Shown here one piece after another: positions 1 to 64,000 of a DNA stretch of 64,000 nucleotides; position 1 is the stretch's first letter; each line of letters begins with the position of its first letter. Both the position numbers and the translations under genes were made by a program. Under the pieces are notes generated by a model. It was not told where the DNA came from, searched no databases, and saw only the letters and a list, made by a program, of their open reading frames with translations. The DNA comes from Planctomycetota bacterium. GTDB lineage: Bacteria > Planctomycetota > Planctomycetia > Pirellulales > Pirellulaceae. The DNA lies in NCBI GenBank assembly GCA_017303505.1, contig JAFLCP010000015.1, positions 1 through 64,000 on the forward strand, read 5' to 3'.

Positions 1-1332
1 GCGAAATGCGACACGGCCACGTTTAAATTGCTCGTATCCTTCATCCAACCAGGGTCGAGTATCGCCACCCATAAACTTGTCGACGATGTGATAGCAGAGA
101 GCCTCGGAGATACCGGTCATGCTGTTGGTTAGCACGACCACGCCCAGCTTTTTGTCGGGAACCAACATGGTTTGCGAATACATACCATCGTAACCACCGC
201 CATGTGCTACGATCTTCGCGCCCTTATAATCCGAGAGCGCCCAGCCCAATCCATAAGCCCGAAAATGGGTCGACGGAAATCGCTGGTTATATCGAGCGGT
301 GACTTTCAATGGGATATGCGATTCCCACATTTCGTAGGAGTTCGCCTCGCTAAACAAGCGTTTCGCATTATCTCCTTCTTTCTGCGCCATATCGCCACGA
401 GCCAATTGAACTAACATCCATTTGCTCATGTCGTCAGAGCTTGAGATGATGCCACCTGCTGCAGCCATCGTGTCCCAATTCACCCATTCGATCGGCTCAT
501 TGCGATCGACAAACGATTTATGAGGTGTCGCAAAATTCCCTTGCGTTACCAAGTCGCGAACGGAAACCACACTGCGATTCATGTCGAGCGGCTTCAAGAT
601 TCGTTCGCTCACAAACTCTTGCCATGATTTGCCACTGGCAGCCCGAATCACTTCACCCGCGGCTAGGTACATCACGTTCGAGTAGCCGTAGTCAGCGCGG
701 AACACACCTTCAGGTGGAAGATGTCGCAGTCGCTTGAGCAATTCAGTAGGCGAATAAGGAGTTCCATACCATAACAAGTCACCGCTGAAAGTCCCTAAGC
801 CGCTGCGGTGACATAACAGATCACGGATGCGCAAATCTTGACTGACGGTGGGATCATAAAGTTCAAGCCAAGGTAGATGATCTTGGACTCGGTCGTCCCA
901 ACGCAACTTACCTTCTTCGACCAAGATCGCGATTGCCGCTGAAGTAAACGCTTTGCTATTGGAGGCGATAGCGAAAAGGGTATGGCGATCAACGGGATCG
1001 TCGGTGCCAACTTTTTTGGTGCCATAACCTTTGCTGAGAATCAACTTACCATCTTTGACAATGGCAACGGCCAGTCCGGGGACTTGCCATTTCTCACGCG
1101 CCGCTTCGATCGCTTTATCGATTTCAGCGAGCTCAGCAACGGTGGTATCGATCCATTGCGAATCATTCTGTTTGGCTTGCAAGATGGTGACATCGGGTCG
1201 AACGATCGACGGTGGTTCAACCGCCGCTTCCTGCGCCTGTAACATCGTCGTTGAAACGCTGCTCCAGGCCAACACACCGCTCGACAACATCGAACCAATT
1301 AAACGACGCCAATATTGAAACCGATTCCGCAT
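1..1332 (-). CDS. Secreted serine hydrolase, beta-lactamase class C-like (3' end outside window)
   Basis: The frame is open from an ATG at 1332 to the window edge, giving at least 444 residues with the C-terminus missing. Residues 1-33 look like a signal peptide. The penicillin-binding/beta-lactamase fold is shown by the SxxK motif at Ser124-Lys127 (nucleophile Ser124), a Y-S-N triad at about 217-219 and an H-G-G-G motif near residue 376. Planctomycetes carry many such proteins, acting as esterases, D-amino-peptidases or carboxypeptidase-like enzymes, so drug resistance should not be assumed. It is transcribed in the same direction as, and downstream of, the LOG-family gene, 44 bp away. The family call is firm; the substrate is unknown. 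Confidence 0.88.
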   Translation of the reverse strand, partial: MRNRFQYWRRLIGSMLSSGVLAWSSVSTTMLQAQEAAVEPPSIVRPDVTILQAKQNDSQWIDTTVAELAEIDKAIEAAREKWQVPGLAVAIVKDGKLILSKGYGTKKVGTDDPVDRHTLFAIASNSKAFTSAAIAILVEEGKLRWDDRVQDHLPWLELYDPTVSQDLRIRDLLCHRSGLGTFSGDLLWYGTPYSPTELLKRLRHLPPEGVFRADYGYSNVMYLAAGEVIRAASGKSWQEFVSERILKPLDMNRSVVSVRDLVTQGNFATPHKSFVDRNEPIEWVNWDTMAAAGGIISSSDDMSKWMLVQLARGDMAQKEGDNAKRLFSEANSYEMWESHIPLKVTARYNQRFPSTHFRAYGLGWALSDYKGAKIVAHGGGYDGMYSQTMLVPDKKLGVVVLTNSMTGISEALCYHIVDKFMGGDTRPWLDEGYEQFKRGRVAFR

Positions 1333-1376
1333 GTTGCACTCACTTGTACGCCCAAAACTGAAGTCTGCCCCAACTA

Positions 1377-2192
1377 TTACTTTTTGCCGTTGGATCGACG
1401 ACCGCGCAACACAGGGTCGGATTCACCTAACCACCAGCGCGGCTTCCACACACCGTGCTTCAGTCCAAACTTGGACTTAGCAACTTCACTGATGATACGG
1501 GTAATTTCTTCGGGCGAATCGCTCACGATAAAGCGATCCAGATCTGCGCGGTCAATCGTTTTTCCTTCGACCATTTTAGTCTGAAGAAAATCGAGCATGG
1601 GCTTCCAGTAGTCGGTTCCCGATAGAACAATCGGAAATTCTTCAACTTTGCCCGTTTGGACCAACGTGGCAATTTCGAATAATTCATCCATGGTGCCGTA
1701 GCCACCAGGCATGGCCACGAATGCGTATGAGTATTTGGCCAACATCATCTTGCGGATGAAGAAATAGCGGAACTCGACAAACGCATCGAGATAAGGGTTG
1801 GGATGCTGTTCCATGGGCAACACGATGTTGCATCCGACGCTTCGCCCACCCACATCTTTTGCTCCGCGGTTAGCAGCCTCCATAATGCCTGGCCCGCCTC
1901 CCGTCATCACCGTAAAACCGGCTCGAGCTAGCGAGGCGCCCACTTCTCTGGACAATTTGTAATAGGGATGGTCTTCTTTGTACCGTGCGGAACCAAAGAC
2001 GGTGACACAGGGCCCGACAAAGTGCAGCTTACGAAAACCGTGCAAACATTCCCCAAAAATTCGAAAGGCCCGCATCAGTTCTTTGAAGCGAGATTGCGGT
2101 CCCTCCAAGAGCCTCTGTTCGTCCATTTGCTTAGGACCGAGGTTTTGCGAAGCGGGGGAGGAAAATCGGTGTGGGTCGATAGGAGCGTTCAT
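1377..2192 (-). CDS. LOG family protein (cytokinin riboside 5'-monophosphate phosphoribohydrolase-like)
   Basis: A 271-residue cytoplasmic protein. It carries the two LOG signatures: G-G-G-P-G-I-M-E-A at about 98-106 and P-G-G-Y-G-T-M-D-E at about 162-170. Together these form the nucleotide-binding and active site of the Rossmann-like fold formerly called 'lysine decarboxylase'. Characterised members hydrolyse the N-glycosidic bond of (modified) nucleoside 5'-monophosphates, releasing base and ribose 5-phosphate. The first 60 residues form an N-terminal extension, as is common in the longer bacterial group. The upstream gap is shared with a divergent DUF1549 gene. The family assignment is secure; the physiological substrate is inferred only. 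Confidence 0.9.
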   Translation of the reverse strand: MNAPIDPHRFSSPASQNLGPKQMDEQRLLEGPQSRFKELMRAFRIFGECLHGFRKLHFVGPCVTVFGSARYKEDHPYYKLSREVGASLARAGFTVMTGGGPGIMEAANRGAKDVGGRSVGCNIVLPMEQHPNPYLDAFVEFRYFFIRKMMLAKYSYAFVAMPGGYGTMDELFEIATLVQTGKVEEFPIVLSGTDYWKPMLDFLQTKMVEGKTIDRADLDRFIVSDSPEEITRIISEVAKSKFGLKHGVWKPRWWLGESDPVLRGRRSNGKK

Positions 2193-2529
2193 CTACGGGC
2201 TCGGTTTACAATAGTTCGAAAAATGCGTTTCGATTTTGGCCAGTTTAGGGGCTGAGTTTTGAGGGCGTGCCGCCCTAGCTCAAACATGGGTCACAGACTG
2301 CGATTTCGACGGGTTTACGCTCCGGTTTGGGGGTAGTTTTGCCCAATTTCGACGGCAAAAACCATCTATTTCGATCGTGTGGACCGTATAATGAGACTTC
2401 CAAAGGATTTACGTTGCCCCTGGGGGATAGTTCGGCTACATTATCGACACCTTAGTGGCCGAAAAAGATCCCTAAGCCCTACCGTTTTTCCCCACCCAGC
2501 CCCCGCATCCTTCCCTAGGTAGCCAGCCA
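2193..2529. other. Divergent intergenic region
   Basis: This 337-bp stretch lies between the divergent LOG and DUF1549 genes. No coding frame is convincing. A TATAAT hexamer lies at 2387-2392 but has no good -35 partner at 16-18 bp. It presumably holds the promoters for both directions. Confidence 0.4.
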
Positions 2530-4791
2530 ATGTGCTGTCAGCTCCCAAACATGCTGCGCCACACCTGCTTGACCTCCGTCGCTTTAAGGCGACCAACGGT
2601 TGGCCGTTCTCTCATTTCGTGCATGGCGTTGCTTGTTCTCTGGTTTGGTTCGTTTGCATTAGCCACTGATACCAACCAACGCGAAACATTTGAACTCGAC
2701 ATCGAACCGATCCTCACCGCTCGCGGCTGTAACTCCGGCCCATGTCATGGAAAGTCGGGGGGCCAAAATGGATTTGCTCTTTCCCTGTTCGGCTTTGATC
2801 CTAACTTTGATTACGAAGCGATTGTCAGGGCAGGGCGGGGACGCAGAGTTTCTTCATCAACACCTGACTATAGCTTGTTGCTGTTGAAAGGTACCGCTGA
2901 AGTTCCTCATGGCGGTGGCAAAAAACTAGAACGCGACTCGGAAGATTTTGCCACAATTGTTCGCTGGATCAACAACGGTTTTCCGCGCTCAACGTCGTCT
3001 GATCGACAACTGACACAAATCACGTTTGATCCGCCACCACATGCGATGAGTGCGGAATCAAAAGAAGCCTTGAAAGTTATAGCGCATTACAACGACGGTT
3101 CGACTCGCGATGTCACGACCAACTGTTCCTTCCAATCCAATGAACCCGCCATCGTCTCAGTGAAGTTTGATGGAAGCTTGCAAGCAGGTAAGTTCCCAGG
3201 TGAAGCCACGATCATGGCGCGATACATGGGTCGCATTGCAACTTGGAATACATCCATTCCTCGCCCGAACCCCATTAGCGCAGATCAATATGCAGCTTTG
3301 CCAGTCAACAACTTCATCGATGCTGCAGTATGGAACAAACTTAAGCAACTCAACATATTGCCGAGCGCATCTGTGGGCGACGCAACGTTCATGCGCCGAG
3401 CTTACTTGGATGTTATCGGTCGCGTACCCACAGCTGAAGAAGTTGAATCCTTTCTCAACGATTCCAATCCCAACAAACGCACAACGCTTATCGACACCTT
3501 GCTTGATCGGCCCGAGTATGCGGACTTCTGGGCGAACAAGTGGGCGGATCTTCTGCGTCCCAATCCTTATCGAGTGGGAATCAAAGCGACCATGTCGCTA
3601 GACCACTGGTTGCGAGATGCCTTCCGTCAAAATTTGCCACATGATGAATTCGCTCGTCGCCTTATCACGGCCCGTGGCAGCACGTGGCGAAATGGAGCCG
3701 TAACAGTCTTTCGGGATCGTCGTTCGCCAGATGAAATGGTGACGATGATGAGCCAACTCTTTTTGGGCATTCGTCTTGATTGTGCGAAATGTCATCAGCA
3801 TCCGTTTGAAGTGTATAGCCAAAAAGACTTTTATTCCCTAGCGGCGTATTTCTCCAAGGTGGGCTACAAGGGGACTGGCTTGTCGCCGCCGATTTCGGGT
3901 GGAGAAGAGATTGTCACTGTTTCTAATCGAGGAGAAGTCAAACATCCGCGCACAGGCGAAGTACTTGCTCCAGCACCTTTGTATGGCAACAGCCAACCCA
4001 TCGCGGAGAACGAAGATCCACGCGATGCGTTTGTGCGTTGGTTAACGGCACCCGATAATGCCTATTTCCATCGAGTGGCCGTAAATCGAGTCTGGGCTGA
4101 TTTGTTTGGGGTCGGTATCGTCGATCCGGTTGATGACTTGCGAGCCACAAATCCCCCTAGCAATCCCGAGCTGCTCGATGCACTCGCAGAACAATTTCGC
4201 AAAGATGGTTTGGATCAGAAGAAACTTTTGCGATGGATTATGACTTCGCATGTTTATTCACTCTCCTCCATACCAAACGAATCGAATGCGTCGGACATTC
4301 GAAATTTCTCGCGTCATTATCGCCAACGCTTACGAGCAGAAGTGATGGCCGATGCCATCGTTGATATCACCGAAGTTTCGACTCACTATCAAGGCATGCC
4401 CGAAGATGCGCGAGCGATGCAAATCTGGACACATCGCAGTGAATCCGATTTCCTCGATGCTTTCAGTCGTCCCGATCCGAATCAAGATCCACCTTGCGAA
4501 CGCATGACCGAAGCGACGGTCGTTCAAGCGTTGCACTTGATGAATTCGAATCGCTTGCAAGAAAAACTGAGCAACGACAATGGCCGAGCTGCTCGCTTAG
4601 CGGCAACGGATATGCCACCCGATGCGCTGGTGAAGAACATCTATTTAACGATTTACAATCGACCACCTACGGCAGAAGAATTGATGACCATTTTGCCAGA
4701 GTTTTCGGTAGCCGAACGCACTCGACGGCAAGTGATTGAAGACATCATGTGGTCGTTGATCAACACGCCCGAATTCATTTACAAGGATTGA
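2530..4791 (+). CDS. DUF1549/DUF1553 planctomycete surface protein with Big_2-like domain
   Basis: A 753-residue exported protein. The order is: signal peptide (hydrophobic core at about 28-45), a cytochrome-like cysteine segment (C67-x4-C72-H73), a bacterial Ig-like Big_2 stretch (about 170-245), DUF1549 (about 265-470) with a C418-x2-C421-H422 motif, and DUF1553 (about 505-735). The CxxCH motif inside DUF1549 is typical of planctomycete members; whether it binds heme is not established. The first cysteine pair has four, not two, intervening residues, so it is not a standard heme c site. A Met at residue 8 is an alternative start. It is followed after 16 bp by a DUF1501 gene, the usual partner, suggesting an operon for a secreted polymer- or metabolite-processing complex. 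Confidence 0.9.
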   Translation: MCCQLPNMLRHTCLTSVALRRPTVGRSLISCMALLVLWFGSFALATDTNQRETFELDIEPILTARGCNSGPCHGKSGGQNGFALSLFGFDPNFDYEAIVRAGRGRRVSSSTPDYSLLLLKGTAEVPHGGGKKLERDSEDFATIVRWINNGFPRSTSSDRQLTQITFDPPPHAMSAESKEALKVIAHYNDGSTRDVTTNCSFQSNEPAIVSVKFDGSLQAGKFPGEATIMARYMGRIATWNTSIPRPNPISADQYAALPVNNFIDAAVWNKLKQLNILPSASVGDATFMRRAYLDVIGRVPTAEEVESFLNDSNPNKRTTLIDTLLDRPEYADFWANKWADLLRPNPYRVGIKATMSLDHWLRDAFRQNLPHDEFARRLITARGSTWRNGAVTVFRDRRSPDEMVTMMSQLFLGIRLDCAKCHQHPFEVYSQKDFYSLAAYFSKVGYKGTGLSPPISGGEEIVTVSNRGEVKHPRTGEVLAPAPLYGNSQPIAENEDPRDAFVRWLTAPDNAYFHRVAVNRVWADLFGVGIVDPVDDLRATNPPSNPELLDALAEQFRKDGLDQKKLLRWIMTSHVYSLSSIPNESNASDIRNFSRHYRQRLRAEVMADAIVDITEVSTHYQGMPEDARAMQIWTHRSESDFLDAFSRPDPNQDPPCERMTEATVVQALHLMNSNRLQEKLSNDNGRAARLAATDMPPDALVKNIYLTIYNRPPTAEELMTILPEFSVAERTRRQVIEDIMWSLINTPEFIYKD

Positions 4792-4807
4792 GCAGGGAGA
4801 AGCAAAG

Positions 4808-6175
4808 ATGCGACAAGAAAAGGTATGGTTGAGTCTTCCGCTGCAACGTCGTTCCTGTTTGCAGTTGGGTATTGCCGGCCTAATGGGCGGAAGTTTCTTT
4901 GACCTCTTCCGACTGACCAAAGTCGCAGCGGCCAGTGACTCAGGCAACGATGCTGGTAAGCCTGCTAAGCGTCCTACAAGCTGCATTCTGATTTGGATGG
5001 ATGGTGGCCCAACCCACTTTGAAACCTTTGATCCAAAGCCAGAAGCACCTGCCGAAATTCGAGGGGAATTCAAACCGATCTCGACCAATGTAGCGGGCAT
5101 ACAGATCTGCGAACATTTGCCCAAACTTGCCAGTATGGCGGACAAGTATGCGATCGTTCGCTCGGTTTGCCACAACCAAGGCAATCATGGTGCTGGTAAC
5201 CATTACATGATGACCGGTGCACCTCCACGCATTCCGGTTGGCTGCGGTGCGTTTGTGAGCTTTCATCCTAGCATGGGCTCAGTAACAGCCTACGAGCGAA
5301 GTGCCCCACACGGTTTGCCATCCTACTTTAGTATGCCCAGTATGTCGCGATCAGGCGGCCCGAATTTCTTGGGAGCGAAGTATGCTCCGTTTGTGGTTAG
5401 CGACGATCCGAACAACAAGAACTTTCGCGTACGCGATTTAGCGCTGCCACGCGGCCTTGAAGAACCGCGTTTTCAATCGCGTCGCAAGTTGCGTGAGATG
5501 CTCGATAAACTTCCACGTATTGAAGAGGCCTCGGCCGTTGATCCGGTGCAGGCGATTGACGAATATTACGAGCAGGGCTATCAGCTGGTGACAACGCCTG
5601 AAGCTCAAAAAGCTTTTGATATGCAAAGTGAATCCGATGCAACTCGCGACGCATATGGTCGAAATTCATTTGGGCAACGAGCTTTATTGGCGCGGCGTTT
5701 GATTGAAGCGGGCGTGCCGTTTGTCACTTTATATGACGGTGGGTGGGATCATCATTCCGATCTTTTCGGTGCGTTGAAGACTCGCCTACCATCATGGGAC
5801 CAAACGGTAGCTGCGTTGATCAACGATCTCGATCAGCGAGGTTTGCTCGAAACGACGATGGTAATTGCACTGGGCGAATTCGGTCGTACTCCAAAGATCT
5901 CAACGCTCCCAGGACAAAGCAAACCAGGTCGCGATCACTGGGCCAGCGCCATGTCGATTCTATTTGCCGGCGGTGGAACGCCAGGTGGCCAAGTGATTGG
6001 TGCCACTGACCGCCTCGGTCATTCGGCTGTCGAGCGAGTTCTCTCGCCAGAGAATTTTGTTTCCACTGTGTATCACAAACTGGGAATCGATCCTTCCAAG
6101 ATTTACCATTCTCCGTCAGGTCGCCCGAATCTGTTGGTGAGTGATCCAACACCTATTCGCGAATTGATGGGCTAG
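4808..6175 (+). CDS. DUF1501 domain-containing protein, Tat-type leader
   Basis: A 455-residue protein of the DUF1501 family, which is related to the alkaline-phosphatase/sulfatase-like fold. The N-terminus has an Arg-Arg-Ser-Cys-Leu-Gln sequence before a hydrophobic stretch, as in Tat leaders. Typical family landmarks are the I-W-M-D-G-G-P-T-H segment near residue 60, a D-G-G-W-D-H-H segment near 312 and G-E-F-G-R-T-P near 355. A GGGAG ribosome-binding site sits just before the ATG. It begins 16 bp after the DUF1549 gene and is followed directly by a PPC-domain gene, an arrangement typical of planctomycetes. Exact catalytic function is unknown. Confidence 0.92.
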   Translation: MRQEKVWLSLPLQRRSCLQLGIAGLMGGSFFDLFRLTKVAAASDSGNDAGKPAKRPTSCILIWMDGGPTHFETFDPKPEAPAEIRGEFKPISTNVAGIQICEHLPKLASMADKYAIVRSVCHNQGNHGAGNHYMMTGAPPRIPVGCGAFVSFHPSMGSVTAYERSAPHGLPSYFSMPSMSRSGGPNFLGAKYAPFVVSDDPNNKNFRVRDLALPRGLEEPRFQSRRKLREMLDKLPRIEEASAVDPVQAIDEYYEQGYQLVTTPEAQKAFDMQSESDATRDAYGRNSFGQRALLARRLIEAGVPFVTLYDGGWDHHSDLFGALKTRLPSWDQTVAALINDLDQRGLLETTMVIALGEFGRTPKISTLPGQSKPGRDHWASAMSILFAGGGTPGGQVIGATDRLGHSAVERVLSPENFVSTVYHKLGIDPSKIYHSPSGRPNLLVSDPTPIRELMG

Positions 6176-6196
6176 CCTGTGCCGAAGACGAACCAG

Positions 6197-7813
6197 ATGA
6201 ACCGACATTTTCACATCAAGATTTTTACTCTCATCTGGCTGTCCCTGAGTGGCGTATTAGCGATGGCAGAAGCTCCATCGCTAACTCGGCTCTACCCCTG
6301 TGGTGGTTGTGTAGGTACAACCATTACAGTGACTGCAACGGGCAAATTCGCGACGTGGCCGGTACAGGTCGATTGTTATCCTGCCCATGTGCAATGGAAG
6401 CCTCTTTCCGAAAATGGAAAGTTCGAAGTCACCATTCCTCCTGATGCTCCTTCCAGAATTTATCTGGTCCGTTTCTACACGCCGGAAGGGAGCAGTGTTG
6501 TCAAGCGATTCTTGGTCGACGATGTTCCCTGCCAAATGGAGACGGAACCGAACAATCTGATCAAGAGTGGCAACCCGATTGAGACTGTGCCACGACAGAT
6601 TTTTGGCGTGTTGCAAAAAGGAGGTGATGTCGATGCGTATCGCGTCTCGCTCAAAGCTGGTAGCACTCTTGTGGCAACACTTGATGCGCAAAAATGGCTG
6701 CAATCTCCTTTAGACGCATTGATTCAATTAGCCGACGAACGCGGCAATGTAGTCGCCGAAAACATCGACACACACAATTTAGATCCGCAGCTTTCGTATA
6801 CGGTCAAGAAAGACGGAGTTTATGCACTGCGAGTGATGGGCTTCCCTGAGGCACCCGATAGCACGATTAGTTTTGTGGGTAACGACAATTGCCAGTATCG
6901 ACTCACGTTAACCACCAGCGGTCATATGGAAATGGCGTTTCCGCTGGCCATTTCTCTGCAAACCCCAACTGCCATTAAACCTCTAGGTTTAGGATTACCT
7001 GAAAACTTCAGCCCCTGGACACAAACTGCGAGTGCCTTGGGTGAGTTGAATCTGAATCATCCATTGGCGACTGGACAGGCATCCATTCCTGTTGTCGCTC
7101 ATCCTGTCTATTCGGAACCCATTATTGAAGAAGCGAAAGCGGTTTCACCTCCGCTGGGCTTGTGCGGTGTAATTCGTGAACCGAAGCAGCAAGACCTGTG
7201 GTGCGTCAGCTTAGAAAAAGACAAAACGTATCGCTTTGAAGTCGAAAGTCATAACATTGGCTCGCCGCTCGACCCGATCATTCGCTTGCTTAATGCGGAA
7301 GGTAAAGAGGTTCAAAAGGTGGATGAGAGCAATGGCAACCGCGATCCAAATTTTGTCTGGAAAGCGAATGCCACCGGCGTGTTCAAACTTATTGTTGAAG
7401 ATGCCGAGGGCTTCCATGGACCATTTCACTTTTATCGAGTTTTCATAAAACCGGTGGAACCCAATGTCATCATCAAGGGTACTGTCGATCATGTGGAAGG
7501 AGAAGTTGGTAAGCCCATCGAAGTGAAACTAACCGTAGAAAGAACCGATGGGTTTGCAGAGGTATTGGAGGCAGAATGGGTTGCGGAGCCCGCCTACCCG
7601 TTGCCAGCGAATTGCACAGTTACCAGTTCGGTCTCGGATAAAGAAGGGGAAAGCGCTAAAGAGTTGAAGTGGACGCTTCAATCACCCACCGCGCTCTCAC
7701 AGGCGATCAGACTCCAAATTCGCTCAAAAGCGGACCCAAATCGCACCTTTCCCGTTACGTTCGGAGATGAAAAAGCCCCCAACCTCTGGCTAACCGTTAC
7801 CCCTCCCAAGTAA
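6197..7813 (+). CDS. Secreted PPC-domain protein (bacterial pre-peptidase C-terminal repeats)
   Basis: About 538 residues with an N-terminal signal peptide, a TIG/IPT-like beta domain (about 25-110), and two prepeptidase-C-like beta-sandwich segments. The PPC pattern (E-P-N-N near residue 118, G-D-V-D-A-Y-R-V near 140, and a second block with D-L-W-C-V near 335) is clear. Such proteins are exported adhesion or substrate-binding modules, frequently found next to DUF1549/DUF1501 genes. A GTG 18 bp upstream (6179) is a possible alternative start; the ATG is preferred because it places a standard basic-hydrophobic leader first. No catalytic motif was seen, so it is likely the structural or binding member of the cluster. 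Confidence 0.82.
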   Translation: MNRHFHIKIFTLIWLSLSGVLAMAEAPSLTRLYPCGGCVGTTITVTATGKFATWPVQVDCYPAHVQWKPLSENGKFEVTIPPDAPSRIYLVRFYTPEGSSVVKRFLVDDVPCQMETEPNNLIKSGNPIETVPRQIFGVLQKGGDVDAYRVSLKAGSTLVATLDAQKWLQSPLDALIQLADERGNVVAENIDTHNLDPQLSYTVKKDGVYALRVMGFPEAPDSTISFVGNDNCQYRLTLTTSGHMEMAFPLAISLQTPTAIKPLGLGLPENFSPWTQTASALGELNLNHPLATGQASIPVVAHPVYSEPIIEEAKAVSPPLGLCGVIREPKQQDLWCVSLEKDKTYRFEVESHNIGSPLDPIIRLLNAEGKEVQKVDESNGNRDPNFVWKANATGVFKLIVEDAEGFHGPFHFYRVFIKPVEPNVIIKGTVDHVEGEVGKPIEVKLTVERTDGFAEVLEAEWVAEPAYPLPANCTVTSSVSDKEGESAKELKWTLQSPTALSQAIRLQIRSKADPNRTFPVTFGDEKAPNLWLTVTPPK

Positions 7814-7882
7814 AACAATATGGGCTGCACAGCCCGTTTGATTGGACCTTTTCTACCAACCTACCTCGAGGGGACAAGGGTG

Positions 7883-9745
7883 ATGTTACGCTCTTTCCAT
7901 ACCCAAAATCGATATTCGCAAGTTCTGGCATGTCTGTTGGTTCTTTTTGCATGGGTTTCGCTCACCTTCCTCCAGAAGACAATGGGGCAGGAAAGCTCCG
8001 AGTCCACCAAGATCGAGATCCCAGCTTGGATCAATGATTCAACGACACCAGCAGACCTGTTGCCGGACTCCGTTGCCCTCTACGCAGAAGTTGCTCCGTT
8101 TGAAACCTTATGGAATCAACCGATTCGTGAACGAGTCTTCAATTCGGAGTTGATGCAAACGATTCTCAAGAATCCTGACTTGTCCAAGGCCAAAGATGGA
8201 ATCCGTTTAGCGGAAGTGACACTCGGCAAAAAGTTACCGGTCTTGTTGCAGGAAATTAGCCAGGGTGGTGTCGTGATCGCCGTAGATCGAGCTAAAGATA
8301 CTGCCGCACTTTTTGTCGCGGGCAAAGATGCCGCTGAACAACAAGAGATAGCTCGCAAGCTGATGAAGAAAGCAGCTCAGTTGCAGGGGCTTGAAAACGA
8401 TGAATTACCAGCGACTGATTACCGTGGTATTTCAGCCTACCGCTTGCCTCAAGGCGGCTTTGCATTGTTGGGCAAGTGGGTCGTAGTGGTCAATAAAGGT
8501 GAACTTGGTAAAGAGATCATCGATCGTTTTTTGGATGGCCCCAAAGATAGCTTGTCTCAGTCCGAGAAGTACCAACAAGCGAAAGAACAACATCAGGCTC
8601 GACGTTCGCAATCTTCTACATCCGCATTAGCATGGCTGTTCGTCGATGTCGATGTTCTGCGTGAAGCGGGCGTTGCCAAGAAAGTGCTTCAGGAAAAGCC
8701 GGACGACTTCGGCGCTGAGCTATTGATCGGTGGTCTGTTCAATATCCTGCGTAACACGCCACAACTAACTGCCGAACTGACGGCTACTTCGGAAAAGGTA
8801 TCGCTCGCGGTTGCTACGCCGTTTGATAAGGCGTGGGTCTCTGAAGCGGAACAATTCTTCTTTGGCCCTGACGTCAGAGGAAACGCCTTACCACCACTCG
8901 AACTTCCCAACACTCTAGGAACGGTAACCACTTATCGCGACATCAGTTCGCTGTGGCTCTATGCAGGTGACTTGTTCGGTGAAAAAGTCAATGACCAATT
9001 AGCTCAAGCGGAAAGCACACTAACCACACTCTTTTCTGGCAAGGACTTTGGCGAAGATATCTTAGGTGCGTTTCATCCCGAAGTGCGTATGGTCTCAACG
9101 GCAGCAAGTTTCGAAAAAGACCAACCGGTCCCAGGGGTACAAGTTCCTGCCTTTGCATTGATAGCCCAGATGAAAGAGCCTGAGAAGATGCGCAAAGAGT
9201 TGAAACGCATCTTCCAGAGCTTTATCGGCTTCGTGAACGTTGCTGGTGCTATGAACGGACAACCACAATTTGATCAAGATATGGATAAAGTTGGCAATGC
9301 CGATCTCTTGATCGCGCGTTACGCTTGGGATGATTCCCATCCAGAGTCCAAGGAGATTCCTATTCAATACAACTTCACCCCCTGCCTTTTGATTCTGGGA
9401 GATTACATGGTTTTGTCGAGCACCGAAAAACTGGCTCGCGACCTAGTCGAACCGCTTCAAAAGGAAGCTCAGTCCAGTAAAGAATTACTGGCGATTAAGC
9501 CAGACAGTCCTGTTCGCAATACTTACTTGCAGTTCACTGGAAGTGGCATCAGTGAAGCCTTGCAACAAAACCGCGAACAATTGATCGCCAACAACATGCT
9601 CGAAAAAGGTCATAGCCGCGAAGAAGCGGAAGCGGAATTTAATGTCCTCACTCAAATCCTGAAGATGGTTACCAAACTATCGGTGGAGTTGGAAGTTGGA
9701 CAAGAAGCGAACCTCAACGTCGATATGAATGTCGGTGAGAAGTAA
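7883..9745 (+). CDS. Large secreted protein of unknown function
   Basis: About 620 residues. A hydrophobic leader (about 12-32) indicates export. The remainder is a soluble alpha/beta protein without cysteine motifs. Its start (leaving the membrane, then a segment about a 'pure protein component' of P-x-x-V-A-L-Y-A-E-V type) resembles the planctomycete DUF3352-like proteins, but I cannot confirm this. The longer frame from 7820 adds 21 residues that do not look like a leader, so the ATG after a purine-rich GGGGACAAGGG is preferred. It sits between the PPC gene and the DUF1800 gene, in the same strand run, suggesting cotranscription. Function unknown. Confidence 0.72.
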   Translation: MLRSFHTQNRYSQVLACLLVLFAWVSLTFLQKTMGQESSESTKIEIPAWINDSTTPADLLPDSVALYAEVAPFETLWNQPIRERVFNSELMQTILKNPDLSKAKDGIRLAEVTLGKKLPVLLQEISQGGVVIAVDRAKDTAALFVAGKDAAEQQEIARKLMKKAAQLQGLENDELPATDYRGISAYRLPQGGFALLGKWVVVVNKGELGKEIIDRFLDGPKDSLSQSEKYQQAKEQHQARRSQSSTSALAWLFVDVDVLREAGVAKKVLQEKPDDFGAELLIGGLFNILRNTPQLTAELTATSEKVSLAVATPFDKAWVSEAEQFFFGPDVRGNALPPLELPNTLGTVTTYRDISSLWLYAGDLFGEKVNDQLAQAESTLTTLFSGKDFGEDILGAFHPEVRMVSTAASFEKDQPVPGVQVPAFALIAQMKEPEKMRKELKRIFQSFIGFVNVAGAMNGQPQFDQDMDKVGNADLLIARYAWDDSHPESKEIPIQYNFTPCLLILGDYMVLSSTEKLARDLVEPLQKEAQSSKELLAIKPDSPVRNTYLQFTGSGISEALQQNREQLIANNMLEKGHSREEAEAEFNVLTQILKMVTKLSVELEVGQEANLNVDMNVGEK

Positions 9746-9789
9746 CCGAAGATTACGCAATAGATGGCTCTTAAACAGGGATCTACCCC

Positions 9790-11154
9790 ATGAAAACAGT
9801 TGATGCTGATCCTATCGACCCGAAGTGGGCCTGGGAACCATGGAAACCTGCAACGGACGCACCTTGGGACAAGTCTGCGGTGTACCATCTTTACCGCCGC
9901 GTCGGGTTTGGCATCTCCGCGTCTGCCGCGCAAAAGGCTGTGGATGCCGGTCCAGAAGAAACGCTCAACCAACTCTTTTCAACTTCGACCAGCGAAGAGT
10001 TTGAGACGACTACTGCCGCGATCACCAAATCTGTTTTGGCAGGTGGCAATCTTCGCCAACTCTCGGTGGGCTGGCTGCATCGCATGCTACATACCCCTGC
10101 GCCACTGGTCGAGAAACTGACTCTCTTTTGGCATGGTCATTTTGCGACCGGTGCAGACAAAGTCAACGACATCTACGCTATGCAGCAACAAAACGAAACC
10201 TTGCGTAAACATGCTTTAGGTTCGTTTCCAAACATGGTGCACGAAATTTCTAAAGATCCCGCCATGCTGATCTACCTAGATAGTGCCAACAATCGCAAAG
10301 CCCATCCCAATGAAAACTATGCCCGCGAGTTGATGGAACTTTTCTGCATGGGCGAAGGAAACTACTCTGAAAAGGATGTACAAGAGCTAGCTCGCTGTTT
10401 CACCGGTTGGGAAGTTCGTCGCTTACAATTTCGCTTCAACCGCTTTCAACATGACACAGGAACTAAGACGCTCCTCGGTACGACCGACTTAGAATCGGGT
10501 GAAGAGGCCATCGATGTTGTCCTGAAACATGAGGCCACTCCGAAGTTTATCATCAAGAAGCTTTACAAATTCTTTATTGCAGATGAACCCAATCCATGCG
10601 ATGAATTGCTGGCCCCTCTTGTAACACAGTTCCGTGAAGATCAATTGCAAATTGCACCGGTTGTTCGCCGCATGGTTTCCAGCAACCTGATGTTTTCGGA
10701 ACATAGCCGCAATCGAAAAATTCGCTCGCCGATCGATTGGATGCTCGGCTGGATGAAATCACTCGATGTTAGCGGTAACATGCAAACGCTCTCGGAAGGG
10801 TTGACGCAAATGGGTCAAAGCTTGTATTTCCCACCGAACGTTAAGGGCTGGGATGGAGGTCGAGCGTGGATCAATTCGTCGACGCTCGTCGCGCGAGCCA
10901 ATGCGTTGCATCGGTTGGTGAACGATGGCAACACGCGTTTTGATAAGAAGTCGATGGTTGAATATGCAACATCAGCCAACGTAGCCAAGCCAGAACAATG
11001 GCTCGATTATCTACTGAAAACCAATTTATCAACTGCTGTAACGCCGGCTCAGCGTGAAGCTCTACTGGACTCGGTAAAATCCTACTCCGCAGAACAAGCG
11101 TTAAAAGAAATTGCTTGTCGCGTTGCTACTTGGCCTCAGACACATTTAGCGTGA
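9790..11154 (+). CDS. DUF1800 domain-containing protein
   Basis: 454 residues covering a complete DUF1800 domain. Recognisable family segments are the Y-R-R-V-G-F-G motif near residue 36, L-F-W-H-G-H-F near 115, N-E-N-Y-A-R-E-L-M-E-L-F near 176 and C-F-T-G-W near 204. There is no obvious signal peptide, as is usual for many DUF1800 proteins. It is followed 43 bp later by a second DUF1501 gene. The DUF1800-DUF1501 pair is a widespread two-gene unit in planctomycetes, proteobacteria and others; its biochemical role is not established. Confident family call; function unknown. Confidence 0.93.
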   Translation: MKTVDADPIDPKWAWEPWKPATDAPWDKSAVYHLYRRVGFGISASAAQKAVDAGPEETLNQLFSTSTSEEFETTTAAITKSVLAGGNLRQLSVGWLHRMLHTPAPLVEKLTLFWHGHFATGADKVNDIYAMQQQNETLRKHALGSFPNMVHEISKDPAMLIYLDSANNRKAHPNENYARELMELFCMGEGNYSEKDVQELARCFTGWEVRRLQFRFNRFQHDTGTKTLLGTTDLESGEEAIDVVLKHEATPKFIIKKLYKFFIADEPNPCDELLAPLVTQFREDQLQIAPVVRRMVSSNLMFSEHSRNRKIRSPIDWMLGWMKSLDVSGNMQTLSEGLTQMGQSLYFPPNVKGWDGGRAWINSSTLVARANALHRLVNDGNTRFDKKSMVEYATSANVAKPEQWLDYLLKTNLSTAVTPAQREALLDSVKSYSAEQALKEIACRVATWPQTHLA

Positions 11155-11197
11155 ACCTTTTCGAAACGATGGAATGCCTCTTCGGTTGAATTAAACG

Positions 11198-12466
11198 ATG
11201 AATGCAGTACACCCTTTATTGCGACGACAATTTCTGGAGCGATCCTTATTGGCCGCTAGTGGAATCGGAATCGGTTCTGCTATTTCGCCTCAATGGTTGC
11301 AAGGTGCGGGGCTCACTTTTGGCGATAGCTCGGGGCGAGTGTTGGTTGTAATCCAATTGAGTGGTGGAAACGACGGCCTCAACACGGTTATCCCCGTGAA
11401 CGATCCCGAGTATAAAAAGCGTCGCCCCAAGCTGGCGATTGCCAAAGCAGATGCCCTTTCGATTCCTCAAGACTTGGCCCTGCATCCATCGCTTAAAGGC
11501 GTAGCCAGCTTGCTCGAAGCCGGCCGCTTTATGCTGGTTCAGGGTGTTGGTTATCCAAGCCCCAATCGATCTCATTTTGAATCGATGGATATTTGGCACT
11601 CGTGCACGACCAAAGACAAACGTGGCCGCACAGGTTGGCTTGGCCGTTGGTTAGATCAGCAACAAGAAGCAGACCATAGCAACGAAAATCAAGATTCATT
11701 GGCGCTGCACCTAGGTGCGGAGGTTCAACCGTTTGCCCTGACAGCCCTTAATGTTCAAGTTCCTTCGCTGTCCTCGATCGACCAGTTTCGTTTCAAGGTA
11801 GATACCGATTCGCAGAGAGCGAATAAGACTGACAAGATGGAAAGAGCCCAGACAGATGGGGCCCAGGCGAAAGGGGACAACAATGCCTTGCTCGATTTTG
11901 TGGCCGGCACGACAGAATCAGCCGTTACGGCCAGCAGCCGTATCGAAAAAGCCCTGAAACAATCTTCCGCTGGGGGCGAGTTCCCAGACTCACAACTCGG
12001 ACAAAAACTACAAGTCATTGCGCGTTTGATCAAAGCTGGCTTACAAACCTCTGTCTATTATGTCACGCTCGATGGATTTGACACTCATTCGCAGCAACCT
12101 GCCGCCCATGCAGCGTTGCTCAATCAATGGTCCGAAGCCTTGACCGCTTTTGTCAAATACTTAGAGAGTTCGGGCGATTTGGATCGAACATTGGTGATGA
12201 CATTCAGCGAATTCGGACGTCGTGTGGCGGAGAACGCCAGCGATGGCACCGATCATGGTGCGGCAGCCCCCATGTTCTTTGCCGGTGCTAAGCTAGATCA
12301 GCCAATCGTGGGCAAACATCCAAGCCTTACCGATTTGGACGATGGCGATTTGAAGCATCATACTGACTTCCGTTCCGTCTATGCAGCGGTGCTCGAACAA
12401 TGGCTCAAGACTCCTGCGGAACCAACGTTGGGTGGAGAATTTGCAAGCCTGAAATTGTTCGGTTAA
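11198..12466 (+). CDS. DUF1501 domain-containing protein (partner of DUF1800)
   Basis: 422 residues. An Arg-Arg-Gln-Phe-Leu-Glu motif at about residue 9-14 followed by a hydrophobic stretch indicates Tat export. DUF1501 landmarks are L-S-G-G-N-D-G-L-N-T near 55, H-P-S-L near 98, D-G-F-D-T-H near 290 and F-S-E-F-G-R-R near 340. This subgroup (short, with the N-D-G-L-N-T signature) is the one normally paired with DUF1800, in contrast to the DUF1501 paralogues at 4808 and 25726, which pair with DUF1549. The middle (about residues 195-235) is a Lys/Asp/Gln-rich low-complexity insertion. Confidence 0.92.
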   Translation: MNAVHPLLRRQFLERSLLAASGIGIGSAISPQWLQGAGLTFGDSSGRVLVVIQLSGGNDGLNTVIPVNDPEYKKRRPKLAIAKADALSIPQDLALHPSLKGVASLLEAGRFMLVQGVGYPSPNRSHFESMDIWHSCTTKDKRGRTGWLGRWLDQQQEADHSNENQDSLALHLGAEVQPFALTALNVQVPSLSSIDQFRFKVDTDSQRANKTDKMERAQTDGAQAKGDNNALLDFVAGTTESAVTASSRIEKALKQSSAGGEFPDSQLGQKLQVIARLIKAGLQTSVYYVTLDGFDTHSQQPAAHAALLNQWSEALTAFVKYLESSGDLDRTLVMTFSEFGRRVAENASDGTDHGAAAPMFFAGAKLDQPIVGKHPSLTDLDDGDLKHHTDFRSVYAAVLEQWLKTPAEPTLGGEFASLKLFG

Positions 12467-12506
12467 CGACTGACCGCACCGAATGTTGAGAGCTGGAGAT
12501 ACGCCG

Positions 12507-12785
12507 ATGAAATATTTTCTGCTGTTTTACGAGGCGGGGGCGGACTATGCAGAACGCCGGCAACCCTATCGCGCCGAACATCTGCAATATGGCCAAGCTG
12601 CAGTGGAACGAGGCGAGATGATCTTGGGTGGCGCTTATGGTGACCAAGTCGATGGAGCCGTGTTGGTCTTTGTAGGCGACTCCGCTGAAGTCGCTGAGAA
12701 CTTTGCCAAGAACGATCCGTATGTAAAAAACAGCGTCATTCAACGCTGGTGGGTTCGCCCCTGGACGGTGGTGCTAAAGAAATAG
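12507..12785 (+). CDS. YCII-related domain protein
   Basis: 92 residues forming one YCII-like (ferredoxin-fold) domain. The N-terminal M-K-Y-F-L-L-F-Y-E strand, the R-x-x-H-L-x-Y-G-x-x-A-x-x-x-G helix and the 'D-P-Y-V' segment fit this family, whose members include chlorophenol-degradation and other small enzymes. The start at 12507 is preferred over 12483 because it begins exactly with the domain and has a GGAG eight bases upstream. It closely follows the DUF1501 gene on the same strand and may be transcribed with it. Specific function unknown. Confidence 0.85.
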   Translation: MKYFLLFYEAGADYAERRQPYRAEHLQYGQAAVERGEMILGGAYGDQVDGAVLVFVGDSAEVAENFAKNDPYVKNSVIQRWWVRPWTVVLKK

Positions 12786-12852
12786 TGGGGGCGCAGAAGA
12801 GTTCGTTCTTTAACGCGTCAAGTTAGTACGACGTTTCTCGCATCCCTTGCCA

Positions 12853-13071
12853 TCACCCTTCAAGTAAGTCGTTTTTGTCGCTTATCGGCTCACCATTGCT
12901 ATTGAGCTTTCCCAGACGTTTAGCGTTCCTCAAAGCACGTTCCAATTCACGCAGTTCATCAACGACATCGAGCCTACGAGAGATAGCTGCGGCGGTCATG
13001 TCCGTTCCGGAATTTCGTGACCGTTCTTTGGCATTACTTACATGTTTGTTTGAGGGTAACTCTCGATTCAT
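12853..13071 (-). CDS. Small helical protein paired with a nucleotidyltransferase
   Basis: 72 residues, charged and predicted helical in the centre (a D-E-L-R-E-L-E-R-A-L-R-N-A-K-R segment). No membrane segment, cysteine motif or HEPN RxxxxH signature is visible. It begins 18 bp after the stop of the nucleotidyltransferase gene, on the same strand, so the two are probably co-transcribed. The pairing resembles toxin-antitoxin or NTase-partner modules, but the protein is not recognised and no function is assigned. Confidence 0.55.
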   Translation of the reverse strand: MNRELPSNKHVSNAKERSRNSGTDMTAAAISRRLDVVDELRELERALRNAKRLGKLNSNGEPISDKNDLLEG

Positions 13072-13089
13072 CGTTTTGTGGGTTATCGA

Positions 13090-13560
13090 TTATGGGGTGC
13101 CCAGATTCCGTAAAGCTGTGATATCGGCTAAGACCTGTGGCCTACCTGATGCTTCCTTCATGCGGATTAAACCAGCTTTGGAAACAACCTTTACGGTTTG
13201 GCCGTCAAGCTCGATCAACTCCCTATCTGCCCAAACGCCCTGAAATACGGGTGCTACAAGCAAAAGATCAATTGTAACAAGATCGCTTCCAAATGCACGT
13301 GATGTCCGATACATCCTGTTTTCGGTAGATGTTCCTTGATTAAAGTAAAACAATCCTGACTCCAAATCATATTCAATCTTGGCAAGCTCCGATTTGGCTT
13401 GTACCAATTGTTCCGAGAGAATCAAGAAATCGATATTTTTTGTGAATCTAGGATAGCCATGTATGGCAACCGCTAGGCCGCCGCAAATTGCGTAGTCAAT
13501 TTTCGCATCCTCGAAACAACGCGCTATTCGCAATAACTCATCTTTAAGCTTCATGCTCAC
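13090..13560 (-). CDS. Nucleotidyltransferase-fold protein (AbiEii/DUF6036-like), altered metal site
   Basis: 156 residues with the minimal nucleotidyltransferase layout: G-G-L-A at about 27-30, H-G-Y-P-R-F-T-K at 34-41, an acidic position N42-I-D44 and a third acidic residue D98. In relatives the first position is normally Asp (D-x-D); here codon 42 is AAT, giving Asn. The C-terminal L-A-D-I at about 144-147 matches the usual 'G-R-P-x-D-L-A-D-I' tail except that the Asp is Val. An AAAGG precedes the ATG at 13560. Members of this fold act as toxins, antitoxins or antibiotic-modifying enzymes; the substitutions suggest reduced or changed catalysis. It is followed by a 72-residue partner gene. 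Confidence 0.75.
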   Translation of the reverse strand: MSMKLKDELLRIARCFEDAKIDYAICGGLAVAIHGYPRFTKNIDFLILSEQLVQAKSELAKIEYDLESGLFYFNQGTSTENRMYRTSRAFGSDLVTIDLLLVAPVFQGVWADRELIELDGQTVKVVSKAGLIRMKEASGRPQVLADITALRNLGTP

Positions 13561-13577
13561 AACCTTTGTTTCACGCT

Positions 13578-14858
13578 TTACCCTGGATACTTTGGGGAAC
13601 GCTTTTCGGTAAAGGCCGCAATACCTTCTTTTGCGTCGGGCAATTCAAGACAACGGATATAGGCAGCAGTGTCCGCCAAGAATGCCGATTTGGGTTGCAA
13701 GCCTTCATCAGCGTGCACTAGCTTTTTCGTTTCACGCATCGCCTGTGCGGGGAGCTTCAATAACTGCTCGCCCCATTTCTCGGCTGCGACCAGCACTTGG
13801 CCTTTCGGAACCAGTTTGTGAACGAGCCCATACTCTAGTGCTTTCTGAGCATTGATCGGTTGCCCTGTCAAACACATTTCCATCGCTCGTGTCTTACCAA
13901 CAAGCGAGGTTAGCTGGGCGATACCATAACCGGGAGGCCAACCGAGTAAAATCTCGGGCATACCAAATTGGGCGCTGTGCGCCGCAACTTTCAAATCACA
14001 TGCACTGGCCAGTACACATCCCGCTCCGTAAGCCAAGCCATTAACTGCCGCAATGAAAATTTGCGGCAACTGTTCCCAGGCGAGGTACATCCGCGCTTGT
14101 CGATAACTCAACTCTTGCGCGACAGATAGATCTAGTGTGCCAACTTCTTTCACATCATCGCCGGCACAAAATGCATCACCTGCACCAGTCACTATCACCA
14201 CGCGAATAGCTGGCGTTGATGCAAGATAGTTATTGAGCACTTCCCAATCTGCAGTCATCTGTTGATTGACCGCATTGAGTTTCTGGGGACGATTGAGAAT
14301 CACTTTGAGAACGGCACCTCGTTGCTGAAGTTGCAACGTGCTTAGTGAAGGTAGTGTCATGGCGGTACTCGCAGAAACGGCTGCTGATGAAGACTTCGCT
14401 GGTTCTTGAGCCAAGTTTTGTTTCGTTTGCATTTTGGCTGCGACCTTTTCCAGAAGCACCACCGCTCTTCGATGCGTACCGCGGCCGATCATTTCATGCG
14501 CATCGTAGGCAGTGATTTCAAAATCGATCAATCGTTTATCGATGTGGGTGACTTTGGCAACCGCTCGTACCTGAGAGCCCAGCGGTGTACCAGCGAGGTG
14601 TTCGATATTCACCGCTGCACCGACTGATTCCTCGCCAGGATCCAAAAACGGTTCGATGGCCCGCCGAGCCGCCCGCTCCATCATCAATATCATGTTCGGT
14701 GTAGAAAAGACAGCTACCGAATGATCGGGAATGGGCTTACCCGACAACAACCAATCTTTACCAACACTTGGGGGTGGGTACCCAAGATGGATAACGTGCT
14801 CTGCGGTAACCTGCCACTGCAGTTCTGCTTGACTACCGACAACCAAACCGGGACGCAT
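13578..14858 (-). CDS. Hotdog thioesterase (FlK-like) fused to enoyl-CoA hydratase/isomerase domain
   Basis: About 426 residues from an ATG at 14858; a longer frame from 15005 adds 49 residues that do not resemble either domain. Numbering by the longer frame, residues 50-195 match fluoroacetyl-CoA thioesterase: a conserved Thr102, Glu110 and His136 correspond to the FlK catalytic triad. After a linker (about 195-222), residues 223-475 are a crotonase. The oxyanion loop (G-D-A-F-C-A-G-D-D) is present. The first catalytic Glu of canonical enoyl-CoA hydratase, in G-G-G-C-E-L, is Val here (G-A-G-C-V-L), while the second (M-P-E-I-L-L-G) remains. It probably acts on an acyl-CoA, but not as a standard hydratase. 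Confidence 0.85.
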   Translation of the reverse strand: MRPGLVVGSQAELQWQVTAEHVIHLGYPPPSVGKDWLLSGKPIPDHSVAVFSTPNMILMMERAARRAIEPFLDPGEESVGAAVNIEHLAGTPLGSQVRAVAKVTHIDKRLIDFEITAYDAHEMIGRGTHRRAVVLLEKVAAKMQTKQNLAQEPAKSSSAAVSASTAMTLPSLSTLQLQQRGAVLKVILNRPQKLNAVNQQMTADWEVLNNYLASTPAIRVVIVTGAGDAFCAGDDVKEVGTLDLSVAQELSYRQARMYLAWEQLPQIFIAAVNGLAYGAGCVLASACDLKVAAHSAQFGMPEILLGWPPGYGIAQLTSLVGKTRAMEMCLTGQPINAQKALEYGLVHKLVPKGQVLVAAEKWGEQLLKLPAQAMRETKKLVHADEGLQPKSAFLADTAAYIRCLELPDAKEGIAAFTEKRSPKYPG

Positions 14859-15310
14859 AGAAATGTGGGCTTTGCTCGTGGGAAGTGTGAGGGGCGAGAC
14901 GCTCGACAATGATCCTTGCCCCAAAAGTATAACTCGAATCGGATACCGCAGGAGAGTTGGCTGAGCCTTTCTGGCACATCCCACCTCCACGTAGGGAAAA
15001 TCCACCCGCTTTCGCCCGTTTTTTTGCCGAAAATCGGGGGCAAAATCGACCGATTTTCGGCTCCACCAAACGTTCAGTCGAATTCCGTCCGAATCGAAAG
15101 CGATTGCAGCCTGAATGGGCTGGTCAACATTCTATAATTGGTTATTCCTATGCGGGGAGTTGCGGTTAGCTCCGGTTGGTTGCCCTTCGCCTATTTCCCG
15201 AGGCTTGGGCCGACGTCGATCGAGCTTTTCGCAAACGACTCGCACGACGATTCCTGCCTGAATTTTCATCAGGCCTATGTTCTTGACCGACTGCAGAAAG
15301 GGTTGACTTC
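14859..15310. other. Divergent intergenic region with TATAAT
   Basis: About 450 bp between the thioesterase/crotonase gene and the cytochrome peroxidase gene (less if the former begins at 15005). A TATAAT lies at 15133-15138 without a clear -35 hexamer. No convincing coding frame. It probably carries the promoters of both genes. Confidence 0.4.
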
Positions 15311-16534
15311 ATGAAATTCCGCTGGCTGGCATTACTGCTGACTCTGGGTGTGAGCAACATCGCACAAGCGGCTGATCCGGTTGAGTTGGGCAAAGCCAAC
15401 TTGACTTCGGGGATTCCTGGCAAAGGACCGTTGACGATTAAAGAAATCGAAACATGGTTGGCCAATCCAAAGAACCATGAGCCTCTTTCAGTAAAGCTCC
15501 CTGGAAGCCTGGAAGCTGGTAAAGATGCGATTTACATTCCTGAAGATAATCCTTTGACCTTGGCCAAAATTGAATTAGGTCGACAACTCTATTTCGATCG
15601 TCGCTTTTCGGCTGGCAACGAAGTGAGCTGTGCCGATTGTCACCATCCAAATTTTGGCTACGCCAAAGACACACAATTTGGCGTTGGCATCAAAGGTCAA
15701 ACAGGCAATCGTAATTCGCCAACTTCTTTCAATCGCATCATCAGCAAGGCTCAGTTCTGGGATGGTCGAGCTGGATCGTTGGAAGAGCAAGCTGTCGGCC
15801 CAATCGCTAACCCAATCGAAATGGGCTTCACTCACGACAAAGCTGTGGCGTTGATCAAAGCAACTCCTGGCTACAAAATGCAGTTTGTAAAGATCTTCGG
15901 GCGTGAACCGAATATTGACGACGTTGGTCGAGCCATCGCTTCTTTCGAACGTACTGTGGTAACTGGCGAAAGTCCCTATGATCCTTACGAGCGATTGCGA
16001 CGCCTGGAAGAAACCTTCGCCGATGATTTAGAAGATCTTGAAGCTCTGAAGGAAGACAACGAAGAGCTCTATACTCGCTACACTGAAGCTAAGAAAGCAG
16101 CGGAAGCAAACCCGATGAGCGAGTCGGCCAAACGTGGTCGTGATTTGTTCTTTAGCACCAAGAGCAATTGCTCGGCTTGCCACGTTGGCGTGAACTTCAC
16201 CGACGAACTTTATCATAACTTGGGCGTTGGCATGGACCAGAAAGAACCTGATGTAGGTCGCTTTGCCGTCACCAAAGAAGAGAAAGATACAGGTGCCTTC
16301 AAAACACCATCGCTACGCAACATCGCACAAACGGCCCCTTACATGCACGATGGTAGCCAGAAGACTTTAATGGAAGTCGTTGAATGGTATGCCAAGGGTG
16401 GCCATCCCAATAAGCACTTGAGTGAGAAGATCAAGAAATTGGATCTGACCGAACAAGATAAGAAAGACTTAGTGGCATTCATGGAGTCGTTGACGGGTCC
16501 GCTTCCCAAAGTTGAAACTGAACGTCTCCCCTAA
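15311..16534 (+). CDS. Periplasmic diheme cytochrome c peroxidase/MauG family protein
   Basis: 407 residues. A signal peptide (1-20) exports it to the periplasm. Heme c sites are C107-A-D-C110-H111 and C287-S-A-C290-H291, and a Y-M-H-D-G segment with Met345 follows in the C-terminal heme domain, as in bacterial cytochrome c peroxidases that reduce hydrogen peroxide or in MauG relatives that oxidise protein substrates. Residues about 225-272 between the domains form an unusual charged, predicted coiled-coil insertion rich in Glu and Lys. A perfect-stem terminator follows the stop. Whether it is a peroxidase or a MauG-type oxidase cannot be decided here. Confidence 0.92.
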   Translation: MKFRWLALLLTLGVSNIAQAADPVELGKANLTSGIPGKGPLTIKEIETWLANPKNHEPLSVKLPGSLEAGKDAIYIPEDNPLTLAKIELGRQLYFDRRFSAGNEVSCADCHHPNFGYAKDTQFGVGIKGQTGNRNSPTSFNRIISKAQFWDGRAGSLEEQAVGPIANPIEMGFTHDKAVALIKATPGYKMQFVKIFGREPNIDDVGRAIASFERTVVTGESPYDPYERLRRLEETFADDLEDLEALKEDNEELYTRYTEAKKAAEANPMSESAKRGRDLFFSTKSNCSACHVGVNFTDELYHNLGVGMDQKEPDVGRFAVTKEEKDTGAFKTPSLRNIAQTAPYMHDGSQKTLMEVVEWYAKGGHPNKHLSEKIKKLDLTEQDKKDLVAFMESLTGPLPKVETERLP

Positions 16535-16612
16535 CTCGCACAGCGTTACTGGATGTCAAGCGAACGAATTGGGTAGAGATAGAACATGCCAGTAAAGGCA
16601 TTGAATTACCAG

Positions 16613-16650
16613 CGAAGAAATGGGGAGTACCCATTTCTTCGTTCGTTTTT
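16613..16650 (+). terminator. Rho-independent terminator after peroxidase gene
   Basis: A perfect 12-bp stem (16613-16624 with 16630-16641), five-base loop, followed by a T-rich run ending in TTTTT at 16646-16650. It lies 79 bp after the peroxidase stop and should end that transcript. Confidence 0.85.
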
Positions 16651-16709
16651 GTAGGGCTAAAATGGGACATTGCCCAGCGGTGTTTGCAAAGCGACGAGCG
16701 ATACGATTA

Positions 16710-17126
16710 CGATTACCGCTGAGCTGAGTAAGAAGTACGAGCTACGAAGAACCTCCAACTGCCGAAACTTTTCGCGGTAGAGTGCGTAGCTCCTACGTCG
16801 TAATTCGTAAATCGTCGTCATAATTCGTGCTCGATTCTCCGGAATTCGCAGCCGATCACGAGGACGATTACGATTACCGCTGAGCTGAGTACGAAGTACG
16901 AGCTACGAAAAACCTCCAGCCGCCGAAACTTTTCGCGGTAGAGTGCGTAGCTCCTACGTCGTAATTCGTAAATCGTCGTCGTAATTCGTGCTCGATTCGC
17001 CGCAACTCGCAACCGATCACGAGGACGAGGACGATCACGATTACCGCTGAGCTGAGTACGAAGGACGAGCTACGAAAAACCTCCAGCCGCCGAAACTTTT
17101 CGCGGTAGAGTGCGTAGCTCCTACGA
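16710..17126. repeat. Tandem palindromic repeat, three copies of about 165 bp
   Basis: Three tandem copies start at 16710, 16871 and 17038 (periods 161 and 167 bp). Each contains an imperfect inverted repeat of 18-base arms (16 of 18 match; in copy 2 at 16890-16907 and 16946-16963) enclosing a conserved core with a smaller C-C-G-C-C-G-A-A-A/T-T-T-C-G-C-G-G hairpin. The third copy is cut short after the right arm. No protein is encoded. A further copy lies at 58330-58422. It looks like a REP/MITE-like dispersed element, not a known insertion sequence. Confidence 0.85.
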
Positions 17127-17190
17127 AGTCCACTGCCTAATCATGGCCGTGATGGAACCAAAATGAACAATAGAGTAAAGGATCAAAAGC

Positions 17191-17544
17191 GTGGACCCAT
17201 CCGAACTCCAACAAGCAGCAAATCAACTAGGCATCCACACTATTCAACGCCACATCTTTTTATGTTGCGATCAAACGAAGCCAAAGTGTTGCGATAAAGA
17301 AGAATCGCTGGTTGCCTGGGAATATCTAAAACTTCGCTTGAAAGAACTTAAGTTGGCAGGGCAGGGGGGCATATTTCGCACCAAAGCCAATTGTTTGCAA
17401 CTCTGCCTGTATGGCCCCGTAGCTGTCGTGTATCCCGAGGGAATTTGGTATCACTCCTGCCGCCCCGAAGTCTTGGAACGCATTATCCAAGAACATCTCA
17501 TTGGGGGACAGGTTGTTGCGGAATATGTGATTAGTAGGGGGTAG
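17191..17544 (+). CDS. Thioredoxin-like [2Fe-2S] ferredoxin
   Basis: 117 residues with a GTG start and an AAAGGA ribosome-binding site eight bases upstream. Cysteines at 25/26, 33/34, 68 and 72 give the C-x(8)-C...C-x(3)-C pattern of thioredoxin-fold (2Fe-2S) ferredoxins, including the (2Fe-2S) domain found in hydrogenase subunits and stand-alone proteins. It probably carries electrons in the cytoplasm; the partner is unknown. The stop codon overlaps the heptamer repeat, and the last residues (V-I-S-R-G) are encoded by the element's start. Confidence 0.85.
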
Positions 17545-17605
17545 TGTTCAGTTTTCAGTGTTCAGTTTTCAGTTTTCAGTGCTCAAGTCTCATGCCTCAT
17601 GTTTC
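17543..17605. repeat. Heptamer tandem repeat at convergent gene ends
   Basis: Nine seven-base units of consensus AGTKTTC/ATGYCTC run from 17543 to 17605, between the converging ferredoxin and dimethylformamidase-like genes. The first six fit AGTGTTC or AGTTTTC closely; the last three are degenerate and encode the C-terminus of the minus-strand protein. A 20-bp sequence at 17533-17552 is almost identical to 53487-53506 (other strand), where a similar heptamer array lies. Confidence 0.85.
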
Positions 17606-19139
17606 TAGCCTGTTCCAAAATGTTCCGGGTGATTTGTTGCAGTCGCGGATCGGGGCCTTTGGGTTCGGTGTAGACTTTCGGCCGCATGTAGCCTGGCGGA
17701 GCGCTGAGCCCATCTGCCCACCAAATGGTAGCCGCATTAAAGACAAAGTTACCTTTGGGGCCAGGATAAATCGTGGCCGTGTATTGTCCGCCATTGGGTT
17801 TATCAGGAGCTGATTGAGTGGGGCCACTCGCCACAATTTCTAAGCCTGGAATCGGTGCAGGATCACCATGCCATTCCCAACCAATGACGCCAGGTATTTT
17901 GTCCCCATTCTTCATACCAGTGTCACGATAGATCCAATGTTCTTCTTTGGTGCAAATCCAATCTGCGCCACCAGTAACCGGCCCCGTGCTATGTGCCCCC
18001 ATCAATTCGTTGGCATAGGGGCGAACATGTTCGAGCGAGTCCATTTCGACAAAATCGTTGGTGCCATCAGGTGGCCCAAACACACCCACACGTCGAATCG
18101 ACTTCGTTGCTTCATCCCAAACAACACGTCCGCACACAGCGTTGCCCGAGAAGAACGCTAATGAGACACCATGTGCAATTGCCGCTTGCACATTGCGGAA
18201 CATTTCAATGGTCCAGTATTCGTCATGCCCTACACTTAACCATCCTTTGCACCGCAACATGCTGGTTGGGTCTGAATGAGTATCGCAGTTCGATACATAA
18301 GTCACATCGTACCCCAACGACTCCATCCAATAAGCGAACGGGAACTCCCACAACAAAAATTCGCCAGAGCCTGTTGATAAAGGTGCATCAAATATCTGAC
18401 AATACCGACCGTATGGACGGAGATAACTCACTTGCGACTTCCCGCCCCAATACCACTGATTCACGCCGTCGTCATACAGTGAGAATTGACTCGGCCAACG
18501 ATTGTAAGCTTGCCAGGTGTTATCGCTGCATTGAAAAACAAAATCGGCTTGGCGATCATCGCGCACAATAAAAATCACGTAACTGTCTTGGCCACTCTTT
18601 AGCGCGGTGAGCTTTCCTAAATACACACCGCTGATCGCATCGGCGGGAACCTGCCATTCAAAAGCGGTGGCCCATTGGCAAACCATCAATCGTTGGGCTT
18701 GAGGTTCAGGGGTCGGTTGTGTCTCTACGGCAACGGGCGGGAGAGTGGCGATATGCCGTCCCCCTTTACCGCCGTAGTAACCAAGTCGAAAAATCTCGAG
18801 TTGTACATCCGAGCCTGGATTAGCGCTAACTTTAACTTCGAGCGTTTCACCCGCCCGAATACTTGCATGAGAACAATAGCCTTCTATGACGGGCGAACGA
18901 TACTTGGTGGCTGGATCGATTTGGCAATTTCTTAGCATCCAATCGGTGGTACCTGGACGCTGATTTTCTCGCACAATAATGGATTCACCAGCTACAGCAG
19001 CAAGTGAAGTTTGATTCAGCATCGGTGATAGAATTCCAAGCCCTGCCGCTACGCCACCTGCATTTCGAAATAGGTCGCGACGATGGAAGCCTTTCGAAGA
19101 AGCAGCAACTGGGTCTTGGTTCGGAATGGGGTCGGTCAT
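17583..19139 (-). CDS. N,N-dimethylformamidase beta-subunit-like protein, Tat-type leader
   Basis: 518 residues. The N-terminal Arg-Arg-Asp-Leu-Phe-Arg motif (residues 20-25) and following hydrophobic stretch indicate Tat export. The body matches the large-subunit-like domain of N,N-dimethylformamidase: G-Y-Y-G-G-K-G-G-R near residue 113, D-N-T-W-Q-A-Y-N-R-W near 205, and V-G-H-D-E-Y-W near 300. True DMFase is an iron-dependent amidohydrolase, but planctomycetes carry several such proteins of unknown substrate. It lies alone between two repeat-flanked stops. Its last residues (about M-R-H-E-T) are encoded by the heptamer repeat, so its natural C-terminus may be a recent extension. Confidence 0.8.
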   Translation of the reverse strand: MTDPIPNQDPVAASSKGFHRRDLFRNAGGVAAGLGILSPMLNQTSLAAVAGESIIVRENQRPGTTDWMLRNCQIDPATKYRSPVIEGYCSHASIRAGETLEVKVSANPGSDVQLEIFRLGYYGGKGGRHIATLPPVAVETQPTPEPQAQRLMVCQWATAFEWQVPADAISGVYLGKLTALKSGQDSYVIFIVRDDRQADFVFQCSDNTWQAYNRWPSQFSLYDDGVNQWYWGGKSQVSYLRPYGRYCQIFDAPLSTGSGEFLLWEFPFAYWMESLGYDVTYVSNCDTHSDPTSMLRCKGWLSVGHDEYWTIEMFRNVQAAIAHGVSLAFFSGNAVCGRVVWDEATKSIRRVGVFGPPDGTNDFVEMDSLEHVRPYANELMGAHSTGPVTGGADWICTKEEHWIYRDTGMKNGDKIPGVIGWEWHGDPAPIPGLEIVASGPTQSAPDKPNGGQYTATIYPGPKGNFVFNAATIWWADGLSAPPGYMRPKVYTEPKGPDPRLQQITRNILEQARNMRHET

Positions 19140-19523
19140 CGCTGAACCTCATGCAGGAGGGAATTGGAGAGGGAGGAGAGACCGGCAATGTACCATCATT
19201 TGATATCAGACTCAAAAAACTATTGGATCTGACGGATGCCAAAATACGCTCTCTCCTGCATTAGCCCTGGTAATTCTAAGGACAAAACTGGGGGTTTTTC
19301 CATGAAATTGCGGTTCTTACGCAGGCTAATTGAAGAAGACGCGTAGACGAGCCCCAGGGACTTCGGATATTTAGAAACTTCCCGTGGAGAGCAATTCGTG
19401 GTAGTTGTAGAAAGAAGAGGAGTCACGCCGTTCGGTTGAATCGCGTACTTTTCTGCCCCGAATGATCCCAAATGTGACTTTTGGTTTTGTTGTCTATTTG
19501 CTGTGAATTGAGAATTCAGTTCG
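19140..19523. other. Intergenic region upstream of DAHP synthase
   Basis: 384 bp between divergent genes. No coding frame is convincing. A short palindrome (T-G-A-A-T-T-G-A-G-A-A-T-T-C-A) lies at about 19503. The promoter of the DAHP synthase gene is expected here. Confidence 0.35.
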
Positions 19524-20888
19524 ATGAATACTAGTTGGTCGCCGTCGTCTTGGCAGTCGCGTACAGCCCTGCAAATGCCCATTTATCCAAACGAAAACGA
19601 ACTGCAATCTGCACTCCACCGCTTAGCCGGTTTACCTCCATTGGTCACCAGCTGGGAAATCGAAACTTTGCGAGAACGCTTGGCAGAAGCGGCCAGTGGC
19701 AATGCGTTTTTGCTCCAAGGTGGCGACTGCACGGAAAGTATCGACGAGTGCAGTACCGATGGCGTTGTCCGCCAAATCAAAGTGTTGATGCAAATGAGTT
19801 TGGTATTGATGCAAGCTTCGCTGAAACGCGTTGTTCGCGTGGCCCGAATCGCGGGGCAATATGCCAAACCTCGCTCGAATGACACCGAAACTCGCAACGG
19901 AGTTACGCTCCCCGTCTATCGCGGCGACATTATCAACCGTTCTCCGTTCACTCCCGAGGACCGCCAACCGAATCCCGAACTTTTGCTGAAGGGATATGAG
20001 CGAGCCGCGTTGACTTTGAATTTTATTCGGGCCTTGTGCGTAGGTGGTTTCGCCGACTTACATCATCCCGAAAATTGGGATCTCGATTTTTGCAAAGATT
20101 CACAAATCGCAAGACAGTTTCATCAGTTGGTTGATTCAATTGTGGAATCGCTGCGGTTCATGGAAACGGTTACCGGTAAAGCTCAAAGTGAAACTCGCAG
20201 TGCTGAAGTTTTCACATCGCACGAAGGCCTTCACTTACCGTACGAGCAGGCTCAAACGCGTCAAGTGCCACGCCGCGAAGGCTGGTACAACTTGAGCACG
20301 CATTTACCTTGGATTGGTTATCGAACCGCTCAATTGGATGGCGCACACATCGAGTACTTCCGTGGCATTTGTAATCCAGTCGGTTGCAAAATCGGCGCGG
20401 ATACTAAGCCCGATTATCTGTTAAAGCTTTTAGAGATTCTCAATCCGCATCGTATCCCCGGAAAGATGCTGCTCATTCATCGCTTTGGACACCAAAAGAT
20501 CCAAGACTACTTGCCACCGTTGGTGCGAGTTGTTCAGGGTGCGGGACATCCCGTGCTGTGGGTCGCTGACCCGATGCATGGCAACACCGTTTCCTCCCCT
20601 GCGGGTTATAAGACGCGACGATTTGAAGACATCACGTCTGAGTTATTGCAGGCATTCGACATTCACCAACAACTTGACAGTCATCTCGGTGGTGTGCACT
20701 TGGAATTGACGGGCGACAATGTGACCGAATGTACGGGTGGAGCTCGGGGATTAGCGGAAACCGATTTACATCGCGCGTACAAGACATTGGTCGATCCTCG
20801 CCTCAACTATGAACAAGCGATGGAGATTGCATTCTTGATTGCACAGCGCTTGAAACAAAATCGTCCAAGTGCCGACACTGCACATTGA
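19524..20888 (+). CDS. 3-deoxy-7-phosphoheptulonate synthase, class II
   Basis: 454 residues, the usual length for class II (plant/actinobacterial-type) DAHP synthases. It condenses phosphoenolpyruvate and erythrose 4-phosphate in the first step of the shikimate pathway, in the cytoplasm, with a divalent metal. Signatures include Q-G-G-D-C-T-E-S near 65-72, R-V-A-R-I-A-G-Q-Y-A-K-P-R-S near 106-120, P-V-G-C-K near 287, and W-V-A-D-P-M-H-G-N-T near 345. Internal regulatory sites typical of some class II enzymes cannot be judged. It is a single gene, not clustered with other aro genes here. Confidence 0.94.
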   Translation: MNTSWSPSSWQSRTALQMPIYPNENELQSALHRLAGLPPLVTSWEIETLRERLAEAASGNAFLLQGGDCTESIDECSTDGVVRQIKVLMQMSLVLMQASLKRVVRVARIAGQYAKPRSNDTETRNGVTLPVYRGDIINRSPFTPEDRQPNPELLLKGYERAALTLNFIRALCVGGFADLHHPENWDLDFCKDSQIARQFHQLVDSIVESLRFMETVTGKAQSETRSAEVFTSHEGLHLPYEQAQTRQVPRREGWYNLSTHLPWIGYRTAQLDGAHIEYFRGICNPVGCKIGADTKPDYLLKLLEILNPHRIPGKMLLIHRFGHQKIQDYLPPLVRVVQGAGHPVLWVADPMHGNTVSSPAGYKTRRFEDITSELLQAFDIHQQLDSHLGGVHLELTGDNVTECTGGARGLAETDLHRAYKTLVDPRLNYEQAMEIAFLIAQRLKQNRPSADTAH

Positions 20889-21419
20889 GTCGCTTGGTAA
20901 CTTTGCCCCTTTTCGTTCGCGACGCTGGGCTGCGAATCATTGTATTTTTCGCCGCATTCCACCCACCCGCGAAGAAATGCCTTCAGCTGTTTCTTCGCGA
21001 GTTATGGTAAGGCTAGCCAAAAGAGTTGAGGTCCGGGCTTGGAATAGACGTTGATAAGCGATTAGGCTCGCTTGAAATTGGGGCCGCGCCGAAAGCTCGT
21101 TCTCGTCGACTTGTTCAAGGCTCTTCCTTTTTCGAATGTTTTTTGGCCGCAGTTGATACTTAGCGCCAGATTCGATTCGAATCTGGCGGGACTTATCAAT
21201 ATCTCCCGACAAAATAAAAGCCGGTGAAATCGAAGAATAGTGCGTAACATCCCCATCGCGATGGCTTCCGCAAAACCGCTCGAAAGACCCCAATATTGCC
21301 CCGTTTTTTGGGCAAATTCCGTTTTTCGACGTATCGCGGTTGAAATCTAACGAGCGAGCCTTCATGCTAAAGGAATTCCGGTATCCCACCTACCTTACTT
21401 CCTGCCTGAGGTCTCTTCG
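20889..21419. other. Intergenic region, no gene seen
   Basis: 531 bp between DAHP synthase and the oxidoreductase. A 150-codon minus-strand frame at 20937-21389 looks spurious. It holds a perfect inverted repeat (20968-20999) and a second inverted stretch near 21170 (A-T-T-C-G-A-T-T-C-G-A-A-T motif). The promoter of the oxidoreductase operon is presumably near its end. Confidence 0.4.
20968..20999. terminator. Stem-loop, possible terminator after DAHP synthase
   Basis: Perfect 10-bp stem (20968-20977 with 20990-20999) and a 12-base loop, 79 bp downstream of the DAHP synthase stop. There is no T-run after it on the plus strand, so it may be a stabilising or factor-dependent element. Confidence 0.45.
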
Positions 21420-22793
21420 ATGTCGACTGTGGAATCTTCGAGTCCAACTAAAAATCCCGTCCTTTCCCAGAAGCCATCACGTCGCAGTTTCTTGCGACAA
21501 ACTTCGATCGCCGCAGCCGCTGTTACGGGCTACTTTTCTTTCCCTTCAGCCGCCCGAGCGTACCAATCACCCAACGAAAAATTGAATATCGCCATCGTTG
21601 GTTGCGGCAACAAAGGTTGGCACAATGTCGAACAATTGACTTCGGAGAACATCGTCGCTCTTTGCGATGTCGACACCAACTATCTCGACCATGCAGCCAT
21701 GGTGCATACCAAGGCCACTCGACACCGCGACTTTCGCAAGATGATCGAAGTAGAACTGAAAAACATCGATGCGGTTGTCGTCTCGACATCCGACCATACA
21801 CATGCCCCAGCTTCGTCCATCGCTTTAGATCTTGGCAAACACGTTTATTGCGAAAAGCCGTTGAGCCACACGGTGAGTGAAGCGCGGGCACTCGCAAAAT
21901 TGGCTGCCAAAAACAAACTTGCTACCCAAATGGGAACTCAGATTCACGCAGAAGGCAACTATCGTCGCGTCGTCGAATTGGTTCAAAGTGGTGCAATCGG
22001 CAAAGTGACTGAAGTTTATTCTTGGTGCAACAAAGGTTGGTCCAATGGCCGCTTCGGTCCAACGTCACCAGTGCCCGCGAATTTGGATTGGGATCTTTGG
22101 TTGGGGCCAGCTAAAGAGCGTCCTTATTCCAACAACATTCATCCTGGCAACTGGAGACGATTCTGGGAGTATGGAGGTGGAACGTTTGGCGATATGGCTT
22201 GTCATGTTGTTGACTTACCATTTTGGGCACTCAATTTGCGTCACCCTATCGCTGTCACTTGCGAAGGCCCTGAGCCACATCCAGATGGAACACCCGAATG
22301 GACCAAATGCACTTACGAATTCGGTGAAGAGGCCGGCCATGGTCCACTGAAGCTTCATTGGGCAGATGGCACCGCGAACTTTGATCTTGTTAAAGAAACC
22401 AAAGATCATAGTGGCATGCCCTTAACGACTTGGGGACTTGGTGTTTTGTTTGTGGGCGACAAGGGAATGTTGGTGGCCGACTATGGTCGCCGACAACTGT
22501 TACCACACGACCAGTTCACCGAATTCAAAGCCCCTGAAGAGACCATCGCCAACTCTATCGGACATTGGCGTGAATGGGTCGAAGCTTGCAAGACCGGTTC
22601 ACCAACCACATGCAACTTCGATTACTCGGGAGCTCTCTCTGAAACTGTGCTGCTTGGAATTGTCGCTTTCCGAACGGGTAAACGCATCACGTGGGATGCC
22701 GCCAATCTCAAAGCAACCAACGCTCCTGAAGCCGATGCATACATCACCAAAGAGTATCGCAAAGGTTGGGAAGTGGTGGGACTCAAGAGTTAA
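21420..22793 (+). CDS. Gfo/Idh/MocA family oxidoreductase, Tat-type leader
   Basis: 457 residues. A Ser-Arg-Arg-Ser-Phe-Leu-Arg-Gln motif (about 21-28) and Ala-rich hydrophobic segment (to about 46) form a Tat signal, a recurring feature in planctomycete members that act outside the cytoplasm. The Rossmann motif I-A-I-V-G-C-G-N-K-G is at about 57-66, and E-K-P-L (about 145) is the family hallmark near the active-site Lys. Members oxidise sugars or related polyols with bound NAD(P). It is the first gene of an apparent operon with DUF1549/1553, DUF1501 and sulfatase genes (45, 4 and 42 bp spacing), suggesting carbohydrate catabolism. Confidence 0.92.
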   Translation: MSTVESSSPTKNPVLSQKPSRRSFLRQTSIAAAAVTGYFSFPSAARAYQSPNEKLNIAIVGCGNKGWHNVEQLTSENIVALCDVDTNYLDHAAMVHTKATRHRDFRKMIEVELKNIDAVVVSTSDHTHAPASSIALDLGKHVYCEKPLSHTVSEARALAKLAAKNKLATQMGTQIHAEGNYRRVVELVQSGAIGKVTEVYSWCNKGWSNGRFGPTSPVPANLDWDLWLGPAKERPYSNNIHPGNWRRFWEYGGGTFGDMACHVVDLPFWALNLRHPIAVTCEGPEPHPDGTPEWTKCTYEFGEEAGHGPLKLHWADGTANFDLVKETKDHSGMPLTTWGLGVLFVGDKGMLVADYGRRQLLPHDQFTEFKAPEETIANSIGHWREWVEACKTGSPTTCNFDYSGALSETVLLGIVAFRTGKRITWDAANLKATNAPEADAYITKEYRKGWEVVGLKS

Positions 22794-22838
22794 CGCGACT
22801 GGTTTTCTTAACGAGAATCAGCTTGGTGGAGCAGAGGC

Positions 22839-25721
22839 ATGCCAATGCGCACGGTAGGAAGAGTCAACAGCTTGGCACTAGTGATGTTGATTTACATCAC
22901 TGGTTCGCTACGCGCCCAGTCGTCACCCCAAGAAGCATTTTTTGAAAGCCGTATCCGACCGTTATTGATCGAACATTGCTATGAATGCCATTCGGCGGAT
23001 GCGGTGGCCAAAAATGAACTCAAGGGAGGCTTATTGCTCGATTCGGCAGAATCAATGCGGCAAGGTGGAGATAGTGGTTCGGCTATCGACACCAACGACG
23101 TAGATGCCAGCTTGATTCTAACTGCGATGCGGTATGAAGGGCTGGAGATGCCCCCCGATGGCAAACTTAGCGAGCAAGAAATTGCCGATGTTCGCCAATG
23201 GATTGCAGATGGCGCATTTCATTCAGGTAAACCATCCGCACACGCCAGTGATGCCAAAGCCAAGCCCAATATTGATATCCAAGCGGCTCGCAAGTTATGG
23301 CCCTATTTTCCGCTGCAGCAACCGCCACTACCCGCATTGCCAAGCACGCAAGTTGATCAAGCGAAAACGACGTCGGTGAATGAGAGTCGTTCGGCGATTG
23401 ACTATTTTTTAATCGCTCGGGCACGGGAGAAATCTCTATCTCCCGAGTCTGAACTGGAAAAGTCTCGTTTGGTTCGGCGCTTGTACTACGACCTAACGGG
23501 ACTCCCGCCAACGCCCGAGCAACTAGCAAGCTATCTTCATGACATCGAACCGGACGCTTATGAACGACTGGTGGATCAACTCCTCTCTTCACCCCATTTC
23601 GGTGTACGTTGGGGACGGAATTGGCTCGACATTGTCCGTTTTGCCGAGTCGACCACACTACGTGGGTTGATCTATACGGAGGCTTGGCGGTTCCGAGATT
23701 ATGTTATCGATTCGATTCAACACGATCGACCGCTCGATCAAATGATTCGCGAACATATCGCTGGCGATCTTTTGCCCAATCAATCCATCGAAGATAAAAC
23801 GCGTGGACTTATCGCCACAACGTTCTTGACTTTAGGCAATCACAACCTGGAAGAACAGGACAAACAGCAATTGCGAATGGATGTTGTCGATGAGCAACTG
23901 GATGTCATTGGACAAGCCTTCCTCGGACAAACATTGGGATGTGCGCGGTGTCATGACCATAAGTTCGATCCGATACCCACCAAAGATTATTATGCGATGG
24001 CAGGTATTTTGCGAAATGTGCAGACATTAAAAGATGCCAACGTTTCAAACTGGGTAACAAGACCGTTACCCACCACTGCAGAGCAAGAAACTCACTATGC
24101 GCAGCTAACACAACAGTTAAGTCATCTCGATGCACAAATCAAAACATTAAAAACCGAACTAGCGAACTTTAACGCTGAAACTACAAACGATCCTATACCG
24201 CTAAAGAGACTCGAAGGAGTGGTTGTCGACGACAGTGAAGCGCAAGTGGTTGGTTCCTGGACTCACTCTCAACATGTTAAGCCGTACCTCGGCAACGGTT
24301 ATCTGCATGACGACAACAGCGACAAAGGCGAAAAGACATTGACATTCGCCACCACGCAACTTAACAGTGGAAACTATGAAGTTCGTTTAGCCTATTCCCC
24401 TGCAGAAAGTCGCGCCAATCGTATTCAAGTCACCGTCGCTTCAGCCGATGGAGAGAAAGTGGTCACGGTCGATCAGAGCCGAAAGCCCGACATCGTACCC
24501 TGCTTTGTATCGCTGGGAAGTTATCGCTTTGAAACGGGTGGGCAAGCCTATGTTCTGATATCTACGGGCGAAACAGACGGATATGTAACTGCCGATGCCG
24601 TGCAATTTCTACCACAAGGCCAGTCCGATTCCTTCGCCAACACCAATAGCGGTAGCAACGCAAAAGAGCTCGCAGCCGACCGCAAGGCTCTGCAAGACAA
24701 AATGAGCCAACTGGAAGCGGAAAAGAAATCCGTACAAGCGGAACTCGATTTGCGTCCTCAAACGATGTCTGTCATCGAGAGAAAAGAGATTGAGGAGCCC
24801 TACATCAACATCCGAGGCATTGTGCATTCGCGGGGAGCGAATGTGAATCGCGGTTTCCTCGATGTGGCAGGTGGCAATTTGGGGATCGATTTACCTGACT
24901 CACAGAGTGGAAGATTGGAACTCGTCGATTGGTTGGTGTCCCCTCAGAATCCTTTGACGTCTCGCGTGCTGGCGAATCGTATCTGGGCGTGGACGATGGG
25001 TGTAGGTTTAGCACGCAACCCCGACCATCTTGGCCCGAGCAGCGAACCACCGTTACATCCTGAACTGATCGACTATCTCGCGTGTGACTTGCAGGCGAAT
25101 GAATGGTCCCTCAAGAAAATGGTGCGAAACATAGTCTTATCGGCCGCATATCGACGACGCACAGAGACAGCATCACCTGCCGATCCCGATAACAGATACT
25201 GGATGCGCGGTGAGAAGAAATTCTTGACCGCCGAATCGATCCGTGATTCCATGTTGCAAATCGCAGGACAACTGGATGGTCGCTTGTACGGCAGTGAGCT
25301 CTCGCCACTGCCTGCAGCCGATTATGGCTATGAATCGAAGAGCCAACGCCGTAGCGTGTTTTTGCCTATGTTTCGCAATTCGTTACCTAAGTTGTTGGTC
25401 GCTTTTGACATGGCCGATCCAAGTCGGGTTACTGGGTCACGCAATCAGAGTATCGTCGCACCTCAAGCCCTGTTGATGTTGAATTCCGATGAAGTGGCCC
25501 ATTGGTCCGGTGCGGCAGCCAAACAGATTTTGCGTTACCCACTTAAAGACACCAACGATCGGCTTGATTTTGTGTTTCGCCAAATCTTGATGCGAACACC
25601 CACGGATAGCGAACGCGCATTGTTCCAAGAATATCTTGGCACAGATCACGACTCCGTCGACGTTTGGCAAGATGTGTATCAGACACTCTTTGGCTCCGCC
25701 GAATTTCGCACATTGGATTGA
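22839..25721 (+). CDS. DUF1549/DUF1553 protein with planctomycete cytochrome domain and golvesin-like domain
   Basis: 960 residues. After a signal peptide comes a planctomycete cytochrome c domain with C47-Y-E-C50-H51 and a D-S-A-E-S...G-G-D-S-G-S-A pattern. Then DUF1549 (about 180-400) includes C368-A-R-C371-H372. Residues about 460-592 form a beta-sandwich of golvesin/xanthan-lyase C-terminal type (V-V-D-D-S near the start and A-D-A-V-Q-F at its end), a short coiled coil (about 610-645), then DUF1553 (about 680-950). Golvesin-like domains usually bind carbohydrate. It overlaps nothing and sits 45 bp after the oxidoreductase. The exact chemistry is unknown; a secreted polymer-binding or oxidising role is plausible. 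Confidence 0.9.
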   Translation: MPMRTVGRVNSLALVMLIYITGSLRAQSSPQEAFFESRIRPLLIEHCYECHSADAVAKNELKGGLLLDSAESMRQGGDSGSAIDTNDVDASLILTAMRYEGLEMPPDGKLSEQEIADVRQWIADGAFHSGKPSAHASDAKAKPNIDIQAARKLWPYFPLQQPPLPALPSTQVDQAKTTSVNESRSAIDYFLIARAREKSLSPESELEKSRLVRRLYYDLTGLPPTPEQLASYLHDIEPDAYERLVDQLLSSPHFGVRWGRNWLDIVRFAESTTLRGLIYTEAWRFRDYVIDSIQHDRPLDQMIREHIAGDLLPNQSIEDKTRGLIATTFLTLGNHNLEEQDKQQLRMDVVDEQLDVIGQAFLGQTLGCARCHDHKFDPIPTKDYYAMAGILRNVQTLKDANVSNWVTRPLPTTAEQETHYAQLTQQLSHLDAQIKTLKTELANFNAETTNDPIPLKRLEGVVVDDSEAQVVGSWTHSQHVKPYLGNGYLHDDNSDKGEKTLTFATTQLNSGNYEVRLAYSPAESRANRIQVTVASADGEKVVTVDQSRKPDIVPCFVSLGSYRFETGGQAYVLISTGETDGYVTADAVQFLPQGQSDSFANTNSGSNAKELAADRKALQDKMSQLEAEKKSVQAELDLRPQTMSVIERKEIEEPYINIRGIVHSRGANVNRGFLDVAGGNLGIDLPDSQSGRLELVDWLVSPQNPLTSRVLANRIWAWTMGVGLARNPDHLGPSSEPPLHPELIDYLACDLQANEWSLKKMVRNIVLSAAYRRRTETASPADPDNRYWMRGEKKFLTAESIRDSMLQIAGQLDGRLYGSELSPLPAADYGYESKSQRRSVFLPMFRNSLPKLLVAFDMADPSRVTGSRNQSIVAPQALLMLNSDEVAHWSGAAAKQILRYPLKDTNDRLDFVFRQILMRTPTDSERALFQEYLGTDHDSVDVWQDVYQTLFGSAEFRTLD

Positions 25722-25725
25722 ACCT

Positions 25726-27171
25726 ATGGGAATCAACGTTTCTCCTTTAACGCGACGGCAGTTGCTGCAAAATACCGGCTGTGGTTTCGGTATGTTGGCG
25801 TTTCAGAGCTTGCTGCAATCCACAGCATCACAAGCCGCCACATTCGACAAGGATAATTCGACACATCCCGCTATCTTCAATTTAACGCCCAAAGTAAAGC
25901 GGGTTATCTTCCTGTTCATGCAAGGCGGAGTCAGCCAAGTCGATAGTTTTGACCATAAGCCGAAACTGCAAGAATTCAGTGGTCAAAAAGTTCCATTCGA
26001 TGATGCGCGAGTGATCGCGAACACGGGCAAACGGGCAACACCGCAACGAGTTTTTTCTTCCCCGTGGAAATTCAAACCTTACGGCGAAACAGGCTTGATG
26101 GTCTCTGACTTGTTTCCGCATATCGGCCAACAAGCCGACGATCTATGTGTGATTCATTCGATGAACACTGAGGGCGTTGCCCATGGCCCAGCCACATTGT
26201 TCCTCCATTGCGGAGCGACGGTGGGATTTCGACCCTCGATGGGATCGTGGATATCGTATGGGCTGGGAACTGAGAATGAGAATCTTCCAGCGTTTATCAC
26301 GATCAGTCCTTCCGCTGGGAATGGTGGACCGCGCAATTATGGGAGTGGCTTCTTACCCGCCAAGTATCAAGGTACAGCCATTGGTCGCACCGCCAATGCG
26401 AAGCAACTGAATCATGTCGACTTTTTGAAGCCCAACATCACTGATGTAGAGCGACTACAAAAAAAATATGATCTGCTTCAAGCGATGAATCGACTTCGCC
26501 AACAACAATTACCGAATGATGACGAAGTGGAAGCTGTCGTTGAATCGTATGAGACCGCTTGGAGGATGCAGCATAAAGCGCCGGAAGTTTTGGACATCGA
26601 CAAGGAAGATGCGAATACTCTAAAACTTTATGGTATTGGTGATAAGGCAACCGACCGCTTTGGAAGACAATGCCTGCTTGCGCGTCGCTTGTGTGAAGCC
26701 GGTGTGCGCTTTATTCAAGTAACGTATGGCGACGATACCGCTAATCCAGCCTGGGATCAGCATAGCAATTTAGAAAAACATGCTGATCATGCATTGGCCA
26801 CGGATCGTCCCGTAGCCGCGTTATTGCAAGATCTGAAACAACGCGGCCTTCTCGAAGATACATTGGTATGGTGGGGTGGTGAATTTGGGCGCACGCCTTA
26901 TGCACAAGACAACGGGACAGGCCGCGACCATAATCCGGGCGGCTTTACCGTGTGGCTTGCGGGTGGTGGCGTTAAATCGGGTATCACCTATGGAGCCACC
27001 GATGAATTCGGACATGCGGCAATCGAGAATCGCGTACACATGCACGACCTACATGCAACCATTTTGCATTTAATGGGAGTGGATCACACAAAGCTTACCT
27101 ATCGCTACGCAGGTCGAGATTATCGCCTGACCGATGTTCACGGTAAAATTGTCACGGACATTTGTAGCTAG
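25726..27171 (+). CDS. DUF1501 domain-containing protein (DUF1549 partner)
   Basis: About 481 residues from an ATG four bases after the preceding stop; the frame is open further upstream but that would overlap the DUF1549 gene. An Arg-Arg-Gln-Leu-Leu-Gln motif (about 9-14) suggests a Tat leader. DUF1501 landmarks include F-L-F-M-Q-G-G-V-S-Q-V-D (about 60-71), W-D-Q-H-S-N (about 344) and G-G-E-F-G-R-T-P (about 383). The near-zero spacing shows translational coupling with the DUF1549/1553 gene, supporting a two-component secreted complex. Confidence 0.92.
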   Translation: MGINVSPLTRRQLLQNTGCGFGMLAFQSLLQSTASQAATFDKDNSTHPAIFNLTPKVKRVIFLFMQGGVSQVDSFDHKPKLQEFSGQKVPFDDARVIANTGKRATPQRVFSSPWKFKPYGETGLMVSDLFPHIGQQADDLCVIHSMNTEGVAHGPATLFLHCGATVGFRPSMGSWISYGLGTENENLPAFITISPSAGNGGPRNYGSGFLPAKYQGTAIGRTANAKQLNHVDFLKPNITDVERLQKKYDLLQAMNRLRQQQLPNDDEVEAVVESYETAWRMQHKAPEVLDIDKEDANTLKLYGIGDKATDRFGRQCLLARRLCEAGVRFIQVTYGDDTANPAWDQHSNLEKHADHALATDRPVAALLQDLKQRGLLEDTLVWWGGEFGRTPYAQDNGTGRDHNPGGFTVWLAGGGVKSGITYGATDEFGHAAIENRVHMHDLHATILHLMGVDHTKLTYRYAGRDYRLTDVHGKIVTDICS

Positions 27172-27213
27172 TTTTTGCCACCGCAACTCTTCTCTTCAAA
27201 CGGTTGTCTCAGC

Positions 27214-29091
27214 ATGTTGTCTTTCATTGGTCCAGCGGCGCGTATGATCTGCCTGTGGTCGATAGTCACGGTTTGCTTCGCAGTGAGCGCTACCGCCCAA
27301 GAAGAGCTTCGCCCGAATATTCTCTGGATTTCGAGTGAAGATAACGGCCCGCAATTGGGCTGTTATAGTGACGACTATGCGACAACACCGAATATCGATC
27401 AATTAGCGAGCAAGTCGATACGATTTACCAACTGTTGGTCCAATGCACCTGTCTGCGCACCGGCTCGTACAACGATTATTACGGGCATGTGGCCGACGTC
27501 GCTTGGTGCTCAGCATATGCGTAGCGAGGTTCGTTTACCCGACAACGTACGCCTTTTTCCGCAGTTGTTTCGAGAAGCTGGCTACTATTGCACCAATAAC
27601 GCGAAAGAGGATTACAACCTACTGAAGCCGGGTAAAGTGTGGGATGAATCGAGTAACAAAGCCCACTGGCGAAATCGCAAGAAGAATCAGCCTTTTTTTG
27701 CTGTCTTCAATTTCCAGACGACACACGAAAGTCAAATTCGAGCCCGACCTCATCAAGCCAAACATGATGCCAACAAAGTTTTTGTCCCACCGTACCATCC
27801 CGATCTACCCGACGTGCGCCGCGATTGGGCTCAGTACTACGACAAATTGGAAGAAATGGATCAACAGGTGGGAGGTGTTTTAAGGCAACTGGAAGAGGAT
27901 GGCTTGGCCGAGGACACGATCATTGTCTACTTTGGTGATCATGGGAGCGGCATGCCGCGTGGAAAACGCTGGCTCTATCAGAGTGGACTGCACGTCCCAT
28001 TGTTGATTCATATTCCAAGTAAACTCAAATCGCTTGCACCCAACGTGGCAACGTCTGGGACCATCAACACAGAACTTGTTGGCTTTATCGATTTGGCTCC
28101 AACCATGTTGAGCCTAGCAGGCATCACGATTCCCCAAACCATGCAGGGTCGCGCGATACTCGGTAATCAGGCAAAGCCTGAGCCGGATTATATGGTCGGG
28201 TTTCGCGATCGCATGGATGAACGCTATGACTGCTCACGGGCCGTTCGCGACCATCATTACTTGTACATCCGAAACTGGATGCCCTATCGCCCACAAGGAC
28301 AGTATTTGGAATATATGTTCCAAACACCCACAACCCTTGCGTGGAAGAAGGCCTTTGATGAAGGACAGCTCAATGAAGTTCAGAGTTTTTTCTGGAAGCC
28401 GAAACCCACCGAAGAGCTTTATGATCTAACCAAGGATCCTTATCAAACGGTGAATCTCGCTGCAGACGAAACGCACAAACAAACGCTGGATGCAATGCGA
28501 AAACGTCTGCGAGAGTGGACTCTAACAACGCGGGATTTGGGGCTCATGCATGAAAGTACCTTTCATCATTTGGCAGGTCCCAAGTCACCCAGAGAAATTG
28601 GCTTAGATACCGCAGCCTATCCGTTGGACGTGATCTTTGATGCTGCCGACTTGGCGGTCAGACAAGCAACCTCAACAGACGAATTAAAACCTCTTTTGAC
28701 ACACACAGATGCGCGAGTTCGCTATTGGGGATTGCAGGGTGTGTTGACCTTGACCTCGCGCGGTAACTCGGTTGATGTTGCCGCGATTGCCCCTTTGTTG
28801 AAAGACTCTGATCCTGTGAACAGCGCTTTAGCAGGAGAAATTGTGGGTAGGTATGGCACTGCGGAACAACGTGCTCAAGCTGTCGCTAAGTTACTCGACA
28901 TCGCAAGTGAGAAAGATGGCGATTACTTCGCGCGTTTACAAGCATTACTGGCATTGGATTTCATGGATGCCAGCCCAGCAGAACTGGGAACAAACGTGGA
29001 TGCGATTTCCACTCAAGCGGGCAAGTTACCCGGTCGTTACGCACCTTACGTGGAACGCACCATCGCACGCCTCAAAAGCAAGTCGCCCTAA
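27214..29091 (+). CDS. Formylglycine-type sulfatase with C-terminal HEAT-like region
   Basis: About 625 residues with a signal peptide (about 1-27). Sulfatase landmarks: S-S-E-D-N-G (metal site, about 39-44), C81-A-P-A-R85 (the Cys converted to formylglycine in the C-x-P-x-R motif), G-D-H-G-S-G-M near 240 and the C-terminal sulfatase region to about 475. The remaining part (about 485-620) is helical with repeated L/A motifs like HEAT repeats. It hydrolyses sulfate esters of polysaccharides; planctomycetes encode many. A start at 27175 is possible. It closes the 21.4-29.1 kb operon and would need a formylglycine-generating enzyme, which is not in this window. Confidence 0.9.
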   Translation: MLSFIGPAARMICLWSIVTVCFAVSATAQEELRPNILWISSEDNGPQLGCYSDDYATTPNIDQLASKSIRFTNCWSNAPVCAPARTTIITGMWPTSLGAQHMRSEVRLPDNVRLFPQLFREAGYYCTNNAKEDYNLLKPGKVWDESSNKAHWRNRKKNQPFFAVFNFQTTHESQIRARPHQAKHDANKVFVPPYHPDLPDVRRDWAQYYDKLEEMDQQVGGVLRQLEEDGLAEDTIIVYFGDHGSGMPRGKRWLYQSGLHVPLLIHIPSKLKSLAPNVATSGTINTELVGFIDLAPTMLSLAGITIPQTMQGRAILGNQAKPEPDYMVGFRDRMDERYDCSRAVRDHHYLYIRNWMPYRPQGQYLEYMFQTPTTLAWKKAFDEGQLNEVQSFFWKPKPTEELYDLTKDPYQTVNLAADETHKQTLDAMRKRLREWTLTTRDLGLMHESTFHHLAGPKSPREIGLDTAAYPLDVIFDAADLAVRQATSTDELKPLLTHTDARVRYWGLQGVLTLTSRGNSVDVAAIAPLLKDSDPVNSALAGEIVGRYGTAEQRAQAVAKLLDIASEKDGDYFARLQALLALDFMDASPAELGTNVDAISTQAGKLPGRYAPYVERTIARLKSKSP

Positions 29092-29095
29092 AAAA

Positions 29096-29124
29096 GCCTG
29101 AGACATTCGGAATATGTCCCAGGC
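29096..29124. terminator. Stem-loop between converging genes
   Basis: An 11-bp stem with one mismatch (29096-29106 with 29114-29124), loop TCGGAAT. It is preceded by an A-run and followed on the plus strand by a T-containing stretch (CTTTT at 29131-29135), so it could end both the sulfatase and the converging minus-strand gene. Confidence 0.6.
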
Positions 29125-29169
29125 CTTCCGCTTTTCAATGGATACATGGTTCATCCGAACCAACCAAAC

Positions 29170-29673
29170 TCATGTTGTTGGGCGTTTCTTCCTCGTAACG
29201 AAGTAAACCAACAAAATAAGCAAAGAGACTCCAACAATCATACCAGCCGAACGAAAAACTCCGTTGGCTGCATCAGCCGCTTGTTGATTGGAATCGACAA
29301 CTTTGGCTGGGCCCGCAGGGGAACTTGGAGCCGGTGCATTTCCGGACGAGGCTGGGGGCGTTGGTTCTTGAGCTGCGGGTTTCTCTTCAGCTGTTTTTTC
29401 TTCAGCTGGTTTTTCTTCGGCAGTATTATCACTAGCGGGTTTATCTTCCGCTGCAGGGGGTTGTTCCGCTGCAGGTGGAGCTTCTGTGGGAGTTGCTGGC
29501 TTATCTGTAGCCTCTTCTTTAGCTGTTCCTTCCTGTGCATTAGCGGCTGGCTCAGCGGCTGCTGGTGCTTCTGCAGCAGGCTCTTGGGCCGAAACGGGTC
29601 GATCTACAAAACTTGCAAAACTAGCGATCCCCGAAAGGATGACAACTGCTAGGAAACGAAAACGAGATGGCAT
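29170..29673 (-). CDS. Secreted Ala/Pro/Glu-rich protein with C-terminal membrane anchor
   Basis: 167 residues. A signal peptide (1-29) is followed by a long low-complexity region (about 30-125) rich in Ala, Pro and Glu with E-E-K-P-A-type repeats, then a transmembrane segment (about 142-160) ending in R-K-K-R. This resembles surface-spacer or stalk proteins anchored by a C-terminal helix with a basic cytoplasmic tail. It may bridge the envelope, but no domain is recognised. It converges with the sulfatase gene. Confidence 0.7.
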   Translation of the reverse strand: MPSRFRFLAVVILSGIASFASFVDRPVSAQEPAAEAPAAAEPAANAQEGTAKEEATDKPATPTEAPPAAEQPPAAEDKPASDNTAEEKPAEEKTAEEKPAAQEPTPPASSGNAPAPSSPAGPAKVVDSNQQAADAANGVFRSAGMIVGVSLLILLVYFVTRKKRPTT

Positions 29674-29971
29674 GACAACATCCTGGCTGGAGAGGAAAAA
29701 ATCGAGTCATGGGCAGCTCCAGTAAGAGCAGAAAGCCCCTCAAGTTAGTGCTAACCCAACACCGCCATATTAAGGAGGGTGCACAAATGGAACGCAATCC
29801 CCCTTACGTGCGGGAACATTACAGCTGGAGAGCCAGTTGGCGGGAAACCGAAGTTATTAAAAACTGTTGAAATAACCAACGAATAAAGAGGTTCGGTGCC
29901 ACAACTTTTGAGGTCAAGTTATCATGGAATCTTTGGAGTAATGATTCCCGGAAATTGCGAGAGTAGAACGC
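29674..29971. other. Divergent intergenic region
   Basis: 298 bp between the Ala/Pro/Glu-rich gene and the alkaline phosphatase. No gene seen. No clear Pho-box (paired TTGTCAT) was found, which would be expected if the phosphatase were under PhoB control. Confidence 0.35.
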
Positions 29972-31600
29972 ATGAAATCCCTGTTTTGCAAAGTTCTTTT
30001 GGGCTTGGTTTTCGGTTGTATGGCGACAAATGCTGTGGCTCAAACCGACTATATCAAGGAACTGCAAACCAAGGCAATTGAAACGAATAAAGCCTCATGG
30101 GGATATTGGGGACCAAGCCCAGAATCCTATTCTAACTGGACAACGCACAGCAATCGCTTGATCCCAGTGTATACATTTGGCATCGGTCTGGATTCTATGT
30201 GCGGCAAGAAGAGTATTTACCGCGACGCGGAACGCTTGAAAAAACTCTTTGGGCATGAACCGACTGAAACAGTCAACCCTAACGCGGTTTACTTTGATCA
30301 AACCGACATCTATCGGTTGCAAAAACAAGCTTTAGCCGCTGGCAAGAAGAAGATCATACTCATGGTTTTCGATGGCATGGATTGGCAGTCAACCAACAAC
30401 GCGGCCATCGCCCGCACAGGCAAGATCTACACAGAAGGGAAGGGGAGTGGACTGAGCTTTCAAGACTATGCCCCTGCCGGCCTTGTAACCGATTATGGCT
30501 ATATGGTGACGAGTCCTGCCAATGAAGGTACCGCTGTAAACGTAGACGACCAAAAAGTTACCAAGCGCGGCGATGTGTTGGGTGGATATGCGTGGCAAGC
30601 GTTGGGCGAATTCCCATGGTCCAAAGCCAAAGATCCGTTGTATCCGATCGGGAAGGGAATGCCAGTTCATGCTTATACCGATTCGAGTTCGTCCGCCAGT
30701 TCAATGACAGCCGGTGTCAAGATTTACAACGACAGCGTTAACGTCGATCCCTACGGACGTCCTGTTACAACGTTGGCAATGGAACTACAGGAAAACGGTT
30801 TCGCAGTTGGCGCTGTCACCAGTGTCCCCATTTCGCATGCGACTCCCGCATGTACTTACGCGGTCAACGTTCATCGCGATGACTATCAAGATCTCACCAA
30901 CGATATGTTAGGGGTGCCTTCTGTTTCACATCCAGGTGGAATGCCCGGCATGGATGTGGTGATTGGCTGCGGTTGGGGCGAGACCAAAAAGGAAGATGGC
31001 TCACAAGGCAAAAACTTTGTTCCCGGCAATCGTTACCTAACTGACGCCACACTCAAGGCGATTGATGCAACTCAAGGTGGACAATACGTCGTTGCCCAAA
31101 GAACATCTGGAAAAAATGGGGCAGATGTTTTGAAGGACGGTGTGTCGAAAGCGATTAGTGATAAGAAACGCTTGTTCGGCTACTTCGGCACTCGAGGTGG
31201 TCATCTTCCTTTTCAAACAGCTGATGGCAAGTATGATCCTACGGTCAGTGCGGGTACTCTGAAAGGAACTCCTGACAACGAAGTCTATACAGAAGCCGAT
31301 GTCAGCGAGAATCCAAAGCTACAAGAGATGGCCGTCGCCGCCCTAGATGTACTCAACGCCCGAAGTGATCGATGGTGGTTGATGGTGGAAGCTGGTGATG
31401 TCGACTGGGCCAATCACGCCAACAATATCGACAACTCGATCGGTGCGGTGTATAGCGGTGCGGATACTTTCTCAGCCATCACTCGCTATCTCGAAGAACA
31501 CAAGATGTGGGACGATGCGATTATCATCGTCACCGCAGACCATGGTCATTACTTCCATTTGGTCGACCCAACTGTATTGGTCGCCCCCAATCAAAAGTAA
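29972..31600 (+). CDS. Alkaline phosphatase family protein
   Basis: 542 residues with a signal peptide (about 1-24). Alkaline-phosphatase landmarks: V-F-D-G-M-D-W metal site at about 130, the D-S-S-S-S-A-S-S-M-T-A-G nucleophile loop at about 237-248, G-D-V-D-W-A-N-H-A-N-N near 475 and T-A-D-H-G-H-Y near 524. The loop normally reads D-S-A-A; here the serine cluster makes the exact nucleophile uncertain. It hydrolyses phosphomonoesters in the periplasm. A perfect inverted repeat follows its stop, and a glycerophosphodiesterase gene converges on it, so both could serve phosphate acquisition. Confidence 0.88.
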   Translation: MKSLFCKVLLGLVFGCMATNAVAQTDYIKELQTKAIETNKASWGYWGPSPESYSNWTTHSNRLIPVYTFGIGLDSMCGKKSIYRDAERLKKLFGHEPTETVNPNAVYFDQTDIYRLQKQALAAGKKKIILMVFDGMDWQSTNNAAIARTGKIYTEGKGSGLSFQDYAPAGLVTDYGYMVTSPANEGTAVNVDDQKVTKRGDVLGGYAWQALGEFPWSKAKDPLYPIGKGMPVHAYTDSSSSASSMTAGVKIYNDSVNVDPYGRPVTTLAMELQENGFAVGAVTSVPISHATPACTYAVNVHRDDYQDLTNDMLGVPSVSHPGGMPGMDVVIGCGWGETKKEDGSQGKNFVPGNRYLTDATLKAIDATQGGQYVVAQRTSGKNGADVLKDGVSKAISDKKRLFGYFGTRGGHLPFQTADGKYDPTVSAGTLKGTPDNEVYTEADVSENPKLQEMAVAALDVLNARSDRWWLMVEAGDVDWANHANNIDNSIGAVYSGADTFSAITRYLEEHKMWDDAIIIVTADHGHYFHLVDPTVLVAPNQK

Positions 31601-31617
31601 TGGATCTTTTCAGACGA

Positions 31618-31652
31618 GGAACCACAGTGACCTTCAAGACCACTGTGGTTCC
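31618..31652. terminator. Bidirectional stem-loop between phosphatase and phosphodiesterase genes
   Basis: Perfect 12-bp stem (31618-31629 with 31641-31652) and an 11-base loop, placed 18 bp after the phosphatase stop and 13 bp from the end of the converging gene. No strong T-run follows, but its position and stability fit a shared terminator. Confidence 0.7.
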
Positions 31653-31664
31653 ATTCACATTCTA

Positions 31665-32669
31665 TTAACGATTGACAGCCGCTCGCGTTAGGTCTGGAAA
31701 GTCGGTGAACGCTCCATCGACCTTCAACTCGTCAAACAGCACGTCATGCAATTGTTCGATATTCTTTGCCCACGGAGGAAGTTGATCCGCACGAATTGTG
31801 TATGGATGAACTTGAAGGCCCGCTGCGTGTGCCGCTTCGACAAATCCAGAGGACTTTACTTCGCCCCCATCACTTGTGGTGACCAACGCAGGGATAGCAG
31901 GCCCAACTCCATCTGCGTACACCGCTAATTCCTTCATCACTGCAGTCACATCACTGGCGCCTTTAGGCAGCCCCCCCATCAACTGCACCAACTTCAAGGG
32001 GCAATTTTCTTTCTTCAAGCGTTGGAGCTCTTCGGCTTCAAAACATTGGATGTAACAGAGACTATCTTTGGAGTCGTAACCAAACTTCTTCAACACTTCT
32101 ACGACAACGTCTCCCATCGGTTCGCCGGTTTCTTTCAAATGAAACGCTGGACCTTTGAGTTCAACATAGATCCCAACATTTAAGCCGAGGGTTTGATTCA
32201 AGCCTTGAACTAAACGAATTTCATCTTCCAAACGCATGATCTTCTGGCCAAATCCACCTGGAAAGCGGCGGCTATTCGGAAAGGGACGGGAACCATATCT
32301 CTCATGGACCGTCAATTTCTGAAGTTCTTCCCATGTAAAATCGATCGCATAATATTTTCCGTCTTCGCGTTTACGATCGGGAAAAACGGTTGCCACGTTC
32401 GTTACTTGATCGAGATGAATATCATGCAGCTGCACAGGAACCTTGTCTTTAGTCAACACAACATCCTGCTCGACGTAGTCGGCCCCTTGAGCAATTGCGA
32501 GTACCTTAGCACCTTCAGTATGTTCGGGGAGATAACCACTCGCACCGCGATGAGCAATTACAATAGGCTTGGGATTTTCGGCGGACGCTGAACCAGCCAC
32601 AACAATAAAGTAACTGGCACAGCACAAAACTGCTTGCCCCAGATAAGCCAAAAGTCGCCTCACAGACAC
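31665..32669 (-). CDS. Periplasmic glycerophosphodiester phosphodiesterase
   Basis: 334 residues with an N-terminal leader (1-30). It hydrolyses glycerophosphodiesters to glycerol 3-phosphate and an alcohol. The catalytic motif I-A-H-R-G-A-S-G-Y-L-P-E-H-T is at about 36-49 and the metal site Y-V-E-Q-D-V at about 66-71, with P-V-Q-L-H-D-I-H at about 78-85. The arrangement and length fit the GlpQ-type GDPD family. It faces a phosphatase gene; a phosphate-scavenging role is suggested by context only. Confidence 0.92.
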   Translation of the reverse strand: MSVRRLLAYLGQAVLCCASYFIVVAGSASAENPKPIVIAHRGASGYLPEHTEGAKVLAIAQGADYVEQDVVLTKDKVPVQLHDIHLDQVTNVATVFPDRKREDGKYYAIDFTWEELQKLTVHERYGSRPFPNSRRFPGGFGQKIMRLEDEIRLVQGLNQTLGLNVGIYVELKGPAFHLKETGEPMGDVVVEVLKKFGYDSKDSLCYIQCFEAEELQRLKKENCPLKLVQLMGGLPKGASDVTAVMKELAVYADGVGPAIPALVTTSDGGEVKSSGFVEAAHAAGLQVHPYTIRADQLPPWAKNIEQLHDVLFDELKVDGAFTDFPDLTRAAVNR

Positions 32670-32758
32670 ACTCCTAGATAGAGACGCAAAACAAGAGTCC
32701 AGGCTCGTTACTGATGAGCAAGGATGAACGAGACAGAGTTTAGCTCACTCTTGTGAAG

Positions 32759-35700
32759 CTATGATGAAGCGACCTCAGCTTCACTCTTGCCCAACCGTTT
32801 CTTCACAAAATTTGCCAGGTCCATCGTCAAAGCAAAAAGCGTAGGTACATAGACGAGGGTCACCAAAGTGGAAACAAGCAAACCTCCCAGAAGTACGCTG
32901 CCTAAACCGCGATACAATTCGCTACCTGCCCCTGGAAACAATACCAAAGGCAACAAACCCAGAACGGTCGTCACGGTGGTCATGAAGATTGGTCGAATAC
33001 GGCTGGTAACACTTTCGACAATCGCTTCATTTCTGGTCATGGTTCCCGAGCGAATGAGTCCCAAGGCTTGATCTACAATGAGGATCGGATTGTTTACCAC
33101 GGTCCCAATCAAAATCACAAACCCCAACATGGTAATCACATCCAGTTGTTGTGGGTTTTGACCTCCCCAGACCAAATAAACTCCCAAGAGTTTCAAGCCC
33201 AGCAAACCGCCCACAGCCCCCAAGGGAACGCTAAACATAATGACCAACGGATAGCTCCATGACTCGAACAGAGCCGCCATCAGCAAATAGGTAATCAACA
33301 GAGCCAAAAGTACATTCCATCGCAAGGCATCCCAAGTATCTCGGAGTTTATCTGCCGCACCACTTAAGGTCGCGCGATAACCTCCTTCAAACTCTCCTGC
33401 TTCTTGCAGTGGTCGCAAGATTTCATTTTGGATGATGGTCAACGCATCTTGCAACGCGACATTCTCGGGAGGTGAAATCTCAATCGTGATAGCTCTTTGT
33501 CGCTCGCGATGATTGATCTGTTCTGGGCCGCTCGACAAGCGAATGTCGGCAACCGTCGATAGCGGAACCAGCTGACCACTGGGAGTAGCGATCGGAAGCG
33601 ATTCAAGATCTTGCGAATGCTGCACGACTTTATCGCTTGCCATCAAGGTCACATCGATTTTGTCACCACCCAGATAGTAATCCGTTGCATACGCGCCATC
33701 GACCATCGCATTCACCGCGTAACCAATCATCGATGCGTTCATACCGAGATCGCGAGATTGAACCAGCTTTGGCAGCACATGCACTTCGGGACTGGATAAA
33801 TCGAGACTGGGAACCGGACGAGCTTGTGCAGTTGGGAAAATCTCACGCGTGCGTCGCAAAATAGTGCCACCGATACGGACCAACTGTTCGATACCAGGCC
33901 CAGTAATTTCAATGTCAACGGAGCGTCCTCCCGCCCCACCTCGCTCGAACAAACTGGATTGTCGTCCGGTGACCAAGGCGCCGGGAATACTATCTTTGAA
34001 CTCGCGAATCATCGGCACCAATTCGGCAGCACGTTCGGGATCATGCGATCGCATACCGATGAAGATCGAACGACCGCGAGCAGAATAAAAGAAATCGCTG
34101 ATCGTTGGATGTGGCAATTCGGCCGCTTTAGGATCATCAGGGTTGGTATTCCAATAAGGTTCAAGAGCACGCTCGACATCCGCCCCCAGTTCAAGCAATT
34201 GTTCGTTGCTGTAACCTGGCGGTGGAAGAATGTTAGCGAACACTAAATTTCGATTGCCGGATGGCAAATACTCCACGGTCGGCCACATGAACCAGCTCAA
34301 TCCAAACGCAGCTACAGTAATCGTCACAGCCACAGCGAGCTTTCTGATGACCGAGGCTTGAATGAACCGATTAAGGCTGGCGATCGAACCACTAAAGAGA
34401 TTACCAAATCCCGCTAGCAGGCTCACCAAAAAGGTTGCTTTGCCAATCGATGCTATTCCCACATCGTCCGTAGACTGAGTGGTAGTTTCGTTGTGAGAGG
34501 TAAGTAGCCGCGCTGTTGCCGTGGGAATCAGCGTGATCGCTACGATCAAAGACAACCCAACAGCCGCACTGATGGCAATAGCGATGTCGCGAAATAACTG
34601 TCCAGCTTCCTGTTGCACAAAAAGCACAGGCAAAAACACAGCCAGCGTGGTTAGGGTGGAAGCCAATACAGCCCCCCATACTTCATTGCCGCCATCAATG
34701 GCCGCTTGAAGAGGCGGCTTTTTGAGGAGTTGATGATGTCGATAGATATTTTCCAAGACCACAATTGCGTTATCGACAAGCATACCCACAGCGAAAGCTA
34801 GTCCCGCGAGCGAAATCACATTGAGCGAACGCCCCAAAAGATCGAGGACCAAAAATGTCCCCACGATACTTACGGGAATCGCCAGACCAATGACAAGTGC
34901 CCCACGTGCATGCCACAATCCAATGATCAACACGATAACCAAAGTGACCACAAACAACCACGGATTGAAACTCACAGCCGCCACAGCCGTAATCAATACG
35001 ATCGGGCCAAAGAGAAGTGTCTTCACATTGAGATGCAAGAACAGCAGCAACGTCAACATCGTCAACGCGCCACCAACAATAATGTTCTCGTTCACCAATC
35101 TCACCGCCGAGTTGATGTACTCGGTCTCATCGTAGACTTGGACCAACTCAAGATTTTTCGGCTTCAGCAAATTCTCATTTAATTCCGCCACCGCCTCATT
35201 GAGGCCTTTCATCACTTCAATCACATTGGCATTGGATTCTCGAATGGCATTGACAGAGATGCTGGAGTCACCGTAACGTCGAACAACCCCCGTAAGCTTC
35301 TTGAATCCCAGTTCAACTTGAGCGACATCACGAACATAAACGGGGATTCCGTTCTGAATCGCAATCAACTGATCGGAAACTTCCTCTGGTTTCCCGTAGC
35401 GACTTAAGGTGCGCACCACATAACGCCGCTTACCTTCACTGTAATCGCCCCCTGAAACATCCAGGTTCTGCCCCTCAAGAACGTTACGCACCGAATCGAG
35501 CGTCAGCCCACGAGCCGCCAGACGTTCTGGGTCCACGATCACTCGCAATTCATCTTCACGACCACCGTTCACGTTAACATTGGATACACCCTTGACCCGT
35601 TCCAATCGCGCTTCGATGTAGTCCTCAGTAAACCGCAAAAGAGTCGAAATATCTGGGTAGTTGGGTATCAGATGAGCAAGTTCGGGATGTTTCTCAACTA

Positions 35701-36253
35701 ACTGTTTCAAACGATAAATCATCAGTCCGGGCTGGCTGGCACTTTGAACGTACTCCAGATCTTTTTTCAGATCAGGATGGGCTTGAATCGCTTGTGCCAT
35801 CGCTCCCGAGTCAGGACGTGCGGGAGACAGAACGTAGTAAGCGATAGGCCGATCCGATGCACTGCTTGTGCTCAGAACAGGTTGGTCTGCTTCAATCGGA
35901 TACTCGCGAACCTGCTGTAGGCGGCTGTTGACCTTCAACAGAGCCTTTTCCATGTTGGTTCCCACTTCGAATTCGAGCGTAATGCGAGAATTAGAATCGC
36001 TCGACTCACTGCTCATGCGCGTTACACCTTCAACGCTCTTGAGCTGCTCCTCTTGTTCCTGGGTTATTTCGCGTTCCACTTCTTGTGGACTCGCACCTGG
36101 CCAACGTGTCTCGACAGAAATCGTGGGCGTTTCAACCTGAGGTATCAATTGAATGGGGAGTCGGAGCAATCCAACACAACCAAACAAAACTACCAATAGT
36201 GCGCCCACAGAAACCTTAACCGGGTTGCGGACACATGACTCAATAGGTCCCAT
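32759..36253 (-). CDS. RND efflux pump inner-membrane subunit, enlarged
   Basis: About 1164 residues (1182 if read from the ATG at 36307); AcrB-type proteins are nearer 1040. The start at 36253 is chosen because GGAGG lies 11 bases upstream, overlapping the stop region of the adaptor gene. Numbering from the 1182 form: a porter-domain insertion at about 162-225, and a 40-residue hydrophobic insertion at about 428-468 in the TM2-TM3 region containing two extra membrane segments. The relay motif is V-D-N-A-I-V-V-L-E-N at about 511-520 (Asp then Asn) and N-N-P-I-L-I-V-D replaces the usual Lys site. It exports small molecules with the adaptor encoded just upstream; substrate unknown. Confidence 0.9.
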   Translation of the reverse strand: MGPIESCVRNPVKVSVGALLVVLFGCVGLLRLPIQLIPQVETPTISVETRWPGASPQEVEREITQEQEEQLKSVEGVTRMSSESSDSNSRITLEFEVGTNMEKALLKVNSRLQQVREYPIEADQPVLSTSSASDRPIAYYVLSPARPDSGAMAQAIQAHPDLKKDLEYVQSASQPGLMIYRLKQLVEKHPELAHLIPNYPDISTLLRFTEDYIEARLERVKGVSNVNVNGGREDELRVIVDPERLAARGLTLDSVRNVLEGQNLDVSGGDYSEGKRRYVVRTLSRYGKPEEVSDQLIAIQNGIPVYVRDVAQVELGFKKLTGVVRRYGDSSISVNAIRESNANVIEVMKGLNEAVAELNENLLKPKNLELVQVYDETEYINSAVRLVNENIIVGGALTMLTLLLFLHLNVKTLLFGPIVLITAVAAVSFNPWLFVVTLVIVLIIGLWHARGALVIGLAIPVSIVGTFLVLDLLGRSLNVISLAGLAFAVGMLVDNAIVVLENIYRHHQLLKKPPLQAAIDGGNEVWGAVLASTLTTLAVFLPVLFVQQEAGQLFRDIAIAISAAVGLSLIVAITLIPTATARLLTSHNETTTQSTDDVGIASIGKATFLVSLLAGFGNLFSGSIASLNRFIQASVIRKLAVAVTITVAAFGLSWFMWPTVEYLPSGNRNLVFANILPPPGYSNEQLLELGADVERALEPYWNTNPDDPKAAELPHPTISDFFYSARGRSIFIGMRSHDPERAAELVPMIREFKDSIPGALVTGRQSSLFERGGAGGRSVDIEITGPGIEQLVRIGGTILRRTREIFPTAQARPVPSLDLSSPEVHVLPKLVQSRDLGMNASMIGYAVNAMVDGAYATDYYLGGDKIDVTLMASDKVVQHSQDLESLPIATPSGQLVPLSTVADIRLSSGPEQINHRERQRAITIEISPPENVALQDALTIIQNEILRPLQEAGEFEGGYRATLSGAADKLRDTWDALRWNVLLALLITYLLMAALFESWSYPLVIMFSVPLGAVGGLLGLKLLGVYLVWGGQNPQQLDVITMLGFVILIGTVVNNPILIVDQALGLIRSGTMTRNEAIVESVTSRIRPIFMTTVTTVLGLLPLVLFPGAGSELYRGLGSVLLGGLLVSTLVTLVYVPTLFALTMDLANFVKKRLGKSEAEVASS

Positions 36254-36260
36254 GTACCGC

Positions 36261-37610
36261 TCAACCTCCATCCGATACTGCGGGAGTATTTCCCGGAGGC
36301 TGTGCAACTGCTTGAAGGTTCTCGGGATCGATCACTTTCCCGATGCGAACGGTCTCTCCGTCGCGCAAGCGTTCATTGCCAAAGACGGCGACCACATCAC
36401 CTGGCTTGAGACCATCGACAACTTCGACATTGCTACCTTGCGACATGCCAAGTTGCACGTTTACGGTACGCACTTTGCCATCGACGATCTGCTTTATCTG
36501 CGATCCAACTTGACCGAGCACCAATGCGTCTTTCGGTATCAGAGTCGCTCGCTTGCTTGCCCCAACTGGCAAAGCGCATTTGGCTAACATCCCTGGTTTG
36601 ACCAAATAGCCATTATCGCCACGGGGATTTTTAACTCGTACTCGTACGGGAAACGTTCGGCTGCGCGTTTCCGCTTCGGGAACGATACTGACAATGCGAC
36701 CGATGATCGGTTCAGCTACATCAGGCAGCGCATCGAACTTCAATGTGGCTGATTCTCCAACTTTCACAAAGCGGATATAAGATTCAGGCACATACACTTC
36801 GACTTCAACTTCATCGATTTGAATAATCTCAACGACAGCACTACCTTGACTGAGCCAATATCCCGCCTCGGTCAACTCGCGAATCACAAAACCGCTAAAC
36901 GGTGCGCGAACGGTGTACTTTGCTAAGCGATCTTCGAGCAATTCGACAAGACTTTTCTGTTGTTCCAGCCGAGCTTCCGCTGCCTCGATACGTTCAGGGC
37001 GAGTTCCCCGTTGCAATAGTTGCAGGCCTTCTTTTGCTTCAGAAACCAGTTCTTCACCAGCATCAAGCAACGATTGAACTTCTTGCAATTCATCGTCAGA
37101 AACGATTCCGTTGCCGACATCGAGACGTGTCATGCGATCTAAGCGTTTGCGCAAATAGTCGCGTCGAACCTCAGCGGCCGTTAAACGACTTTTGGCTTGG
37201 GCGATCTCTTCTGGCAAAGCTCCGTTTTTGAGTTCGAGCAGCTCGGCTTCACGCAGTTTGTATTCAGAACGAGCGGCCGCCAACTCAATCTCCAGCGTCT
37301 TGGTCAATAACTGGGCAACTGCTTCACCTTCTTTGACTTCTTGTCCTACTTCCACTGCTAATTGCACTACCCGTCCATCGACCGCACTGCCGACGACGGT
37401 ACGCCGAAGAGGCAAGGTTGTTCCAACGAATTCCGAGGTGGGTGCGATGGAACCTTCATAGGCCTTCGAAACATGCACCAACGCGGGCGCTGGCGCAGGA
37501 GGTTTCTCTTGACCGTATAAGCCCAGCGAAATCATCGCAGACAGAACCATCGCGCAGCATAGCCGCACGATGGTGTGATGAAACAAATGTCTGTAGAAGC
37601 GAGTTGGCAC
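36261..37610 (-). CDS. RND efflux periplasmic adaptor (HlyD/MFP family)
   Basis: About 449 residues if started at a GTG at 37610; the frame is open to 37715, but that would overlap the end of the preceding gene. A short leader (L-C-C-A-M-V-L-S-A-M-I-S-L-G-L-Y-G) is followed by the lipoyl-like beta-hairpin pair, a long coiled-coil hairpin (about 100-215), a beta-barrel and a membrane-proximal domain ending in V-D-G-L-K-P-G-D-V-V. It links the pump to an outer-membrane channel. It overlaps the RND gene start by a few bases, indicating translational coupling. No outer-membrane factor gene is present in the window. Confidence 0.9.
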   Translation of the reverse strand: MPTRFYRHLFHHTIVRLCCAMVLSAMISLGLYGQEKPPAPAPALVHVSKAYEGSIAPTSEFVGTTLPLRRTVVGSAVDGRVVQLAVEVGQEVKEGEAVAQLLTKTLEIELAAARSEYKLREAELLELKNGALPEEIAQAKSRLTAAEVRRDYLRKRLDRMTRLDVGNGIVSDDELQEVQSLLDAGEELVSEAKEGLQLLQRGTRPERIEAAEARLEQQKSLVELLEDRLAKYTVRAPFSGFVIRELTEAGYWLSQGSAVVEIIQIDEVEVEVYVPESYIRFVKVGESATLKFDALPDVAEPIIGRIVSIVPEAETRSRTFPVRVRVKNPRGDNGYLVKPGMLAKCALPVGASKRATLIPKDALVLGQVGSQIKQIVDGKVRTVNVQLGMSQGSNVEVVDGLKPGDVVAVFGNERLRDGETVRIGKVIDPENLQAVAQPPGNTPAVSDGG

Positions 37611-37626
37611 GGCAGTTATCCGTCGG

Positions 37627-39423
37627 TTATTTCGCAAAATCAGAGGGATGTAGGTTCTGTTCGGGCCAGAACTTGGGGTCGTTTCGGAAGCCAAACATCG
37701 TTGGCTTGAACTCACCTACGATCTCCACATTGAGATCGTTGGTGATCTTGTCTTCCAAACCGACAGCCCAGAAGCAAGCGTTGGTAACCAAACGACGTAA
37801 CCCAGCGTTTTGCAAATCGATCGATGCGCCCATCGTTGTGCAAAATACGCGAGCTTCTTTACCGGAAGGAACTTTAGGTGTGTGAACCCAAGCCAATGGC
37901 ATCATCGGGTTGTTTCGTTTGTCTTCAACCGCCGCATCTTCTGCTTTCATACCCTTAAGGATTTGACCGTCAAGCAAAACAGAGGCGTCTTTGGACAAAT
38001 TCACGATTCCATAAACATCGGTTGGGCCCCAAACATCACTAACCCCGCGCAAGACCGGATGTTCCTTATTTTCTGCGTGAATCACGCCGCGTGTGCTTTC
38101 CGATCCATGATTGCCATGATGGCTAATCCAGGTGTCACCCAAAATCTGCTGCCCAAAACCACCCAACCATTCTTTATTGTTCCAACTGTATTTCGCATAT
38201 TTGCGATCCGCTGGAATGTTGAAAGCGTGTGTAGCCGTTCGCAAACCAATCATCGGTTTACCGGCATTTACATATTCATCGATGAAAGCCATCTGCCAAT
38301 CAGGCAAATTGCGGAAACGGGTAGCGATCACCATCAAGTCAGCTTCCTTGAGATGTTGTAACCCAGGAATGTTGCTGCTGTAGTTCGGATCGATAATGCC
38401 CGACTCCGGATTGATCGCGAACAGCACCGTACATTTGAAACCATGATGCTTCGAGAGAATTTTGGCGAGCTGCGGCAAGGCTTCTTCAGAGCGATATTCT
38501 TCATCACCTGAAATCAATACAACATGTTTACCTTTGCCTGGACCTTCACCACCTTCGACGGTCAACCAAGGAACTTCTTCCGTTCGCAATGGACGATACC
38601 AAATGTTGCGGAAGCGAGTGGTATTACCATGATCTTGCAGCAAGAGCGGACCAACTGGAGGATGAGGCGAATAAGGATGCGTTTCTTGATGAGCCATTGG
38701 ACCAATCAATTCGCGTCCATGATGAACGAGAACACCGTTAAGAAATACAGTGGCTTTAGCCGCTTTGACCAATTTGCCATCCGCAAAACGAGGAGCTTCC
38801 CAAATGATGTCGTAGGTTTGCCATTCGCCAGGACCGCGTGCCGCATTCACTTGCGGAGGATATTGACCATAGATCGATGACACTTGGCCGTCTGGATAAG
38901 TGTCGTTATTGAACGAATCAAGAACTTGGATCTCATATCGTCCCATAATGATGACACCGCTATTGCCGCGTCCTTGACTATTGCCTTCCACTTTTTCAGG
39001 AGTTGCAAATTCGAGATGCAATTGGCAATCGCCAAACTCGGCTCGGGTAAAGATCGAACCGCTACCTGGCTTGACTTCCATGTACCCTTTTTCGACTTTC
39101 CAAGGGGCGGCCACAAATTCGTCACCTTTGCGTCCCACCGCCCAGGCATCGAGATTGGTTCCGTCAAACAACACAACGGCATCGGAGGGAGGAGCCCCAA
39201 TTTCGTCGGCAGGCTTAATGACTTGTGGGCGGGGACGATATTTGTCGTGGACTCGCCAAGGCTGACCAGGAAGTTTCGGTGTTTCGGTATACCCCTGTGG
39301 TTCTGCCGGTGGCTTTTGTGCCCAAAGAGTTGCATTCGATAGCAAGCCCATGCACAGAGCAAAGACGATCGACAGACGAAACATAGGCAAAACGGTGACC
39401 GAAATCACTGTGACATGTCGCAT
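37627..39423 (-). CDS. DUF1080 (3-keto-disaccharide hydrolase) fused to ThuA-like domain
   Basis: About 598 residues from an ATG at 39423, which has a GAGGA site seven bases upstream; the frame is open to 39594 but that region does not fit a leader. Signal peptide (about 1-38), DUF1080 jellyroll (about 85-285; G-W-x-W/D-G-x-N-L-D-A-W near the start) and a ThuA-like domain (about 300-590). DUF1080 members cleave 3-keto-sugars, and ThuA is linked to trehalose/keto-sugar catabolism. The product is probably exported and acts on oxidised glycosides, perhaps in concert with Gfo/Idh enzymes. The RND adaptor gene starts just after it. Confidence 0.88.
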   Translation of the reverse strand: MRHVTVISVTVLPMFRLSIVFALCMGLLSNATLWAQKPPAEPQGYTETPKLPGQPWRVHDKYRPRPQVIKPADEIGAPPSDAVVLFDGTNLDAWAVGRKGDEFVAAPWKVEKGYMEVKPGSGSIFTRAEFGDCQLHLEFATPEKVEGNSQGRGNSGVIIMGRYEIQVLDSFNNDTYPDGQVSSIYGQYPPQVNAARGPGEWQTYDIIWEAPRFADGKLVKAAKATVFLNGVLVHHGRELIGPMAHQETHPYSPHPPVGPLLLQDHGNTTRFRNIWYRPLRTEEVPWLTVEGGEGPGKGKHVVLISGDEEYRSEEALPQLAKILSKHHGFKCTVLFAINPESGIIDPNYSSNIPGLQHLKEADLMVIATRFRNLPDWQMAFIDEYVNAGKPMIGLRTATHAFNIPADRKYAKYSWNNKEWLGGFGQQILGDTWISHHGNHGSESTRGVIHAENKEHPVLRGVSDVWGPTDVYGIVNLSKDASVLLDGQILKGMKAEDAAVEDKRNNPMMPLAWVHTPKVPSGKEARVFCTTMGASIDLQNAGLRRLVTNACFWAVGLEDKITNDLNVEIVGEFKPTMFGFRNDPKFWPEQNLHPSDFAK

Positions 39424-39647
39424 TGTTGTTCCTCGAGAGCCGAGAAGGTAGGAAGGAAGGGAAGGTACCAGTCCATTCCATATTAACTGCTTGGCAATAA
39501 GTTCTCTATCAGCCCCCCCTGACTTAGGAGCGTTTCTGCACAAAAGATTCACATTGACCTGGACGGGAAAACGGAAATTTGCCAAATCACTCAACAGAAC
39601 TCAGCCCATTTTGGGCTTCACTCCATTGTTCAGGGAGATTTTGGAAG

Positions 39648-39926
39648 ATGAACCGCTTGAGGAACGGACAGGATTGTTCGATATTGCCCAAACACCGCTG
39701 GACGGCAACGCGGGCCGCTCGCTGCTTGGGATTACTGGCTCTCTCCGCACTACTGTGCAGTTGGTCAGGCTGTGCAATGCCGGAATGGTTTCGAGGTGGA
39801 GGCTTAGATGGCCCCAATGCAAACCTCGGCTCAGGCCTTCGCACCAACACGGGCAATGGTCCGTGGGGAACAGGCGTAGATGAACGAGCTCGTGAAATCG
39901 AACGCAATCTGGGTTATCGAAACTAG
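39648..39926 (+). CDS. Small lipoprotein
   Basis: 92 residues with a hydrophobic segment (about 26-40) ending at a possible lipobox Ser-Gly-Cys42 (the -3 position is Trp, which is unusual). The mature part is short and Gly/Asn/Arg-rich. The ATG at 39648 follows a GGAAG-like site. It starts 224 bp from the divergent DUF1080 gene and ends 14 bp before the M32 peptidase start, suggesting cotranscription. Function unknown. Confidence 0.6.
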   Translation: MNRLRNGQDCSILPKHRWTATRAARCLGLLALSALLCSWSGCAMPEWFRGGGLDGPNANLGSGLRTNTGNGPWGTGVDERAREIERNLGYRN

Positions 39927-39940
39927 AAAGAACTTGAATG

Positions 39941-41461
39941 ATGAGTGAGCCGATTTCGATTCTAGAACAAACCTATCAATGGGAACGCGAAACGGCTCTT
40001 TTGGAATCCACACAAGCCACTTTGGAGTGGGATGAACGCACCGGTATGCCTCCGGCAGCAGGAGCATACCGCGCAGAACAGATCACTTATCTCAGTGGCT
40101 TGATTCATCAACGTCGAACCGATGCCGCACAAGCAGATCGCATCGATTCATTGGTGCAATGGGCGAACCAACAACCTGACAACGAAGACTTAGCTGTCAC
40201 CGCACGTTATCTCAAACGAAACCTAGTTCGTCGACAGAAACTTCCGCTCGACTTGGTTCAAGCGATGACCAAAGCTATCGTGCTTGGTCAACAAGCTTGG
40301 AGCCAAGCTCGCAAAGCGAAGAGTTTCGCCGACTTTCTGCCATGCCTAAACACGATTGTCAAACTGAAACGCGAAGAAGCAAATTTACTAGCGATTGATG
40401 GCTCCGCATACAACGGTTTGCTCGATGAGTATGAAGAAGGTGCCAATGAGGCGCATCTTCAGGTCTTGTTTGCAGACTTGCGAAAACAGTTGGTGCCGAT
40501 TGTTGCGGAAGCTGCTGAAGCAACTCAAAAGCGTGGAACCATTTTGGTTCAGCCGACGATTCCTATCGAGGCTCAACGCTCCTTCAATCGATTGGTGGCA
40601 GAACAAGTAGGTTTCAGCTTCGATGCTGGACGTTTGGACGAAACCGATCATCCGTTTTGCACAACGTTAGGTCCTCGCGATTGCCGTATTCTAACTCGAT
40701 ACTTTGAAAATGATCTCTTGAGCAGTTTGTTTAGCACGCTGCATGAAGCGGGCCATGGAATGTACGAGCAAGGCTTGCCAGCCGAACATTTTGGTTTGCC
40801 ACTGGGCAGTTATGCGTCGCTGGGCATCCATGAATCGCAATCTCGTTTATGGGAAAATGCCGTTGGTCGCAGTTTGCCGTTTTGGCAATGGTGCACACCA
40901 CAGTTGCAGAAACAGTTCCCAGGTTTGTTTGCTCAAGCAACACCTGAAACGCTTTATCGTTATACCAATTCGGTCTCGCGCAGTTTTATCCGCGTAGAAT
41001 CCGATGAAGCGACTTACAATCTACACATCGCAATTCGCTTTGAAATCGAACAGCAACTTATTTCGGGAGCCTTGAATCCTACAGATCTCCCTGATGCATG
41101 GAACGCTGCGTACATGGAATATCTTGGAATCTCGCCGAGCAATCACGCGGAGGGATGTTTGCAAGATGTTCATTGGAGCGCGGGACTATTTGGTTATTTC
41201 CCGACTTATACTCTGGGTAACTTGATTGCCGCTCAGTGGATGGAAACGATTCAGCAGAGTGTTGGGGATCTTGATTCCTTGCATTGTCGCGGCGATTTCA
41301 GACCGTTGCTGGAATGGTTGCGAACCAACGTGCATCAACATGGCAAACGGTTTACTCCAGGTCGTCTGGTTGAACGCGTCACTGGCCGCCCGCTGTCGGC
41401 GATTCCGTTTGTGAAGTATCTGACACAAAAGCTGACGGCTACCGGTTTGTTGGTGAGTTAA
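39941..41461 (+). CDS. Carboxypeptidase M32 (Taq family)
   Basis: 506 residues, the standard length. The zinc-binding motif H268-E269-A-G-H272 followed by G-M-Y-E-Q-G is the M32 hallmark, and a downstream E-S-Q-S-R (about 300) supplies the third ligand. These metallopeptidases remove C-terminal residues from peptides in the cytoplasm. No signal peptide. A second ATG three bases earlier (39938) is equally possible. Confident call. Confidence 0.95.
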   Translation: MSEPISILEQTYQWERETALLESTQATLEWDERTGMPPAAGAYRAEQITYLSGLIHQRRTDAAQADRIDSLVQWANQQPDNEDLAVTARYLKRNLVRRQKLPLDLVQAMTKAIVLGQQAWSQARKAKSFADFLPCLNTIVKLKREEANLLAIDGSAYNGLLDEYEEGANEAHLQVLFADLRKQLVPIVAEAAEATQKRGTILVQPTIPIEAQRSFNRLVAEQVGFSFDAGRLDETDHPFCTTLGPRDCRILTRYFENDLLSSLFSTLHEAGHGMYEQGLPAEHFGLPLGSYASLGIHESQSRLWENAVGRSLPFWQWCTPQLQKQFPGLFAQATPETLYRYTNSVSRSFIRVESDEATYNLHIAIRFEIEQQLISGALNPTDLPDAWNAAYMEYLGISPSNHAEGCLQDVHWSAGLFGYFPTYTLGNLIAAQWMETIQQSVGDLDSLHCRGDFRPLLEWLRTNVHQHGKRFTPGRLVERVTGRPLSAIPFVKYLTQKLTATGLLVS

Positions 41462-41774
41462 GCCTGATACTCCGACGTTCAGAGTAGGGTTCTTCTTCGT
41501 AGCTCTTGCTCGTCATCCTCCACCAGGACTGGCGATATGTCCGTGGAGACGCGCGTGACTTGGCCCAACACAACTTACAATCCAACCGAGGTAAGCCTAG
41601 CCGTCGATACACGGTCTAAACGATAGGGCGGGACCTACTTCATTTTTCGTGCATCTTGTGAGCGAGCTGTTGATTTTGCAGTGAACGGGCGGTGATACTA
41701 TTGTGGCATCTTAAAGTGACTAATGAAGATCATGTGCTGGACTTGACGGATCAATTGATGCTTGCGAGCCTCCC
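41462..41774. other. Intergenic region with a degenerate repeat
   Basis: 313 bp. No gene. A stretch at 41595-41625 resembles a decayed copy of the repeat core found at 54.8-55.6 kb (see repeat entry). The upstream part contains a C-G-T-A-G-C-T-C/T-C-G-T-C-A-T-C pattern loosely like the palindromic repeat of 16.7 kb, too weak to call. Confidence 0.4.
41595..41625. repeat. Possible degenerate copy of the 55-kb repeat core
   Basis: It reads GCCTAGCC...ACGGTCTAAACGATA, compared with GCCTAGCC...ACGGGTTAAACGAGA at 55215-55244. The ends match and the middle diverges. If real, this repeat family is dispersed in the chromosome. Confidence 0.35.
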
Positions 41775-42590
41775 ATGCCATCGAAACAAATCCATTTGTT
41801 ACTCGTTATTTTTGCGTTGCTTGCCTTAACCCCCGTTTTCGCTTTTTCGGCGAATTTTGTTTTTGGTTACATTGATGGGCTCTCGCTAGAAAATCAAGCG
41901 ATTTCATTTCCCATTATCCAAGCGCAGAGTTACCTACTGGCTATTTACTTCGCCTTTGGCAAGCATAACTTTGTCGTTCGTTCCACTACGCTTCTGATCG
42001 GCTTGATACTAATCACGTTTGAAGCGACTTGGATCCACGCCACATTGATGGACTTGAGCGAGCCTAGGTACTACGCTTCCCATCTACAACAGAACCTTAT
42101 TGTGTTTATTGTTCCCTCAGCCTTTTATTCGGTTTTGTTTCTACCGCTAAGAACGCGATTAACTGGCCGTGTACACCGTGAGCAGTTTACAATTTTGCAA
42201 TTGCTTTTTCTCACGCTTCTCGGAGCGATGATCATCGCCAACATCCGACATAACCCATTCGCACATTATCTTTTCAAATGGTCTGCTCTCGGAGAAATGA
42301 CTGTCAGTTGTGGCCTGCTTACGTTATTTCTTTACGCGCTTTTTCTTGGCGATTCGGTATTTCAAAAGCTGCTGGGGCTAGCATGTGTGATAACGATTTT
42401 CGGATACATTATCCGAAATTTAGGCTCCAGTCCTTCCGTTTGGGACTACACCAATGTGCTTCTACCCTGGCTTCTTTACGTTCCCGCTCTTTTTGCCCTG
42501 CGTCATTGCTTCGCCACAAAGAAGCACATAACGATTGCCACGGAGGGCATTACAAGCGGTATTTATGGGCTTGGAACTACCCCAAAATAG
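41775..42590 (+). CDS. Polytopic membrane protein of unknown function
   Basis: 271 residues with about seven hydrophobic segments and little soluble sequence. It begins with a hydrophobic leader-like helix (M-P-S-K-Q-I-H-L-L-L-V). No conserved motif is recognised. It stands alone between the M32 peptidase and a zinc-ribbon protein, with intergenic gaps of 313 and 153 bp. Function unknown. Confidence 0.65.
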   Translation: MPSKQIHLLLVIFALLALTPVFAFSANFVFGYIDGLSLENQAISFPIIQAQSYLLAIYFAFGKHNFVVRSTTLLIGLILITFEATWIHATLMDLSEPRYYASHLQQNLIVFIVPSAFYSVLFLPLRTRLTGRVHREQFTILQLLFLTLLGAMIIANIRHNPFAHYLFKWSALGEMTVSCGLLTLFLYALFLGDSVFQKLLGLACVITIFGYIIRNLGSSPSVWDYTNVLLPWLLYVPALFALRHCFATKKHITIATEGITSGIYGLGTTPK

Positions 42591-42743
42591 CTCGTTTTTG
42601 GGCCAACCGGGTGCGAAGATCGCAGATTCCGACTACCTTGTTATTTGGACTGCTTTGACCGACACCTATTCAAGCGGTGAACAGAGGTTGTCCGGTTAAC
42701 CTTCATGCCTCTATCGCCGCTCCATTGCGTACCTCTATTTCCC

Positions 42744-44153
42744 ATGACGACCTACGCCTGCCCGAATTGCCAACACTCGATCCATTTGCCTGAAGGCGTT
42801 TCCCAGACAGCAACGTTGCAATGCCCAATGTGCGGCCATAACACGCCAGCCTCTGCGTTGGCTCACAGCGCTGGCCCCACATGGATCGTGGTCGAACCAG
42901 GTGATCCAGCCCACCCCATGGTCCTTCCCGCCAGCACGCCCGAACTCACCGCAAACAAAGCCGAAGTCCCAGCCGCCGACGAAACCAGCATCACTCCATC
43001 CGGATCAACAGATGAAGCTGACTATGAGCTCGCAGATCCCAATCAACCCAAAGCCGATCGAACTCGCAAACAGCCGATCAAACAACAGGATTGGAGCAAA
43101 CATAAACCTCTCACGCATGAAGAGTACCAACGCCGAAAACGAAAGTCGGGTTCGCCCGTCGCTGGCATCGTTCAAGTTGTGCTCGGAGGAGCCTTGGCTC
43201 TACCGATCGCACAATTATTGATATGGCACGCGCTCGGCAAAGATCCATTTGAATTGGCGCCTAAGGTCGGTGCTTATGCGCCCTGGATCTTGCCTTACAA
43301 ATTACGTCCGTTTGCTTCGTCCGATGATAACCGCTTCGTCGAACGCTCCAGCCCCAAACGCAGCAACACCAAAAGCAGCGGCATAGCTCGAGACTTCGAT
43401 GCAGAACTTGCCGCCTCAGTGGCCGAATCAGAAAAGAAACCGAACAAGCCTGCAGAAACTCCACCCACTGAAGTGAAGGAAGACAAGAAGACGGCTGAAC
43501 GCGAAGAGGCCAAAGACAAAGAGAAAGAAAAAGAACTACCTGCAGCCCCGATGGACTCGACCGATAAGGTCACCAAAGATGCACCACTGAGTGAATCAGA
43601 AAAACTGACTGCCGCCATCGCTGCGACACGACAAGCCATGGATTCTTGGTCCAGTGTCGCCAAAGATGATGGAGGCGAACGCCGCAAAATTGCCAATAGC
43701 TTTTATTCCAACTTGGCAACCACCGTCGAACAATTTGCCAAAATAGAAAATGAGCCGAGTGCTCGAATCATTAAACGCAAAGTGGACGAACTGACTCGCG
43801 ACATCGTCAAAGATGCGGAGTTGATACAGCTGGTTCGGGCTGGCGGATTTGCCAAATTGAGCAAAGGTCCCGAATCCATCTCTGCTGGCAGCGGATTGGC
43901 TTTGATCGCTAGTTTCGATGACGCTGCTGAAGCGGATCAGCGATCGATCAAGGTGCGCAAATCGGTCGTAGCGGATGCGGAAGAAACAGAAGCTAACACC
44001 CAACGCAGAGACATCAGCTTGCATCGAGATGTATTGTTAGGGGAGCAAATCAGCGGTGAGTATTTGGTACTGACCGTGGCTCAAAGCGAACCTGAGCCAG
44101 AAGCGGCAGAAAAAAAGCGGGATGTGATTTGGTTCGCCATCCCGCTTGAATAG
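42744..44153 (+). CDS. Zinc-ribbon membrane protein with long charged region
   Basis: About 469 residues. The N-terminal zinc ribbon has C6-P-N-C9 and C27-P-M-C30 pairs, as in the small zinc-ribbon proteins common in planctomycetes. A hydrophobic segment lies at about 135-160, then a very charged Lys/Glu/Asp/Pro region (about 200-300), and an alpha/beta C-terminal part. The ATG at 42744 puts the zinc ribbon at residue 1, so it is preferred over 42705. The ribbon probably stays in the cytoplasm with the rest in the periplasm or vice versa; topology was not determined. It converges with a DUF1573 gene. Confidence 0.72.
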   Translation: MTTYACPNCQHSIHLPEGVSQTATLQCPMCGHNTPASALAHSAGPTWIVVEPGDPAHPMVLPASTPELTANKAEVPAADETSITPSGSTDEADYELADPNQPKADRTRKQPIKQQDWSKHKPLTHEEYQRRKRKSGSPVAGIVQVVLGGALALPIAQLLIWHALGKDPFELAPKVGAYAPWILPYKLRPFASSDDNRFVERSSPKRSNTKSSGIARDFDAELAASVAESEKKPNKPAETPPTEVKEDKKTAEREEAKDKEKEKELPAAPMDSTDKVTKDAPLSESEKLTAAIAATRQAMDSWSSVAKDDGGERRKIANSFYSNLATTVEQFAKIENEPSARIIKRKVDELTRDIVKDAELIQLVRAGGFAKLSKGPESISAGSGLALIASFDDAAEADQRSIKVRKSVVADAEETEANTQRRDISLHRDVLLGEQISGEYLVLTVAQSEPEPEAAEKKRDVIWFAIPLE

Positions 44154-44167
44154 TCCGTTTATTGTTT

Positions 44168-44196
44168 CGGTCGCAAGTTATTTCTTGATGCGACCG
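44168..44196. terminator. Possible stem-loop at converging ends
   Basis: An 8-bp stem (44168-44175 with 44189-44196) and 13-base loop overlapping the last codons of the DUF1573 gene. There is no T-run. It is tentative. Confidence 0.35.
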
Positions 44197-45236
44197 ATGA
44201 TTTGACATTCGGCTTTCAGTTCTTCACCCAAGCTTGTTTTAACCGCGATTGTTTGTTGAATTTCACCCACATCTTCAGTTGCGATGAACTCGAACGGTAC
44301 CAAGTGTGTTCCCTTTTCTCCCTCGGGTACTTTGAACTTAAAGCGAGGATCTTCACAGCTGATTTCTGTGATGGCAAATGGTGTCTTGCCGCGAACCACC
44401 AAACGCTGTTGCTTCGATTCACCTGGCTTTAGATCTCCCAAGTCCAGCATCTTGGGTGCGATCGTCAATGGCGGCAGCACGTTCGCGAATACAGGCACCG
44501 ATATGCGCTCAAACTTAATGTCGTCAGTAACAAGGACGATCTCTTGCTGGATGTTGCCCGGTGGTGCATTGTCTTTCAGTCCAACGTCTAACCGATAACC
44601 AACGCGTCCGCCACCTTGCTCTTCGCGTTTCAGCTTGACCGTGAGGTAATCACACTCGCTGCGGACATCATTAATCTTCCAGTTGCTTCGACCAGCATAT
44701 TGAACGGTGAGTTCGGCATTCTTTGCCGTTCCTTGATCGACATCACCGAATTGCACTTCGCCTGGTTCCACAATGACGTCAGAGCGAATGTGCCCCGATA
44801 CCATGAGTTGCACTTCGGCATAATAAGGTTTATCAAATGTCACCGTGACCACTGCAGCTTTTTTACCGACGAAAGAACGTGTATTGAATTGGGCCACAAT
44901 GGTCCCTTTCTCCCACGTTTTCAGATCGGGCTTAGTGATCCGAGGCGATGTACAACCACAACTACTGCGGACCGAGGCGATATGTAGATCTTCTTCGTAG
45001 ATGTTGGTCAATTCAAATTCGAATTCGGTCTTGGCACCGCGGGCTACGGCTCCAAAATCATGTGAGGTCTCCTTGAACATCTTGGTCGCCCAAGCCTGAG
45101 CCATCGCTGGGCTGGCGATGCTAGCAACGATTAGCATCATGATTGCAGCGCGAACAGCCGCCAGAGAGAACATTGACGTAAAACGTTGCTGTGACTTAGG
45201 TTGCGCTTTATTACTCTCAGAAGAATCGAAACCCAT
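44178..45236 (-). CDS. DUF1573 domain-containing protein
   Basis: About 352 residues from an ATG at 45236 with a GGAAGG site 8 bases before it; the frame extends to 45455 but that region lacks leader character. A signal peptide follows a short cytoplasmic segment. Two Ig-like DUF1573 (HYDIN-type) domains are visible, with the S-S-C-G-C-T motif at about residue 90 and a C-terminal beta-rich half. Such proteins are secreted or envelope-associated and frequent in Bacteroidetes and Planctomycetes; the biochemical role is unknown. The S-C-G-C pair may bind metal or form a disulphide. Confidence 0.82.
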   Translation of the reverse strand: MGFDSSESNKAQPKSQQRFTSMFSLAAVRAAIMMLIVASIASPAMAQAWATKMFKETSHDFGAVARGAKTEFEFELTNIYEEDLHIASVRSSCGCTSPRITKPDLKTWEKGTIVAQFNTRSFVGKKAAVVTVTFDKPYYAEVQLMVSGHIRSDVIVEPGEVQFGDVDQGTAKNAELTVQYAGRSNWKINDVRSECDYLTVKLKREEQGGGRVGYRLDVGLKDNAPPGNIQQEIVLVTDDIKFERISVPVFANVLPPLTIAPKMLDLGDLKPGESKQQRLVVRGKTPFAITEISCEDPRFKFKVPEGEKGTHLVPFEFIATEDVGEIQQTIAVKTSLGEELKAECQIIGRIKK

Positions 45237-45576
45237 ACCAGCACCTTCCAACCGAGATGGAACTCTCTTGAATGCGTCATTGAATCGAATTTCAGGCATA
45301 CATTTTCTGTTATCGGCAATCTGACCGCAATCCTTACAAATTTTCCATTCCCTCACAGCCCCCCTCACATGAGGCTGTCCCCAATCTCCATTTCCAAAGT
45401 TGGGATGTGTATAATTTGAACTATGCAATGACGAGGGCGTAGAAGCTTGGAACACTTTCGTTTCGCCTTTGCTGAAAGTCGTCCTTCACGACTCCCTACC
45501 GCATTGCCTTGAAAGCCTCAACGACAACTGCTGTCCGACGCAACTCTCCACCGCTGTTTTCAAGTGAACCCAAACG
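45237..45576. other. Divergent intergenic region
   Basis: 340 bp between the DUF1573 gene and the thioredoxin-NHL gene. No coding frame is convincing. It should hold the promoters of both genes. Confidence 0.35.
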
Positions 45577-47757
45577 ATGATTCGTTACTTGCTCGATCTA
45601 CATCGGCGTTATCTTTTGGCTTGGCTGTGTGCTGAAATCGCCTTCGTGATGCTGCTGATCTTCATTGCAACTCAAGGGCCTAGGAGTCGTGCAACATCGC
45701 GGAGCACATATAGCTCGTCACGAATTTTGGCTGAACGTTTGGCCGAGCCAACACACATTCAACCCGCAACGTATCAAGGCGACGGTCCATTTGGTCCACG
45801 TCAGAAAATCGCCGAGTTCCCCGCAGGCGTCGATTGGCTCAACACAAAGAACTCGTTGAAACTGAGCGACCTCAAAGGGAAGCTAGTACTCCTCGATTTT
45901 TGGACGTACTGCTGCATCAATTGTATGCACATTCTCCCAACGCTCAAAAAGGCAGAAGCGGAGTTTGAAAAGGAACTTGTGGTTGTAGGCGTCCATACCG
46001 CGAAATTCGAAACCGAAAAAGATACAGAGAATATTCGCTCGGCGATTTTGCGTTATGAGATCAAGCATCCGGTACTAAACGATTCGGAACATACGTTGTG
46101 GAATAAATTGGGCGTATCGAGCTGGCCTACATTGGTTCTGATTGATCCAGAAGGGTATGCGATCTGGGCCAATGGGGGAGAAATTCCCTACGATGATTTG
46201 CAAAGCGTATTAAAGAAAGCCGTCGCATTCTACAAACGCAAAGGGACGCTCGATGATCGTAAGGTCCACTTTGATTTAGTCGAACTGACGGCCCAACCCA
46301 CGCCACTGCGATTCCCGGGCAAAGTGATTGCCGATCCACCGACCCAACGGCTATTTATAAGCGACAGTAACCACAACCGGATTGTGATCACAAAAGAAGA
46401 TGGAACATTGCTTTCAGTGATCGGATCTGGCCGTGTCGGGGCTGAAGATGGTGATTTCACCAAAGCCACGTTTAATCATCCGCAAGGCCTAGCCTATCTA
46501 AACGAAACGCTCTGGGTTGCCGATACGGAAAACCATTTGATCCGGCGAATCGATTTGCGATCCAAGCAAGTTTCAACCGTGGCTGGTACGGGCAAACAAA
46601 CCGAAACAGCTTGGCCCGGTTTGAATTTTAATGCCACCGTTCCCAAGAAACTCATCCGCAATCCTCTCAGCATTCCTATCGGTAGCCCTTGGGATCTCTG
46701 GATACATGAAGACACGCTCTTTATCGCGATGGCAGGCCCACATCAAATTTGGAAAATGGATTTGGAAGGGACGGGCATCGCACAATTTGCCGGTAACGGT
46801 CGCGAAGATATTGTCGATGGAAAATTGATACCGAAAAAAACGTACGAAGAAGGCTATTCTTCGTTTGCTCAGCCGAGTGGCCTGACCAGCGACGGTACTT
46901 GGCTCTATGTGGCTGATAGTGAGGGAAGCTCAATTCGCGCCGTGCCATTATCGGGACAAGGGGAAGTCCGCACGGTGATTGGAACATCGAAGCTTCCCCA
47001 GAATCGCTTATTCACTTTTGGTGACGTAGATGGCAAGAAGGAAAAAGCCTTACTTCAACATCCTTTGGGTGTCGGATACCGCGATGGCAAAATTTATGTT
47101 GCTGATACGTACAACAACAAGATCAAAGTGGTCGATGCAAAGTCAGGCGATGTCGAAACTGTCGCTGGTAGCAAGTCGCCGGGAAACACCGATGCTCCCG
47201 CTTTGTTTGACGAACCAGGTGGCCTGACTGTTGCAGGTGACTTGCTTTATATCGCTGACACCAACAATCATGCGATTCGAGTTTTCGATCTCAATACGAA
47301 TCAACTTCGAACGTTGGCGATTGCAGAACTGAAGCCCCCCAAATCCGAAGTCCGACCCGAAGATCTAAAACTTCCAACCGATGGCAAGAGAATTAAGGTC
47401 GCTGCCCAAGCACTACAAGCTGGTCTCAGCACCGCCAAGATTACAGTTCGCTTCGATTGTGCCGAGGGTTGGAAACTTAATCCATTAGCGGATTTTCCTG
47501 TTACTGTCATTCAACCTGGCTTTGCCAATATGAACAGCCGCACGTCGGTGAAAGCAGACGGCAATGCGATTGAATTTGAAGTGCCGCTTCCGGAGGCCGA
47601 AGAACAAACGTTGCAAATAGCGATAGGTTACTTCTACTGCCAAACCGACGAACAAGGTTTATGCTTGGCAGATACCGTCATCTTAGATTTTCCGCTGAAA
47701 CGGAACACTGGTGCGGAGAACAGTGGCTTGACACTGCGGGTCCCAGTTGAACCGTAG
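45577..47757 (+). CDS. Thioredoxin-like and NHL-repeat protein
   Basis: 726 residues. It has an N-terminal membrane-anchoring helix (about 12-32), a TlpA/DipZ-type thioredoxin domain with a C-I-N-C redox pair (about residues 113-116, in Y-C-C-I-N-C-M-H), then a long NHL beta-propeller (about 235-590) with repeated V-A-D-T-x-N-x-x-I-R motifs, and a C-terminal beta domain resembling the DsbD N-terminal region. It probably handles disulphide or thiol redox outside the cytoplasm, with the propeller binding a partner. The combination is common in planctomycetes. Family call firm, partner unknown. Confidence 0.9.
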   Translation: MIRYLLDLHRRYLLAWLCAEIAFVMLLIFIATQGPRSRATSRSTYSSSRILAERLAEPTHIQPATYQGDGPFGPRQKIAEFPAGVDWLNTKNSLKLSDLKGKLVLLDFWTYCCINCMHILPTLKKAEAEFEKELVVVGVHTAKFETEKDTENIRSAILRYEIKHPVLNDSEHTLWNKLGVSSWPTLVLIDPEGYAIWANGGEIPYDDLQSVLKKAVAFYKRKGTLDDRKVHFDLVELTAQPTPLRFPGKVIADPPTQRLFISDSNHNRIVITKEDGTLLSVIGSGRVGAEDGDFTKATFNHPQGLAYLNETLWVADTENHLIRRIDLRSKQVSTVAGTGKQTETAWPGLNFNATVPKKLIRNPLSIPIGSPWDLWIHEDTLFIAMAGPHQIWKMDLEGTGIAQFAGNGREDIVDGKLIPKKTYEEGYSSFAQPSGLTSDGTWLYVADSEGSSIRAVPLSGQGEVRTVIGTSKLPQNRLFTFGDVDGKKEKALLQHPLGVGYRDGKIYVADTYNNKIKVVDAKSGDVETVAGSKSPGNTDAPALFDEPGGLTVAGDLLYIADTNNHAIRVFDLNTNQLRTLAIAELKPPKSEVRPEDLKLPTDGKRIKVAAQALQAGLSTAKITVRFDCAEGWKLNPLADFPVTVIQPGFANMNSRTSVKADGNAIEFEVPLPEAEEQTLQIAIGYFYCQTDEQGLCLADTVILDFPLKRNTGAENSGLTLRVPVEP

Positions 47758-47774
47758 CAATACATGAACGGTAG

Positions 47775-47838
47775 CAGCAGCACAGCACCACAGCAGCACT
47801 GTACCGCAGCAGCACTATACCGGAGCAACACGATATTG
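47775..47838. repeat. Tandem 16-bp repeat, four degenerate units
   Basis: Units at 47775-47790, 47791-47806, 47807-47822 and 47823-47838, of the type CAGCAGCACTGTACCG. The last is degenerate. They fill the gap between the thioredoxin-NHL gene and the converging Maf gene. No function is evident. Confidence 0.75.
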
Positions 47839-47882
47839 GCGCTCAATTGAAGATGAACGCTGGTTCGCCCTCGGCCGATTCA

Positions 47883-48500
47883 TCAACGAACCGTAGACTG
47901 CTCTAGTTCTGTTAGCATCTCGGCGAGCAATTCCATCGGTAGTCCGACCACATTGCTGGGACTTCCTTCGGTGAGTTTCAGCCAGGGATGATCATCTTGA
48001 TAACCAAAGGCTCCCGCTTTTCCAACCCATAACTCGCTATCCAGATAGTCGTTGATTTGCTGTTCGGAGAGAGGCTGCATGTAGAGCCGACTTACGGCCA
48101 CACGCACGATGCGTTTATCATTGGGGCGATTCCACAGACATAGTCCACTGTAAACGCTATGGGAGCGACCGCTAAGTAGATCGAGCATTTCGCGGGCATG
48201 TTTTCGGTCTTCAGGTTTGCCCAGGATTTTGCCCATGCACTCTGCGACGGTATCGCAACTGATGACGAGTCCCCGGTCGGTGCGGTGCGCGACATCGGCA
48301 CCTTTTTGATAGGCCAAACGCACGACGAGTTCCGGGGGAGTCTCGCGACTACAGATGCCGCATTCCGCTTTAGGATCGGGGGCATCAACTCGAAACGGAT
48401 AGCCAGCGGCTTGCATTAGCTCTTTCCGACGCGGCGATTGACTTGCCAGTATCAATGGCAGTTCGGCGCTATACAACTTGTGCGGAGCAGGCTGATTCAT
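47883..48500 (-). CDS. Maf family nucleotide pyrophosphatase
   Basis: 205 residues, the usual size for Maf (nucleoside triphosphate pyrophosphatase acting on dTTP/UTP or modified nucleotides). The N-terminal S-Q-S-P-R-R-K-E-L and the S-C-D-T-V central motif, with E-D-R-K and G-K-P...S-G-R-S-H, are clear. Cytoplasmic. Some members affect cell division and dormancy. It is followed by a 102-bp gap to the DUF3467 gene on the same strand. Confidence 0.92.
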   Translation of the reverse strand: MNQPAPHKLYSAELPLILASQSPRRKELMQAAGYPFRVDAPDPKAECGICSRETPPELVVRLAYQKGADVAHRTDRGLVISCDTVAECMGKILGKPEDRKHAREMLDLLSGRSHSVYSGLCLWNRPNDKRIVRVAVSRLYMQPLSEQQINDYLDSELWVGKAGAFGYQDDHPWLKLTEGSPSNVVGLPMELLAEMLTELEQSTVR

Positions 48501-48602
48501 AGCGTCTATTCCGAAAGTACACCGTGTCGAACGGAAGTGGTCAGTTCACGCTCGCTCAATGTGATTACGAGCTCGAGTCGTAAATGTGCTACATCAAATA
48601 CA

Positions 48603-49490
48603 TCAAAGCGTATCGCCGTTGGGGTTCATTGGCGGCTCTGGCGAATCGGGTGGATTGGGGCCCTGCATTCGTTGGCGAAACTGGTCCCAGGTTGACTTGA
48701 TCGAATCGTAGAACAAGCCCACTTGTCCCGATGCGACAAACACGCGGGCGCGTACGGCGGACTGAGGGTAGAAGTTGGTGATGAAGTCAAAGCTGAACTC
48801 GTAAGGGCCGTGGCCAATCATCACCGCATTAGCGTAACTACCACTGAGGACATCGTCGCGCAATTTGAGTTCATCATAAATTTCTTGTGGCGATAATCGT
48901 CGGGGTTGTTGTACAGGAGGCTGCAACGGTGTGACGGATGAACCGCCGTTGGTGTCGATCGAAAAGGTGCCTGGAATGGGTGGCGGCGTACCAGTGTTGC
49001 CCGCTCCGGCGTTGGCCGCTCCGGCCGGCGCCGAAGAACCTGGAACCGCATTACCCGCCCCACCAGTTCCCTGAGTTCCGCTTGCCCCATGTGCCAGCGG
49101 TACCGGCGATAATGGTGCAGGATTTTCGCCGGAGGTCGTTGGGGCTGCGGGCGAAGGAGGCGGCAGTGGACCATTGCCTACCACGATTTGATCGGCCCGA
49201 TTGTTTACGGTAGGCAAGGGGCCATATCGTTGGCGAAATAGGTCGATGTTCTTGCCTAATGCATCGACAAACTGCGGCATGACTCCATGTGGGAGAATGA
49301 CACGTGCGACCACTTGAAATGGGCGGCCAAGATTCTGAACAAAGTCGATAACGAATTCGTTAGGGCCAGTCATGACAATTGCCCCAGTGCTGAATACGCC
49401 ACGATGCACATGATCGGGAACGCGGGCTCGCACTGCTGGTTGTCGGTCCGCAGGGTCAGGGCGATCGTCGGACGAATATGGATATGTCAT
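48603..49490 (-). CDS. Tandem DUF3467 protein
   Basis: 295 residues with two DUF3467-like domains: about 28-96 (V-M-T-G-P-N-E-F-V-I-D-F...F-R-Q-R-Y-G) and about 213-285 (V-M-I-G-H-G-P-Y-E-F-S-F-D-F...F-R-Q-R-M). They are joined by a Pro/Ala/Gly/Ser-rich linker (about 97-212). Most DUF3467 proteins carry a single domain of about 100 residues. No signal peptide, so probably cytoplasmic. The domain's function is unknown; the duplicated arrangement suggests binding of two partners or a pseudo-dimer. Confidence 0.8.
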   Translation of the reverse strand: MTYPYSSDDRPDPADRQPAVRARVPDHVHRGVFSTGAIVMTGPNEFVIDFVQNLGRPFQVVARVILPHGVMPQFVDALGKNIDLFRQRYGPLPTVNNRADQIVVGNGPLPPPSPAAPTTSGENPAPLSPVPLAHGASGTQGTGGAGNAVPGSSAPAGAANAGAGNTGTPPPIPGTFSIDTNGGSSVTPLQPPVQQPRRLSPQEIYDELKLRDDVLSGSYANAVMIGHGPYEFSFDFITNFYPQSAVRARVFVASGQVGLFYDSIKSTWDQFRQRMQGPNPPDSPEPPMNPNGDTL

Positions 49491-49813
49491 TCCGTTACCA
49501 TTTCAATGATTTGTCTGCTAGCGACTTTCGAGAGGCCCCCTAATCATTACATGCAGGAATACGCTGACAAGTGGGGAAAGGAAAGAGCAGGGGAGTAGTC
49601 TCGTACGGCGAGCGATCCAAGTTGCCAATGCGGGTTATCTCCGTAGATTGGAAAAGGTTCGCGATTGCTCTACAAATTTGCTGGAACGCTGCGAAATGGA
49701 CTTGCGATCTGCTACAATTTTCGATCTCTCCGCTGCACATTGTGCCCACCTGGGAACAAATCCATCGAGTGCCGCTTCGTTTTTGTCGCCGCCAATCCGG
49801 ATAGTCACCAAGC
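49491..49813. other. Divergent intergenic region
   Basis: 323 bp between the DUF3467 gene and the membrane dipeptidase gene. A 77-codon plus-strand frame (49571-49804) and overlapping minus-strand frames look spurious. The promoters for both directions are expected here. Confidence 0.35.
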
Positions 49814-51079
49814 ATGAAATCGGTTCCACTATTTCGACGAGTTCCTCTCGCTTTTTTGTTGTCTTGCTGTGGTACGCTGACCATGTGCGAACCACTCTAC
49901 GCCCAAGAAGCGATCGACCGAACCAAGGAGATTGTCGTTTCACCTGAGGTTAAAGATTGGCTCAAGGAAATTTATGTTTGGGATGGACATAATGATCTTC
50001 CCTGGGCTCTTCGCGACAACGCACAACCTGTGAAGACCATCGACTTACGAGTTTCACAACCGAAGTATCACACCGATATTCCGCGTTTGAGAAGTGGCGG
50101 GGTGGGAGCTCAATTTTGGTCGGTCTATGTGCCTGCCAATACGCGTAAAGTGGGCGAGTCTTTCCAAACTACGATGGAACAGATTCAGATTGTTCATGAT
50201 CTGGTCAAAGAGTTTCCGGACACCTTTGCTTTTTGCGGTTCCAGCGACGAAGTTTTGGCCGCCAGAAAAGAAGGCAAGATTGCTTCACTTGTCGGCATGG
50301 AAGGAGGGCATTCCATCGAAAACTCACTGGAGAAACTTAGAAAGCTCTATAGCCTCGGTGCTCGATATATGACGCTGACGCACAGTGATACGCTTGAATG
50401 GGCCGACGCCGCCACCGACACCGCTCAGCACCAAGGCTTAAGCCCATTTGGAGAAGAGGTTGTTCGCGAAATGAATCGCCTAGGTATGCTGGTAGACATC
50501 TCACACGTCAGCATCGAAACAATGCATGATGCGATGGCGATTAGCGAAGCTCCAGTGATTTTTTCGCATTCGTCTGCGCGAGCTGTGGCCGATCATCCAC
50601 GCAATGTGCCGGACGAAGTGTTGGCCAAATTGCCCGAAGATGGCGGCGTGGTGATGGTCAACTTTTTCTCAGGTTTTGTGGTACCCGATTCCGCTAAAGT
50701 AATGCGCGAAATGTTCGAAGAGAATCGCCGCTTAGAAGAACAGTTTGGTAAAGATCCTGATCGCTTGAAACAAGAACAGACTCGCTGGCGCACTGCTCAT
50801 CCGATGAAACCAGGTACAGTACACGATGTGGCCGACCATGTGATGCATATCATTAAGGTGGCAGGTATCGATCATGTTGGTTTGGGATCGGATTACGATG
50901 GTATCTCGATGGCACCCAAACAAATGGAAGATGTGTCGACGTATCCCGTGCTGCTCCAAGTATTAGTCGACCGCGGGCTGACGAAAGAGGATATTGCCAA
51001 ACTCTGTTACGGCAACATTCTGCGCGTACTGCAACAGGCCGAGCGAGTTTCTTCTCGACTCCGCCATCAAACGAATTGA
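49814..51079 (+). CDS. Membrane dipeptidase (peptidase M19)
   Basis: 421 residues with a signal peptide (about 1-31). M19 zinc residues are H59 and D61 (W-D-G-H-N-D-L-P), a Glu in M-E-G-G-H (about 161), and histidines in D-I-S-H-V-S (about 233) and S-H-S-S-A-R (about 253). It hydrolyses dipeptides, including D-amino-acid-containing ones, in the periplasm or outer face. A classical terminator follows. No operon partner. Firm family call. Confidence 0.94.
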   Translation: MKSVPLFRRVPLAFLLSCCGTLTMCEPLYAQEAIDRTKEIVVSPEVKDWLKEIYVWDGHNDLPWALRDNAQPVKTIDLRVSQPKYHTDIPRLRSGGVGAQFWSVYVPANTRKVGESFQTTMEQIQIVHDLVKEFPDTFAFCGSSDEVLAARKEGKIASLVGMEGGHSIENSLEKLRKLYSLGARYMTLTHSDTLEWADAATDTAQHQGLSPFGEEVVREMNRLGMLVDISHVSIETMHDAMAISEAPVIFSHSSARAVADHPRNVPDEVLAKLPEDGGVVMVNFFSGFVVPDSAKVMREMFEENRRLEEQFGKDPDRLKQEQTRWRTAHPMKPGTVHDVADHVMHIIKVAGIDHVGLGSDYDGISMAPKQMEDVSTYPVLLQVLVDRGLTKEDIAKLCYGNILRVLQQAERVSSRLRHQTN

Positions 51080-51145
51080 GAGCCGCGGAGGCTGTGTTGC
51101 TGCTTTCGCCTAAGGCAGCAGAAGAATTCGCATTAAATCACTTTG

Positions 51146-51174
51146 AGGAGCCACTATCGCAGTGGCTCCTTTTT
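51146..51174 (+). terminator. Rho-independent terminator after membrane dipeptidase
   Basis: Perfect 10-bp stem (51146-51155 with 51161-51170), five-base loop and a run of T (51170-51174). It lies 66 bp after the dipeptidase stop. Confidence 0.88.
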
Positions 51175-51305
51175 GTTTGCGCGGACACATCCCATATGAC
51201 TGGACAACCGCTGCTTTTCCTTGGCGAGGAAACAGCCCCGGAGAGGGCCCAAAGCAGCCCAAGCTAGCACAAACATACAAGTGTAAAAAAACACACACAA
51301 TCTAG

Positions 51306-51333
51306 TTGACAGAGCCCTCACTACCTGTACAAT
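51306..51333 (+). promoter_or_regulatory. Sigma70-type promoter
   Basis: TTGACA at 51306-51311 and TACAAT at 51328-51333, spacer 16 bp. The -35 is a perfect match, the -10 matches five of six. Transcription would start near 51340 and give a leader of about 440 nt for the lysine-rich protein gene. Confidence 0.7.
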
Positions 51334-51339
51334 CCGCAT

Positions 51340-51782
51340 ATATTCACGTGCAATCAAGATCACACATGAATTTAATGTACGTAAGATTGCACTCAAACGT
51401 ACACATACCGGCGGTTTTGATAGAAAGGAGTTACGGGCAAGTAAGAAGCCAGATGGGAATAGCGCGAGTGAGCCGGTGAGAAACTTGCGATGAAACACTC
51501 TTCCACGCTCTGGCGATTGGTAAAGCGATCGTCGCTTTGGGAATAGCGACGAGAAATATCGAGCTTGTGAAGCTGTCGAGGGAAACGAAGAAGCTCGAAG
51601 AACGGTGACGCTGCGATGTTCCTTAGGACATCGTTGTGTCCGCAAACGGGAGCGAATATCGCGACCGTGTTCTTCTGAATGGAGTCGTTACATCTTTTTT
51701 CGTATCGGAATCATCGGGAATGATTCCAGCTGAATCTTGCTTTCAGCCAACCACAGCTTTATGCATCACAAGGAACGAACAC
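51340..51782 (+). promoter_or_regulatory. Long structured leader (candidate RNA element)
   Basis: The leader between the promoter and the ATG at 51783 holds several inverted repeats: GTGCAATC/GATTGCAC (51348-51355 with 51385-51392), AAAGCGA/TCGCTTT around a three-base loop near 51530, a CGATGT/ACATCG hairpin near 51625, and a repeated TGGGAATAGCG at 51454-51464 and 51538-51548. No known riboswitch was recognised. It may be a regulatory leader or a separate small RNA. Confidence 0.35.
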
Positions 51783-52733
51783 ATGAACGCACTGCACACA
51801 TCGAAAACATCGCACACATCGAAACCATCGGACTCTTTGAAAACATCGCACACCTCAAACGTTACCACCATCGACCCGCAACCCTTATCGGCGTCCGCCA
51901 ACGCTGATTCAGTCATCCACGAAACAGCATGCTGCCAAAGCATTGAGCCCACGAAAGAATCGGCTCACGCGTTGGAACGCCGCACAACGCCGGGAAACCT
52001 TCGTAGCAAGTGGTTATTTTTGTCGGCCATTAGCGCCGCGATTACAGTCGCCATCGCGCCATTATCGATCGGCGCCTTTCATCGAGCAACGGACTCTACT
52101 CCCGAGGTACCGTTAGTCCAGGAAGAAACGAAAACCGTACCAACCCTCTCGGAAGAAGATATTGATTTTGCGTCTTTGTTTGAGCCGAATGACACCAGTC
52201 CCCAGTCGACCGCTGCCATGTTCTCCCAAGAACAACAGGCTGATTCTGAGCTGGTGGATTCTGGGCGCACTGGCGATTATGTCGCACTGCGCGAGCCAAC
52301 GGAGGATGGAGAACGAGTCCGCATTGTGGTCTTTGAGCCCAATCGCGACATCTACATCCACGAAAGCGATCATGACGGGATACAGGTCCGTATCCGCAGA
52401 TATCTCTTTGGAACCAGTACTGAGCAAATCGTTTCGGCGTCTGATATCCAGGATCTAAAATCTCAATCGCAAGATGCATTTGATACTTATCGAACGCATA
52501 TCGACAAAGCCCGACTCCTGAGCCCAGCGGTCTCGATTTATCCGGCGGAAGAAGTCGCCTGGCTTGAACCGAGCGGCTTTCTGACGGCCCTATCGATCGA
52601 TGAACCGAAGAACAAGAGCGATAAAGGTAAGACCAAGAAGGAGCCTAAATCGGTCAAGAAGGAGTCTTCAGCAAAACAAACGGCCAAGAAAAAATCGACA
52701 ACTACCAAGAAGGGAGAAGCGAGTCCAAAGTAG
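51783..52733 (+). CDS. Lysine-rich membrane protein ending at in-frame amber codon
   Basis: 316 residues from an ATG at 51783 with AAGGA eleven bases upstream; the longer frame from 51636 is disfavoured because it lacks a good site. The N-terminal part is Ser/Thr/His/Lys-rich (H-T-S-K-type repeats), a single membrane segment lies at about 75-98, followed by an acidic stretch and then a Lys/Ser/Thr-rich tail. The frame ends at TAG 52731-52733, but continues open and in phase for 138 codons of the same composition (52734-53150). It may be a nonsense mutation (AAG to TAG would restore Lys), a pseudogene, a readthrough product, or a naturally truncated protein. Function unknown. Confidence 0.6.
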   Translation: MNALHTSKTSHTSKPSDSLKTSHTSNVTTIDPQPLSASANADSVIHETACCQSIEPTKESAHALERRTTPGNLRSKWLFLSAISAAITVAIAPLSIGAFHRATDSTPEVPLVQEETKTVPTLSEEDIDFASLFEPNDTSPQSTAAMFSQEQQADSELVDSGRTGDYVALREPTEDGERVRIVVFEPNRDIYIHESDHDGIQVRIRRYLFGTSTEQIVSASDIQDLKSQSQDAFDTYRTHIDKARLLSPAVSIYPAEEVAWLEPSGFLTALSIDEPKNKSDKGKTKKEPKSVKKESSAKQTAKKKSTTTKKGEASPK

Positions 52734-53150
52734 AGTTCCGGCAAGAAGCCATCGAGTAAAGAAAGTGCCTCCACCAAGAACGGCAGTAAAGATAGCTCTA
52801 AGAACAGTGCCAATAAAAACGTAGAAAAGAAGACAGCGAACAAGAAGCCTGCCAGCAGCAAGGAAAAAATGAAGGGCGAGAAATCGACGAGCAAAACGGC
52901 CAAGGAGCGGCAGTCTAAATCGAACGGCACAAAATCAGATTCGAAAGATGCCAAAGCTCCCAAGAAAAGCCGTGCGAAGGATAAGCCTGACAGCAAATCC
53001 ATGTCAGCGAACACGAGCCGCTTTGGAGAAACGGAATTCGGTGCTGAACCAGTGCCAACCATTTCGACGGAAAGCAGCCCTACCAAGATCTCCGAGGAAC
53101 CTCCACAACGCGACCAATCCCGACTGGCGCTTATTGGGATAGACGCTTAG
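52734..53150 (+). other. In-phase continuation of the lysine-rich frame after TAG
   Basis: 138 sense codons directly after the amber codon, ending at TAG 53148-53150, in the same frame. Composition is Lys/Ser/Ala/Asp-rich (K-K-x-S-S-K, T-A-K-E-R and similar), like the segment before the stop, and it changes to a normal composition only near the end. It has no good start of its own except an ATG at 52869. This supports one original gene of 455 codons. Confidence 0.65.
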
Positions 53151-53253
53151 CTGAGTCTATTTGATCGTAGCCAGAGACAGCAAACGGATGAGTAGTTTTC
53201 GATGCCAAGGAACGGAAGAGGCCACGGAACGGGAGAGGCGAAGCTCACGGACA

Positions 53254-53284
53254 CCCTGTCGCACTTGGGCAACGTGCGACAGGG
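53254..53284. terminator. Stem-loop downstream of lysine-rich gene
   Basis: Perfect 11-bp stem (53254-53264 with 53274-53284) with a nine-base loop. It is GC-rich and lacks a T-run, so it could be a factor-dependent terminator or RNA stabiliser. Confidence 0.5.
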
Positions 53285-53406
53285 GAGGGCATCCTGCCGC
53301 GTTAAATCCCAATGATCAAGGTATGGACAGTCACGCTCAGACGAAACAGTTTCTGCGCCCACGGGCCCCCTAGCTATTCCCCTACGCCCAACCGGCTCAG
53401 CAGTTA

Positions 53407-53497
53407 CTTCCTGCTTCCTGCTTCCTAATTCCTAATTCCTGAACCCTGAACCCTGAACCCTGAACACTGAACCCTGAACACTGAACACTGAACACTG
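53407..53497. repeat. Heptamer tandem repeat next to YbgC stop
   Basis: Thirteen consecutive seven-base units (CTTCCTG, CTTCCTA, ATTCCTG, AACCCTG, AACACTG types) from 53407 to 53497. The three AACACTG units nearest the YbgC stop are the most uniform and correspond to AGTGTTC of the array at 17543 read on the other strand. The element's first 20 bp (53487-53506) are nearly identical to 17533-17552. It lies between converging genes. Confidence 0.85.
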
Positions 53498-53501
53498 CCC
53501 C

Positions 53502-53903
53502 CTACTCCCTCACTTCTCGACTAAACTGCAAGTAGTTGGGAAGTCGCCGGACTTTGCCGGTGCGATCGATGCATGCGATTTCGGTATCGGCTTCGACCAA
53601 CAAATCGCTCCCGCGATGCAGTTGATATTGGTGTTCGAGCCGTGCTCCACGGGCGTAAAGCACGCGCGTCGTTAAAACCAAATCATCATCGAATTCAGCC
53701 GGCAGTAGATAGCGAACACGAATTTCAGAAACGACCAACATGAGTCCACCTTTTTCGAGTTCTTTGTAACTGAACCCCGAAGCCCTTAACATTTCGACGC
53801 GGCCGCGTTCGAAGTAGTTAAGATATTGGGCATGATGAACACGTCCTTGTCCGTCGGTTTCGTTGTATCGCACTCGAATGTCGAGCTTAAATTCTCGCAG
53901 CAT
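53502..53903 (-). CDS. Acyl-CoA thioesterase, YbgC/FadM-like (4-hydroxybenzoyl-CoA type)
   Basis: About 133 residues from an ATG at 53903, with AAAGGA upstream; 53954 would add 17 unlike residues. A hotdog-fold thioesterase: Y-N-E-T-D-G-Q-G-R-V-H-H-A-Q-Y-L-N-Y-F-E (about 12-31) contains the catalytic Asp (D16 region) characteristic of the family. It hydrolyses short or aromatic acyl-CoAs in the cytoplasm. The stop codon TAG lies inside the heptamer-associated element, so its last residues (S-R-E-V-R-E) may have been set by repeat insertion. Confidence 0.88.
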   Translation of the reverse strand: MLREFKLDIRVRYNETDGQGRVHHAQYLNYFERGRVEMLRASGFSYKELEKGGLMLVVSEIRVRYLLPAEFDDDLVLTTRVLYARGARLEHQYQLHRGSDLLVEADTEIACIDRTGKVRRLPNYLQFSREVRE

Positions 53904-54217
53904 GATTGATTCCTTTCCGGGGAGCTTGGGCGTCAACTTGAACGGGATGCGCAAGATAGGTTTTGCAGGATAGCAGACGAACTGAATTCACGAAATCAGA
54001 TCGACCGATATTGGTAAATGCCTAGCACCCTAATGCCTGACACAGTACCATACGTACACCAGAAATTGCGTCCTAGTGACGGATTGACCTGAACAGACGG
54101 CAGTTTTATAAACACGATACGGTTAGCCTTGGCGAAGCGATTTCCTAATGATTAGCATCAGGTAGCACAGCGATTTTGATGGGTGACGGGAAATCACATT
54201 ACTAGAAAGAACAAACC

Positions 54218-54715
54218 ATGAGTTCAGGCGACGATTCAACAACGGCCTATCAAACCATTCGCGGGCGCAACTACCCAACCATTCGCCAGTTCACGGTCTT
54301 CCTAGAAAACCGAGTTGGTCAATTGCTCGAAGTGGTTCGCCGTTTCGAGGGAACGGGGATCCGCATTGTTGCCCTATCGATCAGCGACGCTGCCGAGTGC
54401 GCGTTTGTTCGGTTTCTAGTTTCGCAACCGGAACGAGGGCGCGAGATCTTGGAGCGAGCAGGGCTGGCGATCATTGAAAGCGACTTGATCGGTGTGGAGC
54501 TGCCTTCGCATGGCCAACCGCTATTGCAGATTTGTACGGCCCTACTACAGGCCGAGATTAACATCATCCAAGCCTATCCGTTGATTGTTCGACCACGCGG
54601 CGTTCCAGCTGTTGCAGTGATGGTGGATAACACCGAAGCTGCGTTGGAGACATTAGCTTCAAAAGGTTTTCGCATGATCAGCGAAAACGATTTGAAGGAC
54701 GATGCCGACGAATAG
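54218..54715 (+). CDS. Tandem ACT domain protein
   Basis: 165 residues. Two ACT domains (about 22-90 and 95-160): the first begins I-R-Q-F-T-V-F-L-E-N-R-V-G-Q-L-L-E and the second L-L-Q-I-C-T-A-L-L-Q-A-E-I-N-I. They resemble acetolactate-synthase regulatory subunits or small stand-alone ACT sensors that bind amino acids. The gene has no neighbours of that pathway here. It ends at the border of the repeat block. Moderately sure of the fold, unsure of the ligand. Confidence 0.8.
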   Translation: MSSGDDSTTAYQTIRGRNYPTIRQFTVFLENRVGQLLEVVRRFEGTGIRIVALSISDAAECAFVRFLVSQPERGREILERAGLAIIESDLIGVELPSHGQPLLQICTALLQAEINIIQAYPLIVRPRGVPAVAVMVDNTEAALETLASKGFRMISENDLKDDADE

Positions 54716-55909
54716 TGCAATTTCGATAGTGCTCTTCGTATACTCCGTATGCCGCAGGCTAGGCCGGAGATGACTCACAATCATGGTTGATCCTGCGCTA
54801 CCCCAGGCGCATCATCGACACTGACGTGAGCCGACAGGCTCCTCGTTTAACCCGTACGCCGCAGGCTAGGCCGGAGATGACTCGCAATCATGATTGATCA
54901 TGCGCTACCCCAGACTCATCATCAACACGGACGTGAGCCGTCAGGCTCCTTGTTTAACCCGTACGCCGCAGGCAAGGCCAGAGTTGACTCGCTATCATGG
55001 TTAATCCTGCGCTACCCCAGGCGCATCATCACTGATATGAGCCGTCAGGCTCCTCGTTTAACCCGTACGCCGCAGGCTAGGCCGGAGTTGACTCCCAATC
55101 ATGGTTGATACCGCGCTACTCCAGACTCATCATCGATTGCCAGCGATGCGTTGCGCACGGTGCATACAACATCCTGCGTGACATCCACATCGATTGGGTT
55201 GACGAGTCCAACGCGGCCTAGCCTGCGGCGTACGGGTTAAACGATACAGAGCCTAGGTCGGAGTTGACTCGCAATCATGGTTGATACCGCGCTACCCCAG
55301 ACTCATCATCGATTGCCAAGCATTGCGTTGCGCACGGTGCATACGACATCCTGCGTGACATCCACATCTATTGGGTTGACGAGTCCTACCCGGCCTAGCC
55401 TGCGGCGTACGGGTTAAACGAGACAGTGCCTAGGTCAGTGTTGATTCGCTATCATGGTTGATCCTGCGGTACCCCAGACTCATCATCGATTGCCTAGCAT
55501 TGCATTGCGCACGGTGCATACGACATCCTGCGTGACATCCACATCGATCGGTTGACGAGTCCTACCCGGCCTAGCCTGCGGCGTACGGGTTAAACGAGAC
55601 ATTGAGACCGTTTGTAACATCGATTTATTTGACTTTATATAATAGATCCATTAAAACCGCTTGAGCGGTGACAATAGGTAGTCGGCAATTCGATGGATTC
55701 AAACGCTGCAAAATCATAACGCATTCACGCTTGTAGCTATCAAGTGTTTCACAGAAAGCAATTACCGTACTTCGCTTCTACCTAGTCTTAAACGCCAGCC
55801 TAGTGCGAATTGGTCGTTTTTCTCTTTGCGACCACCGACGGGAACGAAGTGTCGACCAAGCTAACACTATCGCGATCTGAATCGATCCACTCCGTCACAA
55901 AACCAGACC
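54716..55909. other. Noncoding repeat-containing block
   Basis: About 1.2 kb without a gene; the 54890-55108 frame is spurious. It carries the direct/inverted repeat array at 54745-55597 and about 300 bp of unique sequence (55600-55909) before the next gene. Confidence 0.6.
54745..55597. repeat. Array of direct then inverted copies of a 30-bp core
   Basis: A core ending in CCGTACGCCGCAGGCTAGGCC occurs in direct orientation at about 54745-54766 (partial), 54843-54872, 54950-54979 and 55054-55083 (spacing about 105 bp), and in the reverse orientation at 55215-55244, 55392-55421 and 55568-55597 (spacing 177 and 176 bp). The spacers differ in the two halves: the direct part contains a GAGCC-GTCA-GGCTC hairpin and TGACTCGCAATCATGGTT; the inverted part adds a unit containing GACTCATCATCGATTG and TGCGCACGGTGCATAC. 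No gene is encoded. This is not a CRISPR array (spacers are themselves repeated). Confidence 0.85.
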
Positions 55910-56197
55910 ATGCCAACGCCTTCCAATCCTTACACTCCTCCTACTCAAGGGTCACATCGGGAGCCCCAACCATCTGAGGCAGAGCTAAACAGGCTCACGC
56001 TGGAAGCAACCAATATTTTCGCGACAAGCTTATTGGGTATACTGGCTCCCGTTGTTGCGGTTTATGCGATCATTTTTTTGCTAAGACATCCAACCGCCTT
56101 TCCTCGGCGCCGACTTGCCGTTGCGGGTGCGATCCTTCATGGTCTGTGGACACTCGTGTGGATCTATTATTTTTCAACGACAACCCTCGCCAAATGA
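55910..56197 (+). CDS. Small membrane protein with N-P-Y motif
   Basis: 95 residues. The N-terminal S-N-P-Y-T-P-P motif resembles that of many short planctomycete membrane proteins. Two transmembrane segments (about 37-58 and 69-90) follow a hydrophilic N-terminus. No further function can be assigned. It is the first of a long same-strand series of small genes. Confidence 0.6.
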   Translation: MPTPSNPYTPPTQGSHREPQPSEAELNRLTLEATNIFATSLLGILAPVVAVYAIIFLLRHPTAFPRRRLAVAGAILHGLWTLVWIYYFSTTTLAK

Positions 56198-56211
56198 TCG
56201 GCAGCTGATAC

Positions 56212-56874
56212 TTGTCACAACCACAACTCAATTTGCTCGTCATTCGTTCGACCGACATACATCGGGCTGTTTCATTTTATCAGCGATTAGGAATCGAGTT
56301 CTCGCTGCATGCCCATGGTACAGGACCGGAGCACTATGCTTCATTGTCGACACACTATCTGCTTGAAATCTACCCCGACACCGGCGGAAACAACCATGGC
56401 AGCAAAGTACGATTGGGATTCTTGGTCGACAATCTTGATGCGCTGATTGAATCACTGCGGAATGATGGCATCAAGATCTTCTCCGAACCACGCAACACCG
56501 AATGGGGACGACGGGCAGTCGCACGCGATTTCGACGGAAACACTGTTGAACTGATTGACTCCACCGTCACTCCGAAATCGCGTCGTCAAACAGTGTGGGT
56601 CTTCAACGGTTCTAATTCTAGCTTTCCAAGCGGGATCTTTACGACCAGAGAATTGGCAGAGGCATGGATCGAATCCCACCACTTAAATGGTACGCTCACC
56701 GAATATCCCGTCGACATCTCTGCCTACGACCATGCCATCGAAAAGAACTGGTTTACTCCTAAGAGCGACGGCCATCAACAGCCGCTCTTTATCCAACGCT
56801 TCACATCCGCTAGCCAAGACCATTACCATTACGAACACGGCAAATGCGATAGCAAGTGCGCACGCGATGACTAA
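56212..56874 (+). CDS. VOC-domain protein with DUF7710-like C-terminus
   Basis: 220 residues from a TTG start at 56212 (no ATG precedes the domain). Residues about 1-115 form a vicinal-oxygen-chelate (glyoxalase-like) domain: L-V-I-R-S-T-D-I-H-R-A-V-S-F-Y at the start and D-F-D-G-N-T-V-E-L-I-D at the end, with Glu as a metal ligand. Residues about 122-205 (W-V-F-N-G-S-N-S-S-F-P-S-G-I-F) fit the DUF7710 pattern. The C-terminal tail is His/Tyr/Cys-rich. The role is unknown; many VOC proteins resist antibiotics or detoxify, but this is only inference. It begins 15 bp after the preceding gene. Confidence 0.78.
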   Translation: MSQPQLNLLVIRSTDIHRAVSFYQRLGIEFSLHAHGTGPEHYASLSTHYLLEIYPDTGGNNHGSKVRLGFLVDNLDALIESLRNDGIKIFSEPRNTEWGRRAVARDFDGNTVELIDSTVTPKSRRQTVWVFNGSNSSFPSGIFTTRELAEAWIESHHLNGTLTEYPVDISAYDHAIEKNWFTPKSDGHQQPLFIQRFTSASQDHYHYEHGKCDSKCARDD

Positions 56875-56948
56875 ATAACTCGTACCAACACGCTTCGTCC
56901 CTTCAGCTCGGTACCTCTAAGAAATCACATTTCGAGGTTGCTGAATCA

Positions 56949-57440
56949 GTGCATTTGACTGAAACGTGGCGATTATACTACAACGAAATGCAAACCATTC
57001 GCACCCACCATCGCTCGAGACGTCGAATCATTCTCGCCGACTTCGCCTCCCTTCTTGGATGCTGGCTGGTTGCTTTTGTCGTAGTATCTGCGTCGCGATA
57101 CAATACTATGACAACTTGGATCTGCTCCATGCTGGTTATCGCATGTACTTTTTTCTACGCTTGGGCGATAGTCGTCGCGTGTCGCCACAAAACAGATTTC
57201 AAACTTATCTTGACGACATCCAAGATCTGCTGCCACTCGCCGGATCAACGACTTTGTCCCAACTTCGATGTGGAACTGAAAGACATCACCGAAGTCATCA
57301 CCGATTCAGATGGGTGGTCGAATTTGGTGACCTCGACAGGTGAGGAAATTAAACTCTCCTTGGCGAGGAACTTTGGTGCTCCTGTCAAACGCTTTGCCCA
57401 GGAAATCGTAAGTCTGCTTCCACAAGCCCGTTCAAAATAA
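56949..57440 (+). CDS. Two-helix membrane protein with soluble C-terminal domain
   Basis: 163 residues from a GTG at 56949; an ATG at 56988 (150 residues) is equally possible. Two transmembrane segments (about 33-53 and 58-80 in the longer form) lead to a beta-rich C-terminal domain that could be a PH-like fold, as in bacterial bPH proteins. No motif confirms this. Part of the small-gene series; function unknown. Confidence 0.5.
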   Translation: MHLTETWRLYYNEMQTIRTHHRSRRRIILADFASLLGCWLVAFVVVSASRYNTMTTWICSMLVIACTFFYAWAIVVACRHKTDFKLILTTSKICCHSPDQRLCPNFDVELKDITEVITDSDGWSNLVTSTGEEIKLSLARNFGAPVKRFAQEIVSLLPQARSK

Positions 57441-57516
57441 TCCTGTCACCGTGATGGCACTGCTGCCTACAATCAGTGCCCCTTCCTCATAGACAAAGAA
57501 TTGAATCCGACAACCG

Positions 57517-58326
57517 ATGGCAAAAGAAAAGTTAACCCGTTCGGAGTTGATTTCGCTCGTCGAGGCGATCTCGAGTGGAGACGTCAAAACGGTCCGCGCT
57601 CAATTGCACGGATTAACGGGTGTATCTATTCGTGTGCCGCAGCGAAAAAATCGCCCGGCTCGTGAGACACTACTGATGTTAGCCGCCGAACAAGGTGACC
57701 TACCCATCGTTCGACTTTTGATTTCACTGAGAGCCAACGTCAATGAAATCAATGAATTTCGCCAGTCAGCTCTGTGGTATGCAGTCCGCAAAAATCAAAT
57801 CGCCACCGTGAACTTGTTACTCAAATCAGGCACTGACCCGAATCAAGTCACCGTGGATGGTGATTCAATCCTCCATGAAGTCGCAGCCGGATCCATCAAT
57901 GTAAAGATCCTCCGCAGTCTAATCAAAAATGGAGCGGATCCGCGTATTACCAATAAATTGGGGTGCTCGGCACTACACATCGCGGCCTTCCATGGTCGAA
58001 CGGAGGTGGTTCAAGTTTTGATTCGGGCTGGAGCCGACGTGAATCACCGCGATCGTCATAGCCAGGGCCCACTTACGTGCGCCATCTCCCGCAATCATAA
58101 AGACGTTGCCACTCTGTTACTCAAAAACGGGGCTAATCCGCGTCTCCAGCCCGAAGCTCTCGGTGTTGCCGCTTCGGAAGGTCATCTGCAATTTGTGAAA
58201 ATGCTGATAGAAAATGGTTGGGATGTTCGCTCTAAATCGCACCAAGGGCGCACGCCGCTACAACATGCGCGAATTCGAAAACACAAAACGGTTATCGGGG
58301 CCCTAACCGACGCCGGGGCGAGTTGA
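57517..58326 (+). CDS. Ankyrin repeat protein
   Basis: 269 residues with about six or seven ankyrin repeats between residues 15 and 265. The typical T-x-L-x-x-A-A and G-A-D-x-x motifs appear (for example L-L-M-L-A-A-E-Q-G-D, S-A-L-H-I-A-A-F-H-G-R-T-E-V-V and G-A-D-V-N-H-R-D). No signal peptide, so probably a cytoplasmic protein-protein interaction scaffold. Ankyrin proteins also occur as immunity proteins in toxin loci; here no toxin is seen. A palindromic repeat copy follows the stop. Confidence 0.9.
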   Translation: MAKEKLTRSELISLVEAISSGDVKTVRAQLHGLTGVSIRVPQRKNRPARETLLMLAAEQGDLPIVRLLISLRANVNEINEFRQSALWYAVRKNQIATVNLLLKSGTDPNQVTVDGDSILHEVAAGSINVKILRSLIKNGADPRITNKLGCSALHIAAFHGRTEVVQVLIRAGADVNHRDRHSQGPLTCAISRNHKDVATLLLKNGANPRLQPEALGVAASEGHLQFVKMLIENGWDVRSKSHQGRTPLQHARIRKHKTVIGALTDAGAS

Positions 58327-58329
58327 GAG

Positions 58330-58422
58330 GATTACCGCGCTGCGCTGAGTACGAAGTACGAGCTACGAGATCCCCTCCAGCTGCCGAAACTTTTTGCGGC
58401 GGAGTGAACAGCTCTTACCTCG
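58330..58422. repeat. Solo copy of the palindromic repeat of 16.7 kb
   Basis: The 93 bp resemble the unit at 16871-16963: the left part (ATTACCG...GAGTACGAAGTACGAGCTACG) is nearly identical, the hairpin core is CTGCCGAAACTTTTTGCGGC and the right arm is more degenerate (AGCTCTTACCTCG). It sits four bases after the ankyrin gene stop, indicating a dispersed element that can insert next to genes. Confidence 0.8.
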
Positions 58423-58451
58423 CCCATTAACTTCATTCTTCAGCTTAAGAT

Positions 58452-58922
58452 ATGCGTAAGACGATTGCCGTCATCACAGCTCTCTTACTTGTCGCTTGGA
58501 TCGGTTACCTCGCCTCAGGAACCCGATTCAGCGGAGCCGCTGCCAAAGCTGCCGACATTCCGATTGTTGGGGAGCTTCTAACCGAATTGGATTTTGCTCG
58601 CCCAGCCAACTTCACTGGATTTGAGCATCCGCACGGCGGAGGGACATTCACGATTACGGGGACGACTACACCGGAATCGATGGCCAAGTTTTGCAACAGA
58701 GCCAATGTGTCGCTGTCGCAAGATGGAACCGAACTTCAGAATCGTGCGGACATACTGAACCATCTTGAAATCCAAAAGGTCCCTTTGGTCGATTCGATTA
58801 TCCTGGATCCGAACCATCAAGTCCTATTTTCGTACGGTGACCGATTTCGGAAATTATATGGTGTATACAGTCCAACGACCCAAGAATTCGCCATCACAGT
58901 TCAATTTGACAGCTCGCGTTAA
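58452..58922 (+). CDS. Secreted or anchored protein of unknown function
   Basis: 156 residues with an N-terminal signal-anchor (1-24). The rest is an alpha/beta region with a G-G-G-T-F-T-I-T-G motif and no conserved catalytic residues. Its start follows the repeat copy at 58330-58422. Part of the small-gene series. Not recognised. Confidence 0.55.
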   Translation: MRKTIAVITALLLVAWIGYLASGTRFSGAAAKAADIPIVGELLTELDFARPANFTGFEHPHGGGTFTITGTTTPESMAKFCNRANVSLSQDGTELQNRADILNHLEIQKVPLVDSIILDPNHQVLFSYGDRFRKLYGVYSPTTQEFAITVQFDSSR

Positions 58923-59040
58923 TATCAACCATTGCTTGTGGCTTACACACTCCCTTACCGATATGCTGGTCGAGAATCTCTCAAAATCCAAATCATCCCT
59001 TTACAATACGCCGAGTGCCGATAAGTCAGGCGGTAGCTAC

Positions 59041-59718
59041 ATGCGAACCATACTCATCATAGCGGTTTTAGGTGCATTAACTGGATGCTCGAAATCTAGT
59101 CCACCCCCCGATGTCTCACCGCAAGACACAAAAGCCAATACTACAGAGTTGGATGCTCCATCGCCAACTGAGAAAAATACGCCAAGCAATAGCGAAATAG
59201 CAACCGCGTTGGAGGGATGGCAAATCATCAAAGCGCAAGAGAAGTTTGGAAGCAACACATGGATACGCGGTGTCTCTTCCAATTACGGCTTCTCGTTTGA
59301 GTTTCCCGGAGATTATTCGGAGATGGCACTCAAACCTACCTCGGGAACTGACGTCAAAATCGACATGCTCGTACATTGCCAAAAACAAGGATACAAATAT
59401 GACGCCGGAACAAAATTCTCAATCTTTGTGGTTTATTTCCCGACATCGAAACGGCCGAAAGATAGTGCTGAAGCATTGCGTATCGCATCGAATGGCATGC
59501 AAGTAATCAGAGGTCCTTCCCCCGTTCGGTGCGGAAAACACGATGGATTTGAAATCGCCGTTTCAAATATAGGCTCCAGCGCAAAGATACGATTTTTCTT
59601 GATCGGAGACTTGGTATATCAAATGATGGTTGAAACTCCTAGCGCCGATGAGCAACCATCGGCAGAAAAGGTCGATCGCTTCTTCAATTCCTTGATTTCC
59701 CATTTGGACACGAAGTAA
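59041..59718 (+). CDS. Lipoprotein of unknown function
   Basis: 225 residues from an ATG at 59041. The N-terminal M-R-T-I-L-I-I-A-V-L-G-A-L-T-G-C ends in a lipobox (L-T-G-C), so it is lipid-anchored. A Ser/Thr/Pro/Asn-rich linker (about 18-55) follows, then a soluble domain (about 60-225) of the type F-E-F-P-G-D-Y-S-E-M. The longer frame from 58765 overlaps the preceding gene and lacks a leader. Function unknown. Confidence 0.68.
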   Translation: MRTILIIAVLGALTGCSKSSPPPDVSPQDTKANTTELDAPSPTEKNTPSNSEIATALEGWQIIKAQEKFGSNTWIRGVSSNYGFSFEFPGDYSEMALKPTSGTDVKIDMLVHCQKQGYKYDAGTKFSIFVVYFPTSKRPKDSAEALRIASNGMQVIRGPSPVRCGKHDGFEIAVSNIGSSAKIRFFLIGDLVYQMMVETPSADEQPSAEKVDRFFNSLISHLDTK

Positions 59719-60142
59719 ACATGGTCGATTTATCCGCCGAACTTGAGATACACTTCTGACCGCTTCCGCCGAATTTGCACCTCTTTAAATCATAGAAATC
59801 CAAAACGCAACTATCGTTGAATACGGCAGGATACTACGCACTAACAAACGCACCGCTTCTGCAATAAACTTATCGGTAAGTCGTATTACGAGACGTACAC
59901 AATATTCTTCGATCAGGTCTTTGTCACATTTGTTCCGACGGTTTCTCGACCGACTGAAACCTCTGCGCGGAGCCCAAACTGACAGAGCCAGGTCAAGAAT
60001 ATGATGCGCTGATTTTGCTACGCTTTGAGCCGCGTGGCAGCAAAACCCGGAATTACTTGCTAAGTTCTGCGGCGGTCGTAGAACTCTGTAGTTAATTCCC
60101 GTGCGGTTTCTATACGCCTAAATGATCAAGAGTTAATGTCCA
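59719..60142. other. Intergenic region, no gene seen
   Basis: 424 bp between the lipoprotein and the cysteine-rich membrane protein. No credible frame or clear repeat. The composition is A/T-richer than neighbouring genes. Confidence 0.35.
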
Positions 60143-60631
60143 ATGCCACGATGCAGCCATTGTAGAAAATGGATCATAGGCGGAATCCGGCAAGATGAGC
60201 TAAGATTCTGCAGCGACTCCTGTTATGAAGATGGATTCATGTGTCCGCTTGTCGAAGGCATCGACGATGACTTTCTCAGGAACACGATTTCCCGAGTCCA
60301 TCGTCAAACGTGTCCCCTTTGCAAAGGTGATGGCCCTATCGACCTATACTTTTCTCATACCGCCACATCCTGCTTTATTTACTTTCAATGGGATGATTCG
60401 CCCGAAATATGCTGTCGTCGCTGCGGGATTAAACATGTCCGGAAAGGCATTCTATGGACGGCAGTCTTTGGATGGTGGCACTGGTTTGGTATCGTTACAG
60501 CAACTTGGCAAATCATCAACGGAGTGAAGCAACTGATCTACTTGCCGGATCCGCGTTACCCTTCGAAGCAACTAACAAGAGCCCTAAAGCTGGGACTTGC
60601 ACAGAGGGCACAGAAACGCACCGCGTTATAG
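60143..60631 (+). CDS. Cysteine-rich membrane protein
   Basis: 162 residues. Cysteine pairs C4-S-H-C7, C22-x3-C26-x6-C33, C57-x2-C60 and C90-x2-C93 (CxxC-type) suggest zinc ribbons at the N-terminus and centre, followed by a hydrophobic segment (about 105-125) that may anchor it. It starts the second part of the small-gene series and is followed after 61 bp by a small two-helix protein. Function unknown. Confidence 0.6.
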   Translation: MPRCSHCRKWIIGGIRQDELRFCSDSCYEDGFMCPLVEGIDDDFLRNTISRVHRQTCPLCKGDGPIDLYFSHTATSCFIYFQWDDSPEICCRRCGIKHVRKGILWTAVFGWWHWFGIVTATWQIINGVKQLIYLPDPRYPSKQLTRALKLGLAQRAQKRTAL

Positions 60632-60692
60632 ATAGAAAAAAATCGCGTGCTCGATTGTCGACCAACAGCACTCCTTAGCCGCAGAACCCTAC

Positions 60693-61052
60693 ATGAAAAA
60701 ACAACTCAGTACCACACAACTCTTTAGACTCCGCGAATTACTCTACCGCGGTGCCCATCCCGATCGAGTTGAGGCTTACTTGCTTGAGTGCCGTTTAGAT
60801 CCTGACGAGACGCTCCGCGACCTGAACATCCGGCGGAAAGACATTCTATACTGGCACCGCGCAAAACGCTGGGCTCGACTTTTCGGTATCCTGTTCGTTG
60901 TGCTGTCTGGTGCCCCATCGCTCCTGGCCCTTCTGTTGGGAACAGAACATGTTTCCGCAGGTCTCGAACTGAGCATGTTTGTCTATGGAATAGCCCTTAT
61001 CTATACTGGCAACTTCTCAATTTTCGGAAACAGCAAAAAGTTTCAAGCGTGA
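60693..61052 (+). CDS. Small membrane protein of unknown function
   Basis: 119 residues. A helical N-terminal half rich in Arg and Leu (about 1-60), then two transmembrane segments (about 63-83 and 91-108). No recognised motif. It lies in the same-strand series between the cysteine-rich protein and a 233-residue unknown. Function unknown. Confidence 0.5.
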   Translation: MKKQLSTTQLFRLRELLYRGAHPDRVEAYLLECRLDPDETLRDLNIRRKDILYWHRAKRWARLFGILFVVLSGAPSLLALLLGTEHVSAGLELSMFVYGIALIYTGNFSIFGNSKKFQA

Positions 61053-61104
61053 TCTACTGGACTCCAAAATCAAAGTTGGACGTCATTACCGCTGAGGTGA
61101 ACCG

Positions 61105-61806
61105 ATGGTGAATAAGCCGATTGAAGTCCGCCCGAATTGCCTGGGTGGGGAATCTTTGTATATTTCATCGGGTGCGACCTTCGATGAAAACTCAGCTCGA
61201 CTGCTTCAACCATTTCATGACGTATTGACGCACCATTATCTGGCTATTTTTCGTCAGCCGGGTGTCTATCTACGATGGCTGGCTCGCCGAGCGCGAATCG
61301 AAGAAATGAAGACGTGGCTTCTGGTGATGGCAGACACCGCCCAATGCGAGCTACAACTTCACCAAGGCGCTTTTGGAATATCGACCCAAAAAGATATTAT
61401 GGTTCGCTGTCCCCTAAAGTCCCATCGCGACGGTATTACCTTCAGACTTAGCCAAAACCAACCACTTCATGATTTACCACCTCCCCTTCAGGATGTCTAC
61501 GAACTGATCGATGGCATCCTAGAGATTGGAGCGTTTGAGGCGGGGGGACTCGCTCGCCTGTCCGACCTACGATTGGATGCATCTTCATTTCCGACTGCCC
61601 CCACTGACAGTAGATTGGACCTAAATAAGGCTTGGTGGTTCTACCAAGTGGATAACGGCGACCGACTCCTGGCACTCGATGATGAAGTTTATCGCTTTCG
61701 ACATGAAGATGGTTCCGTTCGGAAGATTGGAAACTTACATGATACTATCCGTTCCTACTTTGATTCATTCACCACGGGAAAGCGATGGGCAATACCATAC
61801 GGTTAA
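61105..61806 (+). CDS. Hypothetical protein, possibly SUKH-like
   Basis: 233 residues, no signal peptide. The C-terminal part (W-W-F-Y-Q-V-D-N-G-D-R-L-L-A-L-D-D near 175 and A-x-S-F-D-S-F-like end) loosely resembles the SMI1/KNR4 (SUKH) fold found in immunity proteins. I am not sure. Otherwise no motif. It is part of the small-gene series. Confidence 0.4.
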   Translation: MVNKPIEVRPNCLGGESLYISSGATFDENSARLLQPFHDVLTHHYLAIFRQPGVYLRWLARRARIEEMKTWLLVMADTAQCELQLHQGAFGISTQKDIMVRCPLKSHRDGITFRLSQNQPLHDLPPPLQDVYELIDGILEIGAFEAGGLARLSDLRLDASSFPTAPTDSRLDLNKAWWFYQVDNGDRLLALDDEVYRFRHEDGSVRKIGNLHDTIRSYFDSFTTGKRWAIPYG

Positions 61807-62086
61807 CATGCGTAATAGAGTCCTAGGGTGATAGCAACAAACTTATATTCGAGCATTAAGAGACGGCACTACGCTGAAAAAGCTTAGACGTTGCAATGTT
61901 CTCGCACTTGCAAATTCCACCTGCTGTCATTTACGCTGATTCCAATGACCTGTCAGCTACTATCTGTTCGTTCAATCTTTTCCGTTTTATAACACCAGAA
62001 CTAAACAGTCACAAAGTTCGGGCCTCCCACGTACAAAATCCAACGTTACAGTCCAGTCACTCGCTTCATTTATTAGGAATCCACAT
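61807..62086. other. Intergenic region
   Basis: 280 bp. No convincing gene; the 61896-62192 frame overlaps the DUF2314 gene and looks spurious. Confidence 0.35.
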
Positions 62087-62557
62087 ATGGTACGACGTTT
62101 ATCGTTTGCTTTACTATCTTTATTGCTTACATTTTCTGGATGCGGGAGGACAACTCCCGATACGCTCGTATCATCGGGCTATAACGAACTAGAAATGGAA
62201 GCGGCTATCGCGCGTGCGCGTCGCGAAGTGGACTCATTTGTGAGCGAACTTACAAACCCCACGGGCACCAATCATGCGGTCAAAGCCCCCATCGAAGACC
62301 GGGGGGAAACCGAGCACTTTTGGCTGTCGAACGTCTCCTTCAAGAACGGCGAATTCACTGGGACAATCGACAATGAACCGGGGATGGTTGGCAATGTCAA
62401 GTTGGGCCAATCATGGACCATAAAGAAGTCCGACATCTCCGACTGGATGTTTATGCGAGATGGCAAAATGCATGGTAACTACACAATGCGTCCTCTACTA
62501 AAAACACTGCCAGAAGAAGAAGCGGCCCAGTATCGCGATTTATTCGCTACTCCATAA
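62087..62557 (+). CDS. DUF2314 (YegJ-like) lipoprotein
   Basis: 156 residues. The leader ends in a lipobox (F-S-G-C19), so it is a lipoprotein. A helical segment (about 30-60) precedes the DUF2314 domain (about 75-150): E-H-F-W-L, F-T-G-T-I-D-N-E-P, V-K-L-G-Q-S-W-T-I, I-S-D-W-M and G-N-Y-T-M-R are all family landmarks. YegJ-type proteins occur in many bacteria and next to some toxin-immunity loci; the function is unknown. Confidence 0.85.
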   Translation: MVRRLSFALLSLLLTFSGCGRTTPDTLVSSGYNELEMEAAIARARREVDSFVSELTNPTGTNHAVKAPIEDRGETEHFWLSNVSFKNGEFTGTIDNEPGMVGNVKLGQSWTIKKSDISDWMFMRDGKMHGNYTMRPLLKTLPEEEAAQYRDLFATP

Positions 62558-62734
62558 CTGAGCGCACTGTGCGATGCGTCCTCAATGCTTCATCGATTGG
62601 TCCAACAGAGGTTCGGATCGAATTGTTTGATGGCTCGGTTTCAAATTTGTCCGAAACACTCATGGACGCTGCTCAGCTCGAATAGATCAAGTCCCTATGG
62701 TGGTACACTGGAATAGATAACGTAAGGAGTGGTT

Positions 62735-63127
62735 ATGGTTTTAGAATCCAAGCGCGTTCTTCGACGTACGATCGTAAATCCGGGCGGACTGGAAACATTG
62801 ATCGACTTTATGGCGGTTGCGCTCTTGATTTTTGGAATCGTAATCTCTTTGATTCCTTTGACAACCGCATCAATAGCGGGTGTATTCGTTTGCTTAGTCG
62901 GAGTTTTTGTAAGTTTTGCCCAATGGTTGTTGTTTCGGTGTATTGCCGAGATCATACGACTTTTGAAGTTACAGAATGGAATGAGTTATCGGGGCAAGAT
63001 AGAAACAACCGATGTGACGCACTTATATGCATGCGAGAATTGCGGGATGATCTTACATTCCCCTACCCAATGCGAAAGTTGCGGTGCGGTCATTACCGGT
63101 GATTCAACCCAACCGCCTGAGCCTTAA
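62735..63127 (+). CDS. Two-helix membrane protein with C-terminal zinc ribbon
   Basis: About 130 residues from an ATG at 62735, six bases after AAGGAG; a GTG at 62729 is the first alternative. Two transmembrane segments (about 25-45 and 48-70) precede a C-terminal zinc ribbon with C-E-N-C and C-E-S-C pairs. It could be a regulatory or sensor membrane protein. The upstream gap contains a short coding-like frame (see findings). Function unknown. Confidence 0.6.
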   Translation: MVLESKRVLRRTIVNPGGLETLIDFMAVALLIFGIVISLIPLTTASIAGVFVCLVGVFVSFAQWLLFRCIAEIIRLLKLQNGMSYRGKIETTDVTHLYACENCGMILHSPTQCESCGAVITGDSTQPPEP

Positions 63128-63163
63128 GCTGGCTATTGTCCTTTGTAGCGAAAGGGTGGCTGC

Positions 63164-63544
63164 ATGCAATGGATCGGCCTCGAGAGCATTCTGCCCATGA
63201 TTGCTAAAAAGCACTATCAGTTCAAAGCGATCGTCAACGAGTCGGGGGCAATTGTCTTTCCAGTGACGACGGAACACCGTGACGCAGGTCAGGCGAACAT
63301 TCGCTACGCTGACAACTATGAGGGAAATGCACTGGCGGCGATGATTAAGCCGGGGCTGGTCGAGTTTCGATATCACCAGCAATTCACCGATGAGCGAGTG
63401 CGTAAGATTGCCGCTGAATTTTTGTCACATCCCGCTCTCGCTTTTGCCTCGACATTCAGCGTGACCTACCAGAATCGAGTGATTATTGTTGGCTGTTCAT
63501 TGAATGAGGAATCTTATGGCCGAAATCGACGACATTTTTCATGA
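63164..63544 (+). CDS. Hypothetical protein overlapping its downstream neighbour
   Basis: 126 residues from an ATG at 63164 with an AAGGGTGG site; an ATG at 63197 is possible. No recognised domain; a small alpha/beta protein. Its end overlaps the start of the next gene (63516) by 29 bp, which indicates coupled translation. Confidence 0.5.
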   Translation: MQWIGLESILPMIAKKHYQFKAIVNESGAIVFPVTTEHRDAGQANIRYADNYEGNALAAMIKPGLVEFRYHQQFTDERVRKIAAEFLSHPALAFASTFSVTYQNRVIIVGCSLNEESYGRNRRHFS

Positions 63545-63992
63545 GTTCGCAGGTGCGTTTGCAGGCGCATTCGGCGATTCCAAGCCAATTTGTTTTCCAG
63601 ACAAACTAGACCGCAGTAAGCTCGATCTCACGCTTGCAAGTTTGAAAGTCGTGGATAAGTACTTGGCTCATCTGCATCGCAATAGCGCGAAACTCAATGG
63701 TGAAGAATTGCACAGCACGGTCCTGTATGGAGGCGCGTATGTGGGCGAAGTGATTCGCCATGAAACGGACAACTACTTCCGCTGGATCGATTATGAAGAC
63801 TACATGGCAGAGCATCCAGATTTGAAGGCGATGATTCCAGAGAGAACCGTAGCCACCTGTGCTTTCTTGGTGGACGATGAGGGTTCGATGTCCATGCCAC
63901 TCAACAAAATCGCCCGATTCATTGATGAGGGGGAAGAAAACAGCGTACACTTCTTTGCGCAGTGCGATATCGCCAAATCGAAAGGGCCATAA
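63516..63992 (+). CDS. Hypothetical protein with G-A-Y-V-G-E-V signature
   Basis: About 158 residues from an ATG at 63516 with GAGGA six bases upstream; an ATG at 63504 is the alternative. The segment L-Y-G-G-A-Y-V-G-E-V-I-R near residue 78 resembles a signature seen in small immunity- or regulation-like families (DUF3806-type), but this is not confirmed. It is the last gene in the window. Function unknown. Confidence 0.55.
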   Translation: MAEIDDIFHEFAGAFAGAFGDSKPICFPDKLDRSKLDLTLASLKVVDKYLAHLHRNSAKLNGEELHSTVLYGGAYVGEVIRHETDNYFRWIDYEDYMAEHPDLKAMIPERTVATCAFLVDDEGSMSMPLNKIARFIDEGEENSVHFFAQCDIAKSKGP

Positions 63993-64000
63993 AACGCAGT

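Follow-up and report, generated by a model that had tools for sequence, protein, structure and literature searches.

In the window, a stretch of 64,000 nucleotides from a bacterium of the Planctomycetota, whose gene content also points to a planctomycete, a gene for a lysine-rich protein is interrupted by an in-frame TAG codon at 52731..52733, beyond which the same frame stays open for 138 codons up to the next stop codon (52734..53150). The TAG probably represents a recent nonsense mutation, or a variant of the strain, in a dispensable low-complexity tail, so that the 316-residue product ends normally at this codon. All features of the window described here are located on the forward strand.

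Translation of 51783-53150 yields 316 residues, the TAG, 138 sense codons and a stop at 53148-53150 (gct TAG). The longest mechanically defined ORF comprises 365 aa and begins at an upstream in-frame GTG (51636), but the ATG at 51783 with the motif AAGGA just upstream is the likelier start. From this ATG, the ORF (51783..52733) encodes a Ser/Thr-rich N-terminal stretch, a membrane segment, a small domain predicted to be extracytoplasmic, and the first 42 residues of a Lys-rich tail (52605..52730), 16 of which are Lys according to the shuffle and composition analysis. The initial annotation had placed the TAG in frame with 51783, and translation and reading of the sequence confirmed its coordinates and the codon context AAG-TAG-AGT. 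The further claim that the 138 open codons have the same Lys/Ser-rich make-up was borne out, with about 30% Lys on either side of the TAG.

The tail is former or current coding sequence, as the same frame carries a coding signal on both sides of the TAG in its Lys fraction, its convergence of Ser codons and its synonymous codon score. Across the TAG, the Lys fraction runs through 0.38, 0.33, 0.30, 0.30 and 0.30 with no break at the stop; the drop comes some 90 codons later, close to 53000, and the frame then closes with a short end of different composition. AGY and TCN serine codons differ at both of their first two positions. The tail contains 28 Ser codons in frame, 14 of each type, versus 7 and 6 in the other two forward frames. 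A similar picture is obtained for Lys (27 versus 13 and 7), for hydrophobic residues (12 versus 27 and 26) and for stop codons (0 versus 3 and 9), and synonymous codon choice scores positively in the TAG-bearing frame only. The tail was open in frame in only 20 of 2000 dinucleotide shuffles; taken alone, this is modest evidence of coding because the tail DNA is A-rich and T-poor. That the part after the TAG is translated independently into another small Lys-rich protein, for example from the ATG at 52869 (93 aa), is very improbable. Although AAGGAAAAA, which resembles a ribosome-binding site, precedes this ATG, a region so rich in A and G would be expected to contain a motif of this kind by chance, and the Lys-rich coding signal begins right after the TAG, well upstream of 52869.

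The frequency of such extensions was determined in about 850 kb of the genome, in which 445 of 450 non-overlapping ORFs of at least 200 aa had a closed extension. Among these 445 ORFs, extensions of at least 138 codons nearly always consist of the following gene, read in the same frame; in three cases no other ORF of the list covers the extension. In two of these three, the tail is unlike the end of the preceding gene when compared by eye and could contain a short gene of its own. The tail at 52734-53150 is the one clear, compositionally continuous extension in this set, as judged by eye. The extension after the TAG is a real and uncommon feature, and one nonsense change suffices to make it.

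Because no other of the 445 ORFs has a compositionally continuous extension this long, and because the tail remains open and compositionally biased, the region could also be read as the product of leaky or programmed amber readthrough, with a minor long-tailed form of about 455 residues beside the 316-residue form. This account is distinctly unlikely, and the readthrough-regulated extension proposed in the initial annotation found no positive evidence. TAG terminates 136 of the 450 ORFs of at least 200 aa in the 850 kb sample, and the gene for release factor RF1 is present (457.7 bits versus a curated cut-off of 423.25). The genome is 99.2% complete and gave 77 tRNA hits; the suggested check for an amber-suppressor tRNA was run, and no CTA anticodon was found among the genes read from these hits by ARAGORN. 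Amber suppression or reassignment was rejected on these grounds. A structured readthrough element was likewise rejected, as the RNA 3' of the TAG folds no better than its shuffles (z 0.31) and has no match in Rfam. In addition, no relatives with a conserved TAG were found, and the titles and abstracts listed by a literature search on bacterial readthrough contained no comparable case. Nothing speaks in favour of special decoding of this TAG. The locus shares with programmed stop-codon readthrough the open, protein-like stretch after the stop, but differs in that neither a suppressor tRNA nor a stimulatory RNA structure, which is common, though not universal, in such systems, was found. With amber reassignment, in which TAG encodes an amino acid genome-wide or pyrrolysine, it has in common the TAG within a coding frame, but TAG is a regular stop in this genome, RF1 is present and no CTA-anticodon tRNA was found. 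It is very improbable that inefficient readthrough at this TAG has been maintained as a means of setting how much of the membrane-anchored, Lys-rich extracytoplasmic protein carries the short tail and how much the long one.

The tRNA survey of the genome (G000) provided further observations. A partial tRNA-like match of 46.5 bits on contig C65 (L110, 8260-8318) received no ARAGORN call, and its anticodon loop, read by eye, would give ATG, not CTA. Two long tRNA arrays are present on contigs C2 (L097:230-5816, 32 genes) and C14 (L098:223-4286, 24 genes). Their anticodon order is largely shared, they are additional to the dispersed tRNA set, and they look like arrays found on mobile elements or phages.

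The age of the stop was approached by simulating neutral change with a simple substitution model without indels. The probability that the tail stays free of stops fell from 0.79 at 0.02 substitutions per site to 0.38 at 0.1 and 0.09 at 0.3, and its combined count of Ser and Lys decreased from 55 to 47 by 0.1 substitutions per site. Since the tail is both open and rich in Ser and Lys, two properties that erode under simulated neutral change, it has undergone little such change: the stop is young unless the tail is still being translated. Ongoing readthrough would indeed leave an equally intact frame and composition. Because no sign of a readthrough machinery was seen, the data are explained most simply by a young nonsense allele and next by an assembly error. 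Such an error at 52731-52733, the true gene being uninterrupted and encoding about 455 residues, is unlikely; it would look identical to a nonsense mutation, one wrong base is enough to produce it, the assembly is a draft of 295 contigs, and the tail acts as intact coding sequence in every respect. However, single substitution errors are rare in an assembled consensus, and the TAG lies outside any homopolymer. That the short form is the natural one and its tail has decayed, as also considered in the initial annotation, is disfavoured by the lack of frame decay in the tail; a short form that lost its tail recently is possible. Among the three options offered there, a nonsense mutation in a once-continuous Lys/Ser-rich frame is therefore best supported, and the other two are weaker.

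The Lys-rich stretch provides many targets for nonsense mutation, as codons immediately upstream of the TAG can be turned into a stop by 0.60 single changes each on average, versus 0.35 for codons elsewhere in the gene. When local codon use is combined with a transition bias assumed to be 2:1, the weights for the ancestral codon are about 0.68 for AAG, 0.16 for TCG, 0.11 for GAG and 0.05 for CAG. An A-to-T change from a Lys codon, as initially suggested, is plausible from these weights, which allow a weak inference, but the neighbouring AAG, which had been cited for it, is itself no evidence.

The ancestral state of the TAG codon was taken from composition alone because no orthologue with a sense codon was found. 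Among 241 genomes of the bacterial family, which include no other genome of the genus, no orthologue of the protein was detected and only its small domain recurs; the part upstream of the TAG gave weak partial matches only, the best with an E value of 3e-4 over a fragment. A scan of the collection of genome contigs revealed no relative, and plasmid records gave no match. Locating the gene by synteny also failed: the stretches around the M19 dipeptidase gene in relatives, which reach about 1.5 kb only, contain no copy of the domain, and wherever a genome lists the thioesterase neighbour as well as the M19 dipeptidase, they are on different contigs or far apart.

Within the protein, HTSK-like short repeats occur in the N-terminal part, with an 18-bp tandem repeat at 51794-51853. 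The hydrophobic membrane segment WLFLSAISAAITVAIAPLSIGAF (52011..52079), recognized by eye in the translation, has positive residues on its N side, and by the positive-inside rule the small domain and the Lys-rich tail would be located outside the cytoplasm. There, one may guess, the tail or domain binds anionic envelope polymers. The domain (52305..52511) comprises about 65 residues and was found at 42.8 bits (E 1.2e-11) with a profile built from nine relatives, from which the window sequence was left out. Its pattern, ESxxxGIxVTI...ELKxKxxEAxxLYxxY, recurs in the bacterial family of the source and matches no Pfam entry; neither half of the protein, before or after the TAG, had a match in Pfam or NCBIfam. 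In relatives, the domain follows low-complexity Gly/Ser regions, M56/BlaR1-like membrane peptidase regions or repeat regions, as judged by eye, and it sits at the end of membrane proteins, M56/BlaR1-like ones and others. An in-genome search revealed one further copy in the genome of the window, which by eye is part of an M56/BlaR1-like protein (L190, contig C23, 5472-5669).

Upstream, a terminator-like hairpin (51145..51171), identified by consensus match only, follows the M19 dipeptidase gene and would separate it from the TAG-bearing gene. A sigma-70-like match, TTGACA-16-TACAAT (51306..51333; 11 of 12 positions), is a possible promoter, in a region where the number of such sites is not above that in shuffles. 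Downstream, a tandem heptamer, CCTGAAC/ACTGAAC, lies between the TAG-bearing gene and the thioesterase gene (53438-53497), and the rest of the genome contains the exact 22-mer CCCTGAACCCTGAACCCTGAAC from this repeat on contig C188 only.

The original product would have comprised about 455 residues and been anchored in the membrane by a single helix. Its Ser/Thr-rich N-terminus would lie in the cytoplasm, and the helix would be followed by a small domain outside the cytoplasm and a disordered tail rich in Lys and Ser. One of the tail's sense codons would have become TAG through a single-base change in the recent past, or as a variant of the source strain, and translation would now terminate there via RF1. 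Because the resulting 316-residue protein would retain the anchor, the domain and 42 tail residues, the loss may be nearly neutral; the change is presumably recent and the short product still functional. The locus resembles recent nonsense mutations, incipient pseudogenes and truncated alleles in its single stop in an otherwise intact frame, its composition signal past the stop, and its lack of a frameshift and of a special decoding factor. It differs from them in that only a low-complexity tail is lost here and the remaining protein may be fully functional, and in that the ancestral codon is deduced from composition, not from an orthologue.

A nonsense allele in a dispensable tail is ordinary, and exemplifies a premature stop that automatic annotation takes as the natural end of a gene. 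The domain at 52305-52511, which is recurrent in the family and has no Pfam entry, is more useful for annotation than the stop.
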